This document shows, piece by piece, positions 1 through 64,000 of a stretch of DNA of 64,000 nt. The notes beneath the pieces are model-generated. The model saw only the letters and a list, made by a program, of their open reading frames with translations, did not search any database and had not been told where the DNA came from. The stretch covers positions 23,607-87,606 of IMG/VR virus record IMGVR_UViG_3300020152_000002. The stretch is one strand, 5' to 3'. This DNA comes from a virus. Position 1 is the first letter of the stretch. Each line of letters starts with the position of its first letter. Both the position numbers and the translations under genes were made by a program.

Positions 1-107
1 CTCTTGAGGCGTCGCAGGCTTCGCGCGCCGTTCGCGGCGCTTTCGTCGCGTGGCGAGATCGGAACGGCTGGCGGTTCTACCGCAACGGCCGCCGCATCGC
101 CGTCTAA
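1..107 (+). CDS. C-terminal end of an unidentified phage protein (cut by window edge)
   Basis: The frame that stops with TAA at 105-107 is open from the window edge and gives a 34-residue arginine-rich tail ending in RRIAV. No start lies inside the window, so this is the 3' end of a gene that begins upstream. The third codon positions are almost all G or C, as in the other genes, which supports coding. The stop codon sits inside a 21-bp sequence (98-118) repeated exactly at the end of the gene stopping at 975. Function cannot be told from so short a piece. Confidence 0.6.
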   Translation, partial: LEASQASRAVRGAFVAWRDRNGWRFYRNGRRIAV

Positions 108-145
108 CCCTTCACACAACCGGAACCGCGAAAGGAAACCGGACC

Positions 146-334
146 ATGAGCAAGAGCTTTCATTCCCGCCTTCGGGACGCGCTAGACGACGCGCATTGCG
201 GCGAAGGCCGCTTGAGCACGGTTGAGCACTATCGGCTTAAGCGCGCCATGCGCGAAGCCAATATGCGCGGCCGTCAGTTTCAGGACGCCGAAGAACTCGC
301 CGAGTTCATCGCAGGCGGGAGGCGCTTTCAATGA
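146..334 (+). CDS. small hypothetical phage protein (62 aa)
   Basis: Encodes a charged, helical, probably cytoplasmic 62-residue protein with many Arg, Glu and Ala residues and no membrane segment. I chose the ATG at 146 over the upstream in-frame start at 50, because AAAGGAAA (ribosome binding site) lies about 8 bases before it and the start at 50 would overlap the previous gene. Its stop overlaps the next gene's ATG by 4 bases, so the two are probably co-translated. No family recognised. Confidence 0.7.
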   Translation: MSKSFHSRLRDALDDAHCGEGRLSTVEHYRLKRAMREANMRGRQFQDAEELAEFIAGGRRFQ

Positions 335-975
335 GGCGCGTCGGAACCTTGGCGGAGGAATACCGCCGCAACCGTCAAACCGGCGCTTCCGCGCTTACCG
401 CCTATCAATGGGCGAAGTCCGCGCGCGAAACGTCCGCGTTCTGGTATCGCGCCGAAGGCGTCAGCAAATACAAAACCAGCTTTTGCAACGCGGACGGCGC
501 GGAAGTTTGGGAGATCGAAAGCAAGTCCGGCGCTATCCGCGCGGAAATCGCCATCATGCCGGATTATGACGGCGGGTTAGACTTCGATCACGGAACGGAA
601 GATTACGCGAGCTTCCGCCGTTACTTCCGCGAAACTGCCAAACTGGGCAAACACGCGGCGCACGTCGCGGCCGTCAAAGCCTTGCGGCAGTATGAAGAAG
701 ACCAGAAAGGCGAGAACAACGGCAGTTGCTACGGCGTCGCCGTCCGCGTCTTTCACAACGTCCCGCGCTTAGAGGCTGGCGAGCCGATAGGCGAGGACTC
801 GCTTTGGGGTATCTGCGTCAACGACGACGCGGAAGGCGAGCGTTATCTTTGGGAATGCGCCGCCCAAGTCTACGCCGAAGCAACTAGCGGCCTTTGCCGC
901 AAGATCAGGGACGCGCGCCGCGAAGCGTTCCGCGCCATCATGGCGGAAGCCTTCGCGGCTAACTTCGCCGTCTAA
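331..975 (+). CDS. hypothetical phage protein (214 aa)
   Basis: A soluble 214-residue protein with mixed helix and strand composition. It has several aromatic-rich stretches (for example residues 25-45) and a helical, arginine-rich C-terminus. No catalytic motif, signal peptide or membrane span is visible. The ATG overlaps the stop of the preceding gene by 4 bases, so it likely depends on translational coupling. The gene ends with the same FAV/IAV-stop junction and 21-bp repeat as the partial gene at the left edge. The function is unknown. The small, dense, early-type gene cluster is the kind of place where phages keep host-takeover or anti-defence proteins, but nothing in the sequence proves that here. 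Confidence 0.75.
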   Translation: MRRVGTLAEEYRRNRQTGASALTAYQWAKSARETSAFWYRAEGVSKYKTSFCNADGAEVWEIESKSGAIRAEIAIMPDYDGGLDFDHGTEDYASFRRYFRETAKLGKHAAHVAAVKALRQYEEDQKGENNGSCYGVAVRVFHNVPRLEAGEPIGEDSLWGICVNDDAEGERYLWECAAQVYAEATSGLCRKIRDARREAFRAIMAEAFAANFAV

Positions 976-1012
976 CCCTTCACACAGTCGAGACAGACAA
1001 GGAAACAAGCCA

Positions 1013-2440
1013 ATGGCTAAGGTCTTCAATAACAGCATGGTCGCGCACGTTTGGGCGCAAGGCGAACAGCCGTCCGGCCGTTCGCATAACGGCAACTTCT
1101 ACTTTGACGGCCGTATCCTCTACTCATACGGAAGTCACTTCGCGGTTGGCGTCCGCATGAACAACGCGCAAGCCGTCCTGAACTCGGATAGCTATTCGAT
1201 CAGCACGACGGGAATGCAAAGCGACGCCAGCCGCGCGACTATCCATTTCGAGACAGTCCGCGTTCCGAAGCTACAGGACATCGCGCGAGACCTTTCTTAC
1301 ATCGCCAATAACGGCGTGAAGGGCGGCCGAAGCGCGGACGCCGTGGCGGCCGTCATCCGGCATATCGAAACTCACGCGGCGGCGCTGCAATACAGGGCGC
1401 GCGGCGCTTGGGATTACAGCAAGTCGGAATATCCCGAAGCTGGCGAGGCGACGGCGGCCGAAACGCTCTTGCGGTTCTGCGGCATTCCGAAGGCGCGAGC
1501 CGCAGCCGCGATCAAGCGCGGACTGGCGAGCGCCGAAAAGCGCGCCAAGGCGGAAGCGGCTGATCAGCGGAAGCGCGACAAGGCGGAAGCCGTCGCCTTC
1601 GCGGACATGACGCCGAATGAGTTTGACGCGGTTATGGAGCGGCGTTTTCACGTCCGGCCGTTCAACGGCAACCGTTCAAACGACATCTATCAGGCGGAGG
1701 CTTTGCAGCGCGTCAGCAAGGCGCTTTTCCGCATGATCAAAACGGCGAAGGCGGAAAAGCTATCCGCCGCGCGCCTTGGCCGTTTGAAGGCGCATCGCGC
1801 GGGAGTTCTCGCCACGCTCAAAGCCTATAACGACGACGCGGCGGAATACGTCGCGCGGCAACACGCCGAACGCTTCGCCAACTGGGAAGCGCGCTACACG
1901 GCCGCGAAGGATGACGCCGAACGGCTCGCCGTCTGGCGGACAAACGGCGTCAGTTCGGCCGCCTATGCGGAAGGCTCGCCAGAGCGCGCCAAGCTAGAAG
2001 CGGCGGAAGCCGAAGGGCGCGCGCTGGATAGCGCCGACAGAATGGCGAAGGAACGCGAGCAACGCGAAGCGTGGTTGCGTGGCGAGGGTCCGGCGCGCGT
2101 GTATCTGTCGGGACCGAACGGGACGGCGCTAGTTCGCCGCTCGCCAGACGGCGAACGGCTGGAAACGTCGCAGGGCGCGGACGTGCCTTGGGATCACGCC
2201 GTCAAAGCCTTCCGCTTCATCCGTCTGTGTGTGGAGCGCGGCGAAGGCTTCAAGAGCAACGGCCGAACCGTCCGCGTCGGTCACTTCCGCGTGGATGAGA
2301 TCACGGCGGAAGGCGACATGCGCGCCGGTTGCCATCGCTTCTCTTGGGAAGCCATGCGCGAGCTTGCGGAGCGTGAAGGCGTCTTTGAGCTTCCGCCGTC
2401 TGCGGAGGCAGTCGAGACGCGCGAAGGCGTCGCGCATTGA
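1013..2440 (+). CDS. hypothetical phage protein with central coiled-coil (475 aa)
   Basis: A 475-residue protein. The N-terminal ~100 residues look like a compact globular domain rich in Asn, Tyr and Phe (residues 5-60). A long Ala/Lys/Glu/Arg-rich helical region follows (about 170-350, probable coiled coil), then a C-terminal domain of about 110 residues that includes a short strand-rich segment (AYLSGPNG-like). AAGGAAA stands about 9 bases before the ATG. It is preceded by a junction copied from the start of the window. Large hypothetical proteins with such an N-terminal domain are common in alphaproteobacterial and pseudomonad siphoviruses, but I know no assigned function. It is not obviously structural because it lies outside the morphogenesis block. 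Confidence 0.8.
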   Translation: MAKVFNNSMVAHVWAQGEQPSGRSHNGNFYFDGRILYSYGSHFAVGVRMNNAQAVLNSDSYSISTTGMQSDASRATIHFETVRVPKLQDIARDLSYIANNGVKGGRSADAVAAVIRHIETHAAALQYRARGAWDYSKSEYPEAGEATAAETLLRFCGIPKARAAAAIKRGLASAEKRAKAEAADQRKRDKAEAVAFADMTPNEFDAVMERRFHVRPFNGNRSNDIYQAEALQRVSKALFRMIKTAKAEKLSAARLGRLKAHRAGVLATLKAYNDDAAEYVARQHAERFANWEARYTAAKDDAERLAVWRTNGVSSAAYAEGSPERAKLEAAEAEGRALDSADRMAKEREQREAWLRGEGPARVYLSGPNGTALVRRSPDGERLETSQGADVPWDHAVKAFRFIRLCVERGEGFKSNGRTVRVGHFRVDEITAEGDMRAGCHRFSWEAMRELAEREGVFELPPSAEAVETREGVAH

Positions 2441-2634
2441 ACGTCTGTGACAACGCCAGACGCGACGCGCATCTAATGGCGAGGCGGGAACGTGACCGCC
2501 TCGCCATGCAAGCGACGCTTAAGCAGGCAAGGGCGGCCGTCCTAAGCAGCCGTCAGAACGCAGGGGTTAAGGGCGGGTTAATCGGCCTAGCCGTTGCGGT
2601 CATAACGTGGCCTTTTAGTCACATGAAGCAGTAA
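2437..2634 (+). CDS. small hypothetical protein with C-terminal hydrophobic segment (65 aa)
   Basis: Starts with TTG at 2437, overlapping the previous stop by 4 bases, or alternatively with ATG at 2476 (52 residues). The first ~45 residues are basic and helical. Residues 45-60 (GGLIGLAVAVITWPF) form one short hydrophobic stretch that could insert in the membrane. No homologue recognised. Coding status rests on the open frame, coupling and composition, so confidence is moderate. It is the last gene before a 432-bp non-coding stretch. Confidence 0.5.
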   Translation: MNVCDNARRDAHLMARRERDRLAMQATLKQARAAVLSSRQNAGVKGGLIGLAVAVITWPFSHMKQ

Positions 2635-3066
2635 GCCAGTAGAGGCAGAGTAGAGCGCAAGTAATCGCAGCCAATGAGCGAAGCGGTTACTTGCGTTCAT
2701 CTGTTCAATGTCAGTTGAGCACAAGTAAGAGGGAAGATGAGCCAAGCATTCAAAACCCGAATCCCCCAATGGCACAGTAGAGCGGGGTTCGGCCGGGCTC
2801 GACAGCGAATGTGTCTACGCAACCCGTAAAATAGTTCAAAAAGGATCGCCAAAAGTGCAAAACAAGGCAGTCCTGAATAAAAAGCATGTGTTCGCTGTAT
2901 TTTAATCGCAGAATGCCCCAAATCGCCCTAATAGACCGCCTTCGAGCGCAGATTTTTCAGAAATAGGAGCCGAAAAAGCTCCAAATGCGCCAATCTGAAT
3001 AAAATCCCCGCCTTGCCCGGCCCAAATCGCCTTGACGCCGCAGCGTCCGGCAAGCATTTTCGGCGC
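2635..3066. other. non-coding region, possible packaging (cos/pac) or control region before terS
   Basis: No convincing gene is present on either strand in these 432 bases, which are visibly richer in A and T than the rest of the window. They contain a 12-bp hairpin (arms 2657-2668 and 2683-2694, one G-T pair, 14-base loop). GCACAAGTAAG at 2714-2724 partly repeats its left arm. Two copies of CCCAAATCGCC lie at 2917-2927 and 3021-3031, with a weaker relative near 2980. There is an AT-rich stretch (TATTTTAAT around 2898) that could act as a promoter -10. Packaging sites usually lie beside or inside terS, so a cos/pac role is plausible by position only. Confidence 0.4.
2657..2694. repeat. 12-bp inverted repeat (hairpin) downstream of the left gene cluster
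   Basis: GCAAGTAATCGC at 2657-2668 pairs with GCGGTTACTTGC at 2683-2694: 11 Watson-Crick pairs and one G-T wobble, with a 14-base loop. There is no T-run after it, so it is a weak candidate for an intrinsic terminator. It could instead be a protein-binding palindrome. Confidence 0.6.
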
Positions 3067-3765
3067 ATGTCCGCTCTCGCCCTCCAATCCGACGACTACA
3101 TGCGCGTCGAACCGCTCGGCCCCGCCGAGAAGGCGGAGATCGTAGACGCGCTCTACAAGCACTTCTCGATGCAGAAGGTCGTCGAAGCCACAGGCTACGA
3201 TCTGCGGCGGATTATGACCGCCATCGACGAAGACCCGGAGTTCTCGAACGCCATGGCGCTCGCCGAACGGCACCTGTCGGTGATCGGTGAGGACGAGCTT
3301 AAGCGCCGCGCGATCCACGGGGTCGATAGCGTCGTGGTCGCCAACGGCCGCGTCGTCTATCAGGTCGTGGACGGCGTTCGCCGCCCGATGGTCGAGACCA
3401 AATACAGCGACGCGCTGCTCAAGACCTATCTCGAAGCCAACCGGCGCGACAAGTTCGGTGCCAAGCTCGAAGTGACCACCACGCACAAGGGCGTCATCGC
3501 CCTGCCTGCGTTCTCGCCCGAGATGATGCAGCTTCTCTTGGCCGATGCCAGAGGGGAGCGCGTCGAACTGATCGTGGATCAGGAGATGGACGCCGAGGAC
3601 AAGCCGGAAGTGATCGACGCCGAATACAGCGTCGTCGGGGAAGCCGCCAACACGGACGCCGAGTTCGAGCGCGCCGATGATGAGACGATCCGTCAGCGCG
3701 TCCGGGAGATGACCCGCGAGACGGTCCCGGAGTCGGCCACGGAAGACGGCTTCGACATCCTGTGA
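3067..3765 (+). CDS. terS: terminase small subunit
   Basis: Placed immediately before terL with a 4-base stop/start overlap, the standard position of the small terminase, which recognises the packaging site on phage DNA and recruits the large subunit. The N-terminal ~60 residues (KHFSMQKVVEATGYDLRRI and following) look like the helix-turn-helix used for DNA binding. The middle is helical (oligomerisation). The acidic C-terminal ~60 residues would contact terL. I chose ATG 3067; an in-frame TTG at 3013 and an ATG at 3100 are alternatives, and none has a strong ribosome binding site. The protein ends in GFDIL, a tail shared with two replication proteins in this window. Family placement is by context and fold features rather than a diagnostic motif. 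Confidence 0.8.
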   Translation: MSALALQSDDYMRVEPLGPAEKAEIVDALYKHFSMQKVVEATGYDLRRIMTAIDEDPEFSNAMALAERHLSVIGEDELKRRAIHGVDSVVVANGRVVYQVVDGVRRPMVETKYSDALLKTYLEANRRDKFGAKLEVTTTHKGVIALPAFSPEMMQLLLADARGERVELIVDQEMDAEDKPEVIDAEYSVVGEAANTDAEFERADDETIRQRVREMTRETVPESATEDGFDIL

Positions 3766-5294
3766 AAATCCGGGTCTCGCCAGAGCTATACGCCGCCTAT
3801 CAGGCTGCGAAGAAGGCGTTCGACAACGCCGCGTGGCGTCCAAACAGCGTCGCCCAGTGCCTCGCCATCAACTGTCAGGAGCCCGAGCTACTGCTTGAGG
3901 GCAACCGAGGCGGCGGCAAGACGATCACGCTGCTGATGACCTACGCCGTCTACGTCGATAAGGGGTTCGGCGCGGCGTGGCGCGGGATCATCTTCCGTAA
4001 CACCTACAAGGCGCTGGAAGACATCATCAACCAGTCCAAAAAAGTGTTCTGGCGCATCTGGCCTGACGCGACCTTCAACGAGACGGAGCGTCTGTGGCGC
4101 TTCCCGAACGGTGAAAGCCTCAAGTTCTCGCAGTTCGCAACTCCCGACGACTATAACACATGGCACGGTCAGGAGTTTCCCTTCATCGGATGGGAAGAAC
4201 TGACGAACTATCCGACCGACGCCTGCTATCGGTCGATGATGTCGTGTAACCGCTCTAGCTCGCCGGGCATTCCGAAGATCATCCGCGCGACGACCAACCC
4301 GTCCGGTCCCGGCAAGCGGTGGGTGAAGAACCGCTGGCAACTGCCGACCATGCGGAACCAGTGTCTCGTCGATCTCAAGGACGAGGACGGTTACGAAGTC
4401 CCGAACAGGATGTCTCTGCACTTCAAGTTCGAGGACAACCTTGATCTGGTGCGCGTGGACCCGAAATACATGTCGCGGGTGCGGCAGTCGGCGGCGAACG
4501 CCGAAATCCGCAAGGCGTGGGTGGAAGGCGACTGGAACTCGAAGTCGGGCGGGTTCTTCGACGAGTGCTTCGAGCCGTCGATCCACATGATCCCGAAGTT
4601 CGTCATCCCGGAGGGCTGGAAGCTGTTCCGGGCTCTCGACTGGGGCTACAACGCGCCCTACAGCTACGGCGTCTACGCCGAGTGCCCGGAAACCACCATC
4701 GTCGATCTCGAACCCGAGCGGAAGATCATCAACGGCGTCGCGCACGACATCCCGCGCCAGATGTTGTTCATCAGGGGCGACATCGTGCGGGTGTTCGAGG
4801 ACTACGGCTGGGTGCCGACCAGTGGTCAGAACAAAGGCGTCCGGTTGTCACCGGCAGCGGCGGCCGAACGGTTCAAGATGCTCGAAATGAAGTGGGGCAT
4901 CCATAAGCTGATCAAGGGCGGCGTCGCCGGGGTCGATCTCTGGAACACGCAGACCGACGACAACGCCCCGATCCACCAGTTCGAGCTACGCGATCTCGAC
5001 ATGGACAAGGCAGACGTGAGCCGGGGTAGCCGGAAAGGCGGCCTGATGACGCTCGTCTCCTACCTAGAGAACGCGGTGCCCAAGGCAGTAGACGGGATGC
5101 GTCTTCCGAGGGAGAACCCGGCGCTGTTCTTCATCGAAGCCAACAACGCGCAGGCTCTACGCATCCTCTCCGAGATCACACCCGACCCGGAGAACCCCGA
5201 TGACTTCCACAAGGACGCGGAAGACCATATCATCGACGAAATCCGCTACATTCTGTCCCGGCGGGACCAGTCGGTCAGGCAGCATCACGCCTGA
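3762..5294 (+). CDS. terL: terminase large subunit (ATPase and nuclease)
   Basis: Motor that pumps DNA into the procapsid and cuts it at initiation and completion. The ATPase domain has Walker A GNRGGGKT (residues 47-54) and a Walker B-like FIGWEE (141-146) with the catalytic glutamate. The C-terminal RNase H-like nuclease shows acidic residues in ALDWGYN (Asp293) and in a late EDHIIDEIRY segment (Asp492). At 510 residues the length is normal. It starts at GTG 3762 overlapping the terS stop (GTGA), so translation is probably coupled. It would act at the portal vertex with the gene product of 5349-6908. Confidence 0.95.
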   Translation: MKIRVSPELYAAYQAAKKAFDNAAWRPNSVAQCLAINCQEPELLLEGNRGGGKTITLLMTYAVYVDKGFGAAWRGIIFRNTYKALEDIINQSKKVFWRIWPDATFNETERLWRFPNGESLKFSQFATPDDYNTWHGQEFPFIGWEELTNYPTDACYRSMMSCNRSSSPGIPKIIRATTNPSGPGKRWVKNRWQLPTMRNQCLVDLKDEDGYEVPNRMSLHFKFEDNLDLVRVDPKYMSRVRQSAANAEIRKAWVEGDWNSKSGGFFDECFEPSIHMIPKFVIPEGWKLFRALDWGYNAPYSYGVYAECPETTIVDLEPERKIINGVAHDIPRQMLFIRGDIVRVFEDYGWVPTSGQNKGVRLSPAAAAERFKMLEMKWGIHKLIKGGVAGVDLWNTQTDDNAPIHQFELRDLDMDKADVSRGSRKGGLMTLVSYLENAVPKAVDGMRLPRENPALFFIEANNAQALRILSEITPDPENPDDFHKDAEDHIIDEIRYILSRRDQSVRQHHA

Positions 5295-5310
5295 TCAGCG
5301 TGACGGCGGC

Positions 5311-5340
5311 TTGAAAACCCATCCACCCCTCGCGTAGGCT
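5311..5340 (+). promoter_or_regulatory. candidate promoter in front of the portal gene
   Basis: TTGAAA (5311-5316), an 18-base spacer and TAGGCT (5335-5340). A start of transcription 7-8 bases after the -10 would coincide with the portal ATG at 5349. That ATG has no visible ribosome binding site, so the message could be leaderless. The spacing fits sigma70-type promoters but the -10 is poor. This is inference. Confidence 0.35.
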
Positions 5341-5348
5341 CCCCGCCC

Positions 5349-6908
5349 ATGGCCCGACAACCCAAGTCCGTCGTAGACAATGCCCGGAGGCAGGCCCGCC
5401 AGACCAAGGCGGCGCTGGACCCCTCCACGCCTTCGCTCGACTACAAGGCGCTGCAAGGCGACTGGAACCTGATCTCGACGGTGCTGGGCGGCACGAAGTC
5501 GATGCGCGCGGCCGGGAAGTCCCTGCTGCCGCAGCACGAAGGCGAGAGCGATCTGCGCTACAAGGATCGCCTGAACAGCGCCACCTTCACGAACTACACG
5601 GCGCTGACGCTCGATCACTGGTGCGGCAAGCCGTTCTCGAAGCCCGCCGTCATCTCGAAGGACAGCGACCCCGACATCATCAAACTAGCGGCCGACATCG
5701 ACCTGTGTGGCTCCGAACTGACGGTGGTCCTGAAAGACTGGTTCACGAAGGGCATGGCGAAGCGCCGTGCCTACTGCCTCGTCGAGTATCCGAAGGTGCC
5801 GGATCACATTCGGGCTCGCGGCGTGACCTTGGCCGACGAACAGCGTCTCAATCTGCGCCCTTACTGGGTGATCATCCCGGCGGAGGCGATGATCGCGCCC
5901 CGCAAGGAGCGGGTGAACGGCGAAGACATCTTCACGAACGTCCGCTTCTACGACAACGAGACCTACTACGACGGTTTCGAGGAAAAGGTGCGGGTCCGCA
6001 TCCGCGAGATCGAACGTGCGGTCCTCGAACGCGACGAGTTCGGCGACGAAGTGAGCGTCGTCGTGCGGACGCGCCTTCACGTCAAGAAGGATCGCAACGA
6101 GTGGGACACGAAGGACTGGGAAACGGTCGATGCGCCGGATAACCTGATCACGCTCGTCGAGTTCGACACCGGCAAGCTCGAACTGCTCGATCTCGCCTAC
6201 CTGAACATCACGCACTGGCAGTCGGCGTCGGATCAACGCAACTGCCTGACCACCGCGCGCTTCCCGATCCTCGCGGCCAAGGGCGTCGCGGCGGATACGG
6301 TCGTGACCATCGGCCCCTACGCCTTCCTCGCGTCGAAGGACTCGAACAGCGAGTTCTACTACGTCGAGCACGGAGGCGCGGCGCTGGACGCCGGGCAGAC
6401 CGATCTCGACAAGCTCACCGAAGACATGGCGCTCTACGGGGCGGAGATGCTGAAACAGCGTCCCGACCGGGAGACCGCAACATCTCGGGTTCTGGACCAA
6501 GCAGAAAACACAGCCCCCTTGCAGGTGCATGTGTTCAACTTCATCAGCGCCGTCAACATGGCGCTGTATTACACCGCTCGTTGGCTGGACAAGCCCGAGA
6601 ACACGGTGGCGCGCATCGAGATGGATACTGACTTTGCGCTGTCGGCGGAAGCGACGCAAAAAGTCGATCACTTGAAGGAACTTCGCAAGTCGGGGGACAT
6701 TTCACGCAAGCAACTTCTCACTGGCATGAAAGAGGCCAAGGCTCTGCCCGACAGCTTCGACATCACCGCCAATGAGTCGGAGCTTGACGCGGAAGCCGAT
6801 GCCAAGGCCACAAAGGCGGCGGACGCGGCGAAGAAGCTGGCAGCCGCCAGTCCACCCAAACCCGCTCCGGGTAGTCCGGGCGGGAAGACCCCGGAGAAAG
6901 ACCAATGA
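5349..6908 (+). CDS. portal protein (DUF4055-type)
   Basis: Forms the dodecameric ring at one vertex of the head through which DNA enters and leaves. The 519-residue length, the position directly after terL and the sequence style (a conserved opening around residues 40-110 with DLRYKDRL and NYTALTLDHWCGKPF) match the DUF4055 family of phage portals. The centre is mixed alpha/beta and the C-terminal ~60 residues are Ala/Lys/Pro-rich and probably disordered. There is no good ribosome binding site before the ATG. The stop overlaps the next ATG by 4 bases. An alternative reading as another head-vertex protein is unlikely given the order terS-terL-portal. Confidence 0.85.
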   Translation: MARQPKSVVDNARRQARQTKAALDPSTPSLDYKALQGDWNLISTVLGGTKSMRAAGKSLLPQHEGESDLRYKDRLNSATFTNYTALTLDHWCGKPFSKPAVISKDSDPDIIKLAADIDLCGSELTVVLKDWFTKGMAKRRAYCLVEYPKVPDHIRARGVTLADEQRLNLRPYWVIIPAEAMIAPRKERVNGEDIFTNVRFYDNETYYDGFEEKVRVRIREIERAVLERDEFGDEVSVVVRTRLHVKKDRNEWDTKDWETVDAPDNLITLVEFDTGKLELLDLAYLNITHWQSASDQRNCLTTARFPILAAKGVAADTVVTIGPYAFLASKDSNSEFYYVEHGGAALDAGQTDLDKLTEDMALYGAEMLKQRPDRETATSRVLDQAENTAPLQVHVFNFISAVNMALYYTARWLDKPENTVARIEMDTDFALSAEATQKVDHLKELRKSGDISRKQLLTGMKEAKALPDSFDITANESELDAEADAKATKAADAAKKLAAASPPKPAPGSPGGKTPEKDQ

Positions 6909-7588
6909 ACAAGACCCCCTACGTCGGCATGACTGTCGTCGTCCATGATCGCGGCCGTCCGCAGGCCGGGCGCGATGTCCACCCCGCCATCATCACGCAG
7001 GTCGTGAACGAAGGTGCGGGCACCATCGCCGTCCGCGTCCTGCCCGAACAGGGCGTGGACTACCCGATCAAGGCCATCAACTACATGCACGGCGACGCCT
7101 ACATGGAGGGCCTGTCGTGGCGCTGGCCCGAAGACCCGTCCAAGGTCCAGACCGGCGCTGGCGAGGCCCGCACCCCGGCTCCGCAGGACGTGGCGGCCCC
7201 GACGCCGGGCGACCACGAGCCCCGCACCGTCGCCGGGAAGGAAGTCGCCAAGCCGGGCGACGCTCCGCAGGCCGGTCAGTCCAGCGACGTGACGGGCGAA
7301 GGCTCGCTCGCGGCGCAGGACGGCAACGCCGACGCGGCGGAAGGGGAGGGCGGCGACGATCCGTTCGCCAACCTGACCGACACCCCGCAGGACGGCAAGA
7401 AGCCCGCTGACGGTGCCGACAGCGCCTCGGTCGCCAACGCGGCCGGGAACGTCGCCGACACCGCCGCCGGAGCCGACGCCAACACGTCCGACGCGACGAA
7501 GGGCAGCCTGACGGCCGCCTCGGAAGGCGCGCAGAAGGCGGGCGACAAGGCCGCCGACAAGAAGGACGACGGCAAGAAGGCCAAGTAA
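6905..7588 (+). CDS. hypothetical head-region protein with low-complexity tail (227 aa)
   Basis: Two-part protein. The first ~80 residues are strand-rich (VGMTVVVHDRG..AIITQVV) and look like a small SH3/KOW-like barrel. Residues ~85-227 are almost only Ala, Gly, Asp, Lys and Pro, and are acidic in the middle and lysine-rich at the end. It is coupled to the portal gene by an ATGA overlap. The tail contains GDDPFANL, resembling the SDPFADL terminus of the product of 11213-11860. The role is unknown. Because of its place it could be a minor head or scaffold-associated protein. Confidence 0.7.
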   Translation: MNKTPYVGMTVVVHDRGRPQAGRDVHPAIITQVVNEGAGTIAVRVLPEQGVDYPIKAINYMHGDAYMEGLSWRWPEDPSKVQTGAGEARTPAPQDVAAPTPGDHEPRTVAGKEVAKPGDAPQAGQSSDVTGEGSLAAQDGNADAAEGEGGDDPFANLTDTPQDGKKPADGADSASVANAAGNVADTAAGADANTSDATKGSLTAASEGAQKAGDKAADKKDDGKKAK

Positions 7589-7599
7589 GCGTCTCGGAA

Positions 7600-7627
7600 G
7601 GCCGTCCCGGTTAGCGCCGGGACGGCC
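7600..7627 (+). terminator. GC-rich 11-bp hairpin after the 227-aa gene
   Basis: GGCCGTCCCGG (7600-7610) pairs perfectly with CCGGGACGGCC (7617-7627) around a 6-base loop. No U-tract follows, so it may attenuate or protect RNA ends rather than fully terminate before the lysis pair. Confidence 0.45.
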
Positions 7628-7651
7628 GACCACCCTCACGAGGACATCACC

Positions 7652-7840
7652 ATGGACCGTCTGGTTCGCATCATCTTTCTCATCGTTCTTCTCGCCGTCA
7701 TCGCCCTGTGTATCTGGCTACCGTCGCTGCTGCCGATGAACTGGCGCGCGGTCATCGGGTGGATCACGCTGTCCGGGGTCGGTATCGCGGCGGTGATCCT
7801 TCTCGTCGCGTGGAGCTACGCGACAGCCATGCGGTCATAG
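7652..7840 (+). CDS. two-helix small membrane protein, candidate holin
   Basis: A 62-residue protein made almost entirely of two hydrophobic helices (about residues 5-27 and 33-56) with a short connecting loop and charged ends. This is the size and topology of class II holins, which hole the inner membrane at lysis time. It lies 9 bases upstream of the endolysin gene, the classical holin-endolysin order. AGGA precedes the ATG. Holins have no signature motif, so the call rests on topology and neighbourhood. Membrane proteins at 35438-37525 are competing candidates. Confidence 0.55.
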   Translation: MDRLVRIIFLIVLLAVIALCIWLPSLLPMNWRAVIGWITLSGVGIAAVILLVAWSYATAMRS

Positions 7841-7849
7841 GAGCCGACC

Positions 7850-8455
7850 ATGAACCTGAACCCATTCGCAAACTGGAAAGCCCCCGGCGCGGCGAACGCC
7901 GTCCCCGGTGAAGGCCAGAAGGTCAATCCGGCCGCGCCGTTCGCAGCGGCCTATTGGATCGCGTGGGCGCTGCTGCAAGTCGGCACCCGTGAGATCGTCG
8001 GCCCGCGCCACTCCCCCGTCATCATGGGCTGGATCAGGGAACTCGGCGCGAAGGCGCTGGGCATTCAGGTCAACGACGACGAGACGCCGTGGTGCGGCAC
8101 ATTCGCCGCCATGGTGATGAAGATGGCGAGGCTGTCCATTCCGGCCATCGCCGTGAGAGCGTCCCAGTGGGGCAGGGCTGGAAACTGGGGCCGCGAACTG
8201 CTGGCACCGCGTCCGGGCTGCATCATGGTCTTCACGCGCAACGGCGGCGGTCACGTCGGCTTCTACATGGGGGAGACCCGGACGCACTTCCGCATTCTCG
8301 GCGGCAATCAGTCCAACAGCGTCAGCGAGACGTGGATCGCCAAGGATCGCTTGGCCGAAGGTGGGATGCGCTGGCCCAAGGGTGTGCCCCTGCCCGCCGC
8401 GCATCGCATCCATCTCAAGAGCGACGGCAAGCCCGCTTCGACCAACGAAGCGTAA
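7850..8455 (+). CDS. endolysin, TIGR02594-type cysteine peptidase/amidase
   Basis: Peptidoglycan-degrading enzyme acting on the cell wall at lysis. The sequence follows the TIGR02594 (NlpC/P60- and CHAP-like) pattern: TPWCGTF with the nucleophile Cys82, an invariant Ser-x-Trp-Gly segment (ASQWG), RPGCIMVF, then GGHVGFYMG with His135 and LGGNQ with Asn153 as the third catalytic residue. At 201 residues it is of normal length. No signal peptide is seen, so release through a holin is expected, consistent with the two-helix membrane protein just upstream. RBS GGAG lies at a good distance. Its place between portal and scaffold is unusual for a lysis gene. A virion-associated lysin is an alternative. 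Confidence 0.85.
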   Translation: MNLNPFANWKAPGAANAVPGEGQKVNPAAPFAAAYWIAWALLQVGTREIVGPRHSPVIMGWIRELGAKALGIQVNDDETPWCGTFAAMVMKMARLSIPAIAVRASQWGRAGNWGRELLAPRPGCIMVFTRNGGGHVGFYMGETRTHFRILGGNQSNSVSETWIAKDRLAEGGMRWPKGVPLPAAHRIHLKSDGKPASTNEA

Positions 8456-8469
8456 AAGCCCTCTCGACA

Positions 8470-8499
8470 GATGCGGCCCTAGTCGTCTAGGGTCGCATC
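8470..8499 (+). terminator. intrinsic terminator after the endolysin gene
   Basis: GATGCGGCCCTAG (8470-8482) pairs with CTAGGGTCGCATC (8487-8499) with one G-T pair and a TCGT tetraloop. The following ACTTCATTC is only moderately T-rich. It probably separates the lysis pair from the scaffold/capsid unit. Confidence 0.6.
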
Positions 8500-8552
8500 A
8501 CTTCATTCACCACCCCCGTTACGCACGGTTCAGATCAGGGTAAGCACTCCCC

Positions 8553-9374
8553 ATGGAAGACTTCTACTTCGAGGACAACGCGGAACTCCCGGAGGCGGAG
8601 TTCGAGAGCAAAGTCCCGGCGGACTTCCGCTTCGCCTACACGAAGGGCGACGGCGGCACCTACAAGCTGAACGACCAATACGCCGCCGCCGCCAAGCTGA
8701 TCGACGGCCGGGGTCGGACGCTCAAGCAGGCGAAGGCCACGAACCAGTCGGTCGGCCTCGAAAGCAAGCAGCGCCGCGAAACCCTCGAAAAGTGGGCCGC
8801 CGAGACCGGCTTCGAGTCGCCGGAAGCGGCGAAGGAAGCCATCGCCGCCATGCAGGAGAAGATCAACTCCAAGTCGGCGATCAAGCCGGAGGAAGTTCGC
8901 GCCGCCATCGAGAAGGAGTTCACCGGCAAGCTCGAAGCGTCCGAGAAGAAGGCGGAAGCCATGTTCTCGACGCTGGAAAAGCACCTGCGCGACAAGGACG
9001 CCCTGTCGGCCATCGCCGAGCACAAGGGCAACGCGAAGCTGCTGATGCCGCTGATCCTCGCGCAGACCAAGGTCGTGCAGGACGAAGACACCGGGGAGTA
9101 TTTCACCGCTGTCCTGAACGCGAAGGGCGAAGTCCGCGCCGGAGCGGACGGCGGCCCGCTGTCCATCAGCAAGCTCGTCGCCGAGATGAAGGAAGACAAG
9201 GACTTGGCGTCCGCCTTCGAGGGCTCGCAGAAGAACGGTGGCGGCACCGATCCGAAGCAGCAGCAACAGCGCGGCCCGCATCAGCCGACCAACCAGCAGC
9301 GTCGGGAAGGCGGCGAAGATCGCGCCCAGCGCGGCATCAGCAAGATCAGCGCGGGGCTCGCGCAACGCCGCTGA
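8553..9374 (+). CDS. capsid scaffolding protein
   Basis: A 273-residue, highly charged, mainly helical protein. It has a short acidic N-terminus, a long Lys/Glu/Ala coiled-coil region (about 60-160) and a Gln/Arg/Gly-rich flexible C-terminus. Its place directly before the major capsid gene is standard for scaffolds, which guide procapsid assembly and then leave. There is no protease gene nearby, so the scaffold may be released intact. The call is by composition and location, not by a diagnostic motif. Confidence 0.75.
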   Translation: MEDFYFEDNAELPEAEFESKVPADFRFAYTKGDGGTYKLNDQYAAAAKLIDGRGRTLKQAKATNQSVGLESKQRRETLEKWAAETGFESPEAAKEAIAAMQEKINSKSAIKPEEVRAAIEKEFTGKLEASEKKAEAMFSTLEKHLRDKDALSAIAEHKGNAKLLMPLILAQTKVVQDEDTGEYFTAVLNAKGEVRAGADGGPLSISKLVAEMKEDKDLASAFEGSQKNGGGTDPKQQQQRGPHQPTNQQRREGGEDRAQRGISKISAGLAQRR

Positions 9375-9439
9375 TCGAGGCTTGACGGCAAAATCGTTAA
9401 CGAGCCGACTTGAAAACGGCCGTTAACCATGACAAGGAT

Positions 9440-9470
9440 CAGGGCGCGCTCACAACGCGCCCTGTTTCGT
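9440..9470 (+). terminator. strong intrinsic terminator between scaffold and capsid genes
   Basis: CAGGGCGCG (9440-9448) pairs perfectly with CGCGCCCTG (9456-9464), with a 7-base loop, followed by TTTCGTTT. It would lower read-through, so the capsid gene probably has its own promoter between here and 9568. Confidence 0.8.
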
Positions 9471-9473
9471 TTC

Positions 9474-9523
9474 CGGGGGGATACCCGGCGCAGGGAGCGG
9501 GACGGCACGGGGGGATACCCGGC
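9474..9523 (+). repeat. 16-bp direct repeat upstream of the capsid gene
   Basis: CGGGGGGATACCCGGC occurs at 9474-9489 and 9508-9523, 34 bases apart (about three helical turns). The motif is itself partly palindromic (CCGGG..CCCGG). Located between a terminator and the capsid start, it could be an operator, activator site or RNA element. Confidence 0.65.
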
Positions 9524-9567
9524 ATGTCCACAAGAGCGGTGAAAACCCCTTTCTGTGGAGACATCCC

Positions 9568-10509
9568 ATGGCGTCCGTGACGCTCGAAGAAGCCGGTAAG
9601 CTGGCGGAAGACCAACTCGTTCAAGGCGTGATCGAGGAAATCATCGACTCGAACCCCATGTTCGAGATTTTCCCGTTCGAGGGCATCGACGGCAACTCGC
9701 TGGCCTTCAACCGCGAGAACACGCTGGGCGACGTGCAGGTGCTCGGCGTCGGCGGCACCATCACCGCCAAGAACCCCGCGACGTTCACCCGCGTCAACGC
9801 CAACCTGACCACGATCCTCGGCGACGCCGAAGTCAACGGCCTCATTCAGGCCACCCGGTCGGGCAACGTGGACCAGAAGGCGCAGCAGATCGCGTCCAAG
9901 GCCAAGTCGGCGGCCCGCAAGTATCAGGACATGATGATCAACGGCACCGGCGTCGGTGACGAGTTCGTCGGCCTGCGCGGTCTGGTCGCCAACAGCCAGA
10001 AGGTCAACGCCAAGACGGCGGGCGACGACACGAACGGCGGCGTCCTGACGTTCGAGCTTCTCGACGAACTGCTGGACATGATCAAGGACAAGGACAGCCG
10101 TCCCGACTTCCTGATGATGTCGGCGCGTGAACGCCGTCGCGTTCAGCAACTCCTGCGCGCCATGGGCGGTGCGTCTCCGGCCGATGTCTACACGATGCCG
10201 TCCGGCGAGCAGATCATCGCCTACAACAACGTCCCCATCTTCATCAACGACTACATCCCGACGAACCTGACGCGCGGCAACCGTTCGGACGCCTCGGTCA
10301 TCTTCGCCGGGACGTGGGACGACGGCTCGCTGACCCACGGCATCTCGGGCCTGACCGCCCGGAACGCGGCGGGCATCAGCATCGTGGAAGTCGGCCAGTC
10401 CGAGACCAAGGACGAGGAAATCACCCGCGTCCGCTGGTATTGCGGGATGGCGAACTTCTCGCAGAAGGGCCTCGCCATGCTGCAATACGTCGTGCCGCCG
10501 ACCAGCTAA
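9568..10509 (+). CDS. major capsid protein
   Basis: Builds the icosahedral shell. The 313-residue sequence has the pattern of HK97-fold capsid proteins without a long N-terminal delta domain. There is an N-terminal helical arm, an extended loop around residues 45-75 (GVGGTITAKNPATFTRV), a long helix near 105-135, the peripheral-domain segment SRPDFLMMSARERRR (~175-190) and a strand-rich axial domain towards YVVPPTS. RBS GGAG precedes ATG 9568. It is flanked by terminators on both sides, as expected for a gene made in large excess. Confidence 0.9.
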   Translation: MASVTLEEAGKLAEDQLVQGVIEEIIDSNPMFEIFPFEGIDGNSLAFNRENTLGDVQVLGVGGTITAKNPATFTRVNANLTTILGDAEVNGLIQATRSGNVDQKAQQIASKAKSAARKYQDMMINGTGVGDEFVGLRGLVANSQKVNAKTAGDDTNGGVLTFELLDELLDMIKDKDSRPDFLMMSARERRRVQQLLRAMGGASPADVYTMPSGEQIIAYNNVPIFINDYIPTNLTRGNRSDASVIFAGTWDDGSLTHGISGLTARNAAGISIVEVGQSETKDEEITRVRWYCGMANFSQKGLAMLQYVVPPTS

Positions 10510-10525
10510 GGCGGCTTGCGCCCAC

Positions 10526-10555
10526 GGCGGGTCTGGCCCTATGGTCAGGCCCGCC
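10526..10555 (+). terminator. hairpin terminator after the capsid gene
   Basis: GGCGGGTCTG (10526-10535) pairs with CAGGCCCGCC (10546-10555), one G-T pair, 10-base loop. The T-rich TTCTTTCG follows only after 9 bases, so termination may be partial. Confidence 0.5.
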
Positions 10556-10619
10556 GCTCGGGCGTTCTTTCGCGTTCGTGTAGGCTTTCAACCAACCCTC
10601 ATTGAGAGAGGCACCAGAG

Positions 10620-11204
10620 ATGGCCCTGTTCAAAGTGGTTCTGCAAAGCGGAGCCTTCACGACGCTGGGCGGCAACAACGCCATGATCGTCGAAGCGGAC
10701 AACGCCGCCGACGCCAAGGCCGCCGCCATGAACTATTCCGGCGACGACGCCGCCCCGTGGGATCAGGCGGTCGCCACCGAGATCACCCCCGACGCCACCT
10801 TCGCCGGGCTCCGGCTCGAAGTCCGCATCACGGCGGATGCGGACAACGGCTTCGACGAAGACGTGGTGATCGACTACACCGTGCCGGAAGGCGCGTCCGC
10901 CGATACCGTCGATGAGATCGGCGCGCTGCTGGTGGCGGAGATGAACGCTCACGCCGATCTGGCGGGCGTCACCTACACGTCGGGCTCCGACACCGTGACC
11001 ATCGTGGAGGCCAACAACGTCGGCCTGTCCGCAATCTCCGCCAAGGTCTACGCGACCGGCGCGGCCGGTGAATACGAAGTCACCGGCATGGCCCCCACGG
11101 TCGGCGCGGTCGGTCTCGACGCCTCGTCGGATCGCACCATCGTCCTGACCCCGCTGGGCAACGGCCGTCCGGTCGTCGTCACCGGCTACAAGACGGGCAT
11201 CTGA
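10620..11204 (+). CDS. capsid-adjacent structural protein sharing a domain with the tail tube
   Basis: A 194-residue, strand-rich, Asp/Ala/Thr/Val-rich protein immediately after the capsid gene, the usual place of a head decoration or head-completion protein. ATG 10620 is preceded by GAGAGAGG. Residues ~62-165 match residues ~179-276 of the tail tube protein (18462-20342). Shared features in order are ADxDNG, a DV..YT segment, LVA..AH, a D...I..A.N.G.S.I segment and TGMAPT. The shared module looks like a small beta domain used in two structural proteins. Exact role unknown; decoration protein is the best guess. Confidence 0.7.
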   Translation: MALFKVVLQSGAFTTLGGNNAMIVEADNAADAKAAAMNYSGDDAAPWDQAVATEITPDATFAGLRLEVRITADADNGFDEDVVIDYTVPEGASADTVDEIGALLVAEMNAHADLAGVTYTSGSDTVTIVEANNVGLSAISAKVYATGAAGEYEVTGMAPTVGAVGLDASSDRTIVLTPLGNGRPVVVTGYKTGI

Positions 11205-11212
11205 TACTGCCC

Positions 11213-11860
11213 ATGAAAGCCGAGAACCAATCCATGCTGATCGCGGAAGCGCAAGGTCAGCAGACAATCCAAGCCCTGTTCATGCAGACCGGGCCGAAGG
11301 AACAGGGCGTCATTCTCAACTGCCAGTTCGAGCGCGACCCGGAAGACGGCAAGCTCTACTACGTCTTCACCGGGACGGCCGATCACTACATGCAGTTCCG
11401 GTCGCTGATGGCCGACTACGCCGTCCGGCCGGTCCACGAGATCGAGGGCCACCGCCTGAACCCGAAGACGCACGAGGCCGCCGCCCAAGAAGCGGGCGAG
11501 GCCGCGCCGGTCGTGGACACCGCCCCGGCGGAGTCGAAGTCGGCGGCCGACACGGGCGACAACCCGCCGGAGCTTTCCGCCACCGAAGGCGAGATCGTCC
11601 GGCCCGAAGGAGACGCCGATGTCGCATCGGTTCACAGTCCCGGCCAACCTGCCGACAGCGGGCAATCCTCGCCCGCTCCGGGTGGTGAAGCCAGCGGGGC
11701 CAGCGCCGGGGATCACGCTGATGACCGGAGCGGACATGCTGGGGAACCCGGAGCTTCGGATCGGGGTGCCGGGGGAGAAGCCGCCGCCGCGAACGGTGCT
11801 GGCACCGTCAGCGGAGAAGTGAAGCCGGGCTCGGCGAGCGATCCGTTCGCTGACCTTTAA
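11213..11860 (+). CDS. hypothetical head-region protein with disordered C-terminus (215 aa)
   Basis: Residues 1-~85 form a small folded domain (QQTIQALFMQTG..YYVFTGTADHY). The remaining ~130 residues are Gly/Ala/Ser/Pro/Glu/Asp-rich and probably unstructured, ending in SDPFADL. The ATG at 11213 has no strong ribosome binding site and lies 8 bases after the previous stop. The architecture (small N-terminal domain plus acidic low-complexity tail) resembles the product of 6905-7588. Function not recognised. Confidence 0.65.
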   Translation: MKAENQSMLIAEAQGQQTIQALFMQTGPKEQGVILNCQFERDPEDGKLYYVFTGTADHYMQFRSLMADYAVRPVHEIEGHRLNPKTHEAAAQEAGEAAPVVDTAPAESKSAADTGDNPPELSATEGEIVRPEGDADVASVHSPGQPADSGQSSPAPGGEASGASAGDHADDRSGHAGEPGASDRGAGGEAAAANGAGTVSGEVKPGSASDPFADL

Positions 11861-11890
11861 CGCAGTCCTGAACACAGAGGGAGAAGGCCG

Positions 11891-12307
11891 ATGGCCTCGC
11901 TGATCTACAACAAGGCCATCGACGCGCTGGTTCGCGCAGGCATCAACTTCGCGTCGGACACCTTCAAGGTGATGCTGGTCACGTCCAGCTACACGCCGAA
12001 CAAGGACACCCACGAGGATCGCGCCGACGTGACCAACGAAGTCACCGGCACCGGCTACACCGCCGGGGGCGTCGCCACGACTCCGACGATCACGCTGGAC
12101 ACGACCAACGACCGGGTGGACATCACCTTCTCGAACGTCTCGTGGGCCTCGGCGACCATCACCGCTCGGGCGGCCGTGATCTACAAGTCCACGGGCACCG
12201 CCGCGAACGACACCCTGATCGCCTATGTGGACTTCGGCAGCGACGTGTCCTCGACCAACGCCGCCTTCGCCGTCACCTTCTCGTCGGCGCTGCGGTTCCA
12301 GAACTGA
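11891..12307 (+). CDS. phage structural protein, small beta-rich (138 aa)
   Basis: The sequence follows a pattern often seen in phage virion proteins of this size: DTFKVMLVTSSYTPNKDTHE near residues 22-42, then GTGYTAGG, ITARAAVIYK and LIAYVDFGSDVSS. It is beta-rich and soluble. The family is usually annotated as a minor head or fibre-associated structural protein without proven function. AGGGAGAAGG precedes the ATG. It sits before the giant glycine-rich protein and may be its capsid-attachment partner; that is inference. Confidence 0.7.
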   Translation: MASLIYNKAIDALVRAGINFASDTFKVMLVTSSYTPNKDTHEDRADVTNEVTGTGYTAGGVATTPTITLDTTNDRVDITFSNVSWASATITARAAVIYKSTGTAANDTLIAYVDFGSDVSSTNAAFAVTFSSALRFQN

Positions 12308-12340
12308 TCTAGCTTTCTCGGTTCCGGCCGGGATACGATG

Positions 12341-12379
12341 AAGGCGGGTAGGCTCCAATCGGGCTTGCCCGCCTTTTTC
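12341..12379 (+). terminator. intrinsic terminator with nested CUUG hairpin
   Basis: AAGGCGGG (12341-12348) pairs with CCCGCCTT (12368-12375), followed by TTTTT. Inside the loop GGGCTTGCCC (12361-12370) can form an alternative short CUUG-tetraloop hairpin that uses the same CCC. Confidence 0.75.
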
Positions 12380-12407
12380 ATTCACGCATCAGCATAGGGA
12401 GAGCATC

Positions 12408-15400
12408 ATGGCGGACTTGCCTGACGGCGATACGACGCTCTCCTATACCGGCTCGGCAGTCGAATACGACATCACCGAAGACGGCTTCATTCATTTCAAG
12501 CTGTGGGGCGGCGCTGGCGCAGGCGGCGGGTTTTTTAGCGCCACCAGTGCGAACGCCTCGAAGGGCGGAGGCGGCGGGTTTGTCAGAGGCAAGCTCGAAG
12601 TCCAAGCTGGCGATGTCGTCAAAATCGAAGTCGGGCAAGGCGGTCAAAAAGGCAACGGCAACGCGCAGGCATTCGGCAGCGTCAACGGCGACGCGGGCTT
12701 GGGTGGTTGGCCGGATGGCGGCAATGGTGGCAGCAACCCCTACTCCGTAAATGGCGGTGGCGGCGGATCGACCCGCCTCTACATCAACAACGTCCTGATG
12801 GCGGCCGCAGGTGGCGGTGGCGGATCGGGCGGGGTGGATGGTCGCGGTCCCGGCGCGGGCGGCGGCCTCAACGGCGCTGATGGTCAAGACCCTACAAACA
12901 CCGGCTGCGGCACGGGTGGCTCGCAGTTGGCGGGCGGCGTCAATGGTTTCGCTCCGGCGACCACGAACTATCATGGCGCGTCGCTTGACGGAGGCAACGG
13001 CTGGCCCTCTGGCGTGTCGTCGATCTCGACCAGCAGCGACGCAACCGGCGGCGGTGGTGGGGGCGGCTATTATGGCGGTGGTGGCGGCGGCCGTGCCGGG
13101 GGATATTGTTCGAGCGGCGGTGGCGGCTCTAGCTACGCGGACGCTTCGGCTACGGACGTTGTTCACGAGCAAGGATCGCTGCACCTAGCGGGAGGCAATA
13201 CCGACCCGGACTATGCAGCCGGGATCGGTGTCGGCGGCACGACATCGACGGTAACAACGTCGATCACGGCAGGCGGCAACGGTCGCGCTGTCCTTGAGTT
13301 CGCCAAGCCGCTCGACGTTTCAGAGCCGGTAGTGATTGGCTACTCGGGCGCTGCCGAAGTTTACGAAGTCCTCGAAGACGGCTTCCTTGAGATCAAGTCG
13401 TGGGGCGCTGGCGGCGGTGGCGGTATCGTTCACAGCAGCATTCAGACGACGGGCTATCGCACGGGCGGCGGCGGGTATGCGCGCGGCGTCCTGCCGGTGT
13501 CGGCAGGCGACATCATCCGCGTCGAAGTCGGGCAAGGTGGACGCCGCGCCGAGAGTGAGACGACAGGATCGGCAGGCGGTTGGCCGGATGGCGGGCGAGG
13601 CACCCAAGGCGCGTCTGGCGCTGGCGGGAACTTCTACCGTGGCGGCGGTGGCGGGGGCTCGTCGCGGGTCTACCTGAACGACGTGCTGATCCTCGTCGCT
13701 GGGGCCTCCGGGGGCGGCTGCCGGGGCTATGGCGGCGCTGGTGGGGGTGAGACTGGCGGGACGGCCTTCGGCGGGGCCACAGGCGGCTCCCAGTCGGCCG
13801 GGGGATCGGTCGGCGGGGCCTTCCTGCGCGGCGCTGACGCTCCGATTGCGCCGACGACCGGGGCAAGCTCGGGCGGCGGTGGGGGCGGCTACTATGGCGG
13901 CGGCTACGACGGTGACGATACGAACGTCAACGGTGGCGGTGGCGGGTCCAGCTATCGCAACACTTCGGTCGCTGCCTTCGGCGAAGTGGCCCAAGGCACG
14001 AATGGTAGCGCAGGCACGGCCGCGAAGACGGATGACCCGGATTACGTCGCCAACGCCGGTCGCGGTGGTCAGACCTATGCGGGTCCGGCGACAACGACGC
14101 ACGGTGATAACGGCCTTGTCGTCATCCGTGGAAACGACGGTGCAGACTATGCGCTCGTTCAGGAAGAACAGACTGGCATCGCCGCCACGGGAGCCTCGCA
14201 AGAGTGGGTGATCCCCGCGAATGGCGTGTTCAAGGCGGACATGTGGGGCGCAGGCGGTGGCGGAGCTTACTCCGGCCTCGTCGGGGGTCCATATCCACCC
14301 GGCGGCGCAGGCGGTCATACCTACGTCGAAGTGCCGGTGCTCGAAGGCGACGTGTTGCGCGTCGATGTCGGCAAGGGCGGTCTGCGCGGTCGCCAGCCGA
14401 ACAATCCAGCGGGAGGCGGTTGGCCGGATGGCGGCAGCGCCGGGAGCAACACGAGCAGTTCGTCCGCCTGCGGATCGGGCGGTGGTTCGACGCGCATCTT
14501 CGTCAATGACATCCTCGTCGCTGTCGCTGGCGGCGGTGGAGGCGGCGGCATTCCGGGTCGCGGCGCGACGCCGGGCGCAGGTGGCGGCGAGAGCGGCACA
14601 ACGTCAGTCGATAGTTCGTCGGCCGTCAATGCGGCCACGGGCGGATCGCAGTCTGCCGGGGGCGTCAATGTCTCCTACCCGACCGACGCGGGTTATCAGG
14701 GCGGATACCTTCAAGGCGGCAACGGTCGTCCGGCCGGGATCGCGGTCGGCACCGAAGACAGCCGTAACGCGGCGGGAGGCGGCGGAGGCTACTATGGGGG
14801 TGGCGGTGCTGGCCTGACCGGCAGCTACTTCCGCGCTGGCGGTGGCGGCTCGGGCTATGTTCAAGACGGGCTTGCCGGGGAAACGACGGCAGGCTCGGCG
14901 GGAGTTCCGCCAGAGACCAGCAACCCGAACTACCCCGGCGGCAACGTCGGTTACGGAGGCAACGGCACTGGCTCGCTGGGCACTGTCCAGAACGGCTACG
15001 ACGGGTTTGTCAGCTACTACTATGAACCGCTGTCCTACGTCGTTGGCGAGATCGGCACGGTCACGCGCAGCGGCGTCATCGACGCCACGGTTACAGGCGC
15101 GGTGGACAAGTCCGCCGACATCGGCACGGTGGCGATCTCTGCAATCACCGGGATCGGTGATGGCGGAACGGTCGTCAACGCGCTGCTGGGGCCTATCGAA
15201 GTCGCCATCACCGCGCCTATCGGTGTCGGCCGAGTGCAGAACGGGTGGGAAGGAGACTTGCCCGGCCCGGTGACGATCACGGCCCCCTCCGCCATCGCCG
15301 ATACGGCCGTGTATGCGATTGGCGGAATCGGCACCATCACGATCCTGTCCCTGATCGAAGGCGCTCCCGAACAGGAAGCCAACGTCGTCCTTGATCTCGT

Positions 15401-16655
15401 CTTCGAGTTCGACGGCGGGGTGGAGATCACGACGGAACTGGAAGCGTCGGCGACGGGGCTGGCGGCGCTCGACGGCAGCTTTGGCGATGCCGTTGTCATC
15501 GCGCCGGTCAACGGCTTCTATTCGTCGGAAGACCAAGACACCGAAGTCGAGTTCGGCGGTGAGATCGTCGTCGTGCCGCTGGAAGGCTACGCGGCGCAAG
15601 CCATCGTCGAGCCCGAGCTTCCCCACGCCTTCACCACCGAGAGCCTGCTTGAGGCGTCGGCGACCGGCGCGGCTGCGATCTCGGCGCGCATCAGCTTCAT
15701 CCCGGAGAACGGGCAAGGCGGGGGCGTCGGGATCGGCAAGATCGAAGCGACGCCTTCGACGCCGGACATGGAGACCAGCGGAGATGTCGGTCGTGTCTCT
15801 ATCGACCCGATCCTCGGCGTTGGTCTGTCCGGCGACGACGTGGTGCTGGCGGTCGGTATCATGCCGGATCGCGTGTCGCTAGAATGGACGAACACGAACG
15901 ACAATCAGGCAACCGGGCAGGGGGCGGCTTTCGCTGTCCTGAACGCTGGCGGAAGCTCGAACCCGGCTGACAACTATCTGTTCCGCGTCTGGCGAAACAC
16001 GAACATCGACGGGTCTGCGGTCGGCGCAGCAGATGTCACCGCCGACATCACCGCGACTGTCACCTTCGCGTCGCCTCAAGGCGTCACGGTTCGCGGGCAG
16101 AGCATCCTTGCCCCCATCGGAACGATCTTCGTTCGTCGGACCCTTGGCGGAGCCGGTGATGACCCGGCATTCGAGGGCGACGCGCTGGCGGGTGCTGATC
16201 TGGTTGACATGCCGGTCATCATCACGCCGCCGGAGAGCGAATACGGCGTCGAAGGCGAGGCGACCGGGCAAGGCCAACTGACCATCGTGATCCTGCCGCC
16301 GGAGGGCTCGGCGGACGTGGGGCAGGAGATCGGCTTCGATCTGCCCGGCCCCATCGTCCTGACGGCCCCGGAGGGCGCTGGCTGGACCGTGGACGCCGAG
16401 TCCACCGCCGAAGCGGACCTGACGGCCGTCGTGACCCTGCTGCCGCCCGAGGCGCAGCCCACGATCAGCCTGACGGTCGCCCTGCCCGGCCCCGTGGCCG
16501 TTTCCCCGGTGACGACGGCCTTCCGGGTGATCGCTACGGCCGGGACGGCGTTGTTCGTTCGGCAGGTGAGCGGCGAGGCCGTTTTCCGCCGAGTTGAAAA
16601 CGCAGTCGCGGTCGTAGAGGATAGGATCGAAAGAACTGCCGTCATCCGGGGCTGA
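12408..16655 (+). CDS. giant glycine-rich repeat protein, probable head or tail fibre (1415 aa)
   Basis: Residues 1-~865 consist of three tandem copies (~1-305, 306-590, 591-865) of a glycine-rich domain like Pfam Gly_rich_2. Each copy has a DGFxxxKxWGAGGGG-type opening, a GDVxxxEVGQGG segment, GGWPDGG, a GGGSTRxxxNDxL segment, GGSQxAGG and a GGGGGYYGGG core. Residues ~866-1415 switch to a strand-rich series of short beta repeats (IGTVxISA.., LPGPVxITAP..). Polyglycine-helix domains of this kind occur in phage adhesins and fibres that bind the host surface. Position between capsid-adjacent genes and head-tail connectors suggests a head fibre or decoration, though tail attachment is possible. 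GGGAGAG precedes ATG 12408. Confidence 0.75.
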   Translation: MADLPDGDTTLSYTGSAVEYDITEDGFIHFKLWGGAGAGGGFFSATSANASKGGGGGFVRGKLEVQAGDVVKIEVGQGGQKGNGNAQAFGSVNGDAGLGGWPDGGNGGSNPYSVNGGGGGSTRLYINNVLMAAAGGGGGSGGVDGRGPGAGGGLNGADGQDPTNTGCGTGGSQLAGGVNGFAPATTNYHGASLDGGNGWPSGVSSISTSSDATGGGGGGGYYGGGGGGRAGGYCSSGGGGSSYADASATDVVHEQGSLHLAGGNTDPDYAAGIGVGGTTSTVTTSITAGGNGRAVLEFAKPLDVSEPVVIGYSGAAEVYEVLEDGFLEIKSWGAGGGGGIVHSSIQTTGYRTGGGGYARGVLPVSAGDIIRVEVGQGGRRAESETTGSAGGWPDGGRGTQGASGAGGNFYRGGGGGGSSRVYLNDVLILVAGASGGGCRGYGGAGGGETGGTAFGGATGGSQSAGGSVGGAFLRGADAPIAPTTGASSGGGGGGYYGGGYDGDDTNVNGGGGGSSYRNTSVAAFGEVAQGTNGSAGTAAKTDDPDYVANAGRGGQTYAGPATTTHGDNGLVVIRGNDGADYALVQEEQTGIAATGASQEWVIPANGVFKADMWGAGGGGAYSGLVGGPYPPGGAGGHTYVEVPVLEGDVLRVDVGKGGLRGRQPNNPAGGGWPDGGSAGSNTSSSSACGSGGGSTRIFVNDILVAVAGGGGGGGIPGRGATPGAGGGESGTTSVDSSSAVNAATGGSQSAGGVNVSYPTDAGYQGGYLQGGNGRPAGIAVGTEDSRNAAGGGGGYYGGGGAGLTGSYFRAGGGGSGYVQDGLAGETTAGSAGVPPETSNPNYPGGNVGYGGNGTGSLGTVQNGYDGFVSYYYEPLSYVVGEIGTVTRSGVIDATVTGAVDKSADIGTVAISAITGIGDGGTVVNALLGPIEVAITAPIGVGRVQNGWEGDLPGPVTITAPSAIADTAVYAIGGIGTITILSLIEGAPEQEANVVLDLVFEFDGGVEITTELEASATGLAALDGSFGDAVVIAPVNGFYSSEDQDTEVEFGGEIVVVPLEGYAAQAIVEPELPHAFTTESLLEASATGAAAISARISFIPENGQGGGVGIGKIEATPSTPDMETSGDVGRVSIDPILGVGLSGDDVVLAVGIMPDRVSLEWTNTNDNQATGQGAAFAVLNAGGSSNPADNYLFRVWRNTNIDGSAVGAADVTADITATVTFASPQGVTVRGQSILAPIGTIFVRRTLGGAGDDPAFEGDALAGADLVDMPVIITPPESEYGVEGEATGQGQLTIVILPPEGSADVGQEIGFDLPGPIVLTAPEGAGWTVDAESTAEADLTAVVTLLPPEAQPTISLTVALPGPVAVSPVTTAFRVIATAGTALFVRQVSGEAVFRRVENAVAVVEDRIERTAVIRG

Positions 16656-16658
16656 TCC

Positions 16659-17030
16659 GTGGCTGATCTCACCAGCGTTCCTACTCAAATCGACTTCACG
16701 ATGCCGTCCGGCGACAGCCGCACGATCAAGGTCAAGTGCATCGGTTCGGATAAGTCGCCGTTCTCGTTGGCGGAAGCCAATCAGATCAGGTGGCAGATCG
16801 CGCGCTCGGTGCGCGGTCCTGCGATGCTGTCGAAAGACCTGTCCGAAGGCGTCGAGATCGTGCAGGATGGCGACGACTGGTATATTCAGGTGGAGATCGA
16901 CCCGGCTGACACCGAAGGCATGAAGGGCGACTACTATCACGAGTGCGAAGTGCGTTTCACGGATGGCGCAGTTCTCACTCCATTCGCGGGCGTCGTGACG
17001 GTCGTGGAAGACTTGGTGAGGGACACCTAA
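16659..17030 (+). CDS. small beta-rich structural protein, BppU-N-like (123 aa)
   Basis: A 123-residue protein starting at GTG 16659, 3 bases after the giant gene. The pattern (PTQIDFTMPSGDSRTIKVKC, then IRWQIAR.., a GDDWYIQVEIDPADTEGMKGDYYHE stretch) resembles the immunoglobulin-like N-terminal domain found in baseplate/fibre proteins (BppU_N). It may join the glycine-rich fibre to the particle. The TAATG overlap with the next gene implies coupling. Family assignment is tentative. Confidence 0.6.
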   Translation: MADLTSVPTQIDFTMPSGDSRTIKVKCIGSDKSPFSLAEANQIRWQIARSVRGPAMLSKDLSEGVEIVQDGDDWYIQVEIDPADTEGMKGDYYHECEVRFTDGAVLTPFAGVVTVVEDLVRDT

Positions 17031-17563
17031 TGGCGATCACGCTTCGCATCCAGAACGACACCGGCCGCACCGAGAACGCGAACAGCTACATCGACGTGGA
17101 GTGGTTTCAGGAGTATGCCGCCGAGAGCGGCTACGATGTCGAAGGCACGTTCGACGACGAGGAAGATCAGAAGGTTCATCTCGTCCGCGCCTTCCGCTAC
17201 ATGAACACCCGGTTCAACTACAAGGGCGAGATGACTGCCTACGATCAGTCGTCCGCTTTCCCGCGCTACAACCTGACGGATCGCAACGGCTACCTGATCT
17301 CCGGCGTCCCGCTCGCCGCCAAGCAGGCGCAGGCCGAGTATGCGTGGCTGTCGAAGACGCTGGACGGCGGCCTGAACCCGACCCCGACGCGGGACGCAAC
17401 CGGCGCTCGCATTACGCAGGTGAGCGAACGGGTCGGGCCGATCAGCGAGAGCAAGTCGTTCGCCAGTGGCGGGGCCTTCGAGATGCCGGAGTATCCGGTG
17501 CCTGACGGCATCCTTCGCGCTGCCGGGTTCATCGTGACCGGCGGAACCATCATTCGGGGATAG
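17030..17563 (+). CDS. head-tail connector, DnaT-like family (177 aa)
   Basis: Start codon ATG 17030 overlaps the preceding TAA. The protein begins with a segment ending in NANSYIDVEWFQEY and continues with helices to residue ~110, as in the phage family annotated as 'putative DnaT-like ssDNA-binding protein', which in siphoviruses sits at the adaptor position between portal and tail. The annotation as DNA-binding is inherited and probably misleading. A head-tail adaptor role fits the neighbourhood (stopper and tail terminator genes follow). Confidence 0.75.
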   Translation: MAITLRIQNDTGRTENANSYIDVEWFQEYAAESGYDVEGTFDDEEDQKVHLVRAFRYMNTRFNYKGEMTAYDQSSAFPRYNLTDRNGYLISGVPLAAKQAQAEYAWLSKTLDGGLNPTPTRDATGARITQVSERVGPISESKSFASGGAFEMPEYPVPDGILRAAGFIVTGGTIIRG

Positions 17564-17565
17564 TA

Positions 17566-17961
17566 GTGTCGGAATACAGTTCCGCCATCGACCTAGCTGC
17601 CCGTCTGATCATCAAGAAGGGCCGCGAAGTCATCTTCCGTCACAAGGTGGCGGCACCGACCGATGGAACGCCATCGGGGGCGGACGATGAGCCGTGGAAC
17701 AAGGCTGACCCTAGCTGGCCCACGCAGAAGCTCAAGATGGTCTTTCTGGACTACGAGCAGAAAGAGATCGACGGGACCAACATCAAATCCGGCGACAAGA
17801 AGGTGCTGATGTTCGCCAAGGGCGTCAAATACCAACCGAACACGTCGGATCAGATCGTCGAGCTTCCGAAGCACGGCGGCAAGACGTGGAACATCGTCGA
17901 TGTCGATAAGCTGCAACCGGGCGAAGAAGTCGTCATGTATACGCTGCAAGTGAGGCGGTAA
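17566..17961 (+). CDS. head closure/stopper-like protein (131 aa)
   Basis: Starts with GTG 17566, 3 bases after the previous stop, and overlaps the next ATG by one base. The 131-residue sequence is strand-rich with an N-terminal helix. Size and position after the adaptor and before the tail terminator match the stopper that closes the filled head. No family motif is clear, so the call is contextual. Confidence 0.6.
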   Translation: MSEYSSAIDLAARLIIKKGREVIFRHKVAAPTDGTPSGADDEPWNKADPSWPTQKLKMVFLDYEQKEIDGTNIKSGDKKVLMFAKGVKYQPNTSDQIVELPKHGGKTWNIVDVDKLQPGEEVVMYTLQVRR

Positions 17962-18458
17962 TGGCGTCCTATACACCCGCAGAAGCTCGCCGCTGGATTT
18001 TGAAGACCTTTCAGGCGACATGGGCCGACCCCGACAAGGGTTGGCGCGGTATCAAGGATGAGATGGGTGATCCGATCTCCTTGGCCGCCGAACCGCGTAT
18101 CGACTGGGAGAACGTCGAAGACGAGAACACGCCGGACGTAACAGAGCCGCATCTGTTCGTCTACGTCCGGCACTACGCTTCAAATCCGGCCACGGTTGGA
18201 GGCGAGACGCGCAAGATCGTGACCCGCCGGGGCTTCGTGCTGGTGCGGGTTTGGGTTCCTGCCGACAGTGGCTTGAAAACCGCCGACGCCATCAGCTACG
18301 TTGTCAAGACGGCTTTCGAGCGGAAGCGTGGCGTGGGTGCTGGATCGGGGATCATCTTCCGGTCGTGGCGGCCTACCGAAGCGGGTCCGCAGAAGAACGG
18401 CACCTTCCTGACCGTTTCGACGGTTGACTTTGAATACGACGAGATCACAGGGGTCTAA
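17961..18458 (+). CDS. tail terminator/completion protein (165 aa)
   Basis: A 165-residue alpha/beta protein located directly before the tail tube gene, which is the common place of the ring protein that caps the finished tail and joins it to the head. It has an N-terminal helix (PAEARRWILKTFQATW), a hydrophobic strand pair around residue 55 (HLFVYVRHY) and a strand-rich C-terminus. Overlaps the previous gene by one base and is followed 3 bases later by the tail tube gene. Assignment by synteny. Confidence 0.6.
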   Translation: MASYTPAEARRWILKTFQATWADPDKGWRGIKDEMGDPISLAAEPRIDWENVEDENTPDVTEPHLFVYVRHYASNPATVGGETRKIVTRRGFVLVRVWVPADSGLKTADAISYVVKTAFERKRGVGAGSGIIFRSWRPTEAGPQKNGTFLTVSTVDFEYDEITGV

Positions 18459-18461
18459 CCG

Positions 18462-20342
18462 ATGGTCAACAAGGTTGACGCGAACTTCACCGGCCTGCGC
18501 TACGCCAAGGAAGTGCAGGGCCAGCCCGGCGTCCTGCCCGGCGAGGAAGGCAACTCCGGCTCGCCGATCTGGCTTGAGCTTGAGCCGAACAGCTACTCGG
18601 ACTTCGGCGCGGAAGTCACCACGACCGCCCGCTCGCCGATCACCGCCGGGCGGCAGAAGAAGAAGGGCCGCGTCACCGATCTCGACGCCAACGGCGGCTT
18701 CCAGATCGACTTCACCGGCAACAACATGGTGGACCTTCTGGACACCTTCATGTTCGCCGACTGGCGCGCTGCCGCCACCGTCACTCGCATCGAGAGCGTG
18801 ACCGGCGCGACCGACCGCTACACGAAGACCGGCGCGTTCGGCTCGGGCTTCGCGGCCGGTGATCTGGTCTTCGCGTCGGGCTTCGTGCTCGACGCCAACA
18901 ACGGGCTCAAGGCGATCTCCGCCGTCAACGCCGACTACATCACGGTCGGCGACGGTCTGGTGGATGAAGCCGCCACCGTGCAACCGGCCGATCTCGCCGG
19001 TTACGTCTTCGGCATCGTGATCGAAGCCGATGGCGACAACGGCTACGGCAGCGACGTGGAAGTCAGCTACACCGCCGAAGCGGGCGACGACATCGACGAC
19101 GTGGGCAACGCCCTCGTCGCGCTGCTGGCGGCGCACACCCCGGCGGTGACGGCGACCTACACCGCCGCCACCGATGTCCTGCAAATCGCCTCGGCGGAGA
19201 ACGCTGGTGACAGCGTGATCACCGCGACGGTCACGGACCCGCAGGGCTATGTGCAGACGGGCATGGCCCCGACCATCGAAGCGGCGACCGGCACCCCCGC
19301 CGACACGCGCGACGTGGACTGGACGGCCGCCGCGACCGCCGTGGACTACATCGAATACGGCAAGCTGCAACGCATCGGCGTTCAGTCCGCCGCTGGCGAT
19401 CTGGACGTTGACGCCGCCACCGATCCGCTGCACCCGGCGCTGACCAGCACGACGCTGGACTTCACCGACTACGGTCTGATCCCCGGTCAGTGGGTCTACA
19501 TCGGCGGCGACGCGGCGGGCACCCGGTTCACGAACGCCGGGAACAACGGCTTCGCCCGCGTCTTCTCGGTGTCGGCGAACCGGCTGGCGTTCGACAAGAC
19601 GCAGAACACGATGGTCAACGAGGCCAACGCCGCGCAGACCGTCCGCCTGTTCTTCCCGGACCTGATCAAGAACGAGGCCGACCCGGACCTGATCGTGACC
19701 AAGACGGTCCAGTTCGAGCGGAAGGTCGTCGTCGGCTACGAATACCTGATGGGTTCGCACGGCAACGAACTGACGATCAACATGCAGACCGCCGACAAGA
19801 TCACGGTGGATATGGCGTTCGTCTCGTTCGACGCCGACCCGACCGAGAGCCGGAAGCCGGGTTCGTTCCCGCCGATCCGCACCGCGCCGGAAGCGTTCAA
19901 CACGACCAGCGATGTCGTCCGCATCCGTGCGTCGAAGCAAGGCAGCGCCTCGCCGCTGTTCGGCTTCGTGCAGGAGATGTCGCTGTCCATCAACAACAAC
20001 GTCGAGCCGTTGAAGGCCATCGGCGTCCTCGGGGCCTTCGACGCCAGCATTGGCGACTTTGAAGTCACCGGGGACATCACGGCCTACTTCAACGACATCG
20101 AAGCGGTGCAAGCCGTCCGCAACTCGGACAGCCTGTCCATCGACTTCGCGCTGGCCTTCGACAACCAAGGCTGGCTGTTCGACGTGCCGCTGTTCACCGG
20201 CTCGAACGGGATGCTGAACGTGGAGAAGGATCAGGCCATCACGATCCCGGTGGGGATCGAGGCGGCCGAAGACCCCGATCTGCACACCACCCTGATCGTC
20301 TGCTGGTTCCCCTACCTGCCCTCGGTGGCGATGGCGAACTAG
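18462..20342 (+). CDS. major tail tube protein (long form, 626 aa)
   Basis: Stacks as hexameric rings to form the tail tube. The N-terminus (NFTGLRYAKEVQGQPG and an SYSDFGAE segment) fits the Phage_tube_2-type tail tube family, and the C-terminal half keeps the expected barrel strands (EYLMGSHGNELTIN, GFVQEMSLSINNNVEPL, FDVPLFTG). At 626 residues it is much longer than many tube proteins. The excess includes residues ~179-276, which match the capsid-adjacent protein of 10620-11204 and probably sit on the outside of the tube. Followed by a strong terminator. Confidence 0.85.
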   Translation: MVNKVDANFTGLRYAKEVQGQPGVLPGEEGNSGSPIWLELEPNSYSDFGAEVTTTARSPITAGRQKKKGRVTDLDANGGFQIDFTGNNMVDLLDTFMFADWRAAATVTRIESVTGATDRYTKTGAFGSGFAAGDLVFASGFVLDANNGLKAISAVNADYITVGDGLVDEAATVQPADLAGYVFGIVIEADGDNGYGSDVEVSYTAEAGDDIDDVGNALVALLAAHTPAVTATYTAATDVLQIASAENAGDSVITATVTDPQGYVQTGMAPTIEAATGTPADTRDVDWTAAATAVDYIEYGKLQRIGVQSAAGDLDVDAATDPLHPALTSTTLDFTDYGLIPGQWVYIGGDAAGTRFTNAGNNGFARVFSVSANRLAFDKTQNTMVNEANAAQTVRLFFPDLIKNEADPDLIVTKTVQFERKVVVGYEYLMGSHGNELTINMQTADKITVDMAFVSFDADPTESRKPGSFPPIRTAPEAFNTTSDVVRIRASKQGSASPLFGFVQEMSLSINNNVEPLKAIGVLGAFDASIGDFEVTGDITAYFNDIEAVQAVRNSDSLSIDFALAFDNQGWLFDVPLFTGSNGMLNVEKDQAITIPVGIEAAEDPDLHTTLIVCWFPYLPSVAMAN

Positions 20343-20378
20343 CCGGGCTTGCCAGCCTTCTAACGGCCGGATATGTTG

Positions 20379-20408
20379 AGGGCCGCCCTAGTCGGGGCGG
20401 CCCTTTTC
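20379..20408 (+). terminator. strong intrinsic terminator after the tail tube gene
   Basis: AGGGCCGCCC (20379-20388) pairs perfectly with GGGCGGCCCT (20395-20404), 6-base loop, followed by TTTTC. It would limit transcription of the tape-measure operon relative to the abundant tube protein. Confidence 0.85.
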
Positions 20409-20433
20409 ACGTCACCATCACAGGACAGTCCCA

Positions 20434-20940
20434 GTGGCGAAGCAACCAGCTTTCAACCCGTTCGCGCAGTATGAAGTGAACGAAGACCTTGAGACGGCGG
20501 GCGTCTGGCTCGTCGATCCGTTCCACCGTATGCGCGTCGCTCGCGCGGGCGGTCGGAACACGAAGTTCAACACGATCTACGAGGCGCTGACGAAGCCCTA
20601 CAAGCGCGCCATCCAGACGAAGACGCTGCCCAAGGACATCGACCTTGAACTGTCCCGCGAACTCTACGCGAAGGCGGTCATCACCGGCTGGTCCGTGGCC
20701 GAGATCGAGCAGAAGGACGGCCGCAACGTCGCCAAGCGCGATGAGAAGGGCGAGATCATCTGGATCGACGGCAAGATGTTCGACCCGGTGACGTTCGAGA
20801 TCATCGACGTGTCGGTGGAGAAGATCGTCGAGACCTTCCGCGTGAAGCCGGAGCTTTACAGCTACGTCGTCGAGCGCGCCAACGACGTGACCACCTTCCG
20901 CGACGAAGACGCGGACGAAGCCGACGTGGGAAACTCCTAG
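20434..20940 (+). CDS. tail assembly chaperone, short (pre-frameshift) form
   Basis: A 168-residue protein read from GTG 20434 (AGGA upstream). It lies between the tail tube and tape measure genes, the invariant place of the tail assembly chaperone G of siphoviruses, which coats the tape measure protein while the tube polymerises. Its last codons run through the heptamer GGGAAAC (20928-20934) just before the stop TAG 20938-20940. Ribosomes slipping back one base there continue into the downstream frame to make the longer G-T fusion. Confidence 0.85.
   Translation: MAKQPAFNPFAQYEVNEDLETAGVWLVDPFHRMRVARAGGRNTKFNTIYEALTKPYKRAIQTKTLPKDIDLELSRELYAKAVITGWSVAEIEQKDGRNVAKRDEKGEIIWIDGKMFDPVTFEIIDVSVEKIVETFRVKPELYSYVVERANDVTTFRDEDADEADVGNS
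20928..20934 (+). promoter_or_regulatory. -1 ribosomal frameshift slippery site GGGAAAC
   Basis: In the upstream frame this reads G-GGA-AAC, the canonical X-XXY-YYZ form; both tRNAs can re-pair after a -1 slip. The upstream stop is 3 bases downstream (20938). The -1 frame is open from well upstream through to 21350. Location in the tail chaperone pair makes programmed frameshifting very likely. Confidence 0.85.
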
Positions 20941-21350
20941 CGTTCCTCGAATACCGCTTCAAATACGGGGACAACGAAAAGAGCATGATCGAGCAGTCAT
21001 TGCGGGGACACGGCAAGTTGCCGGACCCGATAATGAACGCTCCTGAACTGTTCCCTTGGTTGTCCCCGTATTACGACGCATTCGAGGAACTGGTGGGAGA
21101 GCGCCGGTTTGACGGGATGACCGGCGAACACAGTCCGATCCCGTGGACTGCCATCGACCGCTACGCCCTGCGGCACCGGCACGGCGTCGGACGTGATTTC
21201 CCGACTCTGCTGCGGTATATCCGGGAGCTAGACTTCAAGCACCGGAAGCTCATCCGGGACAGCAGGCCGAAGCCGCAGGATCGCGGCGGCAATAAGTCGG
21301 GCAAGCCCGCTTCTGTCCCCAAGAGAAGGCCGCCGCGTCGCAGAAGGTAA
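20934..21350 (+). CDS. tail assembly chaperone, frameshift extension (T part of G-T)
   Basis: Reads on from the slip site as LLAFLEYRFKYGDNEKSM.. and gives about 138 residues, so the fusion with the first 167 residues of the upstream gene is about 305 residues. The C-terminus is strongly basic (KRRPPRRRR). In lambda and relatives the T extension recruits the tail tube protein to the chaperoned tape measure. An internal ATG at 20985 exists but has no clear ribosome binding site, and starting there would drop the conserved junction, so the fusion is preferred. Confidence 0.8.
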   Translation, partial: LLAFLEYRFKYGDNEKSMIEQSLRGHGKLPDPIMNAPELFPWLSPYYDAFEELVGERRFDGMTGEHSPIPWTAIDRYALRHRHGVGRDFPTLLRYIRELDFKHRKLIRDSRPKPQDRGGNKSGKPASVPKRRPPRRRR

Positions 21351-21362
21351 TCGGAGGCGGCG

Positions 21363-21788
21363 ATGGTCTCGCGCGTAGGCTCAAACCAGTTCAGTAAGCG
21401 CCTGCGTCTCCGCAAAGAACAGTTCAAGGGCGCGTCCGAAAGGATGCTCAAGAACGCCGCCCGCGCCGCACTCGAAGTGATGGTGGCGAATACTCGGGTC
21501 GATACGTCGCGGGCCGTCTCCAACTGGATCGTTACCCGCGACGGCCCATCCTCTGACTTCATTCCTGCTTATTCGCCGGGCAAGAAGGGCTCGACGGCCG
21601 CCCTGTCCATGGCCGAAGCTCTCGCCATGGGGCGGGCCGAGATCGAGGCATTCGACATCAACGCGGACCTCGACTTGTTTATCACGAATAACACCCCGTA
21701 TCTTCGCTACATCGAAGGCTCTGCCCTTACTGCCATGGGGCAGCAGGCCGCGAAATCAGCACTCGTCGGGGCAAGACTGTTCAGCTAA
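21363..21788 (+). CDS. HK97-gp10-like minor protein (141 aa)
   Basis: A 141-residue protein with a basic, helical N-terminal half (KRLRLRKEQFKGASERMLKNA) and an ITNNTPYLRYIEGSA segment near residue 110. The N-ter helices followed by N..PYAxxxExG-like segment are typical of the HK97 gp10 family of head-tail/tail components. Here it lies after the tail chaperones rather than before the tail tube, which is unusual. It overlaps the tape measure ATG by one base. Role in tail completion is inferred. Confidence 0.6.
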   Translation: MVSRVGSNQFSKRLRLRKEQFKGASERMLKNAARAALEVMVANTRVDTSRAVSNWIVTRDGPSSDFIPAYSPGKKGSTAALSMAEALAMGRAEIEAFDINADLDLFITNNTPYLRYIEGSALTAMGQQAAKSALVGARLFS

Positions 21789-24700
21789 TGGCCGAAGAAG
21801 TCTTCAAGGTCAGGTTTACGCAGGATGGCGCAAAGGAGATCGTTCGCTCCTTTGACGACTTCATCCGTGGAGCCGATACTGCGGAGGAAGCCGCACAACG
21901 TCTGGTCAAGGCGACCAATGACGTGCGCCGGTCTGCTGACCCGGCCCAGCGAGCCTACGACAAACTGGCAGGGTCGATGCACACCCTGCGCCGCGCTGAA
22001 CAAGCCGGTATCATCAGTGCGGGAGAACGGGCGCGTCTTCAAGATCGCCTGACCATCACGTCGCAGGCCCAGCTTCGGCCAATCGGTTCGCTGATCTCGA
22101 AGATCGGCGAGGAAACGCGGGCGTGGGGGCGGTCGAACGTCGAGCGTCAGGCGACGCTCCGCACGATCAGTCAAGTCGAGAGCATGATGCGTCGCGGCAT
22201 TGCCGTGACCGATCAGGAGCGGGCTGCGATCCAGCAGGCGAACACCGCCTACTATCGGAAGCGCGAGAGCCTGCGTGAAGTCGCCGAAGCGGAAGCGGCG
22301 GCTGCCGCTGCCGCGAAGAAGTCGGCGGCGGAACAGGCGACGGCGACAAACCGGATGATCCGGGAAAACGCGCAACTGCTGTCGTCCTACGAACAGACCT
22401 ATCGCAACTCCGGCAACGCCGTCGAGAGCGCCATCGCCAAGCAGAACGCCGCCATCGCCAGCGCGGCCGACGCCTACCGCCGTGGCGTCATCAGCGGTGA
22501 GCAGCTTGTCGAAGTCGAAGGCCGCATCCGTCGTCAATACGAAGAGGCCATCGACCCGACCACGCGCATCGCCCGGTTGACGCGGGAACGCGCGCAGTAT
22601 CTCACTGGCCTCGCCAACAGCGGTCGCAATCTGGCGCAGGTGGAGCGCGAGCTTGCCCGGCTCGACGCGCAGGGGATCACGGTCGGCCAAGCCCGCATCC
22701 GGCAGCTTCGCCAAGAGGCGCAGGCGGTGGATCGTCTGCAAAATGGCTACGAGAGCATCGGCCGACTGCAAACGGTGTTCAGCCGGGTTCTCGGCGGTGT
22801 CGGGCTCGGCATGGCCGCTGCCTTCTTCACGCGGTCGCTCGACGACGTGACGACCTACAACAACCGGCTGCGGCTGGTGGCGACTTCGCAGGAGAACGCG
22901 AACCGCCTGTTCGACGAGGCCGTGGGCATCGCCAACAGGTCACGCTCGGCGCTGGGCGACGTGGTGGAGGCTTACGGCCGGATCGCGCGCTCGACCCGTG
23001 AACTGGGACTGTCCCAGCAAGACGCCCTGAACATCACGGAAGCCGTCACGAAGTCCTTCCGCATCTCCGGCGCGTCCATTCAGGAAGCGTCCGCATCGGC
23101 GGTTCAGTTCGGTCAGGCCCTCGCGTCGAACCGACTGGGCGGTGATGAACTGCGCTCGATCCTCGAACAAGCGCCGCGTCTGGCGCAGGCCGTCGTGGAT
23201 GGGATCAACCTGCTGAACTCGACCGATCCTTCGACGCTGCCCAAGGCGCTGCGGGATGAGATCGCCAAGACCGGCCGCATCTCCATCGGCACGATGCGTC
23301 AGATCGCCAAGGAAGGTCTGCTGACCAGCGATGTCGTGGCCCGTGCGGTGATGACGCAGCAGGGCGCGATCAACAGCGAGTTCGCACGGACGATCCCGAC
23401 CATCGCCGAGAGCTTCGTCGTTCTCAAGAACAACTGGCTGGCCTTCCTGAACGACTTCAACAAGGGGTCCAGCGTCGCCGCGATCATCGCGGGCGGCGTC
23501 ATGCTGATCGGTCGGAACCTTGAGACCATCATTCCCATCGCGGCGACGCTCGCTGCGATGATGGCGACGGTGTTTGTCGTCAAGACCATTCAGGACTTCG
23601 TGAACGTCATCCGGGCGGTGCCGGGGTGGATCGGCGTAGCCACGGCGGCGACACAGGCGAACACCGTGGCGACCGGCGCGAACACCGGGGCTATCACGGC
23701 GCAGTCCGGCACCCTCGGAACGAACACCGCCGCCATCATCGCCGAGACCGAAGCTCTCGCCGCCAACAGCGCCGCCCAAGGGGCCAACGCCGGAGCCCGC
23801 GCAGGGGCCGGTGCGGCTGCCGCTGGCGGCCGTGTCGTTCAGGGCGGGGGTGCTGCCGTCAACGCGGTCGCCAACGGCATGACGGCGGCTGGCGTGGCCG
23901 CTGCTGCCGCCGCCCCGCGCGTGACCCTGATGCAGCGCGCCACGTCGGCCCTCGGGATGGCTGCGCGGGTGACGCTCGGCTTCGTTCTGGCGCTCGCCGC
24001 CGGGGTCGGCACCTTCGTCCTCGCGGCGGCTGCCGGGCTCGGGCTGGTGATCGGCCTGTGGGCGCTTCTGCGCGACAGGACGGAAGACGCGACCGAACAA
24101 CTGCTGATCTACGGAGAAGGCGCAACGCAGAAGGCGATCAAGGGTCAGGTCGGCTTCTTCGATGTCGCGCTTGGTCTGTGGGATACGCTGTCCGGCAAGG
24201 TGGATGAAGTTTCGCAGTCCCAGTTGCAGCACCAGCAACAAGTCCGCGATCAAGGCATCACCGCCGCGCAGGAACGCACCGAAGCCGAAATCCAAGCTGA
24301 ACAAGAGCGGCTGGACGCCAGCGCCGTTGCTGCCGCGAGCACGATGTCTGTCTACGCGCAGATGAATGAGGGTATCATCAAAGACTTCATCGGCATGGTC
24401 GGTGATCTGGTCCGTGGCGCGACCTACATCAGCGAGACTTTCGGAACGGTGTTCAACTGGATCGGGGCCGCAGCCTCGAACATGGTCAACGCCATCGGTC
24501 AACGGATCGCCCAGTTCTACAACCGCTTCGTTCTGCCCATCGTGAACCAAGCCGCCCGGTTCGGCATCGGCAGCGGAGGCACGGCGCTGTCCGAAGCGAA
24601 CAACCAGCAAGACCTTGGCGCTGTCTGGCGGCAGGGCGACCGCAACGCCGTCATGGCGGCCGGTCAAGCTGGCAACGCCACCGAAGAACTGCTGGCCCGG

Positions 24701-26770
24701 TCGATCCTGTCTCGCGCTGCCCGCTCGCAGGGTGCCGGACGCGCCGGGCTTGAAGGCCCGACCACGCCGACGCTCACCAGCCCCTCCGGCGGAGATGACG
24801 CGCGCCGTCGTAACCGCGAGCTTGAAGAAGCCCGCCGTCGCTACCGTCAGCTTCGGGATGAACTGGACCCTCTCGCCAAGATCACCGACGACTACGCGGC
24901 CGATCAGGCGACCCTCAACGAGGCCCTGCAACGCGGCTTCATCACGGCGTCGCAACACGCCGACCTGATGGGCCGCCTGACGGCGCGCTACAATGACGCC
25001 ATCGACCCGCTGTCGAAGTATGTCCGTGAGTCGAACGCCGAACTGGCGATCCTACAACTGTCGGTCGGCGAGCGCGAACTGGCGACGGCGATCATGGAGC
25101 GTGAGCGTTCCGAGCGGGAGCGCCTGCGCCGCGACCTGACCGCCGACGAGCGCGCCCGGATCGCCGAGATCGAAGGAATGCGGATCGCGGCCGAGCGCCG
25201 GGCGTCCATGGTGGACGGCATCATGGACGCGGCCCGCGCCCGTGAGATCGAGCTTGGCTATCTTGGGCAGACGCCGCAGATGATCGAAGCCGAGCAGCGC
25301 GCCCGTGGCTATCTCGACGAGGCGCTGCGGAACAACGTCGAAGGGGCGCAAGCCCTGTTCGAGCAAGCTGTCCAGCAAGAGCTTGAGTTCATCCGTCTGC
25401 GTGACGCCGGTCGTCGCGTCGATGAGATGTATCTGTCCATGACGGAGAGCAGCCGGACGCTGGCGCAGGACACCGCCGCGCTGAATACGCTGTTCGGTCA
25501 GGGTCGTATCAGCCTCGAACGCTATAACCGCGAACTTCGCAATCTGGCGCTCAATGATCTGGCCGAACAGACGGGCGGCGGCGCTGGACGTGAACGCGCG
25601 ATCCTCAATCTCAAGAACCGCACGGAGGACATGGCGTCCGGCGTGGAGACGGCGTTCAACAACGCCTTCCAGTCGATTGAGGACGGGTTCGCCGGGCTGT
25701 TCGCGGGTGCCGAGTTCGACGCCTCGCAACTGTTCAGCAACATCGCGTCCGACGCCGCGCGCATCTTCTACAGGGCTGCCATCGACCCGCTCGTCACGCG
25801 GCTTGGTCAGCAGGCCGGGCTTGCCGGGTTCGGCGACAGCGCGCAAGCGACGGCGGCTGCCGCTGCCCAGCAACAGCAGATCGAGAGCGCCCGCACGGCT
25901 GTCGCCGCGCAGGGGGAGCAAACGCGCGCTGCCTTGGCCGGGCTGACGGCTCCTACGCAGATCAGCGAAGCCGCCACGACGCAGGCTGGCGTGGAAGCCG
26001 CCCGGACCACCGCCGCGACGACGGGCGTCCAGACGCGCGCCGCGCTCGAAGCTGCCGCCCAGCCGGGGCTCGTGTCGGCCGCCGCCGGACAGCAGGCCGC
26101 TATCGAGACGGCCAAGACGGCGGCCACGGGCACGGGCGTCGCCACCCGCGTCGGGATCGAGGCTGGGGCGCAGGGAACGCTCGCCGGGGTCAAGGCTGGC
26201 GACGTGGCCCTGCATACCGGCGCAGAGACGGCGAAGACGGCCGCCACGGTCGCCGGAGCCGCCACCCGCACCGCGACCGAAGCCTCGGCCGCTGCGACGA
26301 CCAAGGGGTTGTCGATCACCAGCGCCCTCACCGAGATCGGGGCCAACGCTGTGAGGGCCGCCACGGGGGCCTACGCGGCTATCGCGGGCATCCCGGTCGT
26401 CGGGCCGGTGCTCGCGCCCGCTGCGGCTGCTGCGGCGCTCTACGGGGTCTACGCGCTGGGCCGGAAGATGTTCTCGGCCGAGCAGGGCTTCGGCAGCGTC
26501 CCCTATGACGGCGCAGTCACCGAACTTCACAAGGAAGAAATGGTGCTGCCCGCCAAGTATGCGAACCCGCTGCGTGACAATCTGGTCAACGGCGACGGCT
26601 TCGGCGGCGGTGAACAGGCTCCGCCGGAAGTCAACATCGACCAGCAGTTCGTGAACGTCCTTGACCCGGCGGCCATGGTGGATGCTATGGAGTCGAACCG
26701 TGGCGTCCGCGCCGTGCTCAACATCATTCAGTCCAACCCCGAAGCCATCAAACGCGCTCTGTCGGTGTAA
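21788..26770 (+). CDS. tape measure protein
   Basis: Determines tail length and fills the tube lumen. At 1660 residues and the commonly used ~1.5 angstrom per residue it predicts a tail near 250 nm. Residues ~330-470 match the TIGR02675 tape measure domain (a TTYNNRLRLVATSQEN region, then SRSALGDVVEAYGRIARSTR and FGQALASNRLGGDELRSILE). Hydrophobic segments lie near 560-600, 725-760 and 1535-1560. Long Ala/Gln/Arg helices fill the rest, and residues ~1350-1500 are an Ala/Thr/Gly repeat array. The C-terminus (VPYDGAVTELHKEEMVLP) is typical of the family. Confidence 0.95.
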   Translation: MAEEVFKVRFTQDGAKEIVRSFDDFIRGADTAEEAAQRLVKATNDVRRSADPAQRAYDKLAGSMHTLRRAEQAGIISAGERARLQDRLTITSQAQLRPIGSLISKIGEETRAWGRSNVERQATLRTISQVESMMRRGIAVTDQERAAIQQANTAYYRKRESLREVAEAEAAAAAAAKKSAAEQATATNRMIRENAQLLSSYEQTYRNSGNAVESAIAKQNAAIASAADAYRRGVISGEQLVEVEGRIRRQYEEAIDPTTRIARLTRERAQYLTGLANSGRNLAQVERELARLDAQGITVGQARIRQLRQEAQAVDRLQNGYESIGRLQTVFSRVLGGVGLGMAAAFFTRSLDDVTTYNNRLRLVATSQENANRLFDEAVGIANRSRSALGDVVEAYGRIARSTRELGLSQQDALNITEAVTKSFRISGASIQEASASAVQFGQALASNRLGGDELRSILEQAPRLAQAVVDGINLLNSTDPSTLPKALRDEIAKTGRISIGTMRQIAKEGLLTSDVVARAVMTQQGAINSEFARTIPTIAESFVVLKNNWLAFLNDFNKGSSVAAIIAGGVMLIGRNLETIIPIAATLAAMMATVFVVKTIQDFVNVIRAVPGWIGVATAATQANTVATGANTGAITAQSGTLGTNTAAIIAETEALAANSAAQGANAGARAGAGAAAAGGRVVQGGGAAVNAVANGMTAAGVAAAAAAPRVTLMQRATSALGMAARVTLGFVLALAAGVGTFVLAAAAGLGLVIGLWALLRDRTEDATEQLLIYGEGATQKAIKGQVGFFDVALGLWDTLSGKVDEVSQSQLQHQQQVRDQGITAAQERTEAEIQAEQERLDASAVAAASTMSVYAQMNEGIIKDFIGMVGDLVRGATYISETFGTVFNWIGAAASNMVNAIGQRIAQFYNRFVLPIVNQAARFGIGSGGTALSEANNQQDLGAVWRQGDRNAVMAAGQAGNATEELLARSILSRAARSQGAGRAGLEGPTTPTLTSPSGGDDARRRNRELEEARRRYRQLRDELDPLAKITDDYAADQATLNEALQRGFITASQHADLMGRLTARYNDAIDPLSKYVRESNAELAILQLSVGERELATAIMERERSERERLRRDLTADERARIAEIEGMRIAAERRASMVDGIMDAARAREIELGYLGQTPQMIEAEQRARGYLDEALRNNVEGAQALFEQAVQQELEFIRLRDAGRRVDEMYLSMTESSRTLAQDTAALNTLFGQGRISLERYNRELRNLALNDLAEQTGGGAGRERAILNLKNRTEDMASGVETAFNNAFQSIEDGFAGLFAGAEFDASQLFSNIASDAARIFYRAAIDPLVTRLGQQAGLAGFGDSAQATAAAAAQQQQIESARTAVAAQGEQTRAALAGLTAPTQISEAATTQAGVEAARTTAATTGVQTRAALEAAAQPGLVSAAAGQQAAIETAKTAATGTGVATRVGIEAGAQGTLAGVKAGDVALHTGAETAKTAATVAGAATRTATEASAAATTKGLSITSALTEIGANAVRAATGAYAAIAGIPVVGPVLAPAAAAAALYGVYALGRKMFSAEQGFGSVPYDGAVTELHKEEMVLPAKYANPLRDNLVNGDGFGGGEQAPPEVNIDQQFVNVLDPAAMVDAMESNRGVRAVLNIIQSNPEAIKRALSV

Positions 26771-26775
26771 TCATC

Positions 26776-27717
26776 ATGTCGTGGATCACAGGAACAGCTA
26801 CCGATCTGAAAGACCTTCTTGAACAGGTCAAGGATCATGCCGTCAGCGAGGGGTGGACTGTCCATTACTCGACCGGCGGTGCTGCGCCGAATACCGACAT
26901 GTGCTTCTTTGAAGGTCCGGGTTACGGCAGCGGCTATGAATGCTACTTCGGCATTCGCACGTTCGAGAACGCTCCGAACAACCACTACTGTCTCGAACTG
27001 CGCGGACAGACGGCATATGACGGCGCAAAAGGCTGGGCGGATCAACCCGGCCGGTCGCCGAACACGACGTTCACCCGCCTGTGGAATGGCACGATGACCT
27101 ACTGGCTGGCGATCTCGGATCGCCGGATGCTGCTGATCGTCAAGTGCTCGAACACCTATCATTCGCTCTACGCCGGGTTCTTCAACCCCTTCGCCAATCC
27201 CGTCGAATACCCCTATCCCATGTATATCGCGGGCGACGCCCCGGATGTCGGGCCATTCGGTGCGACGGACGTGAATGCGCGCTCGGTGGCCTTCCCCGGT
27301 CGCGGTGGAGCCTACATGCGCGATCCGGCGGGGAACTGGCGCGTGGTCGCCGTCTGGAACGATGACGAGAGCTTCGACTTCCAGCGCGGCGCGACCGGCG
27401 TCTTCACCGTCTGGCCCTACCTGTCCTACGTCACGAACTCGGACAACCCGGTGAACCAATACGCCTACCCGCCCTACGCTCGGGCGGAGGCGCTGCCGGG
27501 CGTCAGCGACAGCATGTTCATGTCGAACTGCTACATCATCGGCACCGATGACGAGGCGGGCGTCATGGGTGTGCTCGAAGGTGTCTACTGGGTGCCCGGC
27601 AACACGATCTCCGCCGAACAGCAGCTTACGGTGGACGGCAACACCTATCGCGTCTTCATCGCCATCTCGCGGTCGGTCGAAAGTCCGTCGCAGTTCTACG
27701 CCGTGAGGGAGGCGTAA
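26776..27717 (+). CDS. minor tail protein A (paralogue pair, 313 aa)
   Basis: A 313-residue, aromatic-rich, beta-rich protein directly after the tape measure gene. It opens with TGTATDLKDLLEQVKDHAVSEG-type sequence then WTVH, the same opening logic as the next gene (TGTFDNTDTL.. WTVH), and both end with a short strand after a PSQFYAVRE / SGPYGVAIKK segment, so the two look like diverged duplicates. Such pairs occur in YuA-like and related siphoviruses as virion proteins of the tail tip. No enzymatic motif is visible. Confidence 0.65.
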   Translation: MSWITGTATDLKDLLEQVKDHAVSEGWTVHYSTGGAAPNTDMCFFEGPGYGSGYECYFGIRTFENAPNNHYCLELRGQTAYDGAKGWADQPGRSPNTTFTRLWNGTMTYWLAISDRRMLLIVKCSNTYHSLYAGFFNPFANPVEYPYPMYIAGDAPDVGPFGATDVNARSVAFPGRGGAYMRDPAGNWRVVAVWNDDESFDFQRGATGVFTVWPYLSYVTNSDNPVNQYAYPPYARAEALPGVSDSMFMSNCYIIGTDDEAGVMGVLEGVYWVPGNTISAEQQLTVDGNTYRVFIAISRSVESPSQFYAVREA

Positions 27718-27718
27718 C

Positions 27719-28750
27719 ATGTCTTTCCAAACCGGCACCTTCGATAACACCGACACGTTGGCGGATGTCTTCGCGCTTCTGGCGTCGTTCGCGGGCTCGA
27801 ACGACTGGACGGTTCATACGTCCACTGGCATCGACTTCCACGCTTCGCAGGACGAATGTCACGTCAGCCTCGTAGGCACCACCACGAGCACCATGAACGA
27901 CCAGTTCGGGCCGTCCGGCAGCGCGACTACCCCGGATCATCGCATCAACGGGCGGCTACGGGCTACCGCAGCGGCCTACAGCGCCTCGGACGTGACCGGC
28001 AACAACGGCCGGGTTGTCTCGAATGACTGGACGCCACCCTACGCGAACTACTGGCTGTTCTCGAATGCAGACGGCGAAGCCCCCTACATCCATCTCGTCG
28101 TGCAGCGCGCGGACGGCCGCTTCAACCATCTGTCGTTCGGCGTGGTCGATAAGAAGGGTGCTTCGTATACCGGCGGTGCATTCCTTCACGGCACCTACTG
28201 GCAATGGGGCTTTTCCGCCAACACGGAGAGCGGAGGCGCGAACGGCTCGAACCTGTCTACCGCCGCGCATCTCTATTTCGGCTCCCTGAATAACCAGATC
28301 AACTTTGCCGGGCATAATATCTTTCTCGGCGACGTGGACGCTGATCTGATCATTCACAACAATACCGTCGTCAACTTCACTCGCGGTAAGCTGGCCCCGC
28401 TGTTCGACGCCACGAAGTCTCTGGCGGGGCATACTTCGTCGGTCTATGCGCGCTGGCTTGGCCCGTTCTTCCATCTCGGCCCGCATCCGATCAACGGCGT
28501 AACGCCGCTGATGGAAGTTCCGGTCATGCGCTTCAACACCGAGAGTTCCCGGCTGCAATATCTCGGCTCTCTACCGGACTGGCGCTATTGCTCGATGATC
28601 GGGCGCGATGAAGGGGAGACTGTCAACTTCTCGTCCGATGAGTGGCTGATCTTCCCGCTCAAACGCGCCCTGCCATGGAACCCGGAACCGTTTGCCGCCA
28701 AGAGCGTCACGTCCGGCCCCTACGGTGTGGCGATCAAGAAGAACGTCTAG
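27719..28750 (+). CDS. minor tail protein B (paralogue pair, 343 aa)
   Basis: A 343-residue beta-rich protein starting 1 base after the stop of its apparent paralogue. It has a short N-terminal helical domain (residues ~8-32), then an aromatic-rich centre (YIHLVVQRADGRFNHLSFG, FLHGTYWQWGFS) and the C-terminal GPYGVAIKK. It is probably a tail-tip structural component. Together with the upstream copy it might form a heteromeric ring or a shell around the tip; that is speculation. Confidence 0.65.
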   Translation: MSFQTGTFDNTDTLADVFALLASFAGSNDWTVHTSTGIDFHASQDECHVSLVGTTTSTMNDQFGPSGSATTPDHRINGRLRATAAAYSASDVTGNNGRVVSNDWTPPYANYWLFSNADGEAPYIHLVVQRADGRFNHLSFGVVDKKGASYTGGAFLHGTYWQWGFSANTESGGANGSNLSTAAHLYFGSLNNQINFAGHNIFLGDVDADLIIHNNTVVNFTRGKLAPLFDATKSLAGHTSSVYARWLGPFFHLGPHPINGVTPLMEVPVMRFNTESSRLQYLGSLPDWRYCSMIGRDEGETVNFSSDEWLIFPLKRALPWNPEPFAAKSVTSGPYGVAIKKNV

Positions 28751-28753
28751 GCC

Positions 28754-30490
28754 ATGAGCATCGGCCGGAAGTTCAGCGAGCCGGTCACGGTCTACGATGC
28801 CTACGGGCGTCCGACGCCGGAGCCTGTGCTGGTCCATGCCTCCGTCGCCGAAGCGTCGGAGCGTTTCGCGTTCGCGGGTGACGGCGTTCTTGAGACGCCG
28901 ACCGACACCCCCTACGCAGGCATCGGCATCCGGTTCGTCAGCAGCTTCTTCGGCACCTACTATAACCGCGTCTACGCCATTCCGCGTTCGCTGGCGTTGG
29001 TCGATCCTGACAACGGCGATCCGAACACCTTCTACCTGTGGAACGCCTCGTTCGAGACGGTTGAACTGACCGACATCGCGGCCTCGGGAAACACGGGCCT
29101 GACGCTCTCGTTCGATGTCGGTCTCGTTCTCGACGAGATGGTCCTTGGGGAAGTCGCGGTGATCGTCACTCCGGCTGCCCCCGTGGCCGCCGATGCGGAC
29201 TACAGCTTCACCTTCGACAACGGCTTCGTCGCGCCGTTCTTCGTGAGCCTGCTGCGGACGAACCTGCTGTTGCTCGCACCCGAAGTGCCGGTCAACCAGA
29301 CCCTCGAATGGAAGACCAACATCCTGACCGCGCGTGACGGCACCGAGCAGCGGTTCGGCGTTCGCCAGCTTGCCCGCGAGAGCCTGTCCTACAAGTTCAT
29401 CTACGAGAGCACCGATCAGGAGCGCGAAGTCTACGCGCAGTTCTTCGCAAAGGGCGGTGAAGTCTTCTCGGTTCCGATCTGGCATGACCCGATCCGCCTG
29501 ATGGAGGCAGCGACCGCAGGCGCGACGCAGGTGAAGATCGACACCGCCCGCTATGACGTGGGCGCTGACGATCAGCTTTATATCGAGCACGATGACGGCT
29601 CCTACGAGATCGTGCGGGTCGAAGCCGTCCAGTTCGACGGCACCACCATCTCGCTTTACACGGCGCTGCTGGCGGACGTGCCGACGACCCGTCGCATTTA
29701 TCGGGTGACGACCGTCTATCTGCCTAGTCGGCCGACTCTCCGCCGGGGAGCATACCAGCACCTTGAAACGACGCTCGACCTTCGGCTGACGACCGCCCGC
29801 GAACTCTATACCGGCGACGCCGTGGCCGTTGAGATCGGGCAGACGACGCAGCTTCGGGATCGGGTGATCTCGTCCACGGTCTATACGCTGGGTGGCGTTC
29901 CCATCATGCACGGTCGTCCTCTCGTTGAAGGCACCGTCGATGAGAGCTTCGACTGGAACTACGAAGTGCTGGACTACGAGACCGGCGTGTTCGACCAGAC
30001 GACACCGCTGGATAAAGCGGCTGTCACCTATGAGCGTATGTTCTACGCGCGCTATCCCTACCAGAAGTTCTTCTACAACTATGCCATGGACCACATGCAC
30101 GGCCAACGTCGGCCAGTGTGGCTCCCGACGTGGCAGCAAGAACTCAATGGTCGCGTCACCAGCGCCATCGGGACGACGGTCATCATCGGCGACGAACGCT
30201 ACTTCGACGACTTCCCGGCCGACAGCAGTCACCGGGGACTCTGGTTCCGCTGGACACAGGGCTGGCTTGCCCGGCGCGTGGTCGCGGTCGCCAAGGACGG
30301 GGAGGGCAACACGGTCGTCGAGATCGAGCCCGCCCTGCCCCTCGACTTCCCGGCAAGCCCGCCTTATCAGGTTGGGTTCCTCGTGCTGGCGAGGCTCGGG
30401 TCCGACGAAGTGCAAATCGAGCACCGGGCGGCCTATAGTCTGCTGAACATGACGTTCCAGTCCACGAACAGCACCGACGAAGGGGTGTAG
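28754..30490 (+). CDS. distal tail/minor tail protein (578 aa)
   Basis: A 578-residue protein. Residues ~180-230 contain TLEWKTNIL..DGTEQRFGVRQLARESLSY, the pattern of distal-tail-like proteins in YuA-type siphoviruses, and a second unit near 315-370 begins RPTLRRGAYQHLETTLDLRL. It is mainly beta and has no transmembrane segment. It is followed by the Fe-S type hub gene and the large central tail protein, the usual DIT-hub-tip order. Likely nucleates the tail tube at the tip. Confidence 0.7.
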   Translation: MSIGRKFSEPVTVYDAYGRPTPEPVLVHASVAEASERFAFAGDGVLETPTDTPYAGIGIRFVSSFFGTYYNRVYAIPRSLALVDPDNGDPNTFYLWNASFETVELTDIAASGNTGLTLSFDVGLVLDEMVLGEVAVIVTPAAPVAADADYSFTFDNGFVAPFFVSLLRTNLLLLAPEVPVNQTLEWKTNILTARDGTEQRFGVRQLARESLSYKFIYESTDQEREVYAQFFAKGGEVFSVPIWHDPIRLMEAATAGATQVKIDTARYDVGADDQLYIEHDDGSYEIVRVEAVQFDGTTISLYTALLADVPTTRRIYRVTTVYLPSRPTLRRGAYQHLETTLDLRLTTARELYTGDAVAVEIGQTTQLRDRVISSTVYTLGGVPIMHGRPLVEGTVDESFDWNYEVLDYETGVFDQTTPLDKAAVTYERMFYARYPYQKFFYNYAMDHMHGQRRPVWLPTWQQELNGRVTSAIGTTVIIGDERYFDDFPADSSHRGLWFRWTQGWLARRVVAVAKDGEGNTVVEIEPALPLDFPASPPYQVGFLVLARLGSDEVQIEHRAAYSLLNMTFQSTNSTDEGV

Positions 30491-30493
30491 GTT

Positions 30494-31294
30494 TTGACGT
30501 TCCTCGCTGACGAGACCAGCGTAGACAAGGGGCAGCCGATTGAACTGTATAGGTTCGTCGGCTCTCTGGACGTTTATACCTACACGTCTGGCAATCGTCC
30601 GATCACCTACAACTCCGAAGTCTACCGTCCGGTCCCGATGCAGCGCAGCGAGATCAAGCTGGGCGACGTGACTGAACGGAACGAGTTGAAGGTCACAATG
30701 CCGATCAGCGTAAAGCTGGTGCGTGATTATGGCTTCGACATTCCGCCGCCTGAACTGACGCTTTCCATCTTCCGCGTTCACGGCGTCAGTGGCGCGATCC
30801 AGCCGTGGTTCCGAGGCAGCGTCGTCTCAATCACCATGGAGGGCAACAAAGCCTCCGTGGCGATCCCGTCGATCTTCTCGGCTTACATGTCGTCCGAGTT
30901 CCCGAACATCATGTATCAGAGCCAATGCAACTGGCCTCTGTATTCGCCGGGCTGCGGCGTGAACCGCGACGACTACCGGCTGGACACCGTTATCAACGCC
31001 ATCATCGACGAGACCAAGATCGTCGTGGAGGACGCGGCTGACTACGCGAACGGATGGTTCAAGGCAGGTGAAATCGTCACGGCGCAGGAGCGCCGACTGA
31101 TCGTCGAGCACAGCGGGTCTCAACTGACCCTGAACTATCCCTTCCGCTCGATGACGCAGGGCATGAATGTCACGGCCTACGCCGGGTGCGACCACAGCAT
31201 TCAGACGTGCCACGAGAAGTTCGACAATCTGGTCAACTTCTTCGGGTTCCCCTACACGCCATCTCTCAACCCCTTCCTCGTGGGGCTGCGCTAA
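30494..31294 (+). CDS. tail hub protein, DUF2163/BR0599 family with four cysteines
   Basis: A 266-residue protein from TTG 30494. Four cysteines stand in the pattern typical of the family: Cys145 and Cys154 (SQCNWPLYSPGCGVNRDDY) and Cys232 and Cys239 (AGCDHSIQTCHEKFDN), followed by FFGFPYTP..NP. Homologues include lambda gpL, which binds an iron-sulfur cluster, and the hub protein of gene transfer agents in Rhodobacterales. The protein probably forms the ring that opens to the tail fibre. It overlaps the next ATG by one base (TAATG). Confidence 0.8.
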   Translation: MTFLADETSVDKGQPIELYRFVGSLDVYTYTSGNRPITYNSEVYRPVPMQRSEIKLGDVTERNELKVTMPISVKLVRDYGFDIPPPELTLSIFRVHGVSGAIQPWFRGSVVSITMEGNKASVAIPSIFSAYMSSEFPNIMYQSQCNWPLYSPGCGVNRDDYRLDTVINAIIDETKIVVEDAADYANGWFKAGEIVTAQERRLIVEHSGSQLTLNYPFRSMTQGMNVTAYAGCDHSIQTCHEKFDNLVNFFGFPYTPSLNPFLVGLR

Positions 31295-33333
31295 TGTGGA
31301 TTGCTCTGATCGTCGCGGTCGGGTTCTTCCTGCTGGCGCAGTTGATGATCCCGACGCAGAAAGCGAAGGCTGGCACCTTCGACGACTTCGACTTCCCGCG
31401 CATCGACGACGGGTCGCCGGTCTACTACATCGCGGGTCGCGTCAAAGTCGATAGCGCAAACCTGCTGTGGTATGGCGACTTCTCATCTAAGCCTATCAAG
31501 AAGAAGTCCGGCCTGTTCAAGAAGTCCACGGTTGGCTACAAATACTTCCTCGGTTTCCAGCTTGGCATCTGCCTCGGGCCGGGCGTGAAGTTGCTGCGCG
31601 TCTGGTTCGGGCAGGAAGAACCCGGCTACGTCAACACGGGCGGCAATACCGGCGGCTCCTTCACGATGAAGGACGAAGACGCTTTCGGCGGCGAGACCGG
31701 CGGTGGCGGCTACGATCTGCAATGCACCTACTATCCCGGCTCATCGACGCAGACAGCCGATCCTTACCTGCAACAGCATCTTGATCTGGTGCCGGGCTGG
31801 CGCGGGCTCGCCTATCTGGTCATGCACGGCTACATCGGCAACTCGACGAACCTGCAAGCTGTGTCCGTCGAAGTCGAGCGTGTCCCGGACCCGCTGGGCC
31901 TCGGGCCGAAGGCGCTCATCGGCACCGAAGGCGACGTGAACCCGGCGAACGTCATCTACGAAATGCTGACCAACAACTTCGGCGCGCTGGGCATCAATCC
32001 GGTGCGCCTGAACGTGGCGTCGTTCGTCAGCGCCGGGAACATCTTCTTTGACGAGGACGAGGGTATCAGCGTCGGCTTCGGCGGTTCGACCGGCAAGATC
32101 GCTGATGCCTTTGCCGACATCCTGCGTCAAGTCGATGCGACGATGTATGACGACCCGGTGGACGGTCAGGTCTATCTCAAGCTGCTGCGGCCGGACTACG
32201 ATGTCTCCGAACTGCCGGTGCTCGACGCTTCGTCGATCATGGAAGTCGCCAGCTACGCGATCAACCTGTGGGGTGACACGAAGAACAAGGTCCGCGTGAC
32301 CTACACCGACCGCTCCCGGAACTACAAGAACGATGCGGTTGCCGTGGCCGAAGACATGGCGAACATCGCCTTCCAAGGCAACGAAGTGAAGCCGTCTACT
32401 TCGGAGTATCCGCACGTCAAGCGGTCGGCCCATGCCGCGCGTAAAGCCACCCGCGATCTGGCGATCCTCTCCACTCCCATCGCCAACATCCGTCTCACGT
32501 CTCTGCGTTTCGAGATGGGCCTGCGTCCCGGCTCGCCGGTCAAGATGAGCTATGGCGAGTATGAGATCGAGCAACTGATCCTGCGCGTGAAGTCGGTCAA
32601 TCTCGGCGATCTGACGAACAACCGTCTCGTCATCGAACTTACGTCCGACAAACACGCCCGGTCGCTGACGATCTACGGTGTTCCGGGTCCGTCGCTGTTC
32701 GAGCGCCCTGTGCTGTCGGCGCAGTCGATCACCGTGGCGAAGACGCTGGAAGCGCCGATCTGGTTTGTGCGCGCACAGGACGACATCATTGACGAAGAAG
32801 CGCCTCGCGTGATGGCGCTGCCGAAACGGCCGTCCGGCACCCAGCAGGCGTATCGTCTCTACGCCAAGGTCGCGGGTGAAGCTGCCTACGAAGAAATCGA
32901 CAGCGAAGTGGCCTACCCGGAACACGGGACGCTTCACGCCAACTATCCGCTTTCCTACGCCTACGACAACACCGTGGGCCTCGAACTGGCGACGCTCGAC
33001 GAGCCCGACGTGTTGACGCAGGCGACGGTGGCGCAGATCACCCAGCAGGGCGTCAACCTGATCCTCGTGGACGACGAGATCATGGCGTTCGAGACCTACG
33101 AGACGAACGGCTCCGGCCGGTATGTGCTCAAGGGCGTCCACCGGGCCTTGCTCGATACCGTCCCGGCCGCGCATAGTGCCGGGGCGAAGGTGGTCTGGCT
33201 GACGGCCGACAACGTGGGGACGCGCGAGTTCGCGGTCGGCGACGACGTGAGCCTCGTGCTGGCGTCTATCGCCCCCCGTGGCAGCCAGAACGAGACCACA
33301 GGCGTCACCATGTCCGTTCCGGGGGAACTCTGA
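31294..33333 (+). CDS. central tail tip protein (679 aa)
   Basis: Starts at ATG 31294 overlapping the hub stop. Residues 1-~20 (MWIALIVAVGFFLLAQLMI) are a hydrophobic helix, as in other tip proteins of this family, possibly used for membrane insertion or lost in the virion. A long beta-rich body with hub-like and fibronectin-like domains follows (residues ~300-530 include VTYTDRSRNYKNDAV, LGLRPGSPVKMSYGEYEIE). It is functionally the counterpart of lambda gpJ or gene transfer agent gp15, at the tip of the tail and in contact with the receptor or the fibre encoded next. TGATG overlap with the next gene. Confidence 0.75.
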   Translation: MWIALIVAVGFFLLAQLMIPTQKAKAGTFDDFDFPRIDDGSPVYYIAGRVKVDSANLLWYGDFSSKPIKKKSGLFKKSTVGYKYFLGFQLGICLGPGVKLLRVWFGQEEPGYVNTGGNTGGSFTMKDEDAFGGETGGGGYDLQCTYYPGSSTQTADPYLQQHLDLVPGWRGLAYLVMHGYIGNSTNLQAVSVEVERVPDPLGLGPKALIGTEGDVNPANVIYEMLTNNFGALGINPVRLNVASFVSAGNIFFDEDEGISVGFGGSTGKIADAFADILRQVDATMYDDPVDGQVYLKLLRPDYDVSELPVLDASSIMEVASYAINLWGDTKNKVRVTYTDRSRNYKNDAVAVAEDMANIAFQGNEVKPSTSEYPHVKRSAHAARKATRDLAILSTPIANIRLTSLRFEMGLRPGSPVKMSYGEYEIEQLILRVKSVNLGDLTNNRLVIELTSDKHARSLTIYGVPGPSLFERPVLSAQSITVAKTLEAPIWFVRAQDDIIDEEAPRVMALPKRPSGTQQAYRLYAKVAGEAAYEEIDSEVAYPEHGTLHANYPLSYAYDNTVGLELATLDEPDVLTQATVAQITQQGVNLILVDDEIMAFETYETNGSGRYVLKGVHRALLDTVPAAHSAGAKVVWLTADNVGTREFAVGDDVSLVLASIAPRGSQNETTGVTMSVPGEL

Positions 33334-35378
33334 TGGAAGGCCGGGCTCTCCGCCCCTACCCGCCTGTCGTCGTCAGCTTTGACGGCGAGCTTGCGCCTGC
33401 CTCCGTCGAAAACCTGACGCCCATCGTCGTCGAGTGGAAGCGCCGAGATCGCCGCAAGCAGATCATCGCCCTGCCGAGCGATCCCGACGAGGATGTTGAA
33501 AGCGGCACCGAGTTCTGCGTTCGTCACGGCCCGCCCGGCTTCCAGACGGTCACTGTCCTCGGCACAGCGTCCGAGACCAGCGGCGACTTCAATCTGGACT
33601 TCGCGGGTTACAGCCGCATCGAAATCTTCGCGCGGCGCGACGGGTATGAGAGCACGGCATTCGTCTTCGACACGACGGCGGAGAACGGGGCTGGGGCCTC
33701 CGTCGCCGGATTGCTGGGCACCGTGGCCGTCACTGGCGCTGTCGAAGGCGCTGTGACCGTTCAGGTCGAAGCCGAACTGCCGACCATCGACATCCAGTTC
33801 ACGGAGCCGGTGGAGCTTGAAGTCGAACTGCCCGAAGCGATCACCGTCACGCCGGTCGAAGGGTCGGTGGACACTATCGTCGAGATCACCGAGAACTTCA
33901 TCATCGGCGTGTCGTCGCTGCTGGAAGTTACGGTAGACATCAGCGTTGAAGCCGCAGGCGACATCGGCACAATCACGGCCACGGTTCCGACTGTCACTCT
34001 TGAGGCCGGAGCCGACAAGGTGGCGGGCACGGGCATCTACGCCTTCCCGGCCGTCGTGCTCGATGAAGTCCTCGGGTTCGCGGAGGGTGAGATCGTCGAG
34101 CCGACAACCACCATGGCAACGCCGATTTGGGGCAACAACGGGCGCATGGCGGGCAGCGTTCCGTTCTCTACGGGCAGCGTCACGCGCTACGTCAACCCGC
34201 TGGGCCAGTTGCTCCCCTACGCCGACTTCGCCTACACGCCGCATACGACCGAAGGCGCTTGGCGTCATCCGATTGGCGCGGACGGAACGCTGGACCGCCT
34301 CAACATCAACGTCTCGGCTAACGGCCGCAGTTCCGACACCGTGTTCACGCTGACTGTCAACGGTGTCGATACGACGCAAACTGTGACTGTCGGCGGGGGC
34401 GTGACCGGAGACGTGCTGACCGCTGGTGATCCGGTCGCCGTGGTGGCTGGCGATCTGCTGGGCCTCAAAGTCGTGACCGGCGCAGGCGGTGGCACCCTGT
34501 CGCTGGCCTGCACCAGCATGTCGTTCGAGGCAGACGAGGGAGTGGTCATGCACCACTCCATGATGGGCGATCTCGCCATGAACCAAGCGCCGTCCACGGG
34601 CGCGCGGGGCGGCCCGATCCATGGCACGGTCGAAGGCAACAGCTTCGGCGAGTCGTGGGATGGTTCGCCGATCTCGTCGGGCAACAACTATTCCGCCCGT
34701 GTCCACACCGCAGGCGTTGTCAGCCGTCTTGTCGTTTACGTTCCCACGAACACGTCTTCTGTGGATCAGACGTTCACGCTCTGGAAGAACGGTGTCGCAA
34801 CCGACCTGTTCGTGACTATCCCGGCGGGCACGACAGGACAGTTCTCGAACAACGCCGACGAGATCGCTGTCGAGCCCGGCGACAGGCTTCATTATCGACT
34901 GGTAGCGACAGCAGGCGGCGGAACAGGGTCGTCCCGGTTCGGCTGGGCACAGTGTATCATCTCGCGGGATGTCGCGGCCTACGACGTGTATGTCGCGCAG
35001 CGAGCATCCGATACGCTGCAAGGTTATAGCGGCTCGCAGCACTTCTTTGGCCTTGCGCTCATCAACCCGAATACGAGCGACAACGACACTGGCAGCCACA
35101 CTCGTCAAAACCTGCCAGTTGGCGGCGTCGTGGACAAGCTGTGGGTGCGTTACAATCACTCGGGCGGCGGCACGTCAGGATACAGCTACACGCTGCGTAA
35201 GGGCGGGGCCAACACGGCGCTGGCGGCGAACGCCCCGGCGAGCACCGGAAGCGGCACGGCGGAAGATACGACGCACACCGTCAACTTCGCGGACGGCGAC
35301 CGCGTGTCGGTCGGCTTCCAAGCGGAGTCGTTCAGCCAGTGGCCGCAGGCATGGGGCTTCACGGTCTCGGCCGCCTGA
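33333..35378 (+). CDS. tail tip/receptor-binding fibre with three C-terminal beta repeats (681 aa)
   Basis: Residues 1-~110 are an Ig/fibronectin-like start (VVVSFDGELAPASVENLTP). Residues ~125-230 are short beta repeats resembling those in the glycine-rich protein (GTVAVTGAV.., PTIDIQFTEPVELEVELPE). From ~305 onward three ~90-100-residue units occur, each with a VDRLxVxV-type opening, a FTLxxNGV-type centre, a GDRLxxxxxA-type segment and an aromatic last strand (ending near residues 400, 545 and 680). This repeat-plus-tip design is typical of receptor-binding proteins. It is coupled to the tip gene by a TGATG overlap. Confidence 0.7.
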   Translation: MEGRALRPYPPVVVSFDGELAPASVENLTPIVVEWKRRDRRKQIIALPSDPDEDVESGTEFCVRHGPPGFQTVTVLGTASETSGDFNLDFAGYSRIEIFARRDGYESTAFVFDTTAENGAGASVAGLLGTVAVTGAVEGAVTVQVEAELPTIDIQFTEPVELEVELPEAITVTPVEGSVDTIVEITENFIIGVSSLLEVTVDISVEAAGDIGTITATVPTVTLEAGADKVAGTGIYAFPAVVLDEVLGFAEGEIVEPTTTMATPIWGNNGRMAGSVPFSTGSVTRYVNPLGQLLPYADFAYTPHTTEGAWRHPIGADGTLDRLNINVSANGRSSDTVFTLTVNGVDTTQTVTVGGGVTGDVLTAGDPVAVVAGDLLGLKVVTGAGGGTLSLACTSMSFEADEGVVMHHSMMGDLAMNQAPSTGARGGPIHGTVEGNSFGESWDGSPISSGNNYSARVHTAGVVSRLVVYVPTNTSSVDQTFTLWKNGVATDLFVTIPAGTTGQFSNNADEIAVEPGDRLHYRLVATAGGGTGSSRFGWAQCIISRDVAAYDVYVAQRASDTLQGYSGSQHFFGLALINPNTSDNDTGSHTRQNLPVGGVVDKLWVRYNHSGGGTSGYSYTLRKGGANTALAANAPASTGSGTAEDTTHTVNFADGDRVSVGFQAESFSQWPQAWGFTVSAA

Positions 35379-35437
35379 CTAGAAATCTGATGCGCCGGGG
35401 TGGTAGGTTCGGCGATCCTTGCGCCCCGGAAGCTGCC

Positions 35438-35944
35438 GTGCCCCGCCCGAACTCGCTCACGAACTGGATCAAGCTGCCCGTCGATCTCAAGCGGGTCGGC
35501 GAATGGATCAGCATGTTGCGCGATCTCGCGGCTCTGCTGTTCATCCCGTTCCTGTGCCTCTACGGCGCGATCATGGTCTATGTCCTCGTCCGGTTCTTCG
35601 GGAACCCGGAGCGGCCGGAGAGCGTGGTGCTGGCGGTCGTGAACTATCTCGGCGCGGCGCTGGTCGGCCTGTGCGTCCTGATCGGGCTGGGCGTCCTCTG
35701 GCTTCAACGCCGGAACATCCCGACCATGACGATCACGACGCCCATGGGCACCGTCAACATCGGCTCTGGCGACGCCGCACAGGCCGGGCTTGCCGGAGCG
35801 GTCATCGACGCCATCACCCCGCCTGACGCGCCCTCCGTGGCCGCCGCTGCGGCCGGTGGAGCACCCCCGCCGTCCAAGCCTGCGGCCACGGCTGCCGCCG
35901 ACGCGGAGTTCGAGCCCGAACCGCCCGCCGGAGGGAAGTCCTGA
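35438..35944 (+). CDS. two-helix membrane protein, holin-like (168 aa)
   Basis: Start taken at GTG 35438, preceded by GGAAG 7 bases upstream; ATG 35390 would add 16 residues without a binding site. Two hydrophobic helices (residues ~28-52 and 62-87) are followed by an Ala/Pro-rich tail of about 70 residues with acidic end (EFEPEPPAGGKS). The next gene begins on its last base (TGATG). Sits at the head of the membrane/spanin cluster, so it may be an additional holin or lysis regulator. No family recognised. Confidence 0.6.
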   Translation: MPRPNSLTNWIKLPVDLKRVGEWISMLRDLAALLFIPFLCLYGAIMVYVLVRFFGNPERPESVVLAVVNYLGAALVGLCVLIGLGVLWLQRRNIPTMTITTPMGTVNIGSGDAAQAGLAGAVIDAITPPDAPSVAAAAAGGAPPPSKPAATAAADAEFEPEPPAGGKS

Positions 35945-36495
35945 TGCTGAACTGGATCGCAGACCGCATCTTCGGGCCGCTGTTCGACGGCCTGCTGACG
36001 TGGGCACCGTGGCTCTGGCTGGCCCTGTGCGCCACGGTGGCGCTCTACCTCTTTTTCGCCATGCCGCTCGTGTTCAAGCGGCGCTGGCAGGCCATCGTCG
36101 CTGCCGCCGTCGTCGGGTTCGTCGCGCTGTGGGTGTGGCAACACTTCGACGAGTTCGCAGACTTGAAGCGCCAGAACGACGAACTGGTTCAACAGAACGA
36201 AGAACTCGAAGGCCGAGTGGACAATCTCGGTCAAAGCATCAGCAACTATGAGACCGCAGTCGGCAATCTCGAACGTCGTCAACGTCAGATCAGAGCCGAG
36301 ATCACCGCAGCCCGACAAGGGCTCGACAGTGAGACCATTCAGAGGGAAGTCAACAATGATCCGGGGCAAGCTGCTGTCGATCTGTCTGATCGCTGGAATA
36401 GCTTTGGCAGGATGTCAGACGAGGCCACAAGCGGGTTCGGCCGTCCAACGGCTTCCGCTACCGGCCCCAGCGCCGACGCAGACGCAGGAAGTTGA
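35944..36495 (+). CDS. Rz: inner-membrane spanin (Rz-like) with two membrane helices
   Basis: Residues ~18-44 and 49-66 are hydrophobic helices joined by a basic FKRRW loop; a long polar coiled coil follows (DLKRQNDELVQQNEELEG, residues ~74-125) and then a flexible end. The positive loop should stay in the cytoplasm, which puts the coiled coil in the periplasm, as an i-spanin requires. The gene overlaps an out-of-frame lipoprotein gene at its 3' end, the classical Rz/Rz1 arrangement. Spanins fuse inner and outer membranes in the last step of lysis of Gram-negative hosts. Confidence 0.8.
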   Translation: MLNWIADRIFGPLFDGLLTWAPWLWLALCATVALYLFFAMPLVFKRRWQAIVAAAVVGFVALWVWQHFDEFADLKRQNDELVQQNEELEGRVDNLGQSISNYETAVGNLERRQRQIRAEITAARQGLDSETIQREVNNDPGQAAVDLSDRWNSFGRMSDEATSGFGRPTASATGPSADADAGS

Positions 36496-36670
36496 GTGGG
36501 GCATCCTACAGCCGGGGGAACAGCCGTCAGAGACGGTCGTTACCCTCACCTTGCCCATGTTTGATCGTCTCGTGTCCAACGAAGCTGAACAGTTGCGTTG
36601 GATCAAGGAAGCTGTAGAACAGCTTCGCTACTACAGAGGCGAACAACCGGGGGCCACGCAGCAGCGATGA
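36356..36670 (+). CDS. Rz1: outer-membrane spanin lipoprotein (Rz1-like)
   Basis: Starts at ATG 36356 inside the Rz gene, overlapping it by 140 bases in another frame; AGAGGGAA lies upstream. The first 20 residues are a lipoprotein signal (MIRGKLLSICLIAGIALAGC) with lipobox LAGC and lipidated Cys20. The rest is proline-containing (LPLPAPAPTQTQ) and partly helical, as expected of an o-spanin. At 104 residues it is longer than lambda Rz1. It should be anchored in the outer membrane and bind the coiled coil of the Rz-like protein. Confidence 0.85.
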   Translation: MIRGKLLSICLIAGIALAGCQTRPQAGSAVQRLPLPAPAPTQTQEVEWGILQPGEQPSETVVTLTLPMFDRLVSNEAEQLRWIKEAVEQLRYYRGEQPGATQQR

Positions 36671-37134
36671 CCAAGCCTATGATCCTCGTCCACTTCGATC
36701 ACTTCCGCGAGACCTTCCCGTTTCGGGCTCTCGAATGGCTGATGGCCGTCGTCCTGATCGGGTGGGGCCTTGTGCTGCTGCACCCTGACTACTCGGCCGA
36801 TCAGTCCGCGTGGGCGAATACGCTGTTCGCTCACGTCTCGTCTCAACTTTTTGGTCAAGCCTGCCTCGTCGTAGGCTTGATTAGGTTCACCGCCCTGCTT
36901 ATCAATGGTCTGTGGTGGAGGACGCCGTTTGCACGTCTTGTAACAACCTTCGCCGCCAACTTCCTGTGGGTCGCCATCGTCTTCGGGCTGGCTGCGTCGG
37001 ACACGTTGAATACTGGCTGGGCTGTGTATCCCGCCTTTGTAGTCGCCGAGTTCTATAACGCCTTCCGTTCCGCCGACGACTCCCGCAAAAGTTGGCTGGA
37101 ACGAAAGGCAGCGCGAGTTGGACGGTCTCGATAA
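36667..37134 (+). CDS. four-helix membrane protein (155 aa)
   Basis: ATG 36667 overlaps the Rz1 stop (ATGA). Four hydrophobic helices (about residues 18-38, 58-82, 90-112 and 115-135) are separated by short loops, with a basic C-terminus (ERKAARVGRSR). Following spanin genes, it could be a holin, an antiholin or another envelope protein. No family motif is visible, so the call stops at topology. Confidence 0.6.
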   Translation: MTKPMILVHFDHFRETFPFRALEWLMAVVLIGWGLVLLHPDYSADQSAWANTLFAHVSSQLFGQACLVVGLIRFTALLINGLWWRTPFARLVTTFAANFLWVAIVFGLAASDTLNTGWAVYPAFVVAEFYNAFRSADDSRKSWLERKAARVGRSR

Positions 37135-37525
37135 GCTCCCGGCATGGATACAGGTCGCGGTCTTTCTTGGCGTCCTGATCGCCACCACCGTCGCCTCTGC
37201 CTCCGGGTGGATGCGCGACAAGTGGTTTAAGCGCCCATCCTCCGCCCCCTCGCCTACGCTCCCCACGAAAGATGCCGTCGTGATGTCGGCCGCTATCGCG
37301 GACAGTCAGGCCATCAACAATCTGGCTACCGGCATCAACCGGCTCGTGGACTTCCTTGAACAGGACCGCGAAGATCAGGAGCGCAGGGACCGCGCCCTGC
37401 GGACGTGCATCCAAGAGCTTCTGGACAGCAACGACCGGGTGGCGGGGCTCTTGAGGCAGGCCCTCCATCCGTTCGGCTTCGGCGGCGTCGCCCGGCCGGG
37501 GGACAGGCCGCCGGACGGCTCTTGA
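37118..37525 (+). CDS. single-pass membrane protein (135 aa)
   Basis: Starts at TTG 37118, overlapping the previous gene by 17 bases. One hydrophobic helix near residues 10-30 is followed by a basic patch (RDKWFKR) and a long soluble helical part (about 55-115). The arrangement (N-out helix, cytoplasmic domain, or the reverse) is typical of small phage envelope proteins. It is the last gene of the late block before a double terminator. Function unknown. Confidence 0.55.
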   Translation: MDGLDKLPAWIQVAVFLGVLIATTVASASGWMRDKWFKRPSSAPSPTLPTKDAVVMSAAIADSQAINNLATGINRLVDFLEQDREDQERRDRALRTCIQELLDSNDRVAGLLRQALHPFGFGGVARPGDRPPDGS

Positions 37526-37615
37526 CGGAACGGCCGGGCCGTGGGATAGGGAGATCGTCTAGGCCGGGCTGCGCGCTCGTTCTTGGTCATGTGGGAAGCC
37601 AACTCCTGTGACGTT

Positions 37616-37674
37616 CAGCCCCGCCGGTCTTCGGATCGGCGGGGCTGATGCGTTTTCGGGCTTGCCCGATTTTT
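37616..37674 (+). terminator. double-hairpin terminator ending the late operon
   Basis: First hairpin: CAGCCCCGCCG (37616-37626) with CGGCGGGGCTG (37637-37647), 11 perfect pairs. Second: CGGG-CTTG-CCCG (37657-37668), a CUUG tetraloop, followed by ATTTTT. It lies exactly between the convergent plus-strand late block and minus-strand replication block. Confidence 0.85.
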
Positions 37675-37957
37675 AAGCGTCGTCCCCGTAAAGCAGGATC
37701 ATGTAGTTGTCACCGTGGCACCGCTTCGGTTTACAGTGGCAGACCAAATCCCTTCCGCGCAGGTATTCCAGCCAAGCAGGGTTCTCGGCGGCACGGTTAC
37801 GCGCATATACTAGGTGCAGATCGCAGACATCATCGCGGGTGGTTCCATGGACACCGATGACGAAGGGATTGCCGTAGGCCGTCCCTCTGTCGATACACAC
37901 CGCGTCGGCCGGGTAGCCGTCACGCTTCATGTTCAAGACGCGAGGGCGGTCAGCCAC
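37673..37957 (-). CDS. DUF4326 domain protein (94 aa)
   Basis: Start is GTG 37957 (AAGGA 10 bases before), giving a first domain residue run RPRVLNMKRD. The body carries the marks of DUF4326: DAVCIDRGTAYGNPF near residues 19-33, then a helix, and LVCHCKPKRCHGD (~76-88) with Cys and His residues that look metal- or substrate-binding. The family is small, widespread in phages and of unknown biochemical function, often near nucleotide metabolism genes. The first 8 bases overlap the end of the upstream nuclease gene, implying translational coupling. It is the last gene of the minus operon. Confidence 0.8.
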   Translation of the reverse strand: MADRPRVLNMKRDGYPADAVCIDRGTAYGNPFVIGVHGTTRDDVCDLHLVYARNRAAENPAWLEYLRGRDLVCHCKPKRCHGDNYMILLYGDDA

Positions 37958-38555
37958 CGGCTCGCTGTCCTTGACCGAACCGAAACCGCGACCGGCTGTC
38001 GATGAAGCCCTCGTCTTGCAACAGGGCCTCCACGGGCGACAGAGCGATGGCGTCGATTCCGGGCGTCGCCTCTGCCAGCAGATCGGCGTAGGCCCCCGCC
38101 ACGGTCGGCCGGGCCAGCAGATCGTAGAGAGCCCGCACCGTGGCCGCATCCCGGCGAGGAACAGCCGGGCAAGCTCGGGTCAGGATGCAGCGCCGGTCCA
38201 GCGTCTCGTGCGTCACAGCGCCCCTCTCGGGCAGGCTGGGCAGGAACAGGCCGGGGACCAGCCAAACGCGCTCCACGCAGCCGATCAGGGCATAGCTGCG
38301 GCCACCTGCCAGCCACCGCTTCTGCCCCCACTCCCGCTGCCCGCGCTCGAACCTGATCTCGCCTCCGGCGATCCGCTTCCGGGGCTGGTGCAGCAGCTTG
38401 GTCTCAAGGTGGAAGGAGCCGCCGTCATAGCAGCCTTCGATGTCCGGCGTCGCCTTGCCGACGACGTTCTCTACACGCTGGGCGTGGAACTTGGGACTGC
38501 TGAAATCTGGATGGCGCTTAAGCCAGTCCCACAGGATGCCTTCGGACGACGCCAT
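37950..38555 (-). CDS. PD-(D/E)XK endonuclease, VRR-NUC-like (201 aa)
   Basis: The N-terminal half shows the nuclease pattern: an early glutamate (ASSEGILWDWL), TPDIEG with the metal-binding aspartate (~residue 38), FHLETK as the E-x-K and a following RGQREW. VRR-NUC and related enzymes cut branched DNA or act as resolvases in replication and recombination. The C-terminal ~90 residues are a separate helical region containing three cysteine/histidine-rich turns and no clear motif. Followed by the DUF4326 gene (8-base overlap) and preceded by the dNMP kinase gene. Confidence 0.7.
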   Translation of the reverse strand: MASSEGILWDWLKRHPDFSSPKFHAQRVENVVGKATPDIEGCYDGGSFHLETKLLHQPRKRIAGGEIRFERGQREWGQKRWLAGGRSYALIGCVERVWLVPGLFLPSLPERGAVTHETLDRRCILTRACPAVPRRDAATVRALYDLLARPTVAGAYADLLAEATPGIDAIALSPVEALLQDEGFIDSRSRFRFGQGQRAGG

Positions 38556-38559
38556 GGCG

Positions 38560-39129
38560 TCACCGCGCCGCGAACCAGTCGGCGTAGGACATGTCCCGGT
38601 CGATCTGCTGGAACACCTTCGCGTAGATGAACTGATACAGGTGCTTTTGCAGCGTGACGCCGATGTCGTTGATCAGGTCTTCGACGCCGGTCAGTTCATC
38701 CACCTTGAAGTCGGTCGGAACGCGCGGCTGTTGACCGGGAACGCGCAGGCGGAAGACGAAGCCGCCGTTCTCCTTGATCAGATCGGCTTCGTTCTGGTGC
38801 CGCACGTCGTCGCAGATGATCAGCGCCTTGGACTGCCCCGCCATGACGAACTGTTGGAGCCACAGGTTTCCGTTCGTCAGGTCTCGGGCCACCTTGCCGA
38901 TGCCCTCCATGAACTGACGCGGCGACGCTCCGCAGAGCGCCGGGTGCGGCTGTTCCTTGAGGACGGGATCGCGCAGGACTTCCATCGGGACGCCGAGCAC
39001 GACCATGATCTCCCTGATCTTGTCGGCGAACGAGATGCAGGTGAACCCATGGCCCTGCGTGAAGTAGTGCGACAGCGTGGTCTTCCCGCTGCCGACGTAT
39101 CCGGCGATGCCGATGATCAGGCGCGACAT
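38560..39129 (-). CDS. deoxynucleoside monophosphate kinase
   Basis: A 189-residue P-loop kinase with GYVGSGKTT (residues 10-18) at the N-terminus, followed by SFADKIREI as in phage dNMP kinases (T4 gp1, T5 dnk). It would phosphorylate dNMPs, including host-DNA breakdown products, to dNDPs for dNTP synthesis. Residues around CDDVRHQNEAD (~106-117) give the second conserved part with acidic and arginine residues. Located 4 bases from the nuclease gene in one operon. No membrane segment. Confidence 0.85.
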   Translation of the reverse strand: MSRLIIGIAGYVGSGKTTLSHYFTQGHGFTCISFADKIREIMVVLGVPMEVLRDPVLKEQPHPALCGASPRQFMEGIGKVARDLTNGNLWLQQFVMAGQSKALIICDDVRHQNEADLIKENGGFVFRLRVPGQQPRVPTDFKVDELTGVEDLINDIGVTLQKHLYQFIYAKVFQQIDRDMSYADWFAAR

Positions 39130-39138
39130 GACGATCCC

Positions 39139-39486
39139 TTACGGCAGCGGAACTTCGACGGGCTTGTAAACTCCGTCTTTCCGGTCCCACTTGAGGACTT
39201 GCAGCCGGGGGCAGTCGGTCAGGCTGTAGACGACGATGGCGGCGAGACCGCACAGCACCGGATCGCCGCTGAACACGAGATAGTCCACTTCGGCGTTGAA
39301 CTCGGACAGCTTCTCGTTCAGCAAGTCCAGTTCGTCGCGGCCTTCCAGTTCCTCCATCTGCTTCTTCGTCGCAGGCAGCAAGAAGTGGACAGCGCCGTAG
39401 GGATACAGCGACGAGTAGTCGTGGCTGGCGTAGGTGCCATCCTTCTGCTTGTAGCGGCTTTCTTGGACGACGAATACTCGTGACAT
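39139..39486 (-). CDS. hypothetical protein (115 aa)
   Basis: A 115-residue soluble protein that begins with MSRVFVVQESRYK and contains a Tyr/Ser-rich YASHDYSSLYPYG segment, then two alpha/beta units (EVDYLVFSGDPVLCGLAAIVVY). Its ATG overlaps the helicase TAA by one base, so it is made together with the helicase. Similar short proteins occur in siphovirus replication modules without known role. It may be a helicase partner. Confidence 0.7.
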   Translation of the reverse strand: MSRVFVVQESRYKQKDGTYASHDYSSLYPYGAVHFLLPATKKQMEELEGRDELDLLNEKLSEFNAEVDYLVFSGDPVLCGLAAIVVYSLTDCPRLQVLKWDRKDGVYKPVEVPLP

Positions 39487-40949
39487 TAGACGTATGACTC
39501 CTGTAGCAGTCGCTTCAACTCGACGAGGCCCGTGCCTGCGATCAGGTCTGCTACGTTGATCTTGTTTGAGAGAGCGTTGAGGATGTAGCTGTCGATGCTA
39601 TTCAAGCCGATGATGTCGATTAGGTCAACGGGGAGCTTGCCGATTTGGGTGCCCCGCTCGCTCGCCTGATCGCGCTGGATCAGGTCGAAGGTGTGCGACC
39701 CCCAAATGATCGTGTTGCAGAAGGACAGGTCGCCCCCGACGCCGCCGGACAGGGCATGGCCGAAGATGACCTTCTTGGTCTCGCTCCGGCCGAAGTCGTA
39801 GATCGTCTGGATATGGCTGCCCCCGGATTTGCCGTGGACTTCCGAGAACCCGATGTCGGCCGCCTCTAGCAGCTTCCGCATGACATCGAACTCGTAGTGG
39901 TATTGAAGCCATATGATGACCTTGCCCTGCGCCTTCTCGACTTCGTTCATTATCAGATTGAAGCGAGGGTTTTCTTCCGGCGGGACCAGTTCGATCAGCC
40001 CATCCGTCTTCGTGATCAGGAAGCCGCTGCCTACCTGCTGTAGCTTCTGGAAGAACACGCCGCCGTCAAGGATTTCACCGTCAAGGACGGGGTTCTCTTG
40101 CAGCGTGTCGTAGACCTTCTGCTGCTTGTCCGTCATCTCGAACAAGCGTTCGATGTTCAGGGGCTTGTGAAGCTCCGGGACATCTTCACGACGCAGCACG
40201 GTAGTCCACTTCTCGATCCGTCGCGTCAGTTCTTCTTCGTTCTGCGGCCCGAGGAACTTCACATACGGACGGCCTGCCCGCGTCTTCGTAACTTCCCACA
40301 GACCGAAGTAGTTCTTGAACTCCTCATACGTCGTGAAGCCGAGCGCCCCCTTCTCAAGAAGCTCGAACTCGCTGTAGGCGTTCATCGGGTTGCCATGGAT
40401 CGGCGTCCCGGTCAGCAGCCGCTTATACTCGCACTTCGCCGACACGCCACGCGCGGTGATCGTCCGCTTTGATCCGGGCTTCTTGAAGTCGTGCGCCTCG
40501 TCGAAGATGACGAGGATGCGCCCGGCGTGGCGTTTGATGAAGGTGACGAGATAGGACTTCGCCGTCTCCGTCCGCAGCGCCGTCGAGTTGATGGACAGTA
40601 TCTTGAGATCGTCGCGGTTCAGGCACAGGTGTTGGAACTTCGCCAGCACCCCTTTCTGCTTGGCCTTGGCCGCCTTGTAGATCATCGCGTCGTAAGGCAC
40701 CGCCATGTGCGTCGGCAGTTCCTTGAGCACCCAGTTCTCGTGAACGGTGTTCGGGGCGATGATGATGACGCCCGTGATCTCGCCGATATGGTAGAGGAAG
40801 GCGGCCTCGTCGAGCGTGACCTTCGTCTTGCCTGTCCGCATGGTCCAGAAGCGCGCCCGCGCCTTGGCCGTGCGATACCGCATGAACTCGGTCTTCTGGT
40901 GGCCCCACGGTCGCGTTTTGAAGGGGAGTGGTCCGGGTCGCAGTTTCAC
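39486..40949 (-). CDS. SF2/SNF2-type DNA helicase (DEAH)
   Basis: A 487-residue helicase from GTG 40949, which overlaps the polymerase stop (GTGA); longer in-frame starts would run deep into the polymerase gene. Motif I MRTGKT (37-42), Ia IIIAPNTVHENW (~62-74), motif II DEAH (150-153), motif III LTGTP (~175) and a C-terminal lobe with WLQYHYEFD and QRDQASERGTQIG-like motif VI. This form resembles the SNF2-like helicases that replicate or remodel DNA in many siphoviruses. Directly follows DNA polymerase, so it is probably the replisome helicase or a fork-restart motor. Confidence 0.85.
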   Translation of the reverse strand: MKLRPGPLPFKTRPWGHQKTEFMRYRTAKARARFWTMRTGKTKVTLDEAAFLYHIGEITGVIIIAPNTVHENWVLKELPTHMAVPYDAMIYKAAKAKQKGVLAKFQHLCLNRDDLKILSINSTALRTETAKSYLVTFIKRHAGRILVIFDEAHDFKKPGSKRTITARGVSAKCEYKRLLTGTPIHGNPMNAYSEFELLEKGALGFTTYEEFKNYFGLWEVTKTRAGRPYVKFLGPQNEEELTRRIEKWTTVLRREDVPELHKPLNIERLFEMTDKQQKVYDTLQENPVLDGEILDGGVFFQKLQQVGSGFLITKTDGLIELVPPEENPRFNLIMNEVEKAQGKVIIWLQYHYEFDVMRKLLEAADIGFSEVHGKSGGSHIQTIYDFGRSETKKVIFGHALSGGVGGDLSFCNTIIWGSHTFDLIQRDQASERGTQIGKLPVDLIDIIGLNSIDSYILNALSNKINVADLIAGTGLVELKRLLQESYV

Positions 40950-43060
40950 TTCCGATACCGCAAACCTTTCCAGCCTTCCGCCGTGATGGGGAAGCCTTCT
41001 GCCCACTTCGGCAGGATACACATTAGGGCCTCAAACTCGGCCACGTCGCCGAGCCCGATGGGGCATTGCGTGACCAGTTCGTCGTGAACCGTCAGCAGGA
41101 CTTGATACTTCGTGTGCTTATAGACGGTCCACATGGCGTAGCCCATCAGGTCGCGGCAAAGCGCCTGCACGATGTTCTCGACCAGCTTACCGCCGTAGGT
41201 CTTCGTCCGCTCCCACTTCTTCGTGACGCTATTGACTTCTTCATACGTCAGGACAGTCTTCATCTCTCCTTCGCGGAAGGGCGACGGTTCGCTCCGAAGC
41301 TCGGGATACGGGTAGGGGATGAGTCGGCCACTGGGGAGGCGGCAGAACAGGAACCGATTGGCGCGCTTGTAGGCGATCTTGTCGTTCACCCAAATCGTCT
41401 GTCCGGGGTTCATCATGGCTTCGATGGCTGCCCGCTCACAGGCATACCAGAAGTCCACGACCGGCTTGTGCTTCGTCCGGTATCCCGTCACAACGCGGTC
41501 AGCGAACTCAATGTCCATGACCAGATCGACCTTGGCGGACGCGAACGCCTTGTTGCCGTAGTCCACCATCTTGTTCTTGCCGAGACCGTAGCCGCAGCCA
41601 AGGATGCCGACCTTGCCGACCTGACGTTCCGGTCCAAACAGCGCCTTCGCTTCCTTGAGCGTTCGGCCGGACAGGAAGGACTTCCCATAGATGTCCTCCG
41701 CCATGTCCAGATAGATGTCGCGGTTCTTGTCGCGGAAGATGTCAAGCCCGCGCTGATGGTTGCACACCCAAAAGAGACCGCGCGCCTCAATGGCGTTGTA
41801 GTCGGCCGAAACCAACTCCATCCCCGGATCGGGCACGATGGCACCGCGCAGAGCCTCCGAAAACAACTGGAACAGATCGACGGCATCTTCGCCTTCGATC
41901 TGGAACTCGTCTTCAAGGTCTGTGATGTCGTCAGCGCCAAGGATGCGCTCGATGGTGGCTTCCATGTCTTTGATGGAGCCACGCGGTAGGTTCTGCGGCT
42001 GGAAGCCCGCCCCGGACCAGCGAGAAGTCCGGCTTGCCCCGGCGTAGACCAGCATGTCCCGGACCCGGTTCCCGGCCGTCAGGCGCTCCATGATCGCCTT
42101 GTATTTGGCGGTGGAGGCGCGGCCCGCCCGGCGGACCAGCTTGATCACCGCCAGCACATGCTCCGGGATGTCGTCGGGCATGGCGATCAGGGCGTCAAAC
42201 GTCGCGGCCTGCGTGTTGTCCAGTTCCAGACCGTTCGTGTTGAGCCATTCGAGAAGCGCCTGCCTGTTGGTCGCTTTCGGCACCTGCCCGTTGGTCCGCC
42301 GGTTGATCTCGGCGTTCGCGCTGTTCTTGAGATTTTCAAGGTGCGCGATGGCGGCCTCCACGAACGTCCGGTCAATCGGGAGCCCGTGTTCGTTGATGTC
42401 TTGGTCGATCTTCCAAAGCTCTTGTTCGAGCGGCATCAGATCGAGCAAGGAGTGCGAGAAGGCTTCTTCCGCGAGCACGTCTGTCTCGCAGTATTTGAAC
42501 AGGCGCAGGAACTCGTCGCGCGACCCCCACCACTCACGCGGATCGTTCTTCGACGGCTTACGCGGCTTGCACAGCTTCATCATCAGCTTGTGGCCTTCCT
42601 TGTCCTTCTGGACAGGAAGCCGCATGACGATACATGCCTTTTCGAGAGCGCGCGGAAGACCGTAACTGGATGCCTTGGCCGATGAACAGCGCCATTGGCT
42701 GCGTGGGATGTCAGGCCACAGATACTCTTTGATCATTATAGCGCGCCAGACCGCCTTCTCCATCATGGCGTTGTGCGCTTCGATCAGGCCGCCCGCTGCG
42801 ATCCACTCGAACAGTTCGGTCGGCTCCGGCGTGGGCTCAATCCCGAACTCCCGGTAGATGTCCGGTATCCACGTCTTGACCATTCCCTGCGGCCAATGGG
42901 GCAGCCGGTAGGACATGCACAGCGGTTGCGTGGAAGGGTCGGTAGCGTAGCGCCACGGGCCTACCTTGGGCAGGTTGATCCGGCTGCGCGTCTCGAAGTC
43001 GATGGTCGCGCGCGGCGGGTTGCCCTTCCCGGTGCCAGTGACCATCTCCTTCGTAATCAT
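40946..43060 (-). CDS. family A DNA polymerase with 3'-5' exonuclease
   Basis: A 704-residue replicative polymerase. Exonuclease motifs: Exo I TIDFET (Asp21, Glu23), Exo II-like IEAHNAMMEK (~95) and Exo III YCETD (~190-195). Polymerase motifs: A LVSADYNAIEARG with Asp420, B RQVGKVGILGCGYG (~480) and C VHDELV with His659-Asp660-Glu661. This is the T7/PolI-like arrangement without the 5' nuclease domain. The ATG overlaps the lipoprotein stop (ATGA). Copies the phage genome with the primase-helicase encoded at 50251-52761. Confidence 0.95.
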   Translation of the reverse strand: MITKEMVTGTGKGNPPRATIDFETRSRINLPKVGPWRYATDPSTQPLCMSYRLPHWPQGMVKTWIPDIYREFGIEPTPEPTELFEWIAAGGLIEAHNAMMEKAVWRAIMIKEYLWPDIPRSQWRCSSAKASSYGLPRALEKACIVMRLPVQKDKEGHKLMMKLCKPRKPSKNDPREWWGSRDEFLRLFKYCETDVLAEEAFSHSLLDLMPLEQELWKIDQDINEHGLPIDRTFVEAAIAHLENLKNSANAEINRRTNGQVPKATNRQALLEWLNTNGLELDNTQAATFDALIAMPDDIPEHVLAVIKLVRRAGRASTAKYKAIMERLTAGNRVRDMLVYAGASRTSRWSGAGFQPQNLPRGSIKDMEATIERILGADDITDLEDEFQIEGEDAVDLFQLFSEALRGAIVPDPGMELVSADYNAIEARGLFWVCNHQRGLDIFRDKNRDIYLDMAEDIYGKSFLSGRTLKEAKALFGPERQVGKVGILGCGYGLGKNKMVDYGNKAFASAKVDLVMDIEFADRVVTGYRTKHKPVVDFWYACERAAIEAMMNPGQTIWVNDKIAYKRANRFLFCRLPSGRLIPYPYPELRSEPSPFREGEMKTVLTYEEVNSVTKKWERTKTYGGKLVENIVQALCRDLMGYAMWTVYKHTKYQVLLTVHDELVTQCPIGLGDVAEFEALMCILPKWAEGFPITAEGWKGLRYRK

Positions 43061-43377
43061 CGCGGCGTAATGACCACCTGCGCGCCCGGCGCGACTTCCA
43101 GTCGCACGTTCCCGTCACGGGGCTCCACTTCGGCCACCGTGCCGCTGCCGACGTATTGCTCGCCTCGGAAGAAATCGGCCTTGCCCGGTTCTGTGGCGAC
43201 GATCCGATACAGGCCCGGCATCCGGGGGCGGCCGTCTTGGAACACCTGCACATGGCCCGTCCCGGCGACAGAGAGCGCCGTCCAGCGGCTTTCCGGGGCA
43301 CTGGCGCAGGCAGACAGGGCGAGGGCCGCGAGCGCGGCGCACATGCCGCCCAGCCTAGCGGATGTCGAACGGATCAT
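43057..43377 (-). CDS. small lipoprotein in the replication operon
   Basis: ATG 43377 gives a lipoprotein signal of about 23 residues (MIRSTSARLGGMCAALAALA, then LSAC) with the lipidated cysteine at residue 24 followed by ASAPES. The mature part (~80 residues) is strand-rich (VQVFQDGRPRMPGLYRIVA, GQYVGSGTVAEVEPRDG). A secreted lipoprotein between a GapR-like and a polymerase gene is unexpected; phage lipoproteins often block receptors (superinfection exclusion), but this is inference. Overlaps both neighbours (23 bp and ATGA), so it is translated with the operon. Confidence 0.7.
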   Translation of the reverse strand: MIRSTSARLGGMCAALAALALSACASAPESRWTALSVAGTGHVQVFQDGRPRMPGLYRIVATEPGKADFFRGEQYVGSGTVAEVEPRDGNVRLEVAPGAQVVITPR

Positions 43378-43735
43378 CGTCTGTGACTCGATCACTGTAG
43401 TCGTCCTCCCTCGGCTCGTAGGTTTCACCGTCGAGATCGCGGCCGTCAAGCCGAAGCTCGATGTTGCCGACCGCGATGTCTTCCGCTTCCAACTCGGCCT
43501 GCGACTTCTTCATCCGCGCCAGCACCTTCTTGAGGACTGCCACGTCGAGCCCGTAGTCGCGGGCCTCATTCCAGATGTCTTTGAGATCGTCCTGCAACAG
43601 AGCGATCTCGGTCATCACCACCTTGGCCCGTTCGATGAACTCGATGGACTTCTCGATGGGGTCGAACGGCTCCCCTGTGAGTTCCTGCCCGCGCAGAAAG
43701 GACAGGCTCTCGTCGTCGAAGAAGCCGCGCGCCAT
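43355..43735 (-). CDS. GapR-like DNA-binding protein (DUF2312 family)
   Basis: Residues ~26-85 follow the DUF2312/GapR pattern: IEFIERAKVV, a DDLKDIWNEARDYGLDV segment (~47-63) and VLKKVLARMKKSQ. GapR is an alphaproteobacterial protein that binds overtwisted DNA ahead of replication forks and is essential in Caulobacter. This copy has an added acidic C-terminus ending in DDPFDIR. Lying next to the polymerase, it probably helps phage replication or displaces the host GapR. Starts at ATG 43735, right beside the next gene's stop. Confidence 0.75.
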   Translation of the reverse strand: MARGFFDDESLSFLRGQELTGEPFDPIEKSIEFIERAKVVMTEIALLQDDLKDIWNEARDYGLDVAVLKKVLARMKKSQAELEAEDIAVGNIELRLDGRDLDGETYEPREDDYSDRVTDDDPFDIR

Positions 43736-44275
43736 TTAACCCTCGAAGCCCTCGGGGGCGTGATACTGACGCCACGGTATCCACCGCCAGAACCGGGCAG
43801 GGTCCGTCTCGTTGTAGTCGTCGAACTTCCAGAAGCCCCAGTCGCGGGCCTTGGCGTTATCCCGTAGGACCAGCGTCACGACCCGGCGCGTATGCAGCTT
43901 CGTGATGAGGTGGGCGTGAGTGGCGGGACGATACCGGACACCCATCCAGCCGATACGATCCACGACGTATTCGCCGCTCGGCCGCACTCCGTCATGTCCG
44001 TCTTCGCGCTTCTCCATGACGTGAGAAGTCTCGGTATAGCCGCCGAACAGGATGATGGTCCAGAAGCTCCACGGATGGTCGTGGAACTCGCGGTCAGCGT
44101 CAGGACGGCCTAGAATGTGCAGGTAGAGCCTGCGCCACTTCCACCAGCCGAACGGCGTCAGGTGGAACCGGATCATGTAGGACGGCTTACCGCGACCGAT
44201 CACTTCCATGAAGGGTCGCCAGTGTCGCGTCGGGCTCTTGCCTGTCCGCTTTTCAGTGCCGGTTTGATAGGTCAT
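43736..44275 (-). CDS. cupin-like phage protein (179 aa)
   Basis: Phage family with a double-stranded beta-helix look: an RFHLTPFGWWKWRRLYLH opening, then EFHDHPWSFWTII (~63-75) whose His residues could bind metal, GGYTE, and a THAHLITKLHTRR segment near 120-130 with the second histidine pair. No known reaction has been assigned to it. Tryptophan content is very high. It follows a minus-strand terminator and may begin its own unit. Confidence 0.65.
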   Translation of the reverse strand: MTYQTGTEKRTGKSPTRHWRPFMEVIGRGKPSYMIRFHLTPFGWWKWRRLYLHILGRPDADREFHDHPWSFWTIILFGGYTETSHVMEKREDGHDGVRPSGEYVVDRIGWMGVRYRPATHAHLITKLHTRRVVTLVLRDNAKARDWGFWKFDDYNETDPARFWRWIPWRQYHAPEGFEG

Positions 44276-44297
44276 GTGATGATGCTCGTGATTGAAG

Positions 44298-44328
44298 AAA
44301 AGCCCCGGCAGATCACTCCGCCGGGGCT
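44298..44328 (-). terminator. minus-strand terminator after the SSB gene
   Basis: AGCCCCGGC (44301-44309) pairs with GCCGGGGCT (44320-44328). On the minus strand the hairpin is followed by a TTTTC run. It ends the unit 48215 to 44360. Confidence 0.8.
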
Positions 44329-44359
44329 CTCCTTCCGCGTGATGGCCCCGGAGAGAAGC

Positions 44360-44995
44360 CTACAGTTGGAACTCGTCGGCACCGTCGCCCGGCATGATGC
44401 CAGCGGCCGGGTCGTCGAACGCCATCTCGTCGGCGGTGAGATCGCCGAAGTCCTGCGCGATGGTCGGGCCGACGTTGCCGAAGGGCTGGCCGTCCGAAAT
44501 CTTCATCACGTTGTGCAGGTTGAAGCTGACGCCCTTGTTGCCGCTGTTCGAGTAGGCCCACGTCGAGACGGTGGCCCGGACGAAGCACCCGGCGTAGAGT
44601 TCCGACGCCGGGATTTCGACCTTGGCGACGTTCGCCAGACCCGGCTTGTATTGCGACGCGGCGCGGAAGAACTCGACGCCTTGGCCGTAGCCCGCCGTGT
44701 TCGGCTTCTCGATGCCGTTGCGGATCGGGTTGCGGAAGGTCGGCAGCAGGCGCTTCGTGGTCGGATCGAACGCGGTGTCGCCGAACTTCTCGCGCATCTG
44801 CATGGCGACCGCCATCTTGATCTTCTTCCACCGCTCCACGTCGGCGGGGGAGAAGTCGGCGGGGGTGAACAGCAGGGTGCAGTTGAAGGTCTCGGCCCCT
44901 TGGGAGCCTTCCATCTTCGACGGCTTGTCCAGCGAGGGGAACGACAACCGCGCCAGCGGGGTCGTGTAGATAACGGCTTGCTTGGTCTCGACCAC
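44360..44995 (-). CDS. single-stranded DNA-binding protein, DUF2815/T7 gp2.5-like
   Basis: Start chosen at GTG 44995 because AAGGAG stands 6 bases before it; longer in-frame starts lack this. The sequence begins with VETKQAVIYTTPLARLSFPS and has the OB-fold pattern of DUF2815 (FNCTLLFTPADF ~38-50, a central NPIRNG..EKPN, VEIPASELYAGCFVRATV ~130-148). The end is strongly acidic and finishes GADEFQL, like the acidic tails through which SSBs recruit partners. It would coat ssDNA at the fork. The gene is preceded by a separate small gene and followed by a strong terminator. Confidence 0.85.
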   Translation of the reverse strand: MVETKQAVIYTTPLARLSFPSLDKPSKMEGSQGAETFNCTLLFTPADFSPADVERWKKIKMAVAMQMREKFGDTAFDPTTKRLLPTFRNPIRNGIEKPNTAGYGQGVEFFRAASQYKPGLANVAKVEIPASELYAGCFVRATVSTWAYSNSGNKGVSFNLHNVMKISDGQPFGNVGPTIAQDFGDLTADEMAFDDPAAGIMPGDGADEFQL

Positions 44996-45074
44996 AGCGC
45001 GCTCCTTGTAGCAATGACGCAGGGCGACGCCCCGCAGGATGATCACCGGGACGACGCCCCGGCCGATCAGGATG

Positions 45075-45446
45075 CTAGGACTCGCGGCTCACGGCGTCAA
45101 GGGCACGTTCGATGTTGGTCAGGTTCGGCATCTTGCCTTCGGCGAACACATGCCGCCAGAACTGCGGCACCCGCGTATAGTCGCCGGACCACTTCGCCTG
45201 AATGAGCACCTTGGCCGACGATCTGATGCGCTCGGGATCAAGCCCGGCGATCATGCAGATCGCCTCAAACTGCCCGTCTTCATCTTCCTCGATAAACCAT
45301 GCCTGCGCTTCGCGGACAGCTTCGGCGTGAGCTTTTTTGCTGGCAGGGATGTTCGTGAAACCCAGCGCATCACAGATAGCGCGAATGACGACGTGCCGCA
45401 TAGGGCTCCGCCAATCCTCCACAATGCTATCGCCCGGCTCCGACAT
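45075..45446 (-). CDS. hypothetical protein (123 aa)
   Basis: A 123-residue soluble protein with a helical N-terminus (DWRSPMRHVVIRAICDALGF), an EEDEDGQFEAICMIAGLDPERIR region (~53-75) and a DYTRVPQFWRHVFAEG segment. No catalytic motif. It lies between the DUF2800 nuclease and the SSB genes, so it may work with them. Similar proteins without a known role occur in other siphovirus replication modules. Confidence 0.7.
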   Translation of the reverse strand: MSEPGDSIVEDWRSPMRHVVIRAICDALGFTNIPASKKAHAEAVREAQAWFIEEDEDGQFEAICMIAGLDPERIRSSAKVLIQAKWSGDYTRVPQFWRHVFAEGKMPNLTNIERALDAVSRES

Positions 45447-45486
45447 TCAGCGTGGTTAACACGCCGTTGGCGATCCGACTAGAGGG

Positions 45487-46974
45487 CTACAGGATGTCGA
45501 ATGCGTCACCGGCCGCAGGCCCTTCGATCATCAGGTCCGAAGCGTCCAGATCACCGAAGGCGGTCATCGGAACTTCGGGCCTGTCATCGTCCAAGGGGGC
45601 CAGCGTGTAGGCTCCTTCCGGCTTATAGACGTGATCGCCCTGTTGCAGGATCGGTTCGATGATCCGCCAACGCTCTGCGCCCAGCTTCTTAAGCGCGGCC
45701 GACGACTTGAGCTTGAGATCGTAGATGTCGGTCGGCTTCAAGCCCGCCTTCATCAGGTCGTTCGCGGCGGCCTTCTCATCCCGATACTTTCGCTTCGTGT
45801 CCTTGCGGACGACTTTCTGACCCGGAGGGACGCGACCGGCGAGCGCCTGTTCGAGCGCGTATTCCTCCACCGCCTTGATCGTGCTCTCAAGGATGGGGAT
45901 GAACGCCATGAACCGGCCCAGCGTCTCGGGGTCGTTCGTGATGTTCTTGACAGCGGTTTCGACGATCTGCTGCGGCATTCCCAGTTCCTCGTCTGACAGG
46001 TCGTAATGATCGACCTTCGACATCTCCGTGAACTTCCCGGTGATCCGGGGGCACTTGATCTTGCCGGGGCAGAAGAAGCACCAGTCGCCGGTCTTGAGTT
46101 CGGCCTTCGGGTCTTCCGTCCGTTTGGCGGCGGCGATCAGTTCGTCCCGGTAGTCCACGAGGATTTCTTCGACCGGGTAGGTCGCGGCGCGCACAGGGCC
46201 GTCCCGGTGGCTCGCGCGAGGCTGGACGACGACCGTGACGACTTCGGCGGGCACCATGTCCTTGAGGACGCTCATCAGCGCCTCGCGCGTGACGGCGTGG
46301 AACTTGATCGCTTCGGTGGCGCATAGTTCGAGCAGCGCGCCCAGCCCGTAGTAGCGAAGCTGCGTGTTGTTCTTGATCTCGACGACCTTGCCGCGACCGT
46401 GCTTGTAGTCGATGACGATGAGACACTTGCCGGGCACGAAGATACAGACATCGTTCGTGCCGAACATGCCGGGGTAAACCATCCCTAGATCGAAGGACTT
46501 CTCGATCAGCAGTTGCGGCTCGACGCCGAACGTCTTCCGCGCCCAGTCGATATAGTAGTCCACCGTGTCCAGATATAGTTGGACAGCGCGAACGAACGCT
46601 TCGTCGATCTTGAACGCCGGGTTCTTCGCCCACAGCAGTTGACCGTCGTAGAAGATCGTCTGTTCACCGTCCGGTATCTCGGGCTCGGTCTCGAACAGTT
46701 CGCCGTCGAGATTGATCCACTGGCCCTCGAACACGTCGGCCGCCAAATCCTGCGCCAGACACAGTTCGCCGAGCGCGTGAGCGGCCGTCCCTTCCATGGC
46801 GTAGATGGACGACTTGTTCGGCATCCCCTTCGACATGGCGATGCTGCCGGGGCAGTTCATCCACCGCTCGGTGCCGGACGCGCCCAGCATCGAGTGCAGG
46901 CGCTCACCGGGGCCTAGCTCCGGCACGTCTACGATCTGGTCGCCGTAACCCTCCGGCAGGTAGATTTCGGTCAT
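45487..46974 (-). CDS. DUF2800-type Fe-S PD-(D/E)XK nuclease (Cas4/AddB-like)
   Basis: A 495-residue protein, ATG 46974 overlapping the helicase stop (ATGA). Nuclease core: GTNDVCIFVPG followed by LIVIDYKHGRG with the D..x-Y-K motif (~155-190). Four cysteines suit an iron-sulfur cluster as in AddB and Cas4: Cys41 (MNCPGS) and Cys299, Cys302, Cys308 (WCFFCPGKIKC). DUF2800 proteins are phage exonucleases implicated in recombination. The final residues are GDAFDIL. With the RecD-like helicase it may form a RecBCD-like unit. Confidence 0.8.
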   Translation of the reverse strand: MTEIYLPEGYGDQIVDVPELGPGERLHSMLGASGTERWMNCPGSIAMSKGMPNKSSIYAMEGTAAHALGELCLAQDLAADVFEGQWINLDGELFETEPEIPDGEQTIFYDGQLLWAKNPAFKIDEAFVRAVQLYLDTVDYYIDWARKTFGVEPQLLIEKSFDLGMVYPGMFGTNDVCIFVPGKCLIVIDYKHGRGKVVEIKNNTQLRYYGLGALLELCATEAIKFHAVTREALMSVLKDMVPAEVVTVVVQPRASHRDGPVRAATYPVEEILVDYRDELIAAAKRTEDPKAELKTGDWCFFCPGKIKCPRITGKFTEMSKVDHYDLSDEELGMPQQIVETAVKNITNDPETLGRFMAFIPILESTIKAVEEYALEQALAGRVPPGQKVVRKDTKRKYRDEKAAANDLMKAGLKPTDIYDLKLKSSAALKKLGAERWRIIEPILQQGDHVYKPEGAYTLAPLDDDRPEVPMTAFGDLDASDLMIEGPAAGDAFDIL

Positions 46975-48215
46975 TTGCCCTGTGCCCTTACCAGCGTCAC
47001 GCGCTTGGCCGCCCTCGTGAGGCCGGTGTATAGCCACTCTTTGTAGTTGCTGCCCGTCCAGTCGTCTAGGACGACGACGCTATCCCACTGGCTGCCCTGC
47101 GACTTGTGGACCGTCATGGCGTAGCCATAGGTCATCACGAGCGCCTGCGGTGTGCCGGACAGCATGGGCGTCCAGTGCTTGTCGAACTGGGGACGGCCTT
47201 CGAGTAGCGGATTGAGATGGATGAGCGCCAAGAACGGCTTGATGCTCGGATCGTCGAGCGACTTGATATGCGCCCGGTAGAACTGGTTGCCCTTCGTGTC
47301 GGCGAAATGCTCGCACTTGAGGACTTCCCATTGAGAGCCGTTCATCACCCCGACTTCGTAGTTGTTCTGCAAGCAGATCAACTTCTCGCCGGGTTCGAGC
47401 ACCTTGACGCGGCCTTTGAGCTTCCGCAGCGCGTTGTTCACCTGCGTCCGCATCTTGTTCGTGCCGCAGAGAACTTGGTCGAACTCGGCGTATTCCGCCA
47501 GCGACATCTTATCGACGATGGCGCTGTCCCCCATCTTCCCGTAGGGCAGTCGGCCGCCGTTGCGGACGTGGGTGGCGAGGCGCAGGACCGGGCTCCCGGC
47601 CGCCTGCCGGTGGACCTGCGTAAGCTCGATGTCGGCCGTGTAGCCCGGCGGGAAGAAGAACCCGGTGCCCATGATCGGCGGAAGCTGGCAGGGGTCGCCC
47701 ACGGCGAGCACAGGGAAGCCGTAGGACAGGGTGTCCTCGCCCAAGAAGCGGTCCACCATGGACACTTCGTCGAGCCCGAACGCCGTGGACCCGTGGAACT
47801 CCGATCCCAGCCGCTTGACGAAGCCGGGCGTCTGCATCGCCAACCGCATCTGTTCGAGCTTCGCTTCCTGCGTCGCCCGATCTGCGGGGTTGGTCATCGT
47901 TTCCAGCTTGGCGAGTTCTTCGCGGTAGTGCTTCACCGACGCACCGCGAGGCTCGTAGATCGTCTTGTGAATGGTCTCCGCCCCGTCGCACCCCTTCGAC
48001 CGGAGCACCATGGCCGCCTTCCCGGCGAATGCCATGAACTGCAACCGGCGTGACGTGCGCTTCTTCACTTCCTTGAGGATCGTCGTCTTGCCGGTCCCGG
48101 CAGCGCCGATCATTCGCATCACCTGCTGCTTGCGATCATAGGCGTAGTTGTCCAGCCAGTTGACGATCTTCGTCACGGCGGCTTCTTGAACTGGATCGAG
48201 CGTGATGTCGGCCAA
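46971..48215 (-). CDS. RecD/Dda-like SF1 DNA helicase
   Basis: A 414-residue helicase, TTG start at 48215 with GGAG 5 bases before. Walker A GAAGTGKT (37-44), motif II DEVSMVD (~150), motif III GDPCQLPPI (~172-180), and UvrD_C_2-like TVHKSQGSQWDSVVVL (~365-380) then YTGLTRAAKR (motif VI). It is a 5'-3' helicase of the RecD2/Dda type. Directly upstream of the nuclease gene with coupled translation. It may push the fork, restart it or act with the nuclease in end processing. Confidence 0.9.
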   Translation of the reverse strand: MADITLDPVQEAAVTKIVNWLDNYAYDRKQQVMRMIGAAGTGKTTILKEVKKRTSRRLQFMAFAGKAAMVLRSKGCDGAETIHKTIYEPRGASVKHYREELAKLETMTNPADRATQEAKLEQMRLAMQTPGFVKRLGSEFHGSTAFGLDEVSMVDRFLGEDTLSYGFPVLAVGDPCQLPPIMGTGFFFPPGYTADIELTQVHRQAAGSPVLRLATHVRNGGRLPYGKMGDSAIVDKMSLAEYAEFDQVLCGTNKMRTQVNNALRKLKGRVKVLEPGEKLICLQNNYEVGVMNGSQWEVLKCEHFADTKGNQFYRAHIKSLDDPSIKPFLALIHLNPLLEGRPQFDKHWTPMLSGTPQALVMTYGYAMTVHKSQGSQWDSVVVLDDWTGSNYKEWLYTGLTRAAKRVTLVRAQGK

Positions 48216-48247
48216 GGTGGCTCCGGCAGGGCATGTGAGAAAAGCGT

Positions 48248-48275
48248 GAGGCCCGCAACCTACGCTGCGGGCCTC
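48248..48275 (-). terminator. hairpin terminator after the MazG-like gene
   Basis: GAGGCCCGCA (48248-48257) pairs perfectly with TGCGGGCCTC (48266-48275). On the minus strand a CTTTTCT stretch follows about 4 bases after, so termination is likely but imperfect. Confidence 0.6.
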
Positions 48276-48300
48276 CGTTGGTCAACCGGGCAGGGCGCGA

Positions 48301-48915
48301 TCAGTCGCGCTTGATCGGCTCGCCCTTGTAGTTGGTCTGCACCTTTTCGGCGCTGGCTGCGCTGTCGGCGGCAGCTTGCTCCGCCTGCCGATCTCGGCCC
48401 GCTTCGGTCGCCGCGTCCGGGTTGAAGCCGCCGGTCTTGTTCAGGTGCCGAACTTCCAGCTTGGCGATGTTGCCAGCCATGGCCTCCGACAGAGTGAAGT
48501 CGCAGGCACGAGCGAGCCGCGCCAGATACCAGAGGATGTCGCCGACTTCCTCTTTGATGTTGGCTGTGTCGAGTTCGTCTCCGCCGAACAGCGACGACAG
48601 AAGGTTGTCGCCCAGTTCCAGCGTTTCGGAGATGACGCCGATGATGCCGTGCGCGACGGGATCGCTGAAGTTGACCCCGGCGTTGAAGCGGACGGCTTCG
48701 GGATCGCTTTCGTAGCTCGCCAGCTTGTCAGCGATGCCCTCCGGGGCCTTGGGGCCGTAGACCAACAGCTTCTTGCAGGCGTTGATGTCCGGTTCGTATC
48801 CCCGGAGTCGCGTGAGGATGCCGTAGAGCGCGGTCGGCGGCACCAGATCAAGGTGCATGACCGTTCCCTCCGGCGCAGTCAGCGCAGCGCGGGCTTCGTA
48901 TTCTCGGTTGTCCAT
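48301..48915 (-). CDS. MazG-like nucleotide pyrophosphohydrolase
   Basis: The central part (~112-160) contains NIKEEVGDILWYLARLARAC, the E-E-x-x-D helical motif of the MazG/dUTPase-like NTP-PPase superfamily, with a second helix DFTLSEAMAGNIAKLEVR. These enzymes hydrolyse NTPs or dNTPs, or reduce ppGpp-related stress. The C-terminal ~50 residues are charged and flexible. It lies alone between two hairpins. Phage MazG-like enzymes are thought to lower host alarmone or balance dNTPs. Confidence 0.75.
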   Translation of the reverse strand: MDNREYEARAALTAPEGTVMHLDLVPPTALYGILTRLRGYEPDINACKKLLVYGPKAPEGIADKLASYESDPEAVRFNAGVNFSDPVAHGIIGVISETLELGDNLLSSLFGGDELDTANIKEEVGDILWYLARLARACDFTLSEAMAGNIAKLEVRHLNKTGGFNPDAATEAGRDRQAEQAAADSAASAEKVQTNYKGEPIKRD

Positions 48916-48946
48916 GGGGGTGATGTCCTGTGAGGCAGACGTGAAA

Positions 48947-48972
48947 AAGGCCCCGGATCGCTCCGGGGCCTT
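48947..48972 (-). terminator. strong minus-strand terminator after the 139-aa gene
   Basis: AAGGCCCCGGA (48947-48957) pairs with TCCGGGGCCTT (48962-48972), TCGC tetraloop, 11 bp; on the minus strand TTTTT follows directly. Confidence 0.85.
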
Positions 48973-49024
48973 CTCACGCTATGCCCTGACGGCCGGAGCC
49001 GTCAAGGGCGCAGGCGCAGGGGGA

Positions 49025-49444
49025 TCAGACCGACAGGTCGCCGCCGCCCGCCGCCGGAGCGGCCGGAAGCTGGATGACGATGGCGTTCTCGTCCGGGAAG
49101 GTCTTGAACTCGGCCTTGCCCGCGTTCTCGATGGGCAGGGCGGACGACATGATGTTGACGCTGGTCTTGCGCTTCGGCGAAGTCCAGCGGACGAGGAAGT
49201 CGCCCTCGCCGAACTTGACGAGCAGCTTGCCCGCGAACTTGTCGGTGCCCGCCGTGACGGACGCCTTGAGCTTGCCGTCGATCTTGTCGGCGGTCAGGCC
49301 CAGCGCCTCCATCACGTCCTCGCCGAACGTGATCTGGTTCTGGCCCTTCTTGAGCCGGGCGACGCGAACGCCTTCCAGCTTGCGGCCCAGCGGATTGCCG
49401 CCGCGCTTCGGAGCGAGGGTGGTGCCGGTGAAGTTGAGAGCCAT
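49025..49444 (-). CDS. hypothetical protein (139 aa)
   Basis: A 139-residue protein with its own strong promoter and leader. It is soluble, with an N-terminal basic part (LAPKRGGNPLGRKLEGVR), an LKKGQNQITFGEDVMEALGLTADKI-type AbrB/SpoVT-like element (~30-55) and a strand-rich remainder. Strong independent expression and a possible swapped-hairpin-type sequence could mean a DNA-binding or transcription-regulating role; I am not sure. AAGGAG sits 6 bases before the ATG. Confidence 0.65.
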   Translation of the reverse strand: MALNFTGTTLAPKRGGNPLGRKLEGVRVARLKKGQNQITFGEDVMEALGLTADKIDGKLKASVTAGTDKFAGKLLVKFGEGDFLVRWTSPKRKTSVNIMSSALPIENAGKAEFKTFPDENAIVIQLPAAPAAGGGDLSV

Positions 49445-49509
49445 GTGGGTCTCCTTTCGTGACTGTTTCTGTTGAAACCCCGTGAGGGGTCGTCCTGATG
49501 ACGGTGTGA

Positions 49510-49538
49510 TGCTTACGCACCTAAAGAAGCACCGTCAA
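49510..49538 (-). promoter_or_regulatory. sigma70-like promoter for the 139-aa gene
   Basis: On the minus strand TTGACG (49538-49533), 17 bases, TAAGCA (49515-49510). The transcript leader can form a small ACCCC-TCAC-GGGGT hairpin (49477-49490) before the AAGGAG. Confidence 0.7.
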
Positions 49539-49560
49539 CTCCTTTTTTCCGTCGCCCCGA

Positions 49561-50178
49561 CTAGGACTTCGGCAGAAGGTTGTAGAACTCGACGATCTTC
49601 TCGTCCGGCACTTCCGACGCCTTCTGCGCGCCGACCTTCACCAGCGCCTCACGGGCGACGGCGAGCCGCGCCTGATCCTTCTTGGCGATGATGTCGGCGA
49701 CGATGGCTTCCGCGCCCTTGCGAGCGTCGGCGACGGACAGCGTGGTCTCGGCGGCCTCGAAGCCCTCCATCATGTCCCCGGTGCCGATGTCGTCGAGCGA
49801 CAGTTCCGAACCCCCGGCGTCGGCGGCCGGTTCTTCGGACATCGCGGCCATCAGATCGGCGTCGGACATGCCGCCCGAAGCGTCCCCGCCCGTGGCCGCA
49901 GCCGGGGTCTCGGCGGCAGCAGCGGCAGCGGCGGCAGCCTCGTCGGCGGCGATCTGTTCCTTGGTCCGGCGAGTGCGCTTGGGCGCTTCGGCGGCCGGGG
50001 CGGCAGCGGGGGCCGGGCTCGGCGAAGAACCGGCCGCGCCCGAGTTGACGGCTGCCGATCCTTCATCGTAGGTTCCGGTCGGCGTCAGACGAGCAGCGAG
50101 GGCCATCCTCTCCGCCAGTTCGACACGTTCACGAAGCTCCGTGAGGGGCATCGACAGGATGTGTTCGCTGGTATTCAT
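49561..50178 (-). CDS. hypothetical protein with Ala-rich linker (205 aa)
   Basis: ATG 50178 with AAGGAG upstream. Short N-terminal helix (SEHILSMPLTELRERVELAERMALA), then a long Ala/Pro/Ser linker, a basic KRTRRTKEQIAADEA stretch (~68-82) common in phage proteins, more Ala and acidic linker, and a C-terminal folded helical domain (~145-205, ADARKGAEAIVADI..KIVEFYNLLPKS). Function unknown. The arrangement of two small domains connected by a flexible linker suits a scaffold or adaptor in replication. It is transcribed from the promoter at 50220-50248, divergently from the primase gene. Confidence 0.7.
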   Translation of the reverse strand: MNTSEHILSMPLTELRERVELAERMALAARLTPTGTYDEGSAAVNSGAAGSSPSPAPAAAPAAEAPKRTRRTKEQIAADEAAAAAAAAAETPAAATGGDASGGMSDADLMAAMSEEPAADAGGSELSLDDIGTGDMMEGFEAAETTLSVADARKGAEAIVADIIAKKDQARLAVAREALVKVGAQKASEVPDEKIVEFYNLLPKS

Positions 50179-50219
50179 GGGTGGTGAAACTCCTTGTGAA
50201 GCGTTGATGATGCGATCAC

Positions 50220-50248
50220 GCAGTAACTCAAGCACGTCTCATCGTCAA
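50220..50248 (-). promoter_or_regulatory. sigma70-like promoter for the 205-aa gene
   Basis: Minus strand TTGACG (50248-50243), 17 bases, TACTGC (50225-50220). It lies in the 72-base divergent gap just before the plus-strand primase gene, whose own promoter I cannot locate. Confidence 0.6.
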
Positions 50249-50250
50249 CA

Positions 50251-52761
50251 ATGACCGCAGCAGGATCGAACAAGCTCCCCCGACCATCCGCGTTGAAGCA
50301 GTATGCGGATGCGGGGTGGAAGTTCGTCCCATTGCACCACTGGGCTGAAACCCGGAAGCTGCCGCCGACACCGAAGCACCCTCAAGGTCGCACCCTCGAA
50401 CTGGGCAAAGCGCCCATCGGGAAGGCGTGGACGAAACACGGAGTCGATCTCAAGGCGGCCACGGCCCACGCCAACGCAGGCAAGAACGTCGGCGGCATGA
50501 TCCCGCCCGGCTGGGCGGTGATCGACGTTGACCCTCGGAACTTCAAAGGCGAGGACAATAGCTGGGAACGCTTTCAGGCTGATGTCGGGCTTGACCTGTC
50601 TAAATACGCGGCGGTCAAAACTGGTTCCGGCGGCTGGCACGTCTTCACGCGCATCCCGGAAAACTTCAAAGGCGTCGTCAAGATCGAAGCCTACCCCGGC
50701 ATCGAGTTCAAGCAGATCGGCGTTCAGGTCGTCGCGGCCGGTTCGATCCACCCGAAGACGCAGGGCTACTACGAGTGGATGGACAGCACGGTCTCGCTCG
50801 CCGAGACGGCATACGTCCCCGACAAGGTGCTCGAACTCTACAAGGTCACGCGCCCGCTGATCTCGGGATCGCAGGGCGGCGACACATGGGGCAGCCTGAC
50901 CGTCGATCAGATCGAAGAAGGTCTCGGCCTTCTGGACCCGACGCAGTTCCAATCTCACGACGACTGGTTCGGGCTTATGTGCTCGGTCCACTGGCTGTCC
51001 GGCGGCGAAGCGCGGCAGCAGTTCGTCGAGTGGTCCGCGCAAGACCCGTCTTACGCCGACCAGATGGAACACGTCGCAATGCGCTGGGACACCCTTGGCC
51101 GGGGTGCGGCGTCCGCGCAGTTGGTCGCGCGTGGCGGACAGTTCTTCAAGGCGCTCAAGCAACACGCCGGGGTGGAGCCTCACGACGGCCGGTTCGCGCT
51201 CAAAGTGGAGCGCGCCTTCACCGATCTGTCGCCGGAGGAACTGAACGAAGACCTGAAACTGATCGGCGCGAAGAACGAGCGCGTCCGCGAGGAAGCCTAT
51301 CAGTCCGCCGAAGCTATCGTCGATGCGCTGAACGAGAAGCACTTCGTGCTGAACTATCGCGGTAAGACGGTCATCGGAACGAAGCGCCGGGTCGAAGAAA
51401 AGAACGGCGTCTACGACAAATACGAGTTCCAAGACGCAGCCAGCTTCAAGCTGTTCTACTCGAACCAGAAGATGCCGGATGGCGTCAGCTATGGCGAGTA
51501 TTGGTTGGCGGCCAAGCACCGTCGCACATACGACGGCTTCGACTTCCGGCCCGACGAGCCGCCCGGCGCGTATCGCACGATGTCGGGTGAACTGATCCTG
51601 AACCAGTGGACCGGCTTTGCCATCCAGCCCGCGCCGGGCGACTGGTCCATGTTCGACGATCTGCTGCTGAACATCATCTGCGGCGGCGATCAGATCAAAT
51701 ATCAGTTCCTCTTGAACTGGTGCGCGCACACCTACCAGAAGCTCTCGGGGCCGGTCGGCGTCGCCGTCGCGCTCAAGGGGAAGAAGGGCACCGGCAAAAC
51801 GTCCTTCTGGAAGGTCTGGTCACGGCCGTTCGGTCCTACGCACTCCATGACGACCGCCAAGATGGAGAGCGTGTTCGGTCAGCACAACGGTCGAATGCAC
51901 GCAAAGATCGCTGTCGGGTTGGAAGAAGCCTATTTCGCCGGGTCGAAAATGGCGGAAGCTCAACTCAAGGATTTGATCACAGGCGATACGTTCGGCATCA
52001 ATGAGAAGTTCCTGCCGGAATACGCGCAAACGAACCATACCAAACTCGTCGTGATGACGAACGACGACTGGGCCGTCCCGGCGACAGAAGACGAACGGCG
52101 GTATTTCGTTACGGAGACCACGACGGGCCGGAAGGATGATCACACCTTCTGGACTGCCTTCAACGAGCAGATGTATGAGAAGGGCGGCTGCGAAGCGTTC
52201 TTCTACGACATGCTCCGCAGGGACATCAGTGGCTTCAACCCCTACCGAGACGTGCCGCGCACCGAGGAACTACTAGGCCAGATCGAGATTACGCGCGGCC
52301 CGATCATCGACTGGCTGCAAGAACGCATGACGTTCGGAGAATACGGCTTCGGCTATGCGTGGTCGAGCAGTAAAGGGTGGGCGGTCCCGAAGGCTGAACT
52401 TTGGGAAGACTTCAAGGCGTGGCAGATCAACTCCCCCCGTGGCCGATACGATAGCTCGATCCGCTCGCAGAACCAGTTCACCCGAGAGCTTAAACGGGTG
52501 ATCCCCGAGGAACTGTTCAAGGCCACCACGGCGATCCCGCCGCCGGAGTATCAGGCGTCCGTGAAGACCTACGCGGCGACGATCAACGGCACGACCTACC
52601 ATCTCTCAAACGTGTTCCGCTTCCCCTCGTTCGACACCTTGAAGAATGCTGTCGCGGCGAAGTATGGGATACACTTCCAAGAGATCGACCTGTCGGACAT
52701 TGAGATCACCGACGCGGACGACATATCAACATTCAGCATCGACGAGTGGGACATTCTATAA
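50251..52761 (+). CDS. primase-polymerase/SF3-type helicase
   Basis: An 836-residue replication initiator. N-terminal Prim-Pol (bifunctional primase/polymerase) domain: AVIDVDPRN with Asp92 and Asp94, then SGGWHVF (~125-131) and an EAYPGIEFKQIG..GSIHP segment. After a helical linker comes an ATPase of the D5/DUF5906 type: Walker A GKKGTGKTS (~510-518), an acidic box (VGLEEAYFAG ~552) and an N-terminal-of-sensor segment KLVVMTNDDWAVP. The protein ends in SIDEWDIL. No ribosome binding site is visible before ATG 50251. Starts leading/lagging strands and unwinds DNA. It is the first gene of a plus-strand island. Confidence 0.85.
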   Translation: MTAAGSNKLPRPSALKQYADAGWKFVPLHHWAETRKLPPTPKHPQGRTLELGKAPIGKAWTKHGVDLKAATAHANAGKNVGGMIPPGWAVIDVDPRNFKGEDNSWERFQADVGLDLSKYAAVKTGSGGWHVFTRIPENFKGVVKIEAYPGIEFKQIGVQVVAAGSIHPKTQGYYEWMDSTVSLAETAYVPDKVLELYKVTRPLISGSQGGDTWGSLTVDQIEEGLGLLDPTQFQSHDDWFGLMCSVHWLSGGEARQQFVEWSAQDPSYADQMEHVAMRWDTLGRGAASAQLVARGGQFFKALKQHAGVEPHDGRFALKVERAFTDLSPEELNEDLKLIGAKNERVREEAYQSAEAIVDALNEKHFVLNYRGKTVIGTKRRVEEKNGVYDKYEFQDAASFKLFYSNQKMPDGVSYGEYWLAAKHRRTYDGFDFRPDEPPGAYRTMSGELILNQWTGFAIQPAPGDWSMFDDLLLNIICGGDQIKYQFLLNWCAHTYQKLSGPVGVAVALKGKKGTGKTSFWKVWSRPFGPTHSMTTAKMESVFGQHNGRMHAKIAVGLEEAYFAGSKMAEAQLKDLITGDTFGINEKFLPEYAQTNHTKLVVMTNDDWAVPATEDERRYFVTETTTGRKDDHTFWTAFNEQMYEKGGCEAFFYDMLRRDISGFNPYRDVPRTEELLGQIEITRGPIIDWLQERMTFGEYGFGYAWSSSKGWAVPKAELWEDFKAWQINSPRGRYDSSIRSQNQFTRELKRVIPEELFKATTAIPPPEYQASVKTYAATINGTTYHLSNVFRFPSFDTLKNAVAAKYGIHFQEIDLSDIEITDADDISTFSIDEWDIL

Positions 52762-54923
52762 TGACCAACAGCAACTACCTTTCTGGACCGTCCACTCGGG
52801 CGCAGGTGGTGACACGCCGCACCTACAATCGCCCGCTCGACGAAGCTGGGGGCATCTTCGAGACGTGGGAACAGACGGTGGATCGCGTCATCGGGCACCA
52901 GCGGTGGCTGTGGGAGCGCGCTGTCGAGCGGGAACTGACGCTCGAAGAAGACGCCGAACTGACGGTTCTGCGGAAACTGATGGTCGAACGCAAGGTCACG
53001 ACTTCGGGTCGCACCCTCTGGCTCGGCGGGACCAACATCGCCAAGACGCGCGAAGCGTCGCAGTTCAACTGTTCTTTCCTGCGCGTCGAGACCGTCAGCG
53101 ACATCGCGGATGGGTTCTGGCTGCTGTTGCAGGGCTGCGGCGTCGGATTCGAGCCGATCACCGGCGTCCTGAACGGCTTCGCGTCGGAAGTGGAGCTTGA
53201 GATCATCCCTTCGACGCGCACCGAGAAGGGCGGACGCGAGACCAACAAGGAGACGTTCAAGAACGGCGTCTGGACCATCAGCATCGGCGACAGCGCAATG
53301 GCGTGGGCCAAGGCTGCGGCCAAGGTGCTCGCCGCCAAGCGCCGCGTCCGTAAGCTGGTCCTCGACTTCTCCGAGATCAGGCCCGCCGGGCTGCGCCTGA
53401 ACGGTTATGGCTGGATCAGCAGCGGCTACGAACCGTTCGCCAAGGCCATGACCGCCATCGTCGATCTGATGAACCGGCGCGTCGGGCAAATCCTGTCCCG
53501 GATCGACATTCTGGACGTGATGAACCTGCTGGGCACCACCCTGTCGTCGCGCCGGTCGGCCGAGATCGCGGTGATCCCGTGGGTGGACCCGGAGTCCGAG
53601 CCCTTCGCCGTCGCCAAGCGCGACTACTTCGCCTACTACGGCCGCGACCACTTCTCGAAGGACGAGCGCAAACCCGTCCCGGTTTATGGCTCCGCCGACC
53701 TGTCCGGCGAGCCGGTGCGTCACTTCCAACCCGGCGCACAGATCATGCCGTGGGGCAGCGAAGAAGACGGCGCTATCCTCGTCGGCGAGAACGAATGGGT
53801 TAGCGCGGCCGACGTGTATCAGCCGTATATCCAGCGCGCCCAGTCCAACAACTCGCTGATCTTCTACGACCGTCCGACCCGCTATGAACTGTTCTACGTC
53901 TTCGACCTGATGGCGAAGGGTGGCGGTTCTGAACCGGGCTTCATCAACGGCCGTGAAGCGCACCGCCGGGCTCCGTGGTTCAAGGGCGTCAATCCCTGCG
54001 CCGAAATCCTGCTGGGCAACAAGTCGTTCTGCAATCTCGTCGAGACCGACGCCGGGAAGTTCAACGGCGATCTGGAAGGGCTGCAACAGGCCCTCTATCT
54101 GGCGGGCCGCGCGAACTACCGTCAGACCTGTGTCGATCTGCGCGACGAAGTGCTGCAAGCCTCGTGGCACGAACTGAACACCTTCCTCCGCCTCTGTGGC
54201 GTCGGCCTGACCGGCATCGTCCGCTGGGAGGGCCACAACGACCCCGAGCAAATCCGGCTGTTGCGTCAGGCAGCGCAGGAAGGCGCTCACTCCATGGCCG
54301 ATGAACTGGGCCTGACGCGCTCGAAGGCGATCACCACGATCAAGCCGTCCGGCACCCTGTCGAAGATCATGGACACGACCGAAGGCATTCACCGCCCGCT
54401 CGGCCGCTACGTCTTCAACAACATCAACTTCTCGAAGTTCGATCCGATCATCCCGCGTTTGAAGGCGGCTGGCTACAAAGTCTTCGACAGCCCGGTTGAC
54501 GATACCGCCGTGCTGGTCTGTTTCCCTGTCTGCTATGAAGATGTCGATTTCGACGTGGTGGACGGCAAGGACGTGAACCTTGAGACTGCCGTTCAGCAGT
54601 TGGAACGCTACAAGCTGTGGATGGACAACTACGTCGATCACAACTGTTCCATCACCATCAGCTACTCCCCGGACGAAGTTCCGGCGATCATCGACTGGCT
54701 GCTGGAAAACTGGTCCCACTATGTCGGCGTGTCCTTCATCTACCGCAACGATCCGACCAAGACAGCGGCCGATCTCGGCTACCAATACCTGCCGCAGGAA
54801 GTCGTGACGCGGGAAGTCTACGAAGACTATCTCGCCATCCTGTCGCCGCTGGACTGGACCGGCACCGAGTCCTTCGACGAGATCGCCGATCCCTGTTCGA
54901 CGGGAGCCTGCCCGATCAAGTAG
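52761..54923 (+). CDS. nrdJ: adenosylcobalamin-dependent (class II) ribonucleotide reductase
   Basis: A 720-residue monomeric RTPR-type enzyme converting ribonucleotides to deoxyribonucleotides. Conserved features: FNCSF with Cys104 (redox pair), NPCAEI with Asn411, the thiyl Cys413 and Glu415, SFCNLV with Cys424 (redox partner), and a C-terminal cysteine pair Cys712 and Cys717 (DPCSTGAC) that reloads the active site. Needs coenzyme B12, so it works without oxygen and without a partner subunit, but the cofactor must come from the host. The ATG overlaps the primase TAA. No cobalamin riboswitch is seen before it. Confidence 0.95.
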   Translation: MTNSNYLSGPSTRAQVVTRRTYNRPLDEAGGIFETWEQTVDRVIGHQRWLWERAVERELTLEEDAELTVLRKLMVERKVTTSGRTLWLGGTNIAKTREASQFNCSFLRVETVSDIADGFWLLLQGCGVGFEPITGVLNGFASEVELEIIPSTRTEKGGRETNKETFKNGVWTISIGDSAMAWAKAAAKVLAAKRRVRKLVLDFSEIRPAGLRLNGYGWISSGYEPFAKAMTAIVDLMNRRVGQILSRIDILDVMNLLGTTLSSRRSAEIAVIPWVDPESEPFAVAKRDYFAYYGRDHFSKDERKPVPVYGSADLSGEPVRHFQPGAQIMPWGSEEDGAILVGENEWVSAADVYQPYIQRAQSNNSLIFYDRPTRYELFYVFDLMAKGGGSEPGFINGREAHRRAPWFKGVNPCAEILLGNKSFCNLVETDAGKFNGDLEGLQQALYLAGRANYRQTCVDLRDEVLQASWHELNTFLRLCGVGLTGIVRWEGHNDPEQIRLLRQAAQEGAHSMADELGLTRSKAITTIKPSGTLSKIMDTTEGIHRPLGRYVFNNINFSKFDPIIPRLKAAGYKVFDSPVDDTAVLVCFPVCYEDVDFDVVDGKDVNLETAVQQLERYKLWMDNYVDHNCSITISYSPDEVPAIIDWLLENWSHYVGVSFIYRNDPTKTAADLGYQYLPQEVVTREVYEDYLAILSPLDWTGTESFDEIADPCSTGACPIK

Positions 54924-54969
54924 GTGCGAGGGGCTTGAAAATCCCCTTCACCGTCCCGCCTACTGACAG

Positions 54970-54994
54970 CGCCTCCGGCCTCTTGCCGGGGGCG
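54970..54994 (+). terminator. hairpin terminator after nrdJ
   Basis: CGCCTCCGGC (54970-54979) pairs with GCCGGGGGCG (54985-54994) with one G-T pair, 5-base loop, followed by TTGTG. The T-tract is poor, so read-through into the small membrane protein gene is likely. Confidence 0.5.
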
Positions 54995-55013
54995 TTGTGC
55001 CATGGGGACCGCT

Positions 55014-55253
55014 ATGATCGACACGCCGACCAAGAGCCGCCTGCGCCGGTTTTTCGACCGATGGGAGGAACAGGTGGACCGCTGGGCGATGAGCCCGTGG
55101 ACCAGCCTCCATATCTGGACCTTCGGGGTGCTCTGGATCGTCACCGAGGCCCTGCGCGGGAAGATGATCGGCTGGGATGGCGTCGCCACGCTGGCGGCGC
55201 TTGAGATCGCCCTGTCTATTCGCAGGCACCAGCGACGACACGATCCCGGTTGA
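55014..55253 (+). CDS. small membrane protein (79 aa)
   Basis: A basic N-terminus (TPTKSRLRRFFDRWEEQ) is followed by a hydrophobic helix (about residues 30-47, SLHIWTFGVLWIVTEAL) and a second weak one (55-68). The ATG at 55014 has GGGGAC 4 bases upstream; an ATG at 55002 is possible. The stop TGA lies inside the TTGACA of the promoter at 55250. This type of small membrane protein often resembles low-affinity iron permease domains, but similarity here is not convincing. Function unknown. Confidence 0.5.
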   Translation: MIDTPTKSRLRRFFDRWEEQVDRWAMSPWTSLHIWTFGVLWIVTEALRGKMIGWDGVATLAALEIALSIRRHQRRHDPG

Positions 55254-55278
55254 CAGCCTCCGGCCGCTCCGGCATACA
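55250..55278 (+). promoter_or_regulatory. candidate sigma70-like promoter for a non-coding transcript
   Basis: TTGACA (55250-55255), 17 bases, CATACA (55273-55278). The -35 is perfect and the -10 moderate. Transcription would start near 55285 and run to the double terminator at 55572-55630 without any credible gene in between. Confidence 0.5.
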
Positions 55279-55284
55279 GATCGC

Positions 55285-55630
55285 TCGTCGTGGCCTTCCA
55301 GCCCGTTGCGACACGGAACTGGATCAAGACGAGCGAGGCGGTTGCCGGACACGAAGCCGGAGGCCCCGAGCACAGGATCAGGGACGAGCCAAGTAGCCCT
55401 GATCTGACACTCCACCCGTCGCCCTCTACGGAGCGCGGTTCGGGAGAGTGGAGACCGGGACGGGACGACGACGGACTGGGCGAAGGGACTGCAAAGCCTC
55501 GGACCCCGACACGAAGCTCTCCCGTCCGGTTTCGCCCTCGCAGCCGGGCTACAATAGGCAGCCAGACATACGAAGCCCCGGTCGTCCGCAGACGCCGGGG
55601 CTTCACTGTTTCTCGGGCTTGCCCGATTTC
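55285..55630 (+). ncRNA. candidate structured non-coding RNA gene (~345 nt)
   Basis: No plausible protein is encoded on either strand: the only long plus frame runs straight through the terminator and has no binding site. The stretch starts after a TTGACA promoter and ends in a double-hairpin terminator. Strong pairing is visible: ACCGGGACGGGA (55454-55465) with TCCCGTCCGGT (55520-55530), 11 pairs with one bulged G, and CTCCAC (55410-55415) with GTGGAG (55448-55453). No homology to a known RNA family is recognised. It could regulate the convergent minus-strand genes or be a replication-associated RNA. Evidence is structural only. Confidence 0.45.
55572..55630 (+). terminator. double-hairpin terminator of the candidate ncRNA
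   Basis: GAAGCCCCGG (55572-55581) pairs with CCGGGGCTTC (55595-55604); then CGGG-CTTG-CCCG (55614-55625) followed by ATTTC. The same two-hairpin design ends the late operon at 37616-37674. Confidence 0.75.
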
Positions 55631-55650
55631 TTCACGCAGTCCTGATCAGA

Positions 55651-55794
55651 TCAGTCCCGGCGCTGCGACGACGGCTGTCCGGCGTCGGGGGCCTTCGTGG
55701 GGCGGGTCTGGTCGGCGGCCGAAGACCGGCCGCCCTTGCCGCCGGACTTGTTCTGGACCTTGCCGGGATCGGCGCGGGTGGGGTTGTCTGCCAT
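55651..55794 (-). CDS. small hydrophilic protein (47 aa)
   Basis: A 47-residue protein (MADNPTRADPGKVQNKSGGK and onwards) rich in Gly, Lys, Arg, Ser and Gln, so mostly unfolded and basic. GAGGAAG about 8 bases before the ATG supports translation. It is too small for family recognition. It may bind nucleic acid or a host protein. Located just downstream of a terminator and convergent with the candidate ncRNA. Confidence 0.55.
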   Translation of the reverse strand: MADNPTRADPGKVQNKSGGKGGRSSAADQTRPTKAPDAGQPSSQRRD

Positions 55795-55870
55795 GATCGT
55801 CTTCCTCTCCGGTAAGCCGCCTAGCGCGGCCGTGGAGAGGCAACGCGGGATCGCCCGGCCGGTTGCAGCA

Positions 55871-55901
55871 GAAAGGCCCCGCAGATCGCTCCACGGGGCC
55901 T
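55871..55901 (-). terminator. minus-strand terminator after the 98-aa gene
   Basis: AGGCCCCG (55874-55881) pairs with CGGGGCCT (55894-55901); TTTCTG follows on the minus strand. Confidence 0.7.
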
Positions 55902-55931
55902 CCCTTGGCCGTCGATGCGGCTGCCGGTGCC

Positions 55932-56228
55932 TTACGCGCCTTCGGTCTTCACCGGGCCGCCCGGCAGGAAGACATAGGCGTCCAGATTGTCCTTGAGCGG
56001 ACCCGCCGACAGGTCCGAGACCTTCGTCACGGTGTCGAAGTAGCTCTCGCGCACCGACGAATCGACATCGGTGCCGGTGGCGACGTTCGACAGGGCGGTT
56101 CCGGCGGCGGCCTTGATCTGCGCGTCGGTCTGCGCGTCGTCGCAGTTGATGAGGACGGCGCGGACGCCGTTGACCATGGGGGTGTGCGCGGCGTTGCTGC
56201 GCGAGACGAGATACAGGGCTTCGGCCAA
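55932..56228 (-). CDS. hypothetical protein (98 aa)
   Basis: Start chosen as TTG 56228, because GGAGAG lies 6 bases before it and the promoter at 56265-56294 gives a transcript start just upstream; the longer in-frame TTG at 56294 is the -35 itself. The protein reads LAEALYLVSR(SNAAHTPMVNGVRAVLI)NCDD..TDAQIKAAAGTALSNV.. and ends in FLPGGPVKTEGA. Small phage family seen in many siphoviruses; unknown function. Strongly expressed unit with its own promoter and terminator. Confidence 0.65.
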   Translation of the reverse strand: MAEALYLVSRSNAAHTPMVNGVRAVLINCDDAQTDAQIKAAAGTALSNVATGTDVDSSVRESYFDTVTKVSDLSAGPLKDNLDAYVFLPGGPVKTEGA

Positions 56229-56264
56229 GGGGTTCTCTCCGGGGCTGGCGATGAAGGTCCGAGC

Positions 56265-56294
56265 ACCATACGGGACCGTGGAGCCCCTTTTCAA
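56265..56294 (-). promoter_or_regulatory. minus-strand promoter with TATGGTGCTC -10 region
   Basis: TTGAAA (56294-56289), 18 bases, TATGGT (56270-56265) followed by GCTC. The same TATGGTGCTC with an 18-base spacer occurs at 59707-59736, so this looks like a phage promoter type. Confidence 0.65.
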
Positions 56295-56300
56295 GTCGAA

Positions 56301-56328
56301 GCCCCGCCAAGCCGGAGCCGGGCGGGGC
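56301..56328 (-). terminator. hairpin after the TopoVI-A-like gene
   Basis: GCCCCGCC (56301-56308) pairs with GGCGGGGC (56321-56328), immediately upstream of the promoter at 56294 on the minus strand. No clean U-tract follows (TTCGACTTG), so efficiency is uncertain. Confidence 0.45.
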
Positions 56329-56398
56329 CTCGTCGGGTGATGGCGTCAACCGAGCCTCCTAGAAGGCCCGGCGACGCTACTCACGGCCGGTCAGGGTG

Positions 56399-57358
56399 TC
56401 AATCGCCCTGATCGTCTTCTTCGGCCTCGCGGCGGCGCTTTTCTTCGCGCTCCTTAAAGGCTTCGATCCCGAGTTCGATGGTGTCGCGCAGCTTGTCCTT
56501 CTGGACCGCGTATTCGGCTTCCTTCTCGGCCCATTTGTCCGGGTCCACCAGATCGTTGACGCGATCCCGGATCAGTTGGTCAAGCACGGACGGCCGGAGC
56601 GCGTCGAGTTCCCAGCAGGTGCGGCCGAACTTCCTGATGTAGTCCGGCGATCTGCTGTCCTTCGGCTTCGTCGGGTTCGGCGGCGGGCCATACTGCTGCA
56701 CCTGATCCATGTTCAGGGCGATGCGCCGGACTTCGACATCGACGCCCTGATGCTCAAGGAACATCGTCAGGCGGTCGTCGTGATCCCGCGACATGTCGAT
56801 GCCGCTGGGATCATGGTCGCCGAGATAGAGCAGGACGCAGTTCCGGCCACTGTAGGACGCTTCCTCGAAGCGGTTGGCCGCCGCCCATTCCTCGGACTGC
56901 GACATGTATCCGCGACAGGACATGTAGGGCACGTCGAGTTCCCAGCAGGGCCGCTCGATCACGCCCAGCAGCGCGTCCTTCTCGATCCAGACTTCGACGT
57001 AGTTGGGCTGGTTCTCCCACATGTCGATGTTGAACCACTTCTTCGCGTCCCGCAGAAAGTCGAAGTGTCCTTCCTCGCCGTTCCAGTGATCCTTGCCGCG
57101 AATGAACCGCGTCTTGTCCTCGATAGCGTCCCACGACACGAGACCGGCCAAACGAGCATTGCTGATCGTCTCGCCGAGCCGGTTGTAGGACTGTTCCGAG
57201 TTCGGGAAGTAGTTGAGCGTGATGAACTGGTAGTAGAGTTGGCGCAGCGTCAGCTTGTAACCCTGCGCCTCGTAGTTGGCGATGATCTCGTTCGCCTTCT
57301 CGATCAGCTTCAACGACTTCTCGGCGAAGCGTTGTTCCTTGTATGCGATCAGTGTCAT
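56399..57358 (-). CDS. TopoVI-A/Spo11-like Toprim protein (319 aa)
   Basis: A 319-residue protein with an N-terminal winged-helix-like part (LTLRQLYYQFITLNYFPNS ~36-54, an aromatic hot spot where TopoVI-A and Spo11 have the catalytic tyrosine) and a C-terminal Toprim fold: Glu126 (VEVWIEKDAL), then LGDHDPSG with Asp181 and Asp183 (DxD). The C-terminus is highly charged. Members of this class occur in phages and mobile elements and are uncharacterised. If it keeps a cutting tyrosine it could make or seal double-strand breaks. It sits in an operon with thyX. Confidence 0.7.
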   Translation of the reverse strand: MTLIAYKEQRFAEKSLKLIEKANEIIANYEAQGYKLTLRQLYYQFITLNYFPNSEQSYNRLGETISNARLAGLVSWDAIEDKTRFIRGKDHWNGEEGHFDFLRDAKKWFNIDMWENQPNYVEVWIEKDALLGVIERPCWELDVPYMSCRGYMSQSEEWAAANRFEEASYSGRNCVLLYLGDHDPSGIDMSRDHDDRLTMFLEHQGVDVEVRRIALNMDQVQQYGPPPNPTKPKDSRSPDYIRKFGRTCWELDALRPSVLDQLIRDRVNDLVDPDKWAEKEAEYAVQKDKLRDTIELGIEAFKEREEKRRREAEEDDQGD

Positions 57359-58326
57359 TGGACCGGAGCCTCCCCGACGACTTCAAAACCCATGCGTTGA
57401 AGATGCTCGACGAGCCGCTTCTTCGCCAGAGCCGCGTGAGCCCGCAGCCGCTCCGAACCCTCAAGGATGCCCCGGAAGGTATGGTAGCCGCGCATGTTGG
57501 CGTGGAAGTCGCCGCAGGCGCACGGCGTGACCTGATGCTCGAACGGCGACATGTGTTTGCTGTCCAGCAGGCGATCCGCCAGTTTGATGTCGTCTTCGAT
57601 CTTCGGCTTGCCGCCGTCGTGCGTGTTGTAGCTGACGCGAGCGCAGCGGGCGGTGCTGATTTGAAGCACCATGTATTCCCGCATATCGACAGCGTTGGCG
57701 AACTGGCGACGGCACTGGTCCGTGTTGTGCGCCCACAGCGTCTCGGCATAGATGCCGACCAGATGCCGGTCCTCGTCGGTGACGTAGGGCAGGTGCCAGT
57801 CGTCCGGTCCCAGCAGACGCGGGGTGCTGCCGTCCATGGCGATCCGCATGGCCCGCGCCAGCGCCGCGATCTCGGGCTGGGCGTCCTTGTGATCGCGCAG
57901 AGCGTAGAAGTTCTCCCACTCCGTCGCCGTGACGATGACGGAGATATGCGCCCACGGCTCAAGGACGCGGTTGGCGATCTGCTTGTGGATGCCCAGCGCG
58001 ATCAGCGCCTCGGCGGTGACGACGGCGGCCTCCGCTCCCTTGAGCCAGACCGCCTTGGCGCGCTCCGCCGTGGCCGCATCCACGTCCTGATCAGCCTGCA
58101 TCCCCTTCTGGTTCTGGCCCCACGACACCGGCAAGGCCGGATCGTTGATGATCGCGTTGATGATCTTCGTGACCGGGATGGCGCGGCTGCTGCTGGCGTT
58201 TCGGCTGAACACCCGATGCGTCATAAACTCCGCATGGATGAACCGGGGATACAGTAGTTGCAGCGTCGTGACGCGAACGCCCTGCGCGTTCAGGCTGTCG
58301 GCGATGACCTTGGCCGTGATGGTCAT
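57355..58326 (-). CDS. thyX: flavin-dependent thymidylate synthase
   Basis: A 323-residue ThyX. The signature appears as THRVFSRNASSSRAI (residues 36-50), with Thr in place of the usual first Arg of RHRxxS. Further conserved features are a WGQNQKGMQA segment (~69-78), an EWENFYALRDH segment with the substrate/FAD-binding histidine, and MSPFEHQVTP. It makes dTMP from dUMP with FAD and a reductant. The ATG overlaps the upstream stop, and its stop overlaps the next gene, both ATGA. With NrdJ and dNMP kinase it completes a dNTP supply set. Confidence 0.9.
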   Translation of the reverse strand: MTITAKVIADSLNAQGVRVTTLQLLYPRFIHAEFMTHRVFSRNASSSRAIPVTKIINAIINDPALPVSWGQNQKGMQADQDVDAATAERAKAVWLKGAEAAVVTAEALIALGIHKQIANRVLEPWAHISVIVTATEWENFYALRDHKDAQPEIAALARAMRIAMDGSTPRLLGPDDWHLPYVTDEDRHLVGIYAETLWAHNTDQCRRQFANAVDMREYMVLQISTARCARVSYNTHDGGKPKIEDDIKLADRLLDSKHMSPFEHQVTPCACGDFHANMRGYHTFRGILEGSERLRAHAALAKKRLVEHLQRMGFEVVGEAPVQ

Positions 58327-59120
58327 TGATCGCCCCCGGCGCGCTCCCGGTTGGCCCACAGGTCGTCGATGATCTCGCGCTTGACGGCGATCATCGCTTC
58401 CGACCCTTCGGCCGTGTCGAGCGGCACCTGACGATGCGTCTTCACGGCCAAGCGGGTGCCCGGCTTGATCCAGCGGCCGGTGACGACGAGTTGCTGCTGG
58501 TCGTCCGGCACGATGGCCTCGCCCGGCTTGTCGGGGTGCGAGCGGGCGAAGGTCCACTCCACGTCGTAGGTGAACTGCCGACGTTCGCTGTCCCAGTCGT
58601 CCGAGATCAGATGGGCGTTGGCGAACTTCGCCATCAGCAGCGACAGGGCGCGCTCGGCGGTGTCGGCGACGGCGTAGGGGCTCTCGGCGAGCGACTGGAA
58701 GCCCGGCCCGATGGCGAGGAAGCTGCCGGTGTTCAACGGCGTCCCGGTGCCCTCGTCGATGTCCGGCCGGTAGGTGACGGTGAAGCCGTTCTGACGGATG
58801 TCGAGATACGCCTTCATCCACGCATAGAAGGTGTGGAAGTTGGACAGGATGTCCACGAGGAAGGCGGCCCGTTCCGGCGAGCCCGGACTGTTGCCGGTGA
58901 ACAGCGTGACCACGCCGTCCTCACCTTCGCCCGACAGGACACCGGCCACGGTGTCGAGCGCCTTGTCGCCGAGATGTTCCTTCGTCAGTTCCGGGGCGCG
59001 CTGGAACTGTTCGATGGGCATGTGGAAGGGCGAAAACCGCGCGTTCGGGTTGCCCTGCGTGAACGCCTGATAGCGCGCCAGCAGCGCGTCGAGACCGGCG
59101 TTGTTCTGATTGAAGTCCAT
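58323..59120 (-). CDS. hypothetical protein (265 aa)
   Basis: A soluble 265-residue alpha/beta protein opening with MDFNQNNAGLDALLARYQAF. It has helical and strand segments without an identifiable catalytic motif; residues ~180-240 are strand-rich (FTYDVEWTFARSHPD, QLVVTGRWIKPG). GGGGAG lies 8 bases before ATG 59120. It is co-translated with thyX, so a link to nucleotide metabolism or DNA modification is possible but unproven. Confidence 0.7.
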   Translation of the reverse strand: MDFNQNNAGLDALLARYQAFTQGNPNARFSPFHMPIEQFQRAPELTKEHLGDKALDTVAGVLSGEGEDGVVTLFTGNSPGSPERAAFLVDILSNFHTFYAWMKAYLDIRQNGFTVTYRPDIDEGTGTPLNTGSFLAIGPGFQSLAESPYAVADTAERALSLLMAKFANAHLISDDWDSERRQFTYDVEWTFARSHPDKPGEAIVPDDQQQLVVTGRWIKPGTRLAVKTHRQVPLDTAEGSEAMIAVKREIIDDLWANRERAGGDQ

Positions 59121-59194
59121 GTGATCGGTCTCCCCTACTGTTGAAACGCGGAAGGTATTTTCAGCCTTCCAGTTTTGAGTTCATACCTGAAAAT

Positions 59195-59213
59195 GCAGAA
59201 GGTCTTTTTCTGC
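59195..59213 (-). terminator. short terminator after the 147-aa gene
   Basis: GCAGAA (59195-59200) pairs with TTCTGC (59208-59213); on the minus strand ATTTTC follows. More inverted repeats (GGAAGG 59150-59155 with CCTTCC 59165-59170) fill the gap before the next gene and may be control sites. Confidence 0.45.
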
Positions 59214-59222
59214 GAACTGTTG

Positions 59223-59666
59223 TCAGTGCAGCTTGCTTCGCCGATCTGCCTTTTCGCGCTGCACCTTCATGTGCGCTGCGACGGCGGCATTGCGTTGTGC
59301 GATCTGCGCCTTGAGGCGCGTCTTCATCGCGGCTGCGATCTCGGCGGTGACTTCATCCTCCGCCTTGATCTGGACCTTGCCGCCGGAGATGGCGTCGGCG
59401 GCTGCGTCGATGGGGATGTCCTTCGACATGACGCTGCCAGACCCGGCGAACCCGACCGTCAGCTTTCCGGCGTTCTGGCCTGCGGCCGGGGGCTGGAAGT
59501 TGACCATCGGCTGCGGTGCCAGCAGGCAGAGCAGTTCCACGGTGTCGGGTTCGAGCTTGCCGGTCAGCATCAGTTCCGTCGCGGCGACGAAGTGGATGCT
59601 CTCGCGCGGGTCGTGCATCTTGTCCGGCGCGAACCGATACGGGTCTTCTTTCGTGGGATTGTCCAT
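59223..59666 (-). CDS. hypothetical protein (147 aa)
   Basis: Start at ATG 59666; an in-frame ATG at 59711 coincides with the -10 of the promoter and is rejected. The protein has an N-terminal region (DNPTKEDPYRFAPDKM), a strand/helix middle (LLCLLAPQPMVNFQ..) and a long Ala/Lys/Gln helix (~110-147). No motif is recognised. It has its own promoter and a weak terminator. Confidence 0.65.
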   Translation of the reverse strand: MDNPTKEDPYRFAPDKMHDPRESIHFVAATELMLTGKLEPDTVELLCLLAPQPMVNFQPPAAGQNAGKLTVGFAGSGSVMSKDIPIDAAADAISGGKVQIKAEDEVTAEIAAAMKTRLKAQIAQRNAAVAAHMKVQREKADRRSKLH

Positions 59667-59706
59667 GGTGCCTGTGAAGCTGGCGTTGAAAGGCGGGTGA
59701 GGGAGC

Positions 59707-59736
59707 ACCATAACCGGGCAAGCCCGGCTATGGCAA
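59707..59736 (-). promoter_or_regulatory. minus-strand promoter (TATGGTGCTC type) with embedded CUUG palindrome
   Basis: TTGCCA (59736-59731), 18 bases, TATGGT (59712-59707) then GCTC. The spacer contains the palindrome CCGGGCTTGCCCGG (59714-59727), which could be an operator or a terminator for the upstream gene. Confidence 0.6.
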
Positions 59737-59752
59737 CCCCCTCGCAGGCCCG

Positions 59753-60433
59753 TCAGCCCTCGCAGGAGCCCTCGGTCTCGGCCGCCGCGCTGGTGGCCTC
59801 GCCGCAGGCTTCGCGGCGCTCGTCGTCGAAGTCGCGGTCGGCGTCGGGGCGCTCCATGTCCGGCTCGTCCGGCTCGGCGGCATCCTCGTCATCGCTGTCC
59901 TCGAACTCGGCGTAGGCGGCGTCGTATTCCTCCCACGCCTTCACGGCGGCGTCGTATTCTTCTTCCTCGCTGTCCAGTTCTTCGAGCTTCTGGCGCAGGT
60001 CGGAAGCCGCCGTGTCGATCTCGTCGGCCGCCGACTCGCAGCCATCGGCGCGCTGTTCGAGAAGCTGTCCGCTGTCGCCCTGTTGCAGACCCTCGGGCAT
60101 GTTCTCGAACTTGTCGCGCTGTTCTTGGCCGAGTTCACGCAGGCGTTCGGCGACGGCTTCCAGATCGTCCGGGATCGAAGCCCAGTCCGGCGTGTTGGCG
60201 GTGTCGTTGATCGCCTTCTCGATGGAGGCCAGATCGTCGTCGAAGATGCTGTAGAGCGCCGACTTGAACTCGCTCTGCGTCAGTTGCGACCGCGTGGGGC
60301 GCGTCTTCGAGCAGATTTTCGGGCCGCCGCGACCGCCGACCATGAAGGCCCAGTGGTAGTAGCTGTCGCCGACTTCAATGCCGTAGCGCGGGTTGGCCTT
60401 GCGGGCGGACTTGACGAAGTGAACCTTGGGCAT
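59753..60433 (-). CDS. hypothetical protein with acidic coiled coil (226 aa)
   Basis: ATG 60433 with AGGAGG 8 bases upstream. The first ~50 residues form a basic domain (MPKVHFVKSARKANPRYG, YYHWAFMVGGRGG). The rest is helical and very acidic (~75-200, coiled coil with DSEEEEYD and EDSDDEDAAEPDE). It is driven by the best promoter of the window. Possibly a host-takeover or DNA-mimic protein because of the acidic charge; that is inference. Confidence 0.7.
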   Translation of the reverse strand: MPKVHFVKSARKANPRYGIEVGDSYYHWAFMVGGRGGPKICSKTRPTRSQLTQSEFKSALYSIFDDDLASIEKAINDTANTPDWASIPDDLEAVAERLRELGQEQRDKFENMPEGLQQGDSGQLLEQRADGCESAADEIDTAASDLRQKLEELDSEEEEYDAAVKAWEEYDAAYAEFEDSDDEDAAEPDEPDMERPDADRDFDDERREACGEATSAAAETEGSCEG

Positions 60434-60470
60434 GTGATGGGCCTCCTGTCTCGGTGGATAACGATGACCC

Positions 60471-60499
60471 TCTTTACGCAGTCCACAACACGCTGTCAA
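60471..60499 (-). promoter_or_regulatory. strong sigma70-like promoter
   Basis: On the minus strand TTGACA (60499-60494), 17 bases, TAAAGA (60476-60471). It is the closest match to consensus seen in the window and reads into the 226-aa gene. The TGA in the -35 is also the stop of the 70-aa gene upstream. Confidence 0.8.
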
Positions 60500-60708
60500 C
60501 AACGCGAACGAAGTTTTTCTGCGGCCTTCTTCGACGCCACATACAGCGGCATTGTAAGGGGGCTTATCGAGTTCACCGCGCACGTCGCTGCCATCTTCTT
60601 GCACTCGGCTTCAAGGTGCTCGACGATCTGCGCGACCGTATCGCCACCGATCAACCGCGCACCGACGACGTAGCAGACGAAGTTCGCAGCCCTGTCAGCG
60701 TCGGACAT
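60496..60708 (-). CDS. small hypothetical protein (70 aa)
   Basis: A 70-residue protein read from ATG 60708, which overlaps the previous TGA (TGATG). It is helical, with four cysteines (FVCYVVGARL, AECKKMAATC), and ends with a Lys/Arg-rich helix. No family recognised. Last gene of the unit from the right edge. Confidence 0.65.
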   Translation of the reverse strand: MSDADRAANFVCYVVGARLIGGDTVAQIVEHLEAECKKMAATCAVNSISPLTMPLYVASKKAAEKLRSRC

Positions 60709-60814
60709 CAGTCGAACGCATCAAATAGGCGGGCGGCATCTGGCGACACGTCCGTCCGTGGCACAGCATCACCACCTTGCCCTCCAAGAGCATACGGTCG
60801 ATCTCCGCCTCCAT
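60695..60814 (-). CDS. short out-of-frame coding segment inside the 125-aa gene (39 aa)
   Basis: From ATG 60814 this +1 frame relative to the longer reading reads MEAEIDRMLLEGKVVMLCHG and on through RTCRQMPPAYLMRSTDVRR. Its third codon positions are mostly G or C, whereas in the overlapping longer frame they become A/T-rich over the same stretch. So the coding signal switches frame near 60815-60830. It could be the true 3' end of the upstream gene (after a frameshift) or an overlapping small gene. Confidence 0.5.
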   Translation of the reverse strand: MEAEIDRMLLEGKVVMLCHGRTCRQMPPAYLMRSTDVRR

Positions 60815-61085
60815 GGCCGCTGTCTTTCCGAACCGGCCGTTCGTCGAGCGGCCGAAAGAAGGCCCATGGGTTGATGATCTCGGATCGCCGCCAGAAGAAC
60901 CGGGTTGCGGGTCCGGGGACTTTGATCCCGTAGGCGAAGCGTTCATCGGTGGCAGTCCACATGACAAGATAGGCGGCGCTCATCTCACGCGCCTGTTCGA
61001 CCGTCACGTCATACAGACGCGGGCACAGGCTGTCGTCCGCCTGCGTGGCCGGATCAGGGGTGTAGAAGATCGCGGTGCCCAGCAT
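60708..61085 (-). CDS. hypothetical protein (125 aa), C-terminus doubtful
   Basis: The N-terminal ~80 residues look like a genuine protein (TPDPATQADDSL.., YDVTVEQAREMSAAYLVMWT, PGPATRFFWRRSEIINPW). After residue ~85 the composition becomes Gly/Asp/Arg-rich and codon third positions lose their G/C bias, while another frame gains it (see 60695-60814). Either the gene suffered a +1 frameshift or it overlaps a second small gene. Ends in TGATG with the next gene. No function recognised. Confidence 0.55.
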   Translation of the reverse strand: MLGTAIFYTPDPATQADDSLCPRLYDVTVEQAREMSAAYLVMWTATDERFAYGIKVPGPATRFFWRRSEIINPWAFFRPLDERPVRKDSGHGGGDRPYALGGQGGDAVPRTDVSPDAARLFDAFD

Positions 61086-61086
61086 C

Positions 61087-61548
61087 CTACCACCCAGCCC
61101 TATAGACTTCCACGCCCGCCGCCGTGGCCTGCTGGATCATGTTCAGGGTGCCCTCGGTGCCGGGGAAGGCGATCACCAGCTTACGGGCGTCCCGGATCGA
61201 CCGCAGGACCGCGAGCATCTGCGTGTTGCGGACGATCCCCGCCCGGCGTCCCTTGCCGTCCCAGTCGGCCTTGAGCACCTGTCCGGGCAGGCCCCGGCCC
61301 TTCCGCCATTCGTCGGCCAAGGTGTCAGCGCCCGGCGCTCCCCCGGTGATGACGACGGACGGGAAGCCGCGAGCGATCACCAGACCGTCGAGCGTCTGGT
61401 TCAGCAGCGTCACTTCCCGGTGCGCCCGGTCCATGTCGGCGGCGCTGTAGCGGTCGCTGACGACGCCGAACTTCCGGCCGCCGCAGACCAGCCAGCGTTC
61501 CGGCTGCCCGGTATCGACTTCGATCCCTGCGATCACGAGCTTGGTCAT
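61087..61548 (-). CDS. SLOG-fold protein, DUF2493 family (153 aa)
   Basis: Matches the DUF2493/YspA-like SLOG (Rossmann-type) family: WLVCGGRKF (~19-27), VVITGGAPGADTLADEW (~65-81), then GRRAGIVRNTQML (~100-112) and LVIAFPGTEGTLNMIQQA. SLOG proteins bind nucleotides or nucleotide-derived signals; many are in defence and phage systems. Coupled to the following gene by ATGA. Possible role: binding or degrading an immune signalling nucleotide, which is inference. Confidence 0.8.
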   Translation of the reverse strand: MTKLVIAGIEVDTGQPERWLVCGGRKFGVVSDRYSAADMDRAHREVTLLNQTLDGLVIARGFPSVVITGGAPGADTLADEWRKGRGLPGQVLKADWDGKGRRAGIVRNTQMLAVLRSIRDARKLVIAFPGTEGTLNMIQQATAAGVEVYRAGW

Positions 61549-61955
61549 GTTTTCGGTGCTCCTGTCAGTTCGAGCTTCAAGATCAGCACTTCCACCTTGG
61601 CGCGGATGCCCTGCCCGATCTCGGTGTTAGACCCTTCGTATTTGTCGCGCATGTCCAGTAGTTCCTCCATGCTGAACGTGATGTCCGGCACAGTGATCTT
61701 GACCGGCCGAGCGGCACGTTGCGCTTCCTGCTGTTCGCGCAGAGTCGGATCGTTCTTGTGGTTCTCCGTGATCCGCCTGCTGATCTCGAAGATGTTGGTA
61801 GGGTCTCCGCCTTCGGCTTCGATCTCGCCGCGAACCATCCGTTCTTCGACCATGCGCCAGTAGCCCAGCTTTCCGCGCAGGTGCTTTTCGTCCTCCCGCT
61901 CGTAAGCGAACAGGCGGCCGTTCAGCGTGTCGTTCGGATGGTATGCGTCAGCCAT
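61545..61955 (-). CDS. hypothetical protein (136 aa)
   Basis: From ATG 61955, which overlaps the end of the upstream gene by 8 bases (ATGGCTGA). A helical, charged, cytoplasmic protein (RLFAYEREDEKHLRGKLGYW, RRITENHKNDPTLREQQEA). No motif is recognised. Probably co-translated with the SLOG gene. Confidence 0.7.
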   Translation of the reverse strand: MADAYHPNDTLNGRLFAYEREDEKHLRGKLGYWRMVEERMVRGEIEAEGGDPTNIFEISRRITENHKNDPTLREQQEAQRAARPVKITVPDITFSMEELLDMRDKYEGSNTEIGQGIRAKVEVLILKLELTGAPKT

Positions 61956-63087
61956 GCGGGCTCGCCGTGACGCGGTGATACTGTTCGACGTAACCAAGAC
62001 TGCTGTCGCCGCGCTCGTGGCCTTCGATCCAGAGCCGCCAGCGATACTTCTCCGCCATGGGATCGTAGAACCGCTCCCACTTCTCGCTGACCTGTTCGTC
62101 GGCGGTGCGCCAGTGACCCCGGACTTCGTGACGGCGGTTGTGCCAGCCGCCAGCCCGGCCGCGCAGATGGTCATTGATGTCCCTGATCCGGCGGCGCGAC
62201 GACGGCACTTCCACGGTGATGATGGACGTGGACAGGAACGGCCGCTGTTCGACGCGAGGCCGAGCGTGGCCCTGACGGCGGTAGGGGACGTAGCGCACCG
62301 GGACGTGGTTCAGGAGCGCCAGCGCCGCGATCACGAAGCGCAGATCGAGCGACTGTTCGATCAGGCTGTCCCGCATGATCGTCACCCAGTCGTAACCGCG
62401 ATCCCGCGAGTGCGCCAGCCACAGTTCCTCGGGCTCGACGCTGCCGGTCTCGAACAGGGCATTGTCGCGGACATCGCCAAGGTCGCCGAGATTGTATTCG
62501 TCGTCCGGCTTCATCAGGCCCCACGCCACCGCGTTCGAGACGCCGAGATGGTTCCCTCGAACGATGGCGTCCTGATACGCCTTCGAGGCGCGCGGGTTCG
62601 GCGTCAGGCGCAGCTTGTTGGTCATGGTCGTGACCGTCTGCGACACCGGGAACATCGCCGCTCCGATCTCCGAAGTCGGATCGGTCGGGTCTTTCATCTT
62701 GCCCAGCGTCGTGATGCGGAAGACGCCTTCGACCGGGTTGCGATCCAGCAGGTAGCCGACGCGCTCCGGCTTGCCGAACACCGGCCGGTCGTGCGGGATG
62801 CCCTTCTTGGTCAGCCAGCGGTCCAGAACCCGGTAGTCGTATTCGATCCACATGTAGGGGTAGGGCAGCCGCGCCAGCGACCGATACCCGTCCAACCGGC
62901 GCTCCGTGGCCGGTTCCTTGGGGTCGCCCTTGAACGCCATGTTGGCGATGATCTCCACCGCCTCGTCATCCAGCGTGAACGCACGAGCCTGACGGACAGC
63001 GCCTCGGTAGAGACGCCATTCCTTCTCGGCTTCCGTGCGCCACCAGAAGGCGTTCAGAAGGTCCAGATCGAGAGGGGGCTTCTTCAT
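61948..63087 (-). CDS. hypothetical phage protein (379 aa)
   Basis: A 379-residue soluble protein with many aromatic and charged residues (LNAFWWRTEAEKEWRLYRG at the start, LPYPYMWIEYDYRVLDRWL ~72-90). Basic patches in the second half (PYRRQGHARPRVEQRPF, SSRRRIRDIND) suggest nucleic acid binding, but no known domain is visible. The ATG overlaps the helicase TGA (TGATG), so it is co-translated with a UvrD-type helicase. Its conservation among related phages is likely but was not checked. Confidence 0.7.
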   Translation of the reverse strand: MKKPPLDLDLLNAFWWRTEAEKEWRLYRGAVRQARAFTLDDEAVEIIANMAFKGDPKEPATERRLDGYRSLARLPYPYMWIEYDYRVLDRWLTKKGIPHDRPVFGKPERVGYLLDRNPVEGVFRITTLGKMKDPTDPTSEIGAAMFPVSQTVTTMTNKLRLTPNPRASKAYQDAIVRGNHLGVSNAVAWGLMKPDDEYNLGDLGDVRDNALFETGSVEPEELWLAHSRDRGYDWVTIMRDSLIEQSLDLRFVIAALALLNHVPVRYVPYRRQGHARPRVEQRPFLSTSIITVEVPSSRRRIRDINDHLRGRAGGWHNRRHEVRGHWRTADEQVSEKWERFYDPMAEKYRWRLWIEGHERGDSSLGYVEQYHRVTASPHG

Positions 63088-64000
63088 CAGAAGCGCACCC
63101 GGTTACGGTCGGCCTCGGTCTGGACGCCGCGCACTTCCACGAGCGTCTGCTTGGCGCGCGTGACGGCGACGTAGATCAGGTTCCGTTCTTGCTCCACCTG
63201 CCACGCCTGACGGGCGAACGGCGACGGCATCAGTTCGTCGCGGCCCAGCAGGAACACGCGGTTCCATTCCAGACCCTTCGAGCGGTGCGCCGAGCACAGG
63301 ACGATCATGTTGCCCGCGTTCGTCACGTCGTCGGCGAAGATGCCGTCGATCATCAGACGCAGACCTTCCACCGTATCCACGCCGGTCGCCTTGGCGCGCT
63401 CGATCAGGACGAACAGAGTCTCCACCTGATCGTCGATCTGATCAGCGCGTTGCTCCTGCTTGTTCTTGATCGCCTTCTCGATCTCCTTCCGGCGGTAGCT
63501 TTCCAGCTTGTCGGCCAAGGCGTCGAGCGTCTTGATCTTCCACTTCCCGGCGAGCGTCGAGAGCCCTTGGCCGACCGCCCGACCTTCGATCTTCGCGGCC
63601 TTGCCGTCGCGCACGAACTGGAAGAAGGCGCGGACCAGATACTTGTTCTGGCGGCACAGCACAGCGTCACCAGCTTGCACGGTGGCGAAGAAGTCCGCGT
63701 CGTAGTCCATGGTCAGGACTTCGCCTTCGGGAGCGGTCTCGTGGGCCGTGATATGACCGACCCAGTTACGGGCGTGTTCGACGACGGCCTTGGGGCAGCG
63801 GTAGGTGACAGTCAGCGGCATCCGGGCGCAGTTGAACTCGCGCTCGATGATCGACAGGCTGTCGTTGTCGGCACCCGTGAAGCCGAAGATCGCCTGATGC
63901 GGGTCGCCGACCGCGACCAGACGGCCGCCGGGCTTGAGCATCTTCTTGGCGAGGGCGCGACGGGTCGGGTTCGTGTCCTGCGCCTCGTCGATCAGCACCC
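63087..64000 (-). CDS. UvrD/PcrA-type SF1 helicase, C-terminal part (cut by window edge)
   Basis: The 5' end lies beyond the window. The visible ~304 residues contain motif II LIDEAQD, motif III GDPHQAIFGFTGA, motif IV VTYRCP, motif V SAHRSKGLEWNRVFL and motif VI NLIYVAVTRAKQ, in the correct order; the Walker A motif is missing only because of the edge. A 3'-5' superfamily 1 helicase used in replication or repair. It is the second or third helicase of this genome. Confidence 0.9.
   Translation of the reverse strand, partial: VLIDEAQDTNPTRRALAKKMLKPGGRLVAVGDPHQAIFGFTGADNDSLSIIEREFNCARMPLTVTYRCPKAVVEHARNWVGHITAHETAPEGEVLTMDYDADFFATVQAGDAVLCRQNKYLVRAFFQFVRDGKAAKIEGRAVGQGLSTLAGKWKIKTLDALADKLESYRRKEIEKAIKNKQEQRADQIDDQVETLFVLIERAKATGVDTVEGLRLMIDGIFADDVTNAGNMIVLCSAHRSKGLEWNRVFLLGRDELMPSPFARQAWQVEQERNLIYVAVTRAKQTLVEVRGVQTEADRNRVRF

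What the first reader, a model, noticed from the sequence alone, without database searches (positions are those of the whole stretch)
55250..55630. Unassigned transcription unit that looks like a phage non-coding RNA
Nearly 350 bases after nrdJ and the small membrane gene have no credible coding frame, yet begin with TTGACA-N17-CATACA and end in a double-hairpin terminator identical in design to that of the late operon. Internal stems of 11 bp (one bulge) and 6 bp are present. Phages rarely leave this much unused sequence, so a regulatory or anti-defence RNA is a reasonable idea.
Basis: partly seen in the sequence, partly recalled or inferred. Interest (0 to 1): 0.7.

Follow-up and report, generated by a model that had tools for sequence, protein, structure and literature searches.

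The report
Structured non-coding RNA of Brevundimonas phages
Between two oppositely directed gene blocks, a group of Brevundimonas phages carries an unannotated gene for a roughly 320-nucleotide folded RNA whose shape is kept by paired mutations, and one member has a domain in it that also occurs in an RNA of unrelated giant Caulobacter phages; what the RNA does is not yet known.

Summary
[quoted passage not shown] At 55250-55630 there is a TTGACA-N17-CATA promoter-like start, about 300 nt of structured sequence and two terminator-like hairpins. Five isolates share the interval at about 87% identity (mean of the aligned record about 80%), and none annotates it. Frame-breaking indels and a 124-nt insertion rule out a shared protein. 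Between window and Delta, 9 base pairs changed on both sides and kept pairing; structures slid by 1-3 columns give none. G-U pairs (11 cells) against A-C (0) point to RNA read from the + strand. No Rfam family matches, and I found no convincing homologue in about 80 nrdJ loci or 80 topoisomerase loci of viral contigs, nor in 150 Caulobacterales genomes.

New: phage Leszy's copy carries an inserted four-way-junction domain. Its central hairpin is identical over 28 nt to one in an unannotated 348-nt RNA in the tRNA cluster of Bertelyvirus jumbo phages, where the same fold covaries.

Best reading: an independently transcribed, trans-acting structured RNA that works through its fold on a Caulobacterales host factor. 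The RNA gene is well supported (about 0.9); the mechanism is inferred (about 0.4). Rivals: base-pairing sRNA, 3' UTR/terminator element, replication or packaging element.

The parts
55250..55278 (+). promoter-like site TTGACA-N17-CATACA
   Evidence: Hexamer and spacer kept in 5 isolates while the upstream stop codon moved; a similar TTGACG..CTCCGGCCG..GCATA site is conserved at 49005 on the - strand
55281..55336 (+). P1/P2 hairpin: P1 55281-55289/55328-55336; P2 55297-55306/55313-55323
   Evidence: Two compensated pairs in each of P1 and P2
55345..55360 (+). P3 hairpin CCGG/CCGG with 8-nt loop
   Evidence: Stem invariant in all copies, so no covariation test possible
55373..55406 (+). P4 hairpin with bulged G and invariant loop GAGCCAAGTAG
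   Evidence: A-U/G-U/G-C series and G-C to A-U change
55406..55407 (+). site where Leszy (L004:3411-3534) carries a 124-nt four-way-junction domain; absent from the window
   Evidence: 28 nt identical to Bertelyvirus RNA
55408..55450 (+). P5 hairpin
   Evidence: Two compensated pairs
55454..55530 (+). P6 long stem with bulge (11 bp in the window), enclosing P7 55476-55481/55496-55502
   Evidence: C-G to A-U change; Leszy's CG insertion in the 3' strand is matched by pairing bases in the 5' strand
55478..55537 (+). alternative pseudoknot GGGCGAA 55478-55484 with TTCGCCC 55531-55537, competing with P7
   Evidence: Pairing kept in all copies by G-C/G-U changes only; unproven
55543..55559 (+). P8 hairpin with 11-nt loop (A/G)GGCYACAATA
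   Evidence: Stem differs in three lineages (GCC/GGC, CAGC/GCTG, CCGC/GCGG) and still pairs, read by eye; loop GGCYAC could pair with GUGGCC 55290-55295
55572..55604 (+). terminator-like hairpin 1
   Evidence: Stem retained with changed sequence in relatives
55613..55630 (+). terminator-like hairpin 2, CGGGCTTGCCCG then TTTC

Best explanation
The interval is an independent RNA gene of the Delta-like Brevundimonas phages. Host RNA polymerase starts near 55284-55287 and stops at the paired hairpins (55604 or 55630), giving an RNA of about 320-345 nt made of at least six hairpins. I infer that it acts in trans through its three-dimensional fold, as a decoy or scaffold bound by a host protein or ribonucleoprotein conserved in Caulobacterales, rather than through a long exposed antisense seed. 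Shown: gene boundaries, conservation, + strand RNA structure and lack of coding. Inferred: transcription, the trans-acting role and the host target.
For: Conserved promoter-like site and terminators. 9 pairs changed on both sides between window and Delta, with none for any structure slid by 1-3 columns; control shuffles reach the observed score 0/500 (5' half) and 7/500 (3' half). G-U 11 cells against A-C 0 cells gives the strand. Core identity 87% against about 80% for the aligned record. Leszy's 124-nt insertion sits exactly between two hairpins, folds on its own (z -7.0) and has a homologous covarying domain in a Bertelyvirus RNA of phages that infect Caulobacter; such grafting of whole domains fits a structural RNA acting on something both host genera share. 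Base-pairing target search in Delta not significant.
Against: No transcript has been seen. Only four to five distinct sequences exist, in two main lineages, so each compensated pair reflects few events. Overall fold energy is only modestly better than shuffled sequence for window and Delta. No protein partner is known. The -10 box (CATACA/CATAAC) is weak.
Confidence: 0.42

Rival explanations
1. A base-pairing small RNA: conserved loops such as GAGCCAAGUAG or the P8 loop GGCYACAAUA pair with phage or host messages and change their translation or decay.
For: Loops are the most conserved unpaired parts; most characterised phage sRNAs work this way (general knowledge).
Against: Best duplexes with 119 Delta start regions are no better than with shuffled segments, except one segment at 0.05 before correction for seven tests. 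Its target gene DELTA_104 has no homologue in the window, which covers only part of the record. Host messages were not tested.
Confidence: 0.22
2. A 3' untranslated, terminator or stability element of the upstream primase-nrd operon, between two convergent operons, with no separate transcript.
For: It lies straight after the last gene of the operon, the only terminator-like sites are at its far end, and convergent operons meet here.
Against: A conserved TTGACA site stands at its head, separate from the stop codon in relatives. A terminator needs one hairpin, not six covarying ones; Leszy's inserted domain is unexplained.
Confidence: 0.2
3. A replication-control or packaging element: an RNA primer or counter-transcribed RNA at an origin, or a structured DNA site.
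For: RNA-based origins are known in phages (PMC7157519); the interval lies near primase and nrd genes.
Against: G-U pairs are kept and A-C pairs are not, which points to RNA rather than DNA. No GC-skew extremum here.
Confidence: 0.08
4. Protein-coding sequence missed by annotators.
For: Long open frames in the window.
Against: Indels of 1, 1, 2, 4 and 22 nt and a 124-nt insertion break every shared frame; changes follow base pairing.
Confidence: 0.02

Closest known systems
Unannotated 348-nt RNA in the tRNA cluster of Bertelyvirus jumbo phages (L312:2734-3081, L314, L315)
   Same: Length, an RNR gene of the phage in the neighbourhood, Caulobacterales hosts; its 3' domain is homologous to Leszy's inserted domain (same four-way junction, invariant GUCA-stem-UGAGGCUAG-stem-GGCGA)
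   Different: The window's own RNA lacks that domain, and covariance models of it do not match the Bertelyvirus RNA
GOLLD and ROOL RNAs
   Same: Large, elaborately folded RNAs of phages with unknown function (PMC12286853)
   Different: 659 to over 800 nt, often near tRNA islands; no Rfam match here at curated thresholds; no tRNA in the window
Phage-encoded regulatory sRNAs
   Same: Separate transcript with promoter and terminator
   Different: Usually shorter with an exposed seed (general knowledge); no target found here
phi29-type packaging RNA
   Same: Structured phage RNA
   Different: No Rfam match; this is a siphophage with small and large terminase genes

Membership tests
any family in Rfam 15 | score at or above the family's gathering threshold | tested here: not met
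   No match in the whole window; best hits at E up to 10 are far below thresholds
GOLLD / ROOL | covariance-model match | tested here: not met
GOLLD / ROOL | homo-oligomeric RNA cage | not testable with these tools
   needs cryo-EM
tmRNA or tRNA | ARAGORN or Rfam match | tested here: not met
   the same searches did find a permuted tmRNA and tRNAs in L312
phage base-pairing sRNA | conserved complementarity to a target message | tested here: inconclusive
   Phage messages of Delta only; host not tested
phage base-pairing sRNA | discrete transcript | not testable with these tools
   no RNA-seq available
Bertelyvirus tRNA-cluster RNA | four-way-junction domain with invariant UGAGGCUAG hairpin | tested here: not met
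   Met in Leszy only; absent from the window and the other four isolates

The most novel reading that the evidence does not exclude
Unrelated phages of Caulobacterales share a pool of exchangeable structured RNA domains. The Delta-group RNA and the Bertelyvirus tRNA-cluster RNA are built from such domains and act as RNA decoys or scaffolds on the same host machinery (translation, RNA decay or defence), a kind of phage RNA effector not described before.
Probability: 0.15. Interest if true: 0.9.

Novelty: new variant of a known kind. Interest (0 to 1): 0.6.

Why it matters
It adds a covariation-supported RNA family, absent from Rfam, to phages of a bacterial order that is a model for cell-cycle control. 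The domain shared between an 86-kb siphophage and 310-kb jumbo phages suggests that phages trade RNA domains as they trade genes. Cultured phages and hosts exist (Delta on B. subvibrioides, Leszy on B. pondensis, RB23 on C. vibrioides CB15), so deletion and pull-down tests are direct.

Tried and rejected
Rfam at gathering and permissive thresholds: nothing credible. The exact loop pattern GAGCCAAGTAGCCC in viral contigs gave only chance hits. The core pattern GGGCGANNGGACTGNAAAGCC gave one viral and eight genome hits, all chance by profile score and by reading. Covariance models on 80 topoisomerase-bearing viral loci plus Rhodobacter and Roseobacter phages: nothing. R1 on 150 Caulobacterales genomes: nothing. 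R2: one weak hit (27 bits, L311) that matches only part of the fold with the P1/P2 region collapsed, treated as chance. No plasmid match. IMG/VR hits of the UGAGGCUAG motif: two jumbo-phage records already known, and L318, whose flanking stem does not pair. Viral-contig searches with the primase and with a narrow topoisomerase alignment found no relatives.

Full report
The window is bases 23607-87606 of an 87.6-kb virus record. Its closest named relatives are the Brevundimonas siphophages Delta, BabaJaga, Fanboy, Leszy and Poludnitsa. In all of them the finding's interval lies between a rightward operon (primase, ribonucleotide reductase, small gene) and a leftward operon (small genes, topoisomerase-like, ThyX) and carries no annotation (the Poludnitsa record is cut just upstream). 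The paper describing Delta places a module boundary here and has no occurrence of ncRNA or sRNA in its text (PMC9437464).

Observation. The start site is statistically unremarkable alone. It is conserved, however, and in relatives the upstream gene stops at a TAG before the hexamer, so the hexamer is not kept for the stop codon. A conserved site of similar make-up (TTGACGGCTCCGGCCGTCAGGGCATA) occurs at 49005 on the - strand and at the same place in Delta.

Not a protein. Long frames are open by composition. Against relatives there are indels of 4, 1, 1, 2 and 22 nt, and in Leszy a 124-nt insertion, so no frame is shared.

A structured RNA. I named a structure from the sequences and counted it. 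In the 5' half (55279-55406) 95.6% of cells pair, 6 pairs change on both sides, none do so when partners are slid, and 0/500 shuffles reach the score. In the 3' half (55407-55575) 98.5% pair, 3 pairs change on both sides against 0 when slid, and 7/500 shuffles reach the score. Because the structure was derived from these sequences, the paired percentage is biased upward; the two-sided changes are the better measure. Across both halves, G-U appears in 11 cells and A-C in none, so the RNA is read from the + strand. P8 and terminator 1 also keep pairing with changed letters, read by eye. A pseudoknot (55478-55484 with 55531-55537) and a loop-loop contact (55290-55295 with 55547-55552) are possible and unproven. 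The RNA core is 87% identical to Delta, against about 80% over the aligned record. Fold energy is a weak witness: z -2.8, -2.0 and -7.2 for window, Delta and Leszy.

Range. No Rfam family matches. Profile and covariance searches found no copy outside the Delta group in the nrdJ loci or in the topoisomerase loci and RcRudolph and RDJL Phi 2 loci. Searches of 150 Caulobacterales genomes were empty for R1 and gave one weak, partial hit for R2. The R1 tool output warns that an empty answer without a positive control in that set shows little.

The Leszy insertion. Between P4 and P5 Leszy has 124 extra nt that fold into a long stem and a four-way junction. Its central 28 nt occur exactly in six Bertelyvirus jumbo phages, in an unannotated 348-nt stretch between two tRNA-Met genes. 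Related phages CcrSC and CcrBL9 have the same stretch at 89-90% identity. There the domain has the same junction, the loop GAGGCUA is unchanged, and the flanking stem changes as GGGGUU/GACCCC, GGGACU/GGUCCC, GGGAUU/GGUCCC. So the domain is a real RNA element found in two unrelated phage groups with hosts in one bacterial order. The motif was absent from 398 Caulobacterales genomes by exact pattern.

Mechanism. I favour a trans-acting RNA working through its fold on a host factor (0.42), because it is a separate unit, its loops are conserved within a covarying frame, no target pairing stood out, and one member shares a ready-made domain with an RNA of phages of a related host. The step from RNA gene to host factor is inference, and the direction of the domain's transfer is not known. 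A base-pairing sRNA (0.22) and a 3' UTR element (0.20) remain open; host messages were not tested and no transcript data were available.

Noticed in passing
window 52746-54923: The window has a single class II (B12-dependent) reductase gene nrdJ exactly where the relatives have class I nrdB and nrdA, with the downstream small gene and RNA unchanged: a clean swap of reductase class.
   Followed up: partly
L312:2046-2478: Unannotated permuted tmRNA (tag VNASNDNDVVVSTMTSVKLAA) in Caulobacter jumbo phage RB23, also matched by Rfam RF04321 at 73.9 bits.
   Followed up: partly
L312:2734-3081, L314, L315: Unannotated 348-nt structured RNA (fold z -6.1) between two tRNA-Met genes of Bertelyvirus phages, with covariation in its 3' four-way junction.
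   Followed up: partly
window 48935-49005, - strand: Conserved promoter-like TTGACGGCTCCGGCCGTCAGGGCATA followed at once by a strong terminator-like hairpin GGCCCCGGAGCGATCCGGGGCC-TTTTT upstream of the MazG-like gene: possible attenuator or very short RNA.
   Followed up: partly
window-wide, e.g. 12360, 21298, 37657, 55614, 59715: The palindrome CGGGCTTGCCCG recurs 16 times with up to one mismatch (1.1 expected), probably a shared terminator element.
   Followed up: no
Delta 1-605 and 47379-47537 (L309): Other intergenic stretches of Delta fold much better than shuffled sequence (z about -5 for 1-605; -5.5 on the - strand for 47379-47537).
   Followed up: no
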